IMG/VR virus record: IMGVR_UViG_3300021093_000382
Location: 1-22,888 of that record
Strand: one strand, 5' to 3'
DNA from: a virus
Length of the DNA stretch: 22,888 nucleotides
Shown here: positions 1-22,888 of the stretch, piece by piece
Position numbering within the stretch: the first letter of the stretch is position 1
Layout: the number at the start of each line of letters is the position of its first letter
Notes under the pieces: model-generated
Databases searched by the model: none
The model's input: only the letters and a program-made list of their open reading frames with translations
What the model was told of the DNA's origin: nothing
Program-made: the position numbers and the translations under genes

Positions 1-1
1 T

Positions 2-517
2 ATAAATGGGGGTTCAGTATTTGCAATTATTACAGCAAGGGGACATAATCCAGAAACATTAAAAGAGGCTACACTTAATTATATTTTATCAAACCATAAC
101 GGTATAAACAGTAGTGAAGTTGTTAAATCTTTAAAGTTATATAGAAATTGGACGGACAACCCAATTGACGAATCGGTTGATTTAAAATTTAACGATAAAG
201 ATATAATAATGGAGTATTTAGATTTATGTCGTTTTGAACCTGTTACCTTCGGTGAAGGTAGTGCTGCCAACCCTGAAGAAGGAAAAATTGTTGCAATGAG
301 AAAATTTATTAGTTATTGTAAAGAAATGGCTAATGAAATTGGAAAAAAAAGTTACTTCAAAAATGATATTAGTAATGACGAAATAATCCCTTTTATTGGT
401 TTTTCAGATGACGACCCTAAAAATATTGAGAAAATGAAAGATTTTATAGAAAAAGAATATGAAGAAAAACCTATAAGAATGTATTTAACTAAAGGAGGAG
501 AAAAAAAAGAAGTTTAA
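2..517 (+). CDS. HAD-superfamily hydrolase, C-terminal part (5' end outside window)
   Basis: The reading frame is open from base 2, so the gene enters from the left edge; the internal ATG at 209 is probably not the start. Two HAD signatures are visible. Bases 26-43 encode IITARG, the motif II pattern of hydrophobic residues followed by a Thr. Bases 398-424 encode GFSDDDPKN, an acidic motif IV followed by Asn. The motif I DxD nucleophile would lie upstream and is not visible. A Lys-rich stretch (GKKSYFK) between them may hold the motif III lysine. HAD enzymes hydrolyse phosphate esters through an aspartyl-phosphate. In T4-like phages such domains occur in polynucleotide 3'-phosphatase and nucleotidase enzymes, but the substrate cannot be told here. 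The gene ends 112 bases before the tail tube gene. The superfamily is fairly sure; the role is unknown. Confidence 0.7.
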   Translation: MNGGSVFAIITARGHNPETLKEATLNYILSNHNGINSSEVVKSLKLYRNWTDNPIDESVDLKFNDKDIIMEYLDLCRFEPVTFGEGSAANPEEGKIVAMRKFISYCKEMANEIGKKSYFKNDISNDEIIPFIGFSDDDPKNIEKMKDFIEKEYEEKPIRMYLTKGGEKKEV

Positions 518-591
518 TAATTAAGTCCGGTCTAATAGAAGGATAATTTTAAACCAGAAAAAAGTAAATAGAAAAAAAATAAAACAATAGA

Positions 592-603
592 TATTTATAA
601 ATA
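592..603 (+). promoter_or_regulatory. Candidate late promoter element (12-bp palindrome containing TATAAATA)
   Basis: TATTTATAAATA is a perfect palindrome 26 bases before the tail tube ATG. Its right part (596-603) equals TATAAATA, the consensus of T4 late promoters. The identical 12-mer precedes the 2130-aa baseplate gene. The surroundings are AT-rich, so chance occurrence is possible. Confidence 0.45.
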
Positions 604-629
604 AATAAAACAAATTAAAAAAATAAGAC

Positions 630-1118
630 ATGGCTGATTTATTAATGAAAATGCCCTTTCAGTACGAACCTAAAAGAAAAAATAGGTTTATATTGACATT
701 CCCATCTTCTTTGGGGATTAACTCGTGGTATGTTGAGTCAACCACAAGACCTAAAGTTACAATAAAAGATGTTGAGATTCCATTCTTAAACACTTCTACA
801 TATGTTGCGGGACGATTCAATTGGGAATCGATGGATGTTACCTTCCGTGATCCAATTGGACCATCGGCATCACAAGCTCTTATGGAGTGGGTTCGTTTAC
901 ACGCTGAATCAGTAACAGGACGTATGGGTTATGCTGCGGGTTACAAAAAAGACATTGACTTAGAAATGTTAGACCCAACGGGAGTTGCTGTCGAAAAATG
1001 GATTCTACAAGGAGTATTTTTAACTAGTGTTGATTTTGATTCATTAGGGTATAGTGAAGACGGACTTATTACAGTTAAAGCGTCACTTAGACCTGATAGA
1101 TGTATTTTAGTTTACTAA
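630..1118 (+). CDS. gp19: Tail tube protein (T4 gp19-like)
   Basis: The 162-aa product is almost the same length as T4 gp19 (163 aa) and has the same overall pattern. It opens with a short N-terminal arm, then RFILTFPSS. A central block (FNWESMDVTFRDPIG, residues about 62-76) is followed by the helix ASQALMEWVRLHAES and the strand LEMLDPTGVAVEKWILQGVFLTSVDF. This matches the contractile-tail tube fold, whose hexameric rings stack on the baseplate inside the sheath. No Shine-Dalgarno sequence precedes the ATG; the leader is A-rich. A TATAAATA element lies upstream and a hairpin terminator follows, so the gene may be an independently and strongly expressed late unit, as expected for an abundant virion protein. 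The sheath gene is not in the window and may lie further left. Family assignment is confident. Confidence 0.9.
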   Translation: MADLLMKMPFQYEPKRKNRFILTFPSSLGINSWYVESTTRPKVTIKDVEIPFLNTSTYVAGRFNWESMDVTFRDPIGPSASQALMEWVRLHAESVTGRMGYAAGYKKDIDLEMLDPTGVAVEKWILQGVFLTSVDFDSLGYSEDGLITVKASLRPDRCILVY

Positions 1119-1142
1119 TACAAATATAAAAATAATTTTAAG

Positions 1143-1169
1143 AACCTCACTAACAAAGTGGGGTTTTTT
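1143..1169 (+). terminator. Rho-independent terminator after the tail tube gene
   Basis: An 8-bp stem AACCTCAC/GTGGGGTT (one G-T wobble) has a 7-base loop and runs into six T residues. It sits 25 bases after the tail tube stop codon and separates that gene from the assembly-factor and tape-measure genes. Confidence 0.85.
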
Positions 1170-1181
1170 ATTTACATAGAA

Positions 1182-1188
1182 TATTTAT
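1182..1188 (+). promoter_or_regulatory. TATTTAT motif, candidate promoter element
   Basis: TATTTAT lies between the tail tube terminator and the ATG at 1215, 26 bases before that ATG. The same heptamer or a close variant occurs in the gaps before 630, 2138, 3996, 17686, 18694 and 22157. It also occurs inside genes by chance, so its role is unproven. Confidence 0.3.
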
Positions 1189-1214
1189 CATTTATTTTTT
1201 AAGAAAAAATTATT

Positions 1215-1973
1215 ATGGATCAATCTACAATTTATGGACAACAAGATTTTAACTTACCACATGACGTAGTTAAATTACCCTCAAAGGGAATATTTTATAA
1301 ACCAAAAAAAGAATCTTTAAAGGTTGGTTATTTAACTGCCGCTGATGAAAACTTATTATTATCACAAAACACACCTAAAGACGGTTTAGTTACATCACTT
1401 CTAAGAAATAAAATTTATGAACCAGGATTTGACATTACTCAAATGATAGATGTTGATGTACAGGCAATATTATTGTATTTAAGGAACACTTCATTTGGAC
1501 CTGAATATAATTTTAGAATAACCGATCCCATAACCAACAAGGAATTTGAAGCGATTATAAAACTAGATGAGATTGATTATAAGACTGTTCAAAATTTACC
1601 AGACGCTAATGGACATTTTACTACTGTTTTACCTAAGACAAATAAAACAGTTGTTTGTAAATTATTAAATATAAAAGAAAATAATGAATTAGATGATTTA
1701 TCTAAAGGATATCCACAAGGAATGGTAGTACCTATTATAACAAAAAGACTTGAAAAACAAGTGGTTGAAATTGATGGGGAAACTGATAGATCAATAATAT
1801 CTACATTTATTAATCAAATGCCTATTTCTGATTCTAAACACCTTAGAAAATTTTTAAGAAACTCTGAACCAAAAATGGATTTAACAAGAATTGTAACAGC
1901 CCCGTCAGGAGAAAAAGTACCCGTTGAGGTAACTTTTGGGGTTGAGTTTTTTCGGCCTTTCTTTGAGTTATAA
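1215..1973 (+). CDS. gp26: gp26-like baseplate hub / tail assembly protein
   Basis: The 252-aa protein carries LPSKGIFYKPKKESLKVGYLTAADENLLLS near residues 21-50. This 'SKG.fY....l.v..lta.dE.ll' pattern is typical of the T4 baseplate protein family that includes gp26. T4 gp26 (about 208 aa) acts in assembly of the central hub. The gene lies between tail tube and tape measure, the place where many tailed phages encode tail assembly chaperones. The C-terminus is VEFFRPFFEL, encoded by TTT TTT CGG followed by more codons; this can be read as a +1 slippery site leading into the next small ORF. The single CGG stands out in an AT-rich genome that writes Arg mostly as AGA. The leader is A-rich with no Shine-Dalgarno. 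Family call is moderate; a hub subunit or a chaperone are both possible. Confidence 0.55.
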   Translation: MDQSTIYGQQDFNLPHDVVKLPSKGIFYKPKKESLKVGYLTAADENLLLSQNTPKDGLVTSLLRNKIYEPGFDITQMIDVDVQAILLYLRNTSFGPEYNFRITDPITNKEFEAIIKLDEIDYKTVQNLPDANGHFTTVLPKTNKTVVCKLLNIKENNELDDLSKGYPQGMVVPIITKRLEKQVVEIDGETDRSIISTFINQMPISDSKHLRKFLRNSEPKMDLTRIVTAPSGEKVPVEVTFGVEFFRPFFEL

Positions 1974-1977
1974 AACA

Positions 1978-2109
1978 ATGTTAATGGATGAAATATTTTA
2001 TTTAACTAAATATGCTAATTTTTCATATTCAGATATTATGATAATGCCTACTTATGAAAGAAAATATTTTATAAATAAGCTTATTGAAGTTCATTCTAAA
2101 AAAGACTAA
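1978..2109 (+). CDS. Small ORF (43 aa), possible frameshift-expressed chaperone extension
   Basis: The product MLMDEIFYLTKYANFSYSDI... continues IMIMPTYERKYFINKLIEVHSKKD. It starts 4 bases after the gp26-like stop codon and ends 28 bases before the tape-measure ATG. The mix of hydrophobic helix positions with a 'MPxYERKYFINKLIE' motif looks like a real short domain. It lies in the +1 frame relative to the upstream gene, and that frame is open back to 1933. It could therefore be made separately by coupling (ATG at 1978), or as a C-terminal extension of the upstream protein by +1 shifting at 1947-1955. Position between tail tube and tape measure matches tail assembly chaperone pairs of the lambda G/GT kind. 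Function is inferred from position only. Confidence 0.55.
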   Translation: MLMDEIFYLTKYANFSYSDIMIMPTYERKYFINKLIEVHSKKD

Positions 2110-2116
2110 TCTTTGA

Positions 2117-2123
2117 TATTTAT
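2117..2123 (+). promoter_or_regulatory. TATTTAT motif, candidate promoter element
   Basis: GATATTTATTTT lies 14 bases before the tape-measure ATG in a 28-base gap and contains the recurrent TATTTAT heptamer. If it is a promoter, the leader would be very short. Confidence 0.25.
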
Positions 2124-2137
2124 TTTAAAAATATAAT

Positions 2138-3955
2138 ATGTGGTTATTTGTAGAAAGTGGAGATAAAAATGCCGAAAATTTAGCGACTTCTCAGTCAACA
2201 ATAGAAAACTTAAACACAGCATACGAATCATTTAAACAAAATGTTGCTGGTGGAGACGTACTTACAGTTTTCAAAAATATAGAAAAAACAATGATTGGGA
2301 TGATGAACCAATCTATGGCACTACAAAGAGGTATGGGTGGTGTCATAAATAATACTGAAGAATTTCAAAATAGACTCAATAAAGCGTATAAATCAACTGT
2401 AAGTATTGGTGGAACTTTCACTGATGTTGTTGATGCGGTTGCTGGAATTTCAGATGGTATGGGTAAAGTTGTTAGTGTTAGTGACACTACAATTACCAAA
2501 ATGGTTGAACTATCTCAAGCAACACAAATGACAACAAAGGAGATTGGTGGTATGGTTGCGGAAATGGTAAGATTTGGGGGTACTCAATCTCAGGCAGTTG
2601 ATGCCATAAGTAAAATGGCTAAAGAAGGTAGACAAGCGGGATTGAGTGGTAAACAATATACAACTGAGATTGGGAAAAATATAAAAAATTTAAGTGGATT
2701 TGGTTTTAAAAGTGGTGTTGAGGGACTAAAAGGTATGGTTAAACAAGCCATGTTATTAAGGACTAATATTGAAGCTATTGGTGCTTTGAAAGTACAGGAT
2801 AGTGTTTTGGAACCTGAAGGTGCAATTGAATTAGCTGCAAATTTCCAAATGTTGGGAGGAGCCGTTGGTAAACTGGCAGATCCTTTTCAATTAATGTATA
2901 TGGCACAAAATGATATGGAAGGTTTACAAAAAGAACTTGTAAACTCAACTAAAGCTGCAATGACATTTAATAAAGAAACAGGTAACTTTGATATATCTAC
3001 CGAAGATATGTATAGGTTAAGACAACAAGCTAAACTTACAGGTGCAAACCTTGAAGATTTAGTTAATACAGGTAGAGAAGCTGCAAAATTAGATTATATC
3101 AAAGAAAAATTTGATTTAAGTGGTTTAGATGAAGAACAACAAAATTTAATTTCACAACTTGCAACTGTAGGGAAGGATGGTTCTTTAACTGTTGATATTC
3201 CTGGATATGGTGAAATAAAGGCTAACGATCAAAAAACATTAGATCAAATGTTAAAAGATGCTGATGTTAAAAAGGCGTTAGAGGATTACCAAAAAAACCA
3301 AGATAAATCTGATAGACAATTAGCAGAAGCATCGCTTACGGTGGCGGAAAGACAGGCAGCAACTCAAAATGAAATTAAAACGGCAGTTATTAATTCAATG
3401 AGTGACACTCAAAGAAAACAATTTGCTAAAGATATCGCAGATTCTAATAAAAACGTACAAACAAAAACAACTGAAGCCGCTACGACTGTAGGTGGAGCTT
3501 TAGTACCCGGATATACGGGTGCAGAATCAGCCCAAAAAACCGCCACTGAAAATATAAATTTAAAATTATCCGCAAGCAAAAGAGACGAAATAAATAGAGA
3601 ATTAGGTAAAATAGGTGATATGTTTTCTGCAACAACATTTGACTTAATTGTACCAAAAGGAGGTGCGCCAAAAGTAATGACAGAAAATGCTATTTATCAA
3701 GGTATTGTCGGTGATGAGGTTTTTATGGGAACAAATTTAAGCGACATTTTTAATGGTGTTAAAAATTTAGGTAATTCTGCCGGTGGAAATGTTAGTGGAA
3801 AAATGGATATAAATATAAACGTTTCAGGTGCGGTTAATGGCGATGGAGGTAACGTTGCGAAAATTTTTGAAAACCCACAAGTACAAAAACAAATAATGGA
3901 CACTGTATTGTATAAATTAGAATCGTACAAAAAACAACAAGGTGTAATAGCATAA
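2138..3955 (+). CDS. Tail tape measure protein (T4 gp29 counterpart by position and size)
   Basis: The 605-aa protein is mainly helical, rich in Ala, Gly, Met, Lys and Gln. It contains repeated amphipathic stretches such as MNQSMALQRGMGGV and ITKMVELSQATQMTTKEIGG, and Gly-rich breaks at residues about 165-290. The C-terminus has MDININVSGAVNGDGGN and a final helix. Tape measures line the tube lumen and set tail length. At about 1.5 angstrom per residue, 605 residues predict a tail near 90 nm, similar to T4, whose gp29 is 590 aa. An in-frame stop at 2126 rules out a longer N-terminus from an upstream ATG. It follows the gp26-like and small ORFs and precedes the baseplate genes, the usual order. 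I do not see a direct sequence match to gp29, so the call rests on composition, length and location. Confidence 0.7.
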   Translation: MWLFVESGDKNAENLATSQSTIENLNTAYESFKQNVAGGDVLTVFKNIEKTMIGMMNQSMALQRGMGGVINNTEEFQNRLNKAYKSTVSIGGTFTDVVDAVAGISDGMGKVVSVSDTTITKMVELSQATQMTTKEIGGMVAEMVRFGGTQSQAVDAISKMAKEGRQAGLSGKQYTTEIGKNIKNLSGFGFKSGVEGLKGMVKQAMLLRTNIEAIGALKVQDSVLEPEGAIELAANFQMLGGAVGKLADPFQLMYMAQNDMEGLQKELVNSTKAAMTFNKETGNFDISTEDMYRLRQQAKLTGANLEDLVNTGREAAKLDYIKEKFDLSGLDEEQQNLISQLATVGKDGSLTVDIPGYGEIKANDQKTLDQMLKDADVKKALEDYQKNQDKSDRQLAEASLTVAERQAATQNEIKTAVINSMSDTQRKQFAKDIADSNKNVQTKTTEAATTVGGALVPGYTGAESAQKTATENINLKLSASKRDEINRELGKIGDMFSATTFDLIVPKGGAPKVMTENAIYQGIVGDEVFMGTNLSDIFNGVKNLGNSAGGNVSGKMDININVSGAVNGDGGNVAKIFENPQVQKQIMDTVLYKLESYKKQQGVIA

Positions 3956-3972
3956 AAAAATAAAATTTTATC

Positions 3973-3984
3973 TATTTATAAATA
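3973..3984 (+). promoter_or_regulatory. Candidate late promoter element (same 12-bp palindrome as at 592)
   Basis: TATTTATAAATA lies 11 bases before the ATG at 3996 and contains TATAAATA (3977-3984). It is identical to the palindrome before the tail tube gene. It could start transcription of the three overlapping or near-touching baseplate genes. Confidence 0.45.
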
Positions 3985-3995
3985 AAATAGAATAG

Positions 3996-6900
3996 ATGGA
4001 GAGTCCTTTATCATTTAACTCAAGTGAAAATTTCAGAAAGAAATTACTTTTAAGAAATTTACCACCATATAAAGTTGAAAATGCGTTTTCAACGGGAGAT
4101 GTTCCTGGTGTCAATGATTTTGTAATATTGGATTATGCAATCATCGATTCTCCTAAAATAGAAGTTGTCGGAGACAAACAAGAAAAAACATTATTTACAA
4201 AAAATCAATATACCCCTGAAAATAAAACGTACTATGGTGACATGGTATTAATAAATTTAGATTTAGGTACAAAAACAAATGAAGGTGAGTATGGATATCC
4301 TGATAGTATTGGAAGTAGTTTAGAAAAAATAGGTGATAATCAAGAAACACTTCTTTATGTAAAAAATCTCTACGGACCTGTTGGATTAGGGACTAACTAC
4401 GGTGAAACCGTAACAATCAATAATACACTTCTATCAAATACAAATTTAGGAAATTATGGTTATCCATTAACTATTGGTAGTAAATTAGAAACCATAGGTG
4501 ATAATCAAGAAGTAATACATAAAGTAAGAAACGTTTATAAACCATTTGGTTTAGGTGATTTTGGAAGTTCTGTTTGGTACATTAATAATGATCAGAACAT
4601 ATTAACAATGGGTGATGGTGAATATACAATCACCGACACTTTAAATAGTTACCTATATCAAATTGGTAACACACAAGAGGTTTATCATAAAGTAAGAAAT
4701 CTTTATAAACCAACAACCCCTGAAGATTATGGTAATACCGTTTGGTATATAAATAACGATCAGACAATTCAAAGTATGGGGGGAGGCATCTACACAATAG
4801 ATGATACCATTAATAGTTACCTATATCAAATTGGTAATACACAAGAGATATACCATAAAGTAAGAAATATTTATAAACCATCTTCACCACAAGACTACGG
4901 TAATACTGTTTGGTATATAAATAACGATCAGACTATACAAACAAACGGTAGTGGAATATATGATATTGGTGACACAATTAATAGTAATTTATTTCAAATA
5001 GGTAATAATCAAGAAGTAATTCATAAAGTAAGAAATGTTTATAAACCCGGATCGCCTTTAGATTATGGTAATACAGTTTGGTATATAAATAATGATCAGT
5101 CTTTACAAACAAATGGTAGTGGAATATATGATATTTCAGATACCATTAATAGTTACTTATATTTAATTGGTAATTCTCAAGAAACCCAATTAATTACAAA
5201 AAATAAGTATACACCTGAAAATAGTACTCAATACGGAGAACCAAGATACAATATAAATAATATTCTAACTTTAGGTTCAAATGAGGGAGAATACACATAT
5301 GCTGACACGATTAACAGTGATTTATATACTGAAGGTGTTTATGATAGACCATTGTTAATTGCTATTAATCAATACGGTCCACAAAACATTACAAACGGTT
5401 CAGTAGACATTAATCAAAATTTACAAACAAACTCAAATGAAGGAGAATACGGCTATCCTGACAGTATTAACAGTCCTTTAGAAAATATAAGTGAAATAAA
5501 AGAAAACGATGCTTATGTTATTAACAAATATGTAACTGGTAGCGGAACTTACGGTAATCCCGAACTTGTAACAATTGACGATTTAGAAATACCAAACACA
5601 GGATTACCTTATGCTAATTCTGATAATACCTTTATATTTTTACCGTCTTCATATAGTCCTGTGAGTATTTTATTAAGTAACAACCCTTCAGGTTCCGATG
5701 GTTCACTATCACAAGATTCTGCATTGGCTAACTTGGCTGCAAAACAATTACAAAAAGAATTTAAACATAGAGTAGCATTAGAATTATTACAACAAACATT
5801 AGGAAGAATTAATGTACTCGATTCAAGTATAAACCCAGATACAGGACAAGTTTCCGTTGAACCAAACTTAGACCCGTTTAATGCTATTGGGTTACTATCA
5901 GGACAAGTACCAATTATTGCAAGAAATCATGCAATTACAAATCCTGATTTATTCTTAGGACAAGCAATTAATTTTGCTGCTAAACTTGCAGGTACTTATT
6001 CGCCATATTCATATATTCCTGGTGAGTACTTTGATTATCCTGACAAAAAAGGTTCCGCAATATATAATAATCCTCTATCTGCTATTGGGGGGGCTATAGG
6101 TTCAATATTTCGTGCAATCCAACCTAAAAATCAAACAGCATCTGAATTGTTTGTTGAATACACTTCAGTTGCAACAAGAGACTTATTATATGATCAGTTA
6201 AGATTTAACAACTTTAGACCTGATTATAAAATTGGTAAAAATTTATTAGCACCAAAAGGTAAATATTATATTGGAAATAGAAAATCTTCTATCAATGAAA
6301 TAGTTTCACCTGATGGTGAATTATCTGAAAGTAAAATAAAAGGAGTTGCAACAGATGGTAGTCCTGTTTTTTCTTATGGTAAAATTGGTGAAGAATATGA
6401 AGGTACAAAAATAAGTAATCTATATGCAGGATTAAATACTCGTCCTTATTTTGACGGTTTAAACGGAGTACAAGCAGGATTTACTTGGTTATCTAAAGAC
6501 GGTAAGGGTGGACAAAATTGGATGATACCTGGAGACTTTGCAGGACCAGGAGCATCTGTATTTACAGACAGCAGCGAATTCAATTTCTCAAATATAAGTT
6601 CAACATATGATCCAACAAAATCAACAAATTATGAATTTACTGAAAATTCAATTTTAGATGTTACTCAAAAATTAATTGATGCGGGTAATCGTTCTAATAA
6701 TAAATTACAACACGTTGGTAATGCAATTAATCAGGTATCAAAAGTTTTTAATGACGGTTACATTGAATTAACAAAGGGTTCAAGAGTTGTTAGATACACA
6801 ACAAAAACTTCTTTACCTGAAAGTGAAAGAACTGCAGTACCTACAGGTTATGAATATTGTCGTGTTTTTACAAAAGACAGACCATACTACTCATTTGATG

Positions 6901-9900
6901 AATTACAAAAAACAGATGGGATAACAACAGAAGGTAGAAAGTTTACAAATTCAATATTCGATAAAACTTATAATTTAAATATTGCTCCTTGGCAAAACCC
7001 TGGATCAACAAATATTCAAAACAATAAAGTTAAAAAGTATATGTTCTCATTAGAAAATTTATCATGGAGAACGTCAAACAGACCTGGATATACTTATGAA
7101 GATTTGCCTGATTGTGAAAGAGGACCTAACGGTGGTAGAATAATGTGGTTTCCTCCATATGATTTAAGTTTTGATGAATCAATTAATACTAATTGGACTG
7201 ATAATACTTTTTTAGGTAGACCTGAACCAATATATACATATAACAATACAAGTAGAAAAGGGAACATAAGTTGGAAAATTGTTGTCGATCACCCATCAAT
7301 AATGAACGTCATATTAGATAGGGAGTTAGAAAATGCGACACCCGACTCTCAAATAACTAAAGTTTTGGATTCGTTTTTTGCTGGATGTACTAAGTACGAT
7401 TTATACGACTTAGTAAAAAAATATCCAATGTTTACACCAAACGACGTATTTGAAGTTTTAGAAGAAATCATATATCCCGAAGATATTGTAACGGTTGTTG
7501 AAAATTTACCAAATGAGAATGTAGAAAATTTTACAGAAAACAATGATATAATTCCACCTACACCTACACCTACCGCAACACCAACACCTACACCAACAGG
7601 GACAGGTGGAATTGTTAGTACTGAACCACCTGAACCTGAAGATTTTAATTTTAAAGAACCATTATTCTTTTTCCACAATGACTTTCCTGATCCAAATAGT
7701 TCAAAGATAACCGCATCAAAACCATATGATCAGTGGTTAGCAGATTATTTGGCGTTAGAAACTAAATACTTAGAGACAGGTGGTAGTGATGGTACTAGAA
7801 ATTTTGGAAAGGCTAGAGATAAAATTATTAAATATAATGACGCATCTTATGTTGATTACACTAATTTTATAGTTAATGGAAGTGCAGAATTAAAACAAAA
7901 ATATTTAGATTCATATATTGATACAAGAAAAACATCTGTATCTGAATTTTTTGAATACATGCAAACGGAGTTTGAAGAAATAAAACAGTTTTTAAAAGAA
8001 GTTTGTACTGCGATAAAACAAGGTGGAAAGATTACATTCACCTTAAAATCTTCAGCGTCTGCAGTTACCAATACAGGATATAATTTAACACTTTCAAAAA
8101 GAAGAATAGATGCTGCTTTAAAATACATTTCAAATTTTGAATTTGATGGTGTTAAACTAAAAAATGAATTAAATAAAAATCTAATAGTTAAACAAGTTCC
8201 TGAAGGTGAAACTACAAGTATTTTAGATCCAAAATACAAATTTATTCAATGCAATAAAGATTTTAAAAGTAACAGTAACGAAGGTACAGTTTCAGTAAAC
8301 GCTATGGCATGTAGAAGAGTTAGGATTTTAGATGTAAAACATGAAGCACCACCAGCGAAGCCAGTTGATCAACCACCACCAAACACTGAAGAATCTAACC
8401 CATTAGAGGGCAGAACATTTACTGAACCTGAAGAAGAAACAGGAACGGGAACCACAGTTAATACTGGAACAACTAAAACTGATCCACCTGGATACACAAC
8501 TACTAGACAAAAACAGGATCCGATAGTAAAAAGAACCAATAAACCTAGATCGGATTTAACTAAAAGATTAGCAAGAAAACTATTAACAGAGTGTAATTAT
8601 TTTGAGTTGGTTAAACAAAGAGACCCAATGATTTATGATGGATTAAAAAGTAAATTAAAACATTTTCATCCTGTTTTCCATTCAATAACCCCTGAAGGAT
8701 TAAATGCTAGACTTACGTTTTTACAACAATGTATGAGACCTGGAGACACCATCCCTACGGTTTCAAAAGATGGTGAAAACTTTACATTAGTTTATAATGA
8801 TGTAACTAATAGTGTGTTTGGTGCTCCACCTGTGTGTGTTTTGAGAATTGGTGACTTCTTCCATACAAAAATAGTAATTGATTCATTAAGTATAAAATAT
8901 GAAGACGGAAGATTTGATATTAATCCTGAAGGAATTGGTGTACAACCAATGATTGCCGATGTTAGTGTTTCATTTAACTTTATTGGTGGACATGGTTTAG
9001 CTGGCCCTGTTGCAAAATTACAAAACGCACTTTCTTTTAATTATTATGCAAATACTGAAATTTACGACGAAAGAGCCGATGCGACTGAAGATAACGAAAC
9101 ATTGGCAAAATACGATGCTGAAATTTTAAAAGACATAAAAAATCAACTTGGTATTCAAGACGATCTTAATAAACAAAGAACAAATGATGCTGGAGATACT
9201 ATCGGTGTTATAAAAACAAATGATTATGATTTAACAACTCAAAAAGCTTATGGTACCATTTCATATCAAGAGATAATGAAGAAAATGGCGGACGATAATA
9301 AATCTTACGCTGACGCTGTCATAGGTAATTTAGAAAAAATAAATGATAACTTTCTATTAGGGGGGCTTTTAATATCAACCAAAGATAGAAAATACACCGA
9401 AGGATTGTTTGATTATTTGACAGGAAACACAGCAAATGATGCGTACATATACGGTAAAACAGACACCATTCAAAATAGAATAAAACTATTAGTTGATAAA
9501 GCTAAACAAGATATTGATGACGGAAGTTGTCCATTATTACCTGAAGTACAATATCAAAATTTTTCAGACTCTGATATAAGAAAAGTTAAAAAAGAACTTA
9601 AAAAACTAATAGAAAAAAGAGGTAATGATATGTTGGCATTACTTGAAAACTGTAATTCAACTATAGCTAATGAAGAATTAAAAATGATTTTTACAATTGA
9701 TAAGTTAAATTTTGTTACAAGTAAAAATGATGGTTATATTGCTAAAAATGGTAGTGTTGTTATGTATAGTTTAAGTGGAGGGACTGGTGTTGATCCATCA
9801 AGTGGGGGTGTTACTGATACTTATTCAGAATTGGTACAAGACTTTTTAAAAATACGTTCAGATTTAAATGAGTATAATAATAAATTATATGAAAATAAAA

Positions 9901-10388
9901 TTATAGCGTCAGGAGATACCGAAGAATTTAATAATGAATTTGTATTTAACACATTTATAGAAAGTGATCCATCACTTACTTCACCGGCAGAAAATAGATT
10001 TTTTATGTTATTTGGTAAAGATATCGCGGTTGATGCTGAAGGGTTTAGTAATACTTTAATCGATGAGGCTTTAAAAAACGCAGAGGTACAAGAAAAAGAA
10101 AATTGGAAATTTTATCTCGGAGAACAATTCTACGTAAAAGATGTTGGATTAGTTGATAATTACAATAAATCAAAGAAAATTGTAGATGATAGGATTAAAT
10201 CATTCAAGGATAACTTTTACACAAATAAATATAACACATATAACCCATATAACAAAAGTAAAACTAGAATACTTAATTATGAAACACAAAATCCGATTAT
10301 ACCACCAAACGACACTAATTTAAAAGATGTGTGGTCGGATCAAAATTCAGAATGGAATAAATTTAATTTGAAAAAAACATTTAATTAA
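3996..10388 (+). CDS. Giant baseplate structural protein with tandem repeats and OmpA-like domain (2130 aa)
   Basis: The 2130-aa protein is modular. Residues 58 to about 548 hold nine repeats of 52-56 aa (core YGNTVWYINNDQ). Residues about 572-680 form a helical, then mixed domain ending in SYIPGEYFDYPD. Residues about 1016-1105 have a tail-protein-like block (GGRIMWFPPYDLSFDES, then RPEPIYTYNNTSRKGNISW). Residues 1187-1205 are a Thr/Pro linker. Residues 1223-1445 look like an OmpA-family peptidoglycan-binding domain. Residues about 1609-1690 form another block (PVCVLRIGDFFHTKIVIDSL, then FDINPEGIGVQPMIADVSVS) that looks like a second tail-tube/hub-type fold. The rest, to 2130, is mainly helical. 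It lies between the tape measure and a gp53-like gene, so a baseplate or baseplate-tube-junction role is likely. No single T4 protein matches; it may combine several baseplate functions. Location in the virion is inferred. Confidence 0.75.
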   Translation: MESPLSFNSSENFRKKLLLRNLPPYKVENAFSTGDVPGVNDFVILDYAIIDSPKIEVVGDKQEKTLFTKNQYTPENKTYYGDMVLINLDLGTKTNEGEYGYPDSIGSSLEKIGDNQETLLYVKNLYGPVGLGTNYGETVTINNTLLSNTNLGNYGYPLTIGSKLETIGDNQEVIHKVRNVYKPFGLGDFGSSVWYINNDQNILTMGDGEYTITDTLNSYLYQIGNTQEVYHKVRNLYKPTTPEDYGNTVWYINNDQTIQSMGGGIYTIDDTINSYLYQIGNTQEIYHKVRNIYKPSSPQDYGNTVWYINNDQTIQTNGSGIYDIGDTINSNLFQIGNNQEVIHKVRNVYKPGSPLDYGNTVWYINNDQSLQTNGSGIYDISDTINSYLYLIGNSQETQLITKNKYTPENSTQYGEPRYNINNILTLGSNEGEYTYADTINSDLYTEGVYDRPLLIAINQYGPQNITNGSVDINQNLQTNSNEGEYGYPDSINSPLENISEIKENDAYVINKYVTGSGTYGNPELVTIDDLEIPNTGLPYANSDNTFIFLPSSYSPVSILLSNNPSGSDGSLSQDSALANLAAKQLQKEFKHRVALELLQQTLGRINVLDSSINPDTGQVSVEPNLDPFNAIGLLSGQVPIIARNHAITNPDLFLGQAINFAAKLAGTYSPYSYIPGEYFDYPDKKGSAIYNNPLSAIGGAIGSIFRAIQPKNQTASELFVEYTSVATRDLLYDQLRFNNFRPDYKIGKNLLAPKGKYYIGNRKSSINEIVSPDGELSESKIKGVATDGSPVFSYGKIGEEYEGTKISNLYAGLNTRPYFDGLNGVQAGFTWLSKDGKGGQNWMIPGDFAGPGASVFTDSSEFNFSNISSTYDPTKSTNYEFTENSILDVTQKLIDAGNRSNNKLQHVGNAINQVSKVFNDGYIELTKGSRVVRYTTKTSLPESERTAVPTGYEYCRVFTKDRPYYSFDELQKTDGITTEGRKFTNSIFDKTYNLNIAPWQNPGSTNIQNNKVKKYMFSLENLSWRTSNRPGYTYEDLPDCERGPNGGRIMWFPPYDLSFDESINTNWTDNTFLGRPEPIYTYNNTSRKGNISWKIVVDHPSIMNVILDRELENATPDSQITKVLDSFFAGCTKYDLYDLVKKYPMFTPNDVFEVLEEIIYPEDIVTVVENLPNENVENFTENNDIIPPTPTPTATPTPTPTGTGGIVSTEPPEPEDFNFKEPLFFFHNDFPDPNSSKITASKPYDQWLADYLALETKYLETGGSDGTRNFGKARDKIIKYNDASYVDYTNFIVNGSAELKQKYLDSYIDTRKTSVSEFFEYMQTEFEEIKQFLKEVCTAIKQGGKITFTLKSSASAVTNTGYNLTLSKRRIDAALKYISNFEFDGVKLKNELNKNLIVKQVPEGETTSILDPKYKFIQCNKDFKSNSNEGTVSVNAMACRRVRILDVKHEAPPAKPVDQPPPNTEESNPLEGRTFTEPEEETGTGTTVNTGTTKTDPPGYTTTRQKQDPIVKRTNKPRSDLTKRLARKLLTECNYFELVKQRDPMIYDGLKSKLKHFHPVFHSITPEGLNARLTFLQQCMRPGDTIPTVSKDGENFTLVYNDVTNSVFGAPPVCVLRIGDFFHTKIVIDSLSIKYEDGRFDINPEGIGVQPMIADVSVSFNFIGGHGLAGPVAKLQNALSFNYYANTEIYDERADATEDNETLAKYDAEILKDIKNQLGIQDDLNKQRTNDAGDTIGVIKTNDYDLTTQKAYGTISYQEIMKKMADDNKSYADAVIGNLEKINDNFLLGGLLISTKDRKYTEGLFDYLTGNTANDAYIYGKTDTIQNRIKLLVDKAKQDIDDGSCPLLPEVQYQNFSDSDIRKVKKELKKLIEKRGNDMLALLENCNSTIANEELKMIFTIDKLNFVTSKNDGYIAKNGSVVMYSLSGGTGVDPSSGGVTDTYSELVQDFLKIRSDLNEYNNKLYENKIIASGDTEEFNNEFVFNTFIESDPSLTSPAENRFFMLFGKDIAVDAEGFSNTLIDEALKNAEVQEKENWKFYLGEQFYVKDVGLVDNYNKSKKIVDDRIKSFKDNFYTNKYNTYNPYNKSKTRILNYETQNPIIPPNDTNLKDVWSDQNSEWNKFNLKKTFN
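4167..5642 (+). repeat. Nine in-frame tandem repeats of 52-56 codons
   Basis: Units begin at 4167, 4329, 4494, 4662, 4830, 4998, 5166, 5331 and 5487. Successive spacings are 162, 165, 168, 168, 168, 168, 165 and 156 bases. Each unit starts like IGNTQE and continues (V/I)xxKVRNxYKP, YGNTVWYINNDQ, GxYxIxDTINSYL. The central four or five copies are very similar in DNA as well as protein, while the outer ones are degenerate. This suggests recent copying in the middle of an older array. The pattern looks beta-rich, as in fibre or shaft segments. Confidence 0.9.
7662..8330 (+). other. OmpA-like peptidoglycan-binding domain inside the 2130-aa protein
   Basis: Residues 1223-1445 open with LFFFHNDFPDPNS, like the start of OmpA C-terminal domains ('lyFdnd.Pdp'). 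The core is ITFTLKSSASAVTNTGYNLTLSKRRIDAALKYI. The YNxxLSxRR piece (Y1362, N1363, R1369, R1370) lines up residue for residue with YNISLGERR of E. coli Pal. The end ACRRVRIL (R1440, R1441) matches the NRRV-type final strand. A helical insertion separates the first strand from the core, as I recall for some Bacteroidota OmpA proteins. The predicted role is binding the peptide part of peptidoglycan. Confidence 0.7.
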
Positions 10389-10389
10389 A

Positions 10390-10707
10390 ATGCAATATTA
10401 CGACAGATACCAAAATTTTCTAATAAATGGTAAACAAACAGTAGTACCATTTTTAAATTTACCTCCAAGATCAACGGATCAGAGATATGTTTTTAGAAGA
10501 AATCAAAGTAGACTTGATAAAATAAGTTATGAAAAATACGGTGCACCATATTTTGGTTGGTTAATAATGATGGCAAATCCTCTTTATGGTGGTTTAGAAA
10601 CGAATATACCTGACGGAACCATTTTAGTTATACCTTTTCCGCTAGTTGCGGCACTGCAAGACTACAAATCTGCATTGGATACACATATTTTTTATTATGG
10701 CAGATAA
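10390..10707 (+). CDS. gp53: Baseplate wedge protein, gp53/LysM-like
   Basis: The 105-aa protein has RLDKISYEKYGAPYFGWLIMMANPLYG (residues about 41-67), close to the 'LexIAxxxYGxxxYwwxIxxaN' pattern of LysM-type tail proteins and of T4 gp53. The following IPDGTILVIPFPL matches the closing strand of those domains. T4 gp53 is a wedge component that helps join wedges around the hub; it is longer (about 196 aa), so this is a minimal version. It starts 1 base after the stop of the 2130-aa gene, and its last 11 bases overlap the next gene's chosen ATG, which suggests translational coupling across the three baseplate genes. A P2 gpX-like tail protein is the main alternative. Confidence 0.65.
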   Translation: MQYYDRYQNFLINGKQTVVPFLNLPPRSTDQRYVFRRNQSRLDKISYEKYGAPYFGWLIMMANPLYGGLETNIPDGTILVIPFPLVAALQDYKSALDTHIFYYGR

Positions 10708-13700
10708 AAGACTAAAACAAACAAAAAAAATATACGTCGAAACAGAGTATGATAACATTATCGTTGTAAACCCTAATGAGATTTATGATGCTAATAACTT
10801 ACGTGCGCCAAGACTTGTTGATCATGAAGATTTAGTTTACTACGCTAATTTAGAAACATTTATAATCCCAAGAACAAAATTAGCTATAGGTGAAACATTT
10901 GACTCACCTGTTGTAAACACCACAATTGCCACTGTATTTGGTGGGGAAGAAGATTTAAAAATTAATTTTTTAAAACCAAAAGGTAAAACGGCTTTTGATA
11001 CAAGTTGGTCTGACCAGTTAACAGGATTTGAGTCAAGATTAGGTAAGGGAGCAAATCAAAAAACTGAAGAAGTTGTAACAATTGATGGTAAACCTAGATT
11101 CAAAAATTCCGTAGCAAAGTATGAAGATACTCAGATGTTGGGAATAAAATCTATTAGGGTTAACATAAAAGGAACGGGAGTCCCTGAAGTTAATATTGAA
11201 ATGACAGATATTCAAGGAAGGGCTCTTTTTGAACAAGGAGAAAATTCAATATACTCTGCCTTTTTTAATTTTCCTTATCCTTTATTTTATTTAACACTAA
11301 AAGGGTATTATGGTAAAGCTATTAGGTATAGATTATCATTATTATCTTTTAATGCTAGATTTGACGCAAACACTGGTAACTATGATATCAGTTTAAAACT
11401 TGTTGGTAAATTTACGGCACTTTTATTTGACACACCTTTACAGTATGCGGTTACCGCACCTAAAATGTATAACACAGAAATTACTTATAAAAATAATAAC
11501 AATACTACTGTACAAACAATTAACACATATAAGGGTAGACAAAAACTTGACGAGGTTTATGAGATTTATAAAAGAAAAGGATTAATACCGCAAGATTTTC
11601 CACCATTATCGATAGATGAATTTAAACAAAGAGTTGATGGATATACTACAAAATTATTAAAAGACGCTTCAGATAAAGGAGACTTCACACAATTAAATGA
11701 TATACAAGATTATAGAGAGTCACTATTTGGTTTAAGAAAAAGTGTTTATACCAACTCTTTAGAAAAATTCATAGATAAAAGTAGTTTTTACGTTAGCGGA
11801 AATCAAAAATTAATTTATTACCCTTTTAAGAAAGATATACAAGATCAAACAAAAGAAGATTATAAAACAAAAATTAATGAAAGAATAAAATATTATATAG
11901 AAAAATTAAACAATAATAAAACCTTTGGTAAAGGAGGTAAAAGAGAAATACCATTAAAAATAAAAGATAAAAATGACGTATTAAAAAAATTAGATTTTGA
12001 GGCGTGGATAAATAATGATGAGGATTTAAAAAATACATTTTTTTATAGATTTAACAAACCTGTTGATTTAACTACGGAAAATGGCGTCAAAGAGTTCGAA
12101 AAGTTTAAATTAGATGAAGATAAAAATAAACTTTTAAAAGAAAAAGTTTTAAATGAAAAGGGTGAGTGGGTTGAAGACAATGTAACATATTTTGTTTTTG
12201 GTGATAAGATAGTATCAGACGCTACATATGTACCTAATAGTTTTTTAGATGATATTGACGATGCTGAAAAAACTTTAAATACTAATGAAGAAGAGATAGA
12301 AAAAATATTATCACAAGTATTGGCTGATAGAGCCCTTAAAAATCCTCAGCAAGGGGGGTTAGGGTTTAAACCTACAATAAGAAATATTTTTGCAATTATT
12401 TTTGCAGGTGCCGATGCCTTTTATAGATTAATGGAGGATGTACATGAATCTGCTTGGGATGTAAGAGACGAACCTGCAAGATTATTAGCGGTAATACCAC
12501 CTGAAAAAAACTTTTCTGTCGACGCATTAAGAACTTTACAAACCTCTAGTGGTGAATTAAATAAAGACAATGTTGTGTATCCTTGGCCTTTATACTTTGT
12601 TAAAGAAAAACAAAAAGATCAAAGAGAAGTTTATACAATACAATATCCAGGGGATGCTAAAGTAATACAACAAACAAAAGGATACGATTACAGGTTATGG
12701 CCGGAAATTGGGTTTGTTGAGGCTTATTTAAAAGGTACTGTAGAAACATCAAAACCTGTTAGTGCAAATGTATACAATAACCCATCGGATTATAGTAAGT
12801 ATGTTTCCGCTAATGCCATCGAGTTCCCATTCAAAACAAAACCATACCAAGACTTAGTTGCAATACCTTTTTTTTATGAATTATTTGAAAGATCTTACCT
12901 ATCGTCATACTATACAAAATTTATTGGAGACGAAATATCAAAAAAACAAATAGATAAATTTTACGGTAATATTGAAAGTAGAAACATTGAAAATTCAATA
13001 GGAAATAATATTGAGTTAAATCAAATATTAAAAAATTATAAGTTTGATTACAATAGTTTTATATCATATCTTAAAAAGATATCAAACAATGGTAATGGTG
13101 AAAGTTGGCAAACATATATTAGAAGTAAATATAAGACAGAATATATTGATAATTTATTAAAAACAACAAATGACATATACAGTATAGATACTATTTCTAA
13201 TAGAAGTATTAAAATTTCTTCTGATTTGGAATTGGCTAAAAACCTAAAAGAATTTTTAGAAAGTACCGATTCATCTAAATTAAGTTTTTTAGATACTTAC
13301 CCATTTACTGATTTAAATTGGATAACAGGTAATACCTCAAATGGTAATTCAGTTGGAAACTTAGAACAATTTAATGACACGACTAAAACTTTTATTTATT
13401 TAGACGATAAAAAAACAATTGCAAGAATTAATGAAACCGAGAAATACAAAAAATTATCTCTTTTAAGTGATTTTAGGATTTTAGAAACCGCAAATCAACC
13501 ATACGTTTCAACAACAAACGCACAGATTAATAATCCTACCGTTCTTAAAAGCTTCTACAATAATAGAAAAATAAAAGATTTTTACCCAACTGAAAGTTAT
13601 GTTGATTATGGTAATTCATATTCTGGTAATCTTGGAACACAAATACAGACTACATCTTTATTAAATACCCCATATTTTATTAATGCCTTAATAAAAGGTG

Positions 13701-16700
13701 TTGATGATAATAAAACAAAAACAGATAACGCATTTACAACGTTAGGGTATTTATTTTTGAATTCATTACCATTAATAACGACTAAAGAAAAAATTAAATC
13801 TATTGATAATGGTTCATATACAGATTTAGATTATTTAGCGTCAACACTAAAAAAATACTCGTCAATACACCAAGTACCATATGCATGGGTTTTAAAGTAT
13901 GGTTCTATTTGGCATAGATACAAAAAATTTGTAAATGAAAATGTTGATATTTTAGATTCCGTTTGGAAAGATTTTGATTATGTGGGGGCGTATGATCCCG
14001 TAACATCAGCAACAACATTACAATATGTTATACCGGATTATAGCGGTAATAACCAAACGGTAGTTTTACAAAAAACTGAAAATTTCCCATTACCTTCAGT
14101 ACAATCCAAAGATTATCTTGGTACGGGGTTTTATCCAAAAGTTATTAATGCTGTTTATAACTTTGTAACAGAAAAAGATTTATTTACTGGATACACAACA
14201 ACTAATTTTCAAAATGCTTATAATAATGCAAATTTTAGATTAGGTAAAAATAATCAATCAAGTACATACTTAAACTTTGGGTTTGATACTTCAAATGTTG
14301 ATAGATCTTTACAAAAAACAAATTACTATAATTATGTAGAGTTGAGTGGATTAACACAACAATATATGATGTTGTTTCCATCTATGGGGGGTATACCTAT
14401 CGATCAATCAATTTATGAATGTGTAAATTCAAACAATAATTTAACTAAAGAATTATTTAATAATAAATCAGTTTATAATGGATCCGTTAGAAGTTTATGG
14501 TCAGCATCACACTTTGGGTATTTTGATAATTCTTTATTAAAAAAACCTGCACCGACACAATACTTAAAGTCGATAAAATTAAATACTGATGAACAAACAC
14601 CATTTGATTTAAAATCGGCACAATCAGAGTACGCCTCAATAGAGGAAATATTTTCAATTTTTACACCTGAAATGTTAGATAAATTCGAAGAACAGTTTAT
14701 TGGTTTTTGTAACTATAAACCACTATCAAAAAATCTAATATTAAAAGATGAAATCATTGATCCTTCTTATACTTCATCTAATAAAGTGGCAAACTCTGAA
14801 CAAAAAAGATTATATTCACAATTATTAAATTTATTTTTAGTAAATAAAACAGGTATTACTTTTGTAAACGAAGATGTTGATGGTAAGGCTTTAGGACAAA
14901 AACAAATGATAACTTTTAACTCATCTTTGAAAGAGTTTTTAAGTTTTGATTGTGTTTTAAAATTAGGAAATCCTGGAAATTTTGATAGAAGACTTTTTAA
15001 TTCTTTTTCTAATATTAAAGAATTTGTCCCCGAATTTGATAAATATGAATTTAAACCATACGTAAAAGGAACTTTACCCGGTGATGGAACTAATGTCACA
15101 CTTTTACAAAGCGTAACACAAAACCAAAACGCTTGGAACGCACTTAGAACATATTTGGGATTCTCATCAATACCTGGTGTAGATTATCCAGGACAACCAA
15201 GCCCAATATTTCCTTCGGTTACACCAACACCTACACCAACTTCCACAACCGCAGCGACATCAAATATAAGCATACCACTATCAACACATTACACTTTTCA
15301 GAGTTGTTGTAATTCAAATGAAATATTCAATGTTGTAATACCAAGTAATGTTTCACTTGGTTTAATTTCAAATGTTCTTGGTACTGGTACAACTTATGTT
15401 GAGGGTGAGGTTTATTATATAGAGGCTTTTGAATCATTTAACTCTTATCCTTATAATTTTTGTGCTAGAAAAATTGCGAATACAACAACATTTAGCCCAC
15501 CAAACCAATCGCAAACACTCTTTTTAATTAAAACGTATACATTGGATTATGATGAATATCCATACCCAAATGATACAAACGCCGCTGTTAAATGTATAAC
15601 ATATAAAATACCTAGCCAAAATTGTTTACAACTATCACAAACACAACAAAATCAAACGCCACAACAACAATTACCCGCAAATCAACCACAACCTATTGTA
15701 CCATTATCAGGAACACCAAAATCAACCGTGGCTGATTTCTTTATTGATAATGATATTGAGTTCACTGCGGATAATGTAAAATTGACATACCCGTTAATAA
15801 GATTATACTCACAGAAAAAATTACAGGATTCAAACTTAAATAAACAAACTTTTACAACATTAATAAATGATTTTTTAAATAGCCAAAAATCAATACAAGA
15901 AAAAATACTGAACCAAACATTTTTAAATTTAAATAAAAATTTAAGTAATATAACAGTTAATAATACCACAACAAATACCGTTACGGGGGATGTCGGAAAA
16001 TTAACACTATATAATACTCTTAAGGCTTTTAACGATAAATGGATTGCAGGTTCAGATTTAAAATACGTAACATTGTTTGAGGACTTTTTATTTATGGATA
16101 GGGCTAATAGTGATATTGGTGATACATATGTTGTGGATGTAGAAAAAGTTGTAAAAAGAATGGATACCACTAATAATCCTGATATGAACTTAATGTCATT
16201 GGTTAGTAACATTTTAAGTGATAATCAGTTTATGTTTTTTGCAATGCCAGCATATATAAACTTTTATGGTATACAATCTGCAGTTAGAAACGGGCAACCA
16301 ATAGATATAGAAATCCCTAACTCGATGTTTGGTACATACTTGGAAGTTGATTATACAAAATCAAGCCCTAAATTTTTATGTTTATATATGGGGAATCCTT
16401 CAGAATACCCAAAACCAAAAGAAAATTCATTTATAAGATTTGACGATGATAGTTTCGATTTAAGAATGCCTGATAATCCATTAAGGGTTTCTGACCCTAA
16501 CAGGGATTACTCTAAAACAAATAAGGTTGTAGGATTTAGCGTCGACTTTGGTATTCAGAACCAAAATATGTTTAAAAACTTAGATTTAGATATGTCTGAA
16601 ATGAAAAACACTTCAGAATCTTTTAAAGTTTTTGCAGACATTGGGGGGTCTGTTTCTGGTGACAAAGTAGCGCAACAATCAGTATCAATGTATAGTATTT

Positions 16701-17659
16701 ATAAATCAAGATCTTATAGTTGTGGTGTTGAGTCTATGGGTAATGCTATGATACAACCAACAATGTATTTTGTTTTAAGACATGTACCATTGTTTTATGG
16801 ACCATATTGGATTTACGAAGTTAATCATAATATTTCTGAAAATGGATTTACAACTAAATTTAAAGGAACAAGAATACCTAAATACAGTTTACCAAATGTT
16901 GATAATTTGTTAATTAACGTCAATGAAAAAATATTACAATCATATAAAGAAAAAATAAAGAAAACAAAAACCGATAAGGAAATAAAAGATGAGAGATTAG
17001 TTAATACTGATCCAACAATAACAATAACAAAAACAGGATTAGATAAATGTAAAGAAGTAACAAAATACACTACATTACCTTTTGTCGAGGTTAAACGAAC
17101 ACCGATTACCTTAGAAGAAATATTACCAATTATAAAATCATCAACAACGGATGTAAGATTAAGAACTTTATTATTGGTTATTGCTATAACAAGACCTGTT
17201 AACTCCTACGATAAAGATTTATCGCAAATAACCCCAATAAATAATAATTTTTATGAAATTTCAACAGAAACAAAACATAATGGTAGTTTAGATACATATT
17301 TAACTGAACAAACATGTGTTGATGTTGCTGGAACATCTAGAGTTTTTGCAAGCTTTACAGGAAACACAACTAGTAGTAATTTTATGGTTTCTTTTTATCA
17401 ATCAATGATACCATTAATTGAATCGTTAAAGACATTAAATGTAGATACAAATGAGTATAAACAATATGGTAAATCTTTAGCTCAATTATGTTTAACAACT
17501 TGGGACACCGCAGTTGCTTTTGGTCCTCCACCATTAAGTGCTGAACAAATAAAAAATGAAATAACAACAACAACTAATAGTGGTGTAATTAATACCTATA
17601 ATATTTATGTTAAGCTATTTACAGAATATTATGAATATTTTGTACTTAATCCTAATTAA
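10697..17659 (+). CDS. Giant baseplate hub-like structural protein (2320 aa)
   Basis: I chose the ATG at 10697 (MADKRLKQTKKIYVETEYDN). The in-frame ATG at 10646 would overlap the gp53-like gene by 62 bases and add an unlikely Cys/His/Trp-rich leader. Visible parts: residues about 139-255, a hub-like fold (PEVNIEMTDIQGRALFE, FFNFPYPLFYLTLKGYYGKA); about 547-690, a conserved-looking segment with NIFAIIFAGADAFYRLMEDV and YPWPLYFV; about 1060-1085, VPYAWVLKYGSIWHRYKKF; about 1509-1520, a Thr/Pro linker; about 1525-1645, a Cys-containing insert; about 1944-2065, a second hub-like domain (RSYSCGVESMGNAMIQPTMY, then VPLFYGPYWIYEVNHNIS) resembling gp27/gpD-type endings; about 2135-2320, a C-terminal domain with NNNFYEIS. 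Very large for a T4-type hub protein; it may merge hub, wedge and cell-wall functions. The exact role is inferred from position and fold-like patterns. Confidence 0.7.
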   Translation: MADKRLKQTKKIYVETEYDNIIVVNPNEIYDANNLRAPRLVDHEDLVYYANLETFIIPRTKLAIGETFDSPVVNTTIATVFGGEEDLKINFLKPKGKTAFDTSWSDQLTGFESRLGKGANQKTEEVVTIDGKPRFKNSVAKYEDTQMLGIKSIRVNIKGTGVPEVNIEMTDIQGRALFEQGENSIYSAFFNFPYPLFYLTLKGYYGKAIRYRLSLLSFNARFDANTGNYDISLKLVGKFTALLFDTPLQYAVTAPKMYNTEITYKNNNNTTVQTINTYKGRQKLDEVYEIYKRKGLIPQDFPPLSIDEFKQRVDGYTTKLLKDASDKGDFTQLNDIQDYRESLFGLRKSVYTNSLEKFIDKSSFYVSGNQKLIYYPFKKDIQDQTKEDYKTKINERIKYYIEKLNNNKTFGKGGKREIPLKIKDKNDVLKKLDFEAWINNDEDLKNTFFYRFNKPVDLTTENGVKEFEKFKLDEDKNKLLKEKVLNEKGEWVEDNVTYFVFGDKIVSDATYVPNSFLDDIDDAEKTLNTNEEEIEKILSQVLADRALKNPQQGGLGFKPTIRNIFAIIFAGADAFYRLMEDVHESAWDVRDEPARLLAVIPPEKNFSVDALRTLQTSSGELNKDNVVYPWPLYFVKEKQKDQREVYTIQYPGDAKVIQQTKGYDYRLWPEIGFVEAYLKGTVETSKPVSANVYNNPSDYSKYVSANAIEFPFKTKPYQDLVAIPFFYELFERSYLSSYYTKFIGDEISKKQIDKFYGNIESRNIENSIGNNIELNQILKNYKFDYNSFISYLKKISNNGNGESWQTYIRSKYKTEYIDNLLKTTNDIYSIDTISNRSIKISSDLELAKNLKEFLESTDSSKLSFLDTYPFTDLNWITGNTSNGNSVGNLEQFNDTTKTFIYLDDKKTIARINETEKYKKLSLLSDFRILETANQPYVSTTNAQINNPTVLKSFYNNRKIKDFYPTESYVDYGNSYSGNLGTQIQTTSLLNTPYFINALIKGVDDNKTKTDNAFTTLGYLFLNSLPLITTKEKIKSIDNGSYTDLDYLASTLKKYSSIHQVPYAWVLKYGSIWHRYKKFVNENVDILDSVWKDFDYVGAYDPVTSATTLQYVIPDYSGNNQTVVLQKTENFPLPSVQSKDYLGTGFYPKVINAVYNFVTEKDLFTGYTTTNFQNAYNNANFRLGKNNQSSTYLNFGFDTSNVDRSLQKTNYYNYVELSGLTQQYMMLFPSMGGIPIDQSIYECVNSNNNLTKELFNNKSVYNGSVRSLWSASHFGYFDNSLLKKPAPTQYLKSIKLNTDEQTPFDLKSAQSEYASIEEIFSIFTPEMLDKFEEQFIGFCNYKPLSKNLILKDEIIDPSYTSSNKVANSEQKRLYSQLLNLFLVNKTGITFVNEDVDGKALGQKQMITFNSSLKEFLSFDCVLKLGNPGNFDRRLFNSFSNIKEFVPEFDKYEFKPYVKGTLPGDGTNVTLLQSVTQNQNAWNALRTYLGFSSIPGVDYPGQPSPIFPSVTPTPTPTSTTAATSNISIPLSTHYTFQSCCNSNEIFNVVIPSNVSLGLISNVLGTGTTYVEGEVYYIEAFESFNSYPYNFCARKIANTTTFSPPNQSQTLFLIKTYTLDYDEYPYPNDTNAAVKCITYKIPSQNCLQLSQTQQNQTPQQQLPANQPQPIVPLSGTPKSTVADFFIDNDIEFTADNVKLTYPLIRLYSQKKLQDSNLNKQTFTTLINDFLNSQKSIQEKILNQTFLNLNKNLSNITVNNTTTNTVTGDVGKLTLYNTLKAFNDKWIAGSDLKYVTLFEDFLFMDRANSDIGDTYVVDVEKVVKRMDTTNNPDMNLMSLVSNILSDNQFMFFAMPAYINFYGIQSAVRNGQPIDIEIPNSMFGTYLEVDYTKSSPKFLCLYMGNPSEYPKPKENSFIRFDDDSFDLRMPDNPLRVSDPNRDYSKTNKVVGFSVDFGIQNQNMFKNLDLDMSEMKNTSESFKVFADIGGSVSGDKVAQQSVSMYSIYKSRSYSCGVESMGNAMIQPTMYFVLRHVPLFYGPYWIYEVNHNISENGFTTKFKGTRIPKYSLPNVDNLLINVNEKILQSYKEKIKKTKTDKEIKDERLVNTDPTITITKTGLDKCKEVTKYTTLPFVEVKRTPITLEEILPIIKSSTTDVRLRTLLLVIAITRPVNSYDKDLSQITPINNNFYEISTETKHNGSLDTYLTEQTCVDVAGTSRVFASFTGNTTSSNFMVSFYQSMIPLIESLKTLNVDTNEYKQYGKSLAQLCLTTWDTAVAFGPPPLSAEQIKNEITTTTNSGVINTYNIYVKLFTEYYEYFVLNPN

Positions 17660-17663
17660 GATA

Positions 17664-17675
17664 TATTTATATAAA
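17664..17675 (+). promoter_or_regulatory. TATTTATATAAA motif, candidate promoter element
   Basis: TATTTATATAAA lies 10 bases before the ATG at 17686. A near-identical CATTTATATAAA (18631-18642) precedes the gp32-like gene. This form differs from the TATTTATAAATA palindromes before two structural genes. Confidence 0.3.
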
Positions 17676-17685
17676 AAATAAAAAT

Positions 17686-17913
17686 ATGAGTAACGTTAAA
17701 AATTTATTAGATGATTATTTGAAAAAAGATACTAGAGTATCTGAAAAACAAATAGATGCGGATCACAAACAAGTATGTGATTTAGATACAGGTGATTGCT
17801 ACACAATAAGAATGAAAGACGGTTTAATAGAAAGATTTGACAATACCGTTAAAACTAACAGAACATTAAGAGTTGAAACGCCGGCAGGTGTTAAAACATT
17901 ATTAAATGGTTAA
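17686..17913 (+). CDS. Small hypothetical protein (75 aa)
   Basis: The product is not recognised. It has a charged helical N-terminus (NVKNLLDDYLKKD), then a compact predicted beta region VCDLDTGDCYTIRMKDGLIERFDN with two cysteines seven residues apart (C31, C38). The end is VETPAGVKTLLNG. No signal peptide or membrane segment is seen. It follows the hub-like gene by 26 bases and precedes the Pro-rich protein gene by 11 bases, so the two probably share a transcript ending at the terminator at 18601. The C-x6-C spacing could be a metal site or a disulphide, but two cysteines alone do not show this. A minor virion or assembly protein is possible from position. Confidence 0.7.
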   Translation: MSNVKNLLDDYLKKDTRVSEKQIDADHKQVCDLDTGDCYTIRMKDGLIERFDNTVKTNRTLRVETPAGVKTLLNG

Positions 17914-17924
17914 AAAAATTAAAA

Positions 17925-18596
17925 ATGGGTATAGATAGTAAAATTTTAGAAGAATTAAGAAGATTTAATAGTATTAATTCTTATATAAATGAGCAAGACG
18001 CACCACCGCCACCACCACCAGCGGGAGGCGATGTCCCACCACCACCGGCAGGAGATACTCCACCGGCAGGTGGTGATGTTCCACCACCAGCACCTGGCGG
18101 AGAAGCGCCTGCAGCGGGAGGTAGCCCAATACCCGAACCAATAGATGTTGCCAATGATCCTGATGTTGAAGAGGTAACAGATGAAAAGGGTGGTGATGAA
18201 GAAACTGAAGAAGTTGATATAACAGATTTAGTTACTACACAACAAGATATTAAAGCAAAACAAGATGAGTTTATGGACGGTATGTTTGCTAAATTAGATG
18301 ATTTAGAAAAAAAATTACAAAACATGGACACTATAATGAATAAAATTAATTCGTTAGAAACCAAATTTGATAGATATAGAGAAAAAACACCTGAAGAGAA
18401 ATTAATGTTAAGATCTTTAGATTCATACCCTTATAATCAAAAACTTACTGATTTTTTTGATGATAAAAAAGATGAGATGGAAGAAACAGGTAAAAATGAA
18501 TATATCCTAACTTCAGATGAAGTTGAAAATTTTTCACCAAACGAGGTTAAAAAAACATTTAATAATTACGACGAAAATCAAGAAGGTTTAATGTAA
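17925..18596 (+). CDS. Pro/Gly/Ala-rich, acidic coiled-coil protein with capsid-targeting-like N-terminus
   Basis: The 223-aa product is not a recognised family. Residues 1-24 form an amphipathic helix (SKILEELRRFNSINSYINEQ). Residues 27-72 are low-complexity repeats of the PPPPAGGD type. Residues about 73-100 are very acidic. Residues about 105-160 look like a coiled coil (KQDEFMDGMFAKLDDLEKKL, then MNKINSLETKFDRY). The rest is acidic (FFDDKKDEMEE). INE at residues 21-23 fits the (L/I)xE cleavage consensus of the T4 prohead protease gp21, so the N-terminus could be a removable targeting peptide of a head internal or core protein. The Pro codons make a GC-rich island in an AT-rich genome. A scaffold or core protein, an internal protein, or a chaperone remain possible. 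Confidence 0.7.
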   Translation: MGIDSKILEELRRFNSINSYINEQDAPPPPPPAGGDVPPPPAGDTPPAGGDVPPPAPGGEAPAAGGSPIPEPIDVANDPDVEEVTDEKGGDEETEEVDITDLVTTQQDIKAKQDEFMDGMFAKLDDLEKKLQNMDTIMNKINSLETKFDRYREKTPEEKLMLRSLDSYPYNQKLTDFFDDKKDEMEETGKNEYILTSDEVENFSPNEVKKTFNNYDENQEGLM

Positions 18597-18600
18597 AATG

Positions 18601-18624
18601 AAGGGACTGAAAAGTCCCTTTTTT
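18601..18624 (+). terminator. Rho-independent terminator with GAAA tetraloop
   Basis: A perfect 8-bp stem AAGGGACT/AGTCCCTT closes a GAAA tetraloop (18609-18612) and is followed by further T residues. It lies 4 bases after the Pro-rich protein's stop codon and marks the end of the tail-region transcript before the replication genes. Confidence 0.9.
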
Positions 18625-18626
18625 AT

Positions 18627-18654
18627 TTGACATTTATATAAATTCACCTATTAT
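18627..18654 (+). promoter_or_regulatory. Possible sigma70-like promoter before the gp32-like gene
   Basis: TTGACA (18627-18632), a 16-base spacer and TATTAT (18649-18654) lie directly after a terminator and 39 bases before the ATG at 18694. The spacer contains CATTTATATAAA (18631-18642), a variant of the recurrent motif. If the host belongs to the Bacteroidota, its consensus would differ, so the match may be fortuitous. Confidence 0.4.
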
Positions 18655-18693
18655 TGTTATAGATAAAAGAGTTAAAAATTAAAAACAAAATCT

Positions 18694-19548
18694 ATGGCAA
18701 ATTCAATTGATGCAGTACTAGCACAGTACGAAAAGAACTCACAACCAAGTGGTTCACAGAGACAAAACATCTCACAAGAAGACAGAATGAAAAAGTATTT
18801 TTCAGCGATTCTTCAAAAAAATGAAAAATCCGCACAAAAAAGAATCAGGGTATTACCTACAAAAGACGGTTCATCACCATTTGTTGAGGTTTGGTACCAC
18901 GAAATTCAAGTTAACGGACAATGGGTTAAGTTGTACGACCCTGAGAAAAATGACAACGAAAGATCACCTTTGACTGAAGTTTATAATGAACTAATTTCAA
19001 CAGGTAAAAAAGAAGATAAAGAATTAGCTTCACAGTATCGTTCACGTTTATTCTATATTGTTAAAGTTATTGATAGAGATAACGAACAAGACGGTGTTAA
19101 ATTTTGGAGATTTAAACACAATTATAAACAAGAAGGTGTCTTGGATAAAATTCTTCCTATTTGGAAAGCAAAAGGCGATGTAACCGATTCTGAAAAAGGT
19201 AGAGATCTTATTATTGAACTTATCAAAGCAAAAACACCACAAGGTAAGGAATATACTGTAGTACAAACTATTATGTATGATGATCCGGCACCACTACACG
19301 AAGATAAAGAAATCATGGAAGGATGGTTACAAGATGAATTAACTTGGAATGATGTTTATTCTAAAAAACCTGTTGAGTATTTAGAGGCTGTTGCAGTTGG
19401 AGAGACACCAATGTGGAATTCTGAACTCAAAAAATATGTTTACGGTGAAGAAGCAGAAATCTCATTAGGTGGTGGAACACAAAAAGAAGAAACACCAATT
19501 GTTGATCCACAAGCAGATGAGGATCCATCAGAAGAGTTACCATTCTAA
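18694..19548 (+). CDS. gp32: Single-stranded DNA-binding protein (T4 gp32-like, no zinc site)
   Basis: The 284-aa protein has the gp32-type layout. Its N-terminal helix contains LAQYEK. An OB-like core follows with RIRVLPTKDGSSPFVEVWYHEIQVNGQWVKLY (residues about 50-81) and SRLFYIVKVIDRDNEQDGVKFWRFKH. Next comes YTVVQTIMYDDPAP, and the tail is acidic. T4 gp32 is 301 aa and coats ssDNA at the fork. The four T4 zinc ligands (one His, three Cys) are not kept; the protein contains no cysteine. It ends EDPSEELPF, recalling the acidic DDDIPF tip by which bacterial SSB recruits partners. Terminators on both sides give it its own transcription unit, fitting high expression. It precedes uvsX and rnh, its functional partners in T4. 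The family call is confident in this context. Confidence 0.8.
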   Translation: MANSIDAVLAQYEKNSQPSGSQRQNISQEDRMKKYFSAILQKNEKSAQKRIRVLPTKDGSSPFVEVWYHEIQVNGQWVKLYDPEKNDNERSPLTEVYNELISTGKKEDKELASQYRSRLFYIVKVIDRDNEQDGVKFWRFKHNYKQEGVLDKILPIWKAKGDVTDSEKGRDLIIELIKAKTPQGKEYTVVQTIMYDDPAPLHEDKEIMEGWLQDELTWNDVYSKKPVEYLEAVAVGETPMWNSELKKYVYGEEAEISLGGGTQKEETPIVDPQADEDPSEELPF

Positions 19549-19566
19549 TAAAATCCTATAAAAGAT

Positions 19567-19599
19567 AGGTAGTGATTGATAAAGTCACTACCTTTTTTT
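19567..19599 (+). terminator. Rho-independent terminator after the gp32-like gene
   Basis: A 9-bp stem AGGTAGTGA/TCACTACCT with a 9-base loop runs into a T tract. It starts 18 bases after the gp32-like stop codon. Strong pairing suggests it limits read-through into uvsX. Confidence 0.9.
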
Positions 19600-19622
19600 A
19601 AGTTTAAAAAAAAACAAAATAT

Positions 19623-20630
19623 ATGGCAATTAAAAAAAACGATTTCAGCTCACTAAAGAAAAAATTCTCAACGTCAGCAAAATACAAACCACAAAGATTT
19701 TTTGATCTTGGAGCACCATTTTTAGATGCGGTTGGACTACCTGGACCTGCCATGGGACACATCAATATGTTTTTAGGACATTCAGATACTGGTAAAACAA
19801 CAGCTTTGGTTAAAACTGCGGTAGATGCACAAAAGAAAGGAATACTTCCTGTGTTTATTATTACGGAACAAAAATGGAGTTTTGAACATGCAAAACTTAT
19901 GGGGTTCCAATGTGAAGAAGTGGTTGATACAGAAACAGGTGAATTAGAGTGGGATGGTTTTTATATTTTCAATAATAACTTTGACTACATTGAACAAATT
20001 ACAGACTACATTAACGACTTGTTAGATGCACAAGAAAAGGGTGACTTAGACTATTCACTTTGTATTATGTGGGATTCTGTTGGTTCAGTTCCTTGTAAAA
20101 TGACTTATGAAGGAAAAGGAGGTAAACAACACAATGCGAGTGTTCTAGCTGACAAAATTGGAATGGGCATAAATCAAAGAATTTCAGGTTCACGTAAATC
20201 TGATTCTAAATTTGAGAATACATTAATCATTGTAAATCAACCTTGGGTTGAATTACCTGATAACCCATTTGGACAACCAAAAATAAAAGCAAAAGGTGGT
20301 GAAGCAATTTGGTTAAACTCATCTTTAGTGTTCTTGTTTGGTAATCAAAAAGGGGCTGGTACAACCAAAATTACCGCAACAAAAGACAAACGAACAGTAA
20401 AATTTGCATCAAGAACAAAAGTATCTGTTATGAAAAACCACATCAATGGACTTGGGTTTGAAGATGGAAAAATTATTATAACACCACACGGGTTTTTACC
20501 TGGAAAAGAAGCTTCTGAAGAGAAGGCTTCAATAGAACAATACAAAAAAGAATATGCCGACTATTGGAAAGAAATAATTGGAGTCGATGGTGACTTTGAT
20601 TTGAAGGCAGAAAAAGAAGAAGTGGAATAG
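19623..20630 (+). CDS. uvsX: UvsX-like RecA-family recombinase
   Basis: The 335-aa ATPase has Walker A GHSDTGKTT (residues 52-60), a catalytic-Glu position at E82 (IITEQ), and Walker B LCIMWDS (D151). A Gln-containing segment NQPWVELPDNPFGQPKIKAKGGEAIW resembles the L2 region and the sensor area of RecA proteins. The PAMGHINMFLGHS lead-in is the UvsX/RecA core start. UvsX forms filaments on ssDNA and drives strand invasion that primes recombination-dependent replication; it displaces gp32 with help from UvsY. It is shorter than T4 UvsX (391 aa), mainly at the C-terminus, which is Lys/Glu-rich. It lies 24 bases before rnh. It is the only complete gene here ending in TAG. No Shine-Dalgarno; the leader is AAAACAAAATAT. 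Confidence 0.9.
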   Translation: MAIKKNDFSSLKKKFSTSAKYKPQRFFDLGAPFLDAVGLPGPAMGHINMFLGHSDTGKTTALVKTAVDAQKKGILPVFIITEQKWSFEHAKLMGFQCEEVVDTETGELEWDGFYIFNNNFDYIEQITDYINDLLDAQEKGDLDYSLCIMWDSVGSVPCKMTYEGKGGKQHNASVLADKIGMGINQRISGSRKSDSKFENTLIIVNQPWVELPDNPFGQPKIKAKGGEAIWLNSSLVFLFGNQKGAGTTKITATKDKRTVKFASRTKVSVMKNHINGLGFEDGKIIITPHGFLPGKEASEEKASIEQYKKEYADYWKEIIGVDGDFDLKAEKEEVE

Positions 20631-20654
20631 TAAGAATCCTGTAAATATACAGAA

Positions 20655-21662
20655 ATGACAAAAACCCTATTAGTAGACGGGAATAATTTATTAAAAATTG
20701 GTTTTCACGGAGTCAAAGATTACTTCAACGGTATGGAACATGTAGGAGGTATTTGGCATTTCCTAAACACATTACGTAGGTTTATAGAAGAAGAAAACTT
20801 CAACAAGGTTGTTGTATTTTGGGATGGAGAACTTTCAACATCCCAAAGAAGATTACTCTACCCAAAATACAAACTTAACCGAAAAGATGTAACGCAAGAT
20901 TTCAAAGAAGAATCGTTTAATAAACAAAAACAAAGAGTAAAACAATACTTGGAGGAAATGTTTGTCAGACAAATTGAATTTGAAAATTCTGAAGCAGATG
21001 ACCTTATCGCTTATTATTGTAAAATATCTAAAGACGAATCTAAAACTATTTTTAGTGGAGATAGGGACTTAACACAGCTTATCTCTGAAGACGTGAGTCT
21101 TTATTCACCTAATACTAAAAAGTATTATAAGAATGGAGATAAAATCAAATTACATGAAATAGAAATCCCACATTACAATGTAAAAACTTATAAGATAGTA
21201 TCTGGTGATAAATCGGATAATATTGATGGTATTTATTATTTAGGAGAAAAAACGTTAGTTAAACTATTTCCTGAGATACTTGATAAAGAGATAAGTTTTT
21301 CAGATATTTTGACAAAAGGTGAAGAATTACTAAAAGAACAAAAAGATAATACCGTTTTAAAAAACCTGTTGACTGGTAAAACAAAAGAAGGTATATTTGG
21401 TGACGAGTTTTTTGAAATCAATAAAAAGATTGTGGATTTATCGGAACCACTAATTAGTGAAGAAGGAAAACAATTAGTTGAATTATATTATTCTGAATCA
21501 TTAGATCCTGATGGAAGAGGATATAAAAATTTAATCCGAATGATGATGGGAGACGGATTATTTAAATACCTACCTAAAGGGGATGAACAGTGGGTATATT
21601 TTTTAAAACCATTTTTAAAGTTAACAAGAAAAGAAAAAACAAAGTTTAAAACAAAAAAGTAA
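20655..21662 (+). CDS. rnh: RNase H / 5'-3' exonuclease of the FEN family (T4 Rnh-like)
   Basis: The 335-aa protein carries the metal-binding acids of flap/5' nucleases in order: D8 (LLVDGNN), D57 (VVVFWDGE), E113, D115 and D116 (NSEADDLIA), D136 and D138 (FSGDRDLTQL), and D185 and D188 (SGDKSDNIDG). The last motif starts the helix-3-turn-helix that binds duplex DNA. T4 RNase H (305 aa) removes RNA primers and adjacent DNA from lagging-strand fragments, with gp32 controlling how much is cut. The C-terminal tail is Lys-rich (TRKEKTKFKTKK). The gene sits between uvsX and an unknown gene followed by the helicase. All expected acidic positions are kept, so it should be active. Confidence 0.9.
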   Translation: MTKTLLVDGNNLLKIGFHGVKDYFNGMEHVGGIWHFLNTLRRFIEEENFNKVVVFWDGELSTSQRRLLYPKYKLNRKDVTQDFKEESFNKQKQRVKQYLEEMFVRQIEFENSEADDLIAYYCKISKDESKTIFSGDRDLTQLISEDVSLYSPNTKKYYKNGDKIKLHEIEIPHYNVKTYKIVSGDKSDNIDGIYYLGEKTLVKLFPEILDKEISFSDILTKGEELLKEQKDNTVLKNLLTGKTKEGIFGDEFFEINKKIVDLSEPLISEEGKQLVELYYSESLDPDGRGYKNLIRMMMGDGLFKYLPKGDEQWVYFLKPFLKLTRKEKTKFKTKK

Positions 21663-21666
21663 AATT

Positions 21667-22119
21667 ATGAAAGAGCAGAATGATGTAACAAAGGTTGAAT
21701 TCTTAATAACACTAAACAACAACTTTGTAGTTCAAAGATTCTTTAACGTAAAAGGATTTAATCCAAAAGTTAAAGGAAGTGTCGAATTATATGATTTTAT
21801 TAAATCATTATCGAACACATTACAAACCAAACTACGAAATAAGTGCGTTGTCTACATGCTTGAGAACAGATTCCAAATAGAAGAAGATCCGTCAATCTTA
21901 GAAACGTCAAATACCGACGGTCCTGAAATATTTAACATTATTTTAAAGGTTGGAAATGAGACAATTTGTCATAGAATAATAGATGCGAAAGTCTACCCAC
22001 CAAAGGTAAGATATACCCTGGATATACGTCCAGACATAAAAAACATTTTAAGAGAATTGACTGACATTTTATCAGAAAAAAATTTATCTTTTGAGATGAT
22101 GAAATATTCATTAGCTTAA
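21667..22119 (+). CDS. Hypothetical protein (150 aa) with two similar halves
   Basis: The product is not recognised. Residues 12-56 and 91-135 align without gaps at an offset of 79. Shared positions are N18/N97, R24/R103, K29/K108, P33-K34-V35/P112-K113-V114, I45-K46/I124-K125, L52/L131 and L56/L135, and many others are conservative. Each half looks like a strand pair followed by a helix. The gene starts 4 bases after the rnh stop codon and ends 37 bases before the helicase ATG, so it belongs to the replication operon. A replisome accessory role (for example a helicase-associated or fork-assembly factor) is possible from position, but I see no match to gp59, gp61 or UvsY. Confidence 0.75.
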   Translation: MKEQNDVTKVEFLITLNNNFVVQRFFNVKGFNPKVKGSVELYDFIKSLSNTLQTKLRNKCVVYMLENRFQIEEDPSILETSNTDGPEIFNIILKVGNETICHRIIDAKVYPPKVRYTLDIRPDIKNILRELTDILSEKNLSFEMMKYSLA

Positions 22120-22122
22120 CAA

Positions 22123-22129
22123 TATTTAT
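22123..22129 (+). promoter_or_regulatory. TATTTAT motif before the helicase gene
   Basis: CAATATTTATTAAAACAAGG fills much of the 37-base gap. The heptamer lies 27 bases before the ATG at 22157. Same motif as in other inter-unit gaps; role unproven. Confidence 0.25.
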
Positions 22130-22156
22130 TAAAACAAGGAACAAAATCTCAATTAT

Positions 22157-22888
22157 ATGTCAGACAAAAAAAACTTCGGATACTTAGGAAATACTTTTCA
22201 AATTCAATTACTAAATAACATTATTACTTACAAAGATTTCTCTAATTCCATCATTGAAGTTATCGATCCTCATTATTTTGATAACCAATATTTTAAAATT
22301 ATCTGTCAGATGATTAAAGAATATTATTCAAAATATGAGCACACACCGTCATTTGACACCCTTGAACAATTGACTAAGTCAGAAATTAGTTCACCGATGG
22401 CTCAAAAGAGCATTTTAGATACAATAGATCAGGTTAAGAACGTTTCAGACGACGGTTCAATATTTGTTCAAGAAAAGTCTCTTAAATTCTGTAAACAACA
22501 AGAACTCCAAAAAGTAATGACTAAGGCTCAATCAATCATCGATAAAGGTGATTTCGAGAGTTATGATAAGTTAGAAGAAATGGTAAGGGGAGCGATTCAA
22601 GTTGGAGAAGTTGATAAGGGAACTACTGATGTATTTTTTAACCTTGATGAGGTATTGGATAAGGATTATAGACACCCAATTCCAATTGGTGTACCTGGTA
22701 TTGACAACCTATTAAAAGGTGGTTTAGCCAAAGGTGAAATCGGTGTTATTTTAGCACCAACCGGTGTTGGTAAATCCACGTTTACAACAAAGATTGCTAA
22801 CCACGCATTTAACTTAGGGTATAATGTTCTTCAGATATTTTTTGAAGACAACCCAAAAATTATCCAAAGAAAACACTTTACACTTTGG
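22157..22888 (+). CDS. gp41: Replicative DnaB-type helicase (T4 gp41-like), N-terminal part
   Basis: The gene is cut by the right edge; 244 residues are present from MSDKKNFGYLGNTFQIQLLN. The first 100 or so residues are helical, like DnaB N-terminal domains (VIDPHYFDNQYFKIICQMIKEYY). The RecA-like motor then begins with IPIGVPGIDNLLKGGLAKGEIGVILAP and Walker A APTGVGKST (K206, S207). The stretch GYNVLQIFFEDNPKIIQRK is the H1a/catalytic-Glu region. T4 gp41 forms a hexamer that unwinds DNA 5' to 3' ahead of the polymerase and works with the primase. Its place after rnh and the unknown gene agrees with a replisome operon. The start was chosen as the first ATG after the upstream stop; the leader is A-rich. 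Confidence 0.9.
   Translation, partial: MSDKKNFGYLGNTFQIQLLNNIITYKDFSNSIIEVIDPHYFDNQYFKIICQMIKEYYSKYEHTPSFDTLEQLTKSEISSPMAQKSILDTIDQVKNVSDDGSIFVQEKSLKFCKQQELQKVMTKAQSIIDKGDFESYDKLEEMVRGAIQVGEVDKGTTDVFFNLDEVLDKDYRHPIPIGVPGIDNLLKGGLAKGEIGVILAPTGVGKSTFTTKIANHAFNLGYNVLQIFFEDNPKIIQRKHFTLW

Follow-up and report, generated by a model that had tools for sequence, protein, structure and literature searches.

An OmpA-like domain with an altered pocket in a large baseplate protein of uncultured phages, a possible wall-docking module

Introduction

Domains of the OmpA/Pal/MotB type (PF00691) sit in bacterial envelope proteins, whereas the viral DNA analysed here (IMG/VR record IMGVR_UViG_3300021093_000382, the whole stretch of 22,888 nucleotides being called the window) carries such a domain within a phage baseplate protein. 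This raises the question of how the domain came there and whether it still serves to bind the cell wall. A first-pass annotation of the sequence had viewed it as a Pal-like peptidoglycan-binding domain captured from a host. All the features described below lie on the forward (+) strand.

Identification of the domain

The ORF 3996..10388 encodes a protein of 2130 aa that combines a tail-tube-cap-like core, N-terminal repeats and an inserted OmpA-like domain, as indicated by the reading frame, synteny with gp035 of phage immuto and a profile match of the core. Profile and structure-model matches place the OmpA-like domain at residues 1216-1453 (7641..8354). The span first proposed for it (7662-8330) proved exact to the residue, with the landmarks where they had been put: LFFFHNDFPDPNS at residues 1223-1235, YNLTLSKRR at 1362-1370 and CRRVRIL at 1439-1445.

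Taken singly, the match of the window protein to PF00691 is weak (E 0.006 at residues 1319-1384 of the whole protein and E 0.0012 for the isolated domain, both below the Pfam gathering score and covering positions 2-70 of 98). Relatives of the domain, 3 from a single-sequence search and 52 from an alignment search, all come from uncultured viral contigs. PF00691 is matched by 21 of 27 diverse relatives (best E 9.5e-7), one of which (L030) exceeds the cut-off. Searched against the PDB, the profile of the domain family retrieves 36 sequences at E<=1, including 33 of OmpA type, and all 25 sequences found at E<0.1 are of this type; they comprise chains of OmpA, Pal, OprF, PorE and YfiB, the best at E 2.9e-6. 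The OmpA profile match expected from the first reading of the sequence is thus found at the level of the family.

The AlphaFold2 model of the window domain (pLDDT 93.4, pTM 0.90) shows the element order beta-alpha-beta-alpha-beta-(alpha)-beta, which is that of OmpA, so that the predicted fold includes the beta-alpha-beta-alpha-beta-beta topology that had been anticipated. Its best matches in the PDB by Foldseek are OmpA-type domains, and the structural matches include domains of OmpA, Pal, PorE and TagL as well as the Pal-TolB and YfiB-YfiR complexes. VIA-align gives Z scores up to 10.0, Pal 4g4v superposing with rmsd 2.5 over 111 residues. On their own, scores in the 8-10 range count as moderate, but nearly all the entries listed belong to the OmpA family and span the model. 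A chance match or an artefact is ruled out by the profile, the fold and the near-universality of the domain in relatives. As family profile matches, model and structural matches agree, the predicted OmpA-fold identity of residues 1216-1453 can be considered secure, unlike what the single weak PF00691 match would allow.

Tail context and insertion of the domain

The window encodes successively a gp19-like tail tube protein (630..1118; phrog_4542, E 2.4e-25), a baseplate hub protein of the T4_baseplate family (1215..1973; PF12322, 2.7e-6; phrog_150, 7.8e-13), a probable tape measure protein (2138..3955; synteny with immuto gp037, no family match), the 2130-aa protein and a gp53-like baseplate wedge subunit (10390..10707; phrog_7145, 1.6e-4, also matched by immuto gp034 at 1.1e-10). 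This order is that of Flavobacterium phage immuto (sheath, tube, hub, tape measure, gp035, gp53-like protein, VanY-peptidase protein), the nearest cultured relative according to UvsX (41% identity). A very large protein (~2320 aa; 10697..17659) then occupies the place of the immuto hub gp033. This assignment comes from synteny only: the product matches no Pfam or PHROG family, and homology with gp033 was not retained, as the hhalign comparison is not significant. Of the 12 large contigs of relatives, all 12 have a contractile sheath match (2 above the curated cut-off) and 7 encode a gp23 capsid. Tail gene context, synteny with immuto and sheath matches together bear out the initial view of the carrier as a baseplate protein of a contractile phage. 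The sheath ORFs of the large contigs (L005, L013, L031, L036 and others) reach 1066-1194 aa, compared with ~709 aa in immuto.

The N-terminal part of the 2130-aa protein carries tandem repeats of ~56 residues (168-nt period, 3.2 clean copies, window 4644-5183), flanked by diverged copies within residues ~60-540. Their copy number appears to change, since occupancy differs among relatives.

The conserved core is made of two segments. Within the N-side half (residues 881-1150; 6636..7445), residues 1043-1109 match immuto gp035 (hhalign E 7.7e-8), which is also the sole match in the six-frame translation of the immuto genome (E 5.6e-6). The C-side half (residues ~1515-1700; 8538..9095) is collinear with gp035 (hhalign E 0.0094, not significant alone) and is present in 116 of 120 proteins, some of which are ended by contig edges. 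The gap between the two segments is of ~18 residues in gp035 and ~494 in the window protein. The OmpA domain is absent from gp035 and from all 52 immuto-type relatives, as well as from Microcystis phage Mel-JY01 and a 484-kb uncultured phage that both have the same core. As gp035 has this core without the domain, the latter would be an insertion into a tail-tube-cap-like protein. A core half folded alone yields a poor model (pLDDT 48), which the splitting of the core by the insertion may explain.

The label tail-tube-cap-like is probable and rests mainly on gene place: the window gene and that of gp035 directly follow the tape measure gene, as gene 48 follows gene 29 in T4. Moreover, phrog_230 (baseplate tail tube cap) is matched by 1 of 25 immuto-type members (E 0.0013); direct comparison with T4 gp48 is not significant.

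By composition, the domain is bordered by an N-side linker that includes PTPTPTATPTPTPTGTG (7443..7640) and a C-side linker with many P and T residues (8355..8537). In relatives, the linkers have median lengths of 59 and 45 residues and are rich in disorder-promoting residues, which suggests that the OmpA domain is mobile on flexible tethers.

Distribution, origin and probable host

A scan using the C-side core, with the OmpA domain left out of the query, identified 597 contigs carrying this core. Eighty of them were examined and 68 were parsed by a strict motif. Among the matches listed, the profile detects the OmpA domain in 66 of the 68 parsed proteins, with E 6.7e-14 at worst; in the two exceptions (L094 and L132), a diverged segment takes its place. 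Judged from these contigs, the domain marks one diverse phage clade, in which it is ancient and nearly universal.

In cultured phages, tblastn did not find the domain in 50,697 records, although the UvsX positive control worked. BFVD holds a few annotated phage OmpA proteins, for example in Cellulophaga phage phi17:2, and these are weak matches only. Two scans of genome contigs with short patterns, which distant sources could escape, returned no bacterial relative, and no relative was found in plasmids; a close bacterial source was therefore rejected. These results, together with the ancestral position of the domain in a diverse clade, leave the recent capture from a host proposed at first unsupported. 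The open-access literature that was searched gave no earlier account of a phage baseplate with an OmpA-like domain. Outside the baseplate gene, the 115-kb contig L135 (the contig of L039) has two more OmpA-domain ORFs (123-1301 and 1797-2717), both with an N-terminus of the WNINEDEKNRILNLHESAT type; one exceeds the Pfam cut-off and has the pocket SSAS...YNMDLSKKRA, again without Asp.

Upstream of 268 distinct starts in the contigs of relatives, a Shine-Dalgarno-like tetramer occurs once, against an expectation of 2.7 in shuffled sequences, and positions -13 to -7 are enriched in A. This pattern is close to that described for Bacteroidota (PMC6847099). Starts without Shine-Dalgarno and nearest cultured UvsX proteins from Flavobacterium phages make a Bacteroidota host likely for the clade, in agreement with the first-pass annotation.

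Residues of the pocket

Binding of diaminopimelate (DAP) by OmpA domains needs the motif TD(x)7NxxLSxxRA, in which Asp, Asn and Arg are the most critical (PMC5104382), and wall binding by TagL requires the Asn, Leu and Arg of the motif (PMC8253398). The pocket was compared in 72 non-redundant domain sequences (<90% identity). At the canonical DAP-contacting Asp position, the window protein has Ser1355 (8058..8060), and the 72 sequences have Ser in 62 cases, Asn in 7 and Asp in none; when the family profile is aligned with OprF, the Ser falls on the Asp with no gaps. The Asp of the GHTD pocket of Pal and OmpA is thus missing, an absence overlooked at first. As an acidic stand-in, Asp1229, located in the loop after strand 1, was considered and discarded, because it is kept in just 54 of 72 and provides no general compensation. 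The NxxLSxRR motif (8082..8105) is retained, Asn1363, Leu1366, Ser1367 and Arg1370 being kept in 71, 70, 66 and 71 of the 72 sequences, respectively. As Asn and Arg are conserved despite a mean column identity of 36% across the domain, the pocket probably still functions somehow in most lineages; as the Asp is lost, its role would differ from that in Pal.

These data bear directly on the possibility that the domain is a canonical Pal-like one binding the meso-DAP of the host wall. The fold and the NxxLSxRR motif agree with it, but the Asp that holds the amine of DAP is missing in 72 of 72 relatives, and Tp0624 of Treponema pallidum, where Asp is changed to Ala and Arg is kept, does not bind DAP (PMC5104382). 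Pal-like peptidoglycan binding is therefore unsupported as originally stated, and this alternative seems improbable.

Two cysteine residues of the domain, Cys1419 and Cys1439 (8250..8312), are invariant (72/72) and by position could form a disulfide closing the last loop; such a candidate disulfide would be in keeping with a domain that acts outside the cell or in the periplasm. The pocket motif is erased, and the remainder of the protein retained, in at least four separate lineages (L079, L093, L094 and L132). In L076, an in-frame tandem duplication of NPTSNSSLSKRRIESVK occurs at the pocket helix; it may be an assembly error or real.

Proposed role

Taken as a whole, the origin and role of the domain can be viewed as follows. 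The ancestor of a large uncultured T4-like clade, probably of Bacteroidota phages, would long ago have acquired an OmpA-fold domain in a loop of its tail-tube-cap-like baseplate protein. Hung on two probably flexible linkers, this domain would serve for docking, without catalysis. Once the tail is through the outer membrane, the domain would most likely use the retained Asn/Arg side of the OmpA pocket to bind murein, either the layer itself or the stem peptides. As the Asp that reads the free amine of DAP is replaced, the ligand, or its state, would be unlike that of Pal. The fold, the insertion, the tail context and the residue pattern are computed, and we infer the host phylum, the exposure and the flexible tethering. 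Gripping of the wall after outer-membrane crossing, as suggested from the outset, is accordingly kept as a possible role only, and we hold the complete scheme as our best guess, with a probability slightly short of even.

In favour of wall docking, the pocket Asn, Leu and Arg persist in 70-71 of 72 sequences of a fast-evolving domain, and the OmpA fold, the tail context, the insertion, the 66/68 presence, the disorder-rich linkers and the two invariant Cys all fit, as does a difference in VanY between the sister phage and 12 contigs of the OmpA clade (see below). Against it stand the loss of Asp in all relatives, the precedent of Tp0624, the lineages with an erased pocket in an otherwise kept protein and the fact that peptidoglycan-binding folds of baseplates can be structural, as is the LysM of A-1(L) gp16 and T4 gp53 (PMC10966104).

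This last point leads to the main rival of docking, according to which the OmpA fold would help to assemble or brace the baseplate, like LysM in gp53, murein binding having been lost. This explanation, less probable than docking but a serious one, accounts for the Asp lost in 72/72 and for the erasure of the pocket in at least four lineages that retain the domain or its segment, and has the LysM precedent (PMC10966104). It fits less well with pocket Asn and Arg being among the most conserved residues, or with linkers that are long and probably flexible on either side of the domain, which would be unusual for a rigid brace. Instead of murein, the partner might also be a protein of the host envelope, as OmpA-type domains bind proteins too (Pal-TolB and YfiB-YfiR); no such partner is known, and the conserved residues belong to a small-ligand pocket motif, which makes this doubtful, to about the same degree as canonical binding.

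Returning to docking on the wall, a bolder version can be formulated. The gp033 protein of the sister phage immuto, in hub position, bears a VanY peptidase domain (L151, 6554-9370), whereas VanY was found in 0 of 12 contigs of the OmpA clade; this comparison of one phage with twelve fragments is only suggestive. The Ser-variant pocket might be a distinct murein reader, for example of cross-linked DAP, that docks on the intact wall and replaces the hub peptidase. We consider this version unlikely, if marginally less so than canonical DAP binding.

In any case, a bacterial wall-anchoring fold is here associated with the tails of abundant phages, a group in which no cultured member was found. If wall binding is true, contractile tails would include a non-enzymatic step of murein engagement, and the Asp-to-Ser exchange would offer a direct handle on the ligand specificity of OmpA domains. 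If not, the domain would join LysM as a second example of a fold for wall binding that has become part of the baseplate structure.

Comparison with known systems

Immuto gp035 has a homologous core at the same place after the tape measure, without the OmpA domain. The tail tube cap gp48 of T4, also devoid of this domain, is linked to the window protein by gene place and the one phrog_230 match. LysM, found in T4 gp53, cyanophage A-1(L) gp16 and the LysM protein of PLTS/eCIS, is likewise a peptidoglycan-binding fold on a baseplate component, but it is unrelated to OmpA, and that of A-1(L) is packed between wedge, sheath initiator and tube initiator (PMC10966104). Domain 3 of Tp0624 resembles the window domain (VIA Z 7.4, rmsd 3.6 over 118 residues with the model) in having an OmpA fold that retains the Arg but not the Asp; however, Tp0624 is a bacterial envelope protein in which Asn is also lost, whereas the phage domain keeps it. 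With PF00691 domains, including those of PorE and of TagL/TssL of the T6SS, the phage domain has in common the fold, the order of strands and helices and the NxxLSxRR motif, and it differs from them by a larger insert after strand 1, the replaced Asp and the two invariant Cys. Among these domains, that of TagL, like that of the phage baseplate protein, serves a contractile machine.
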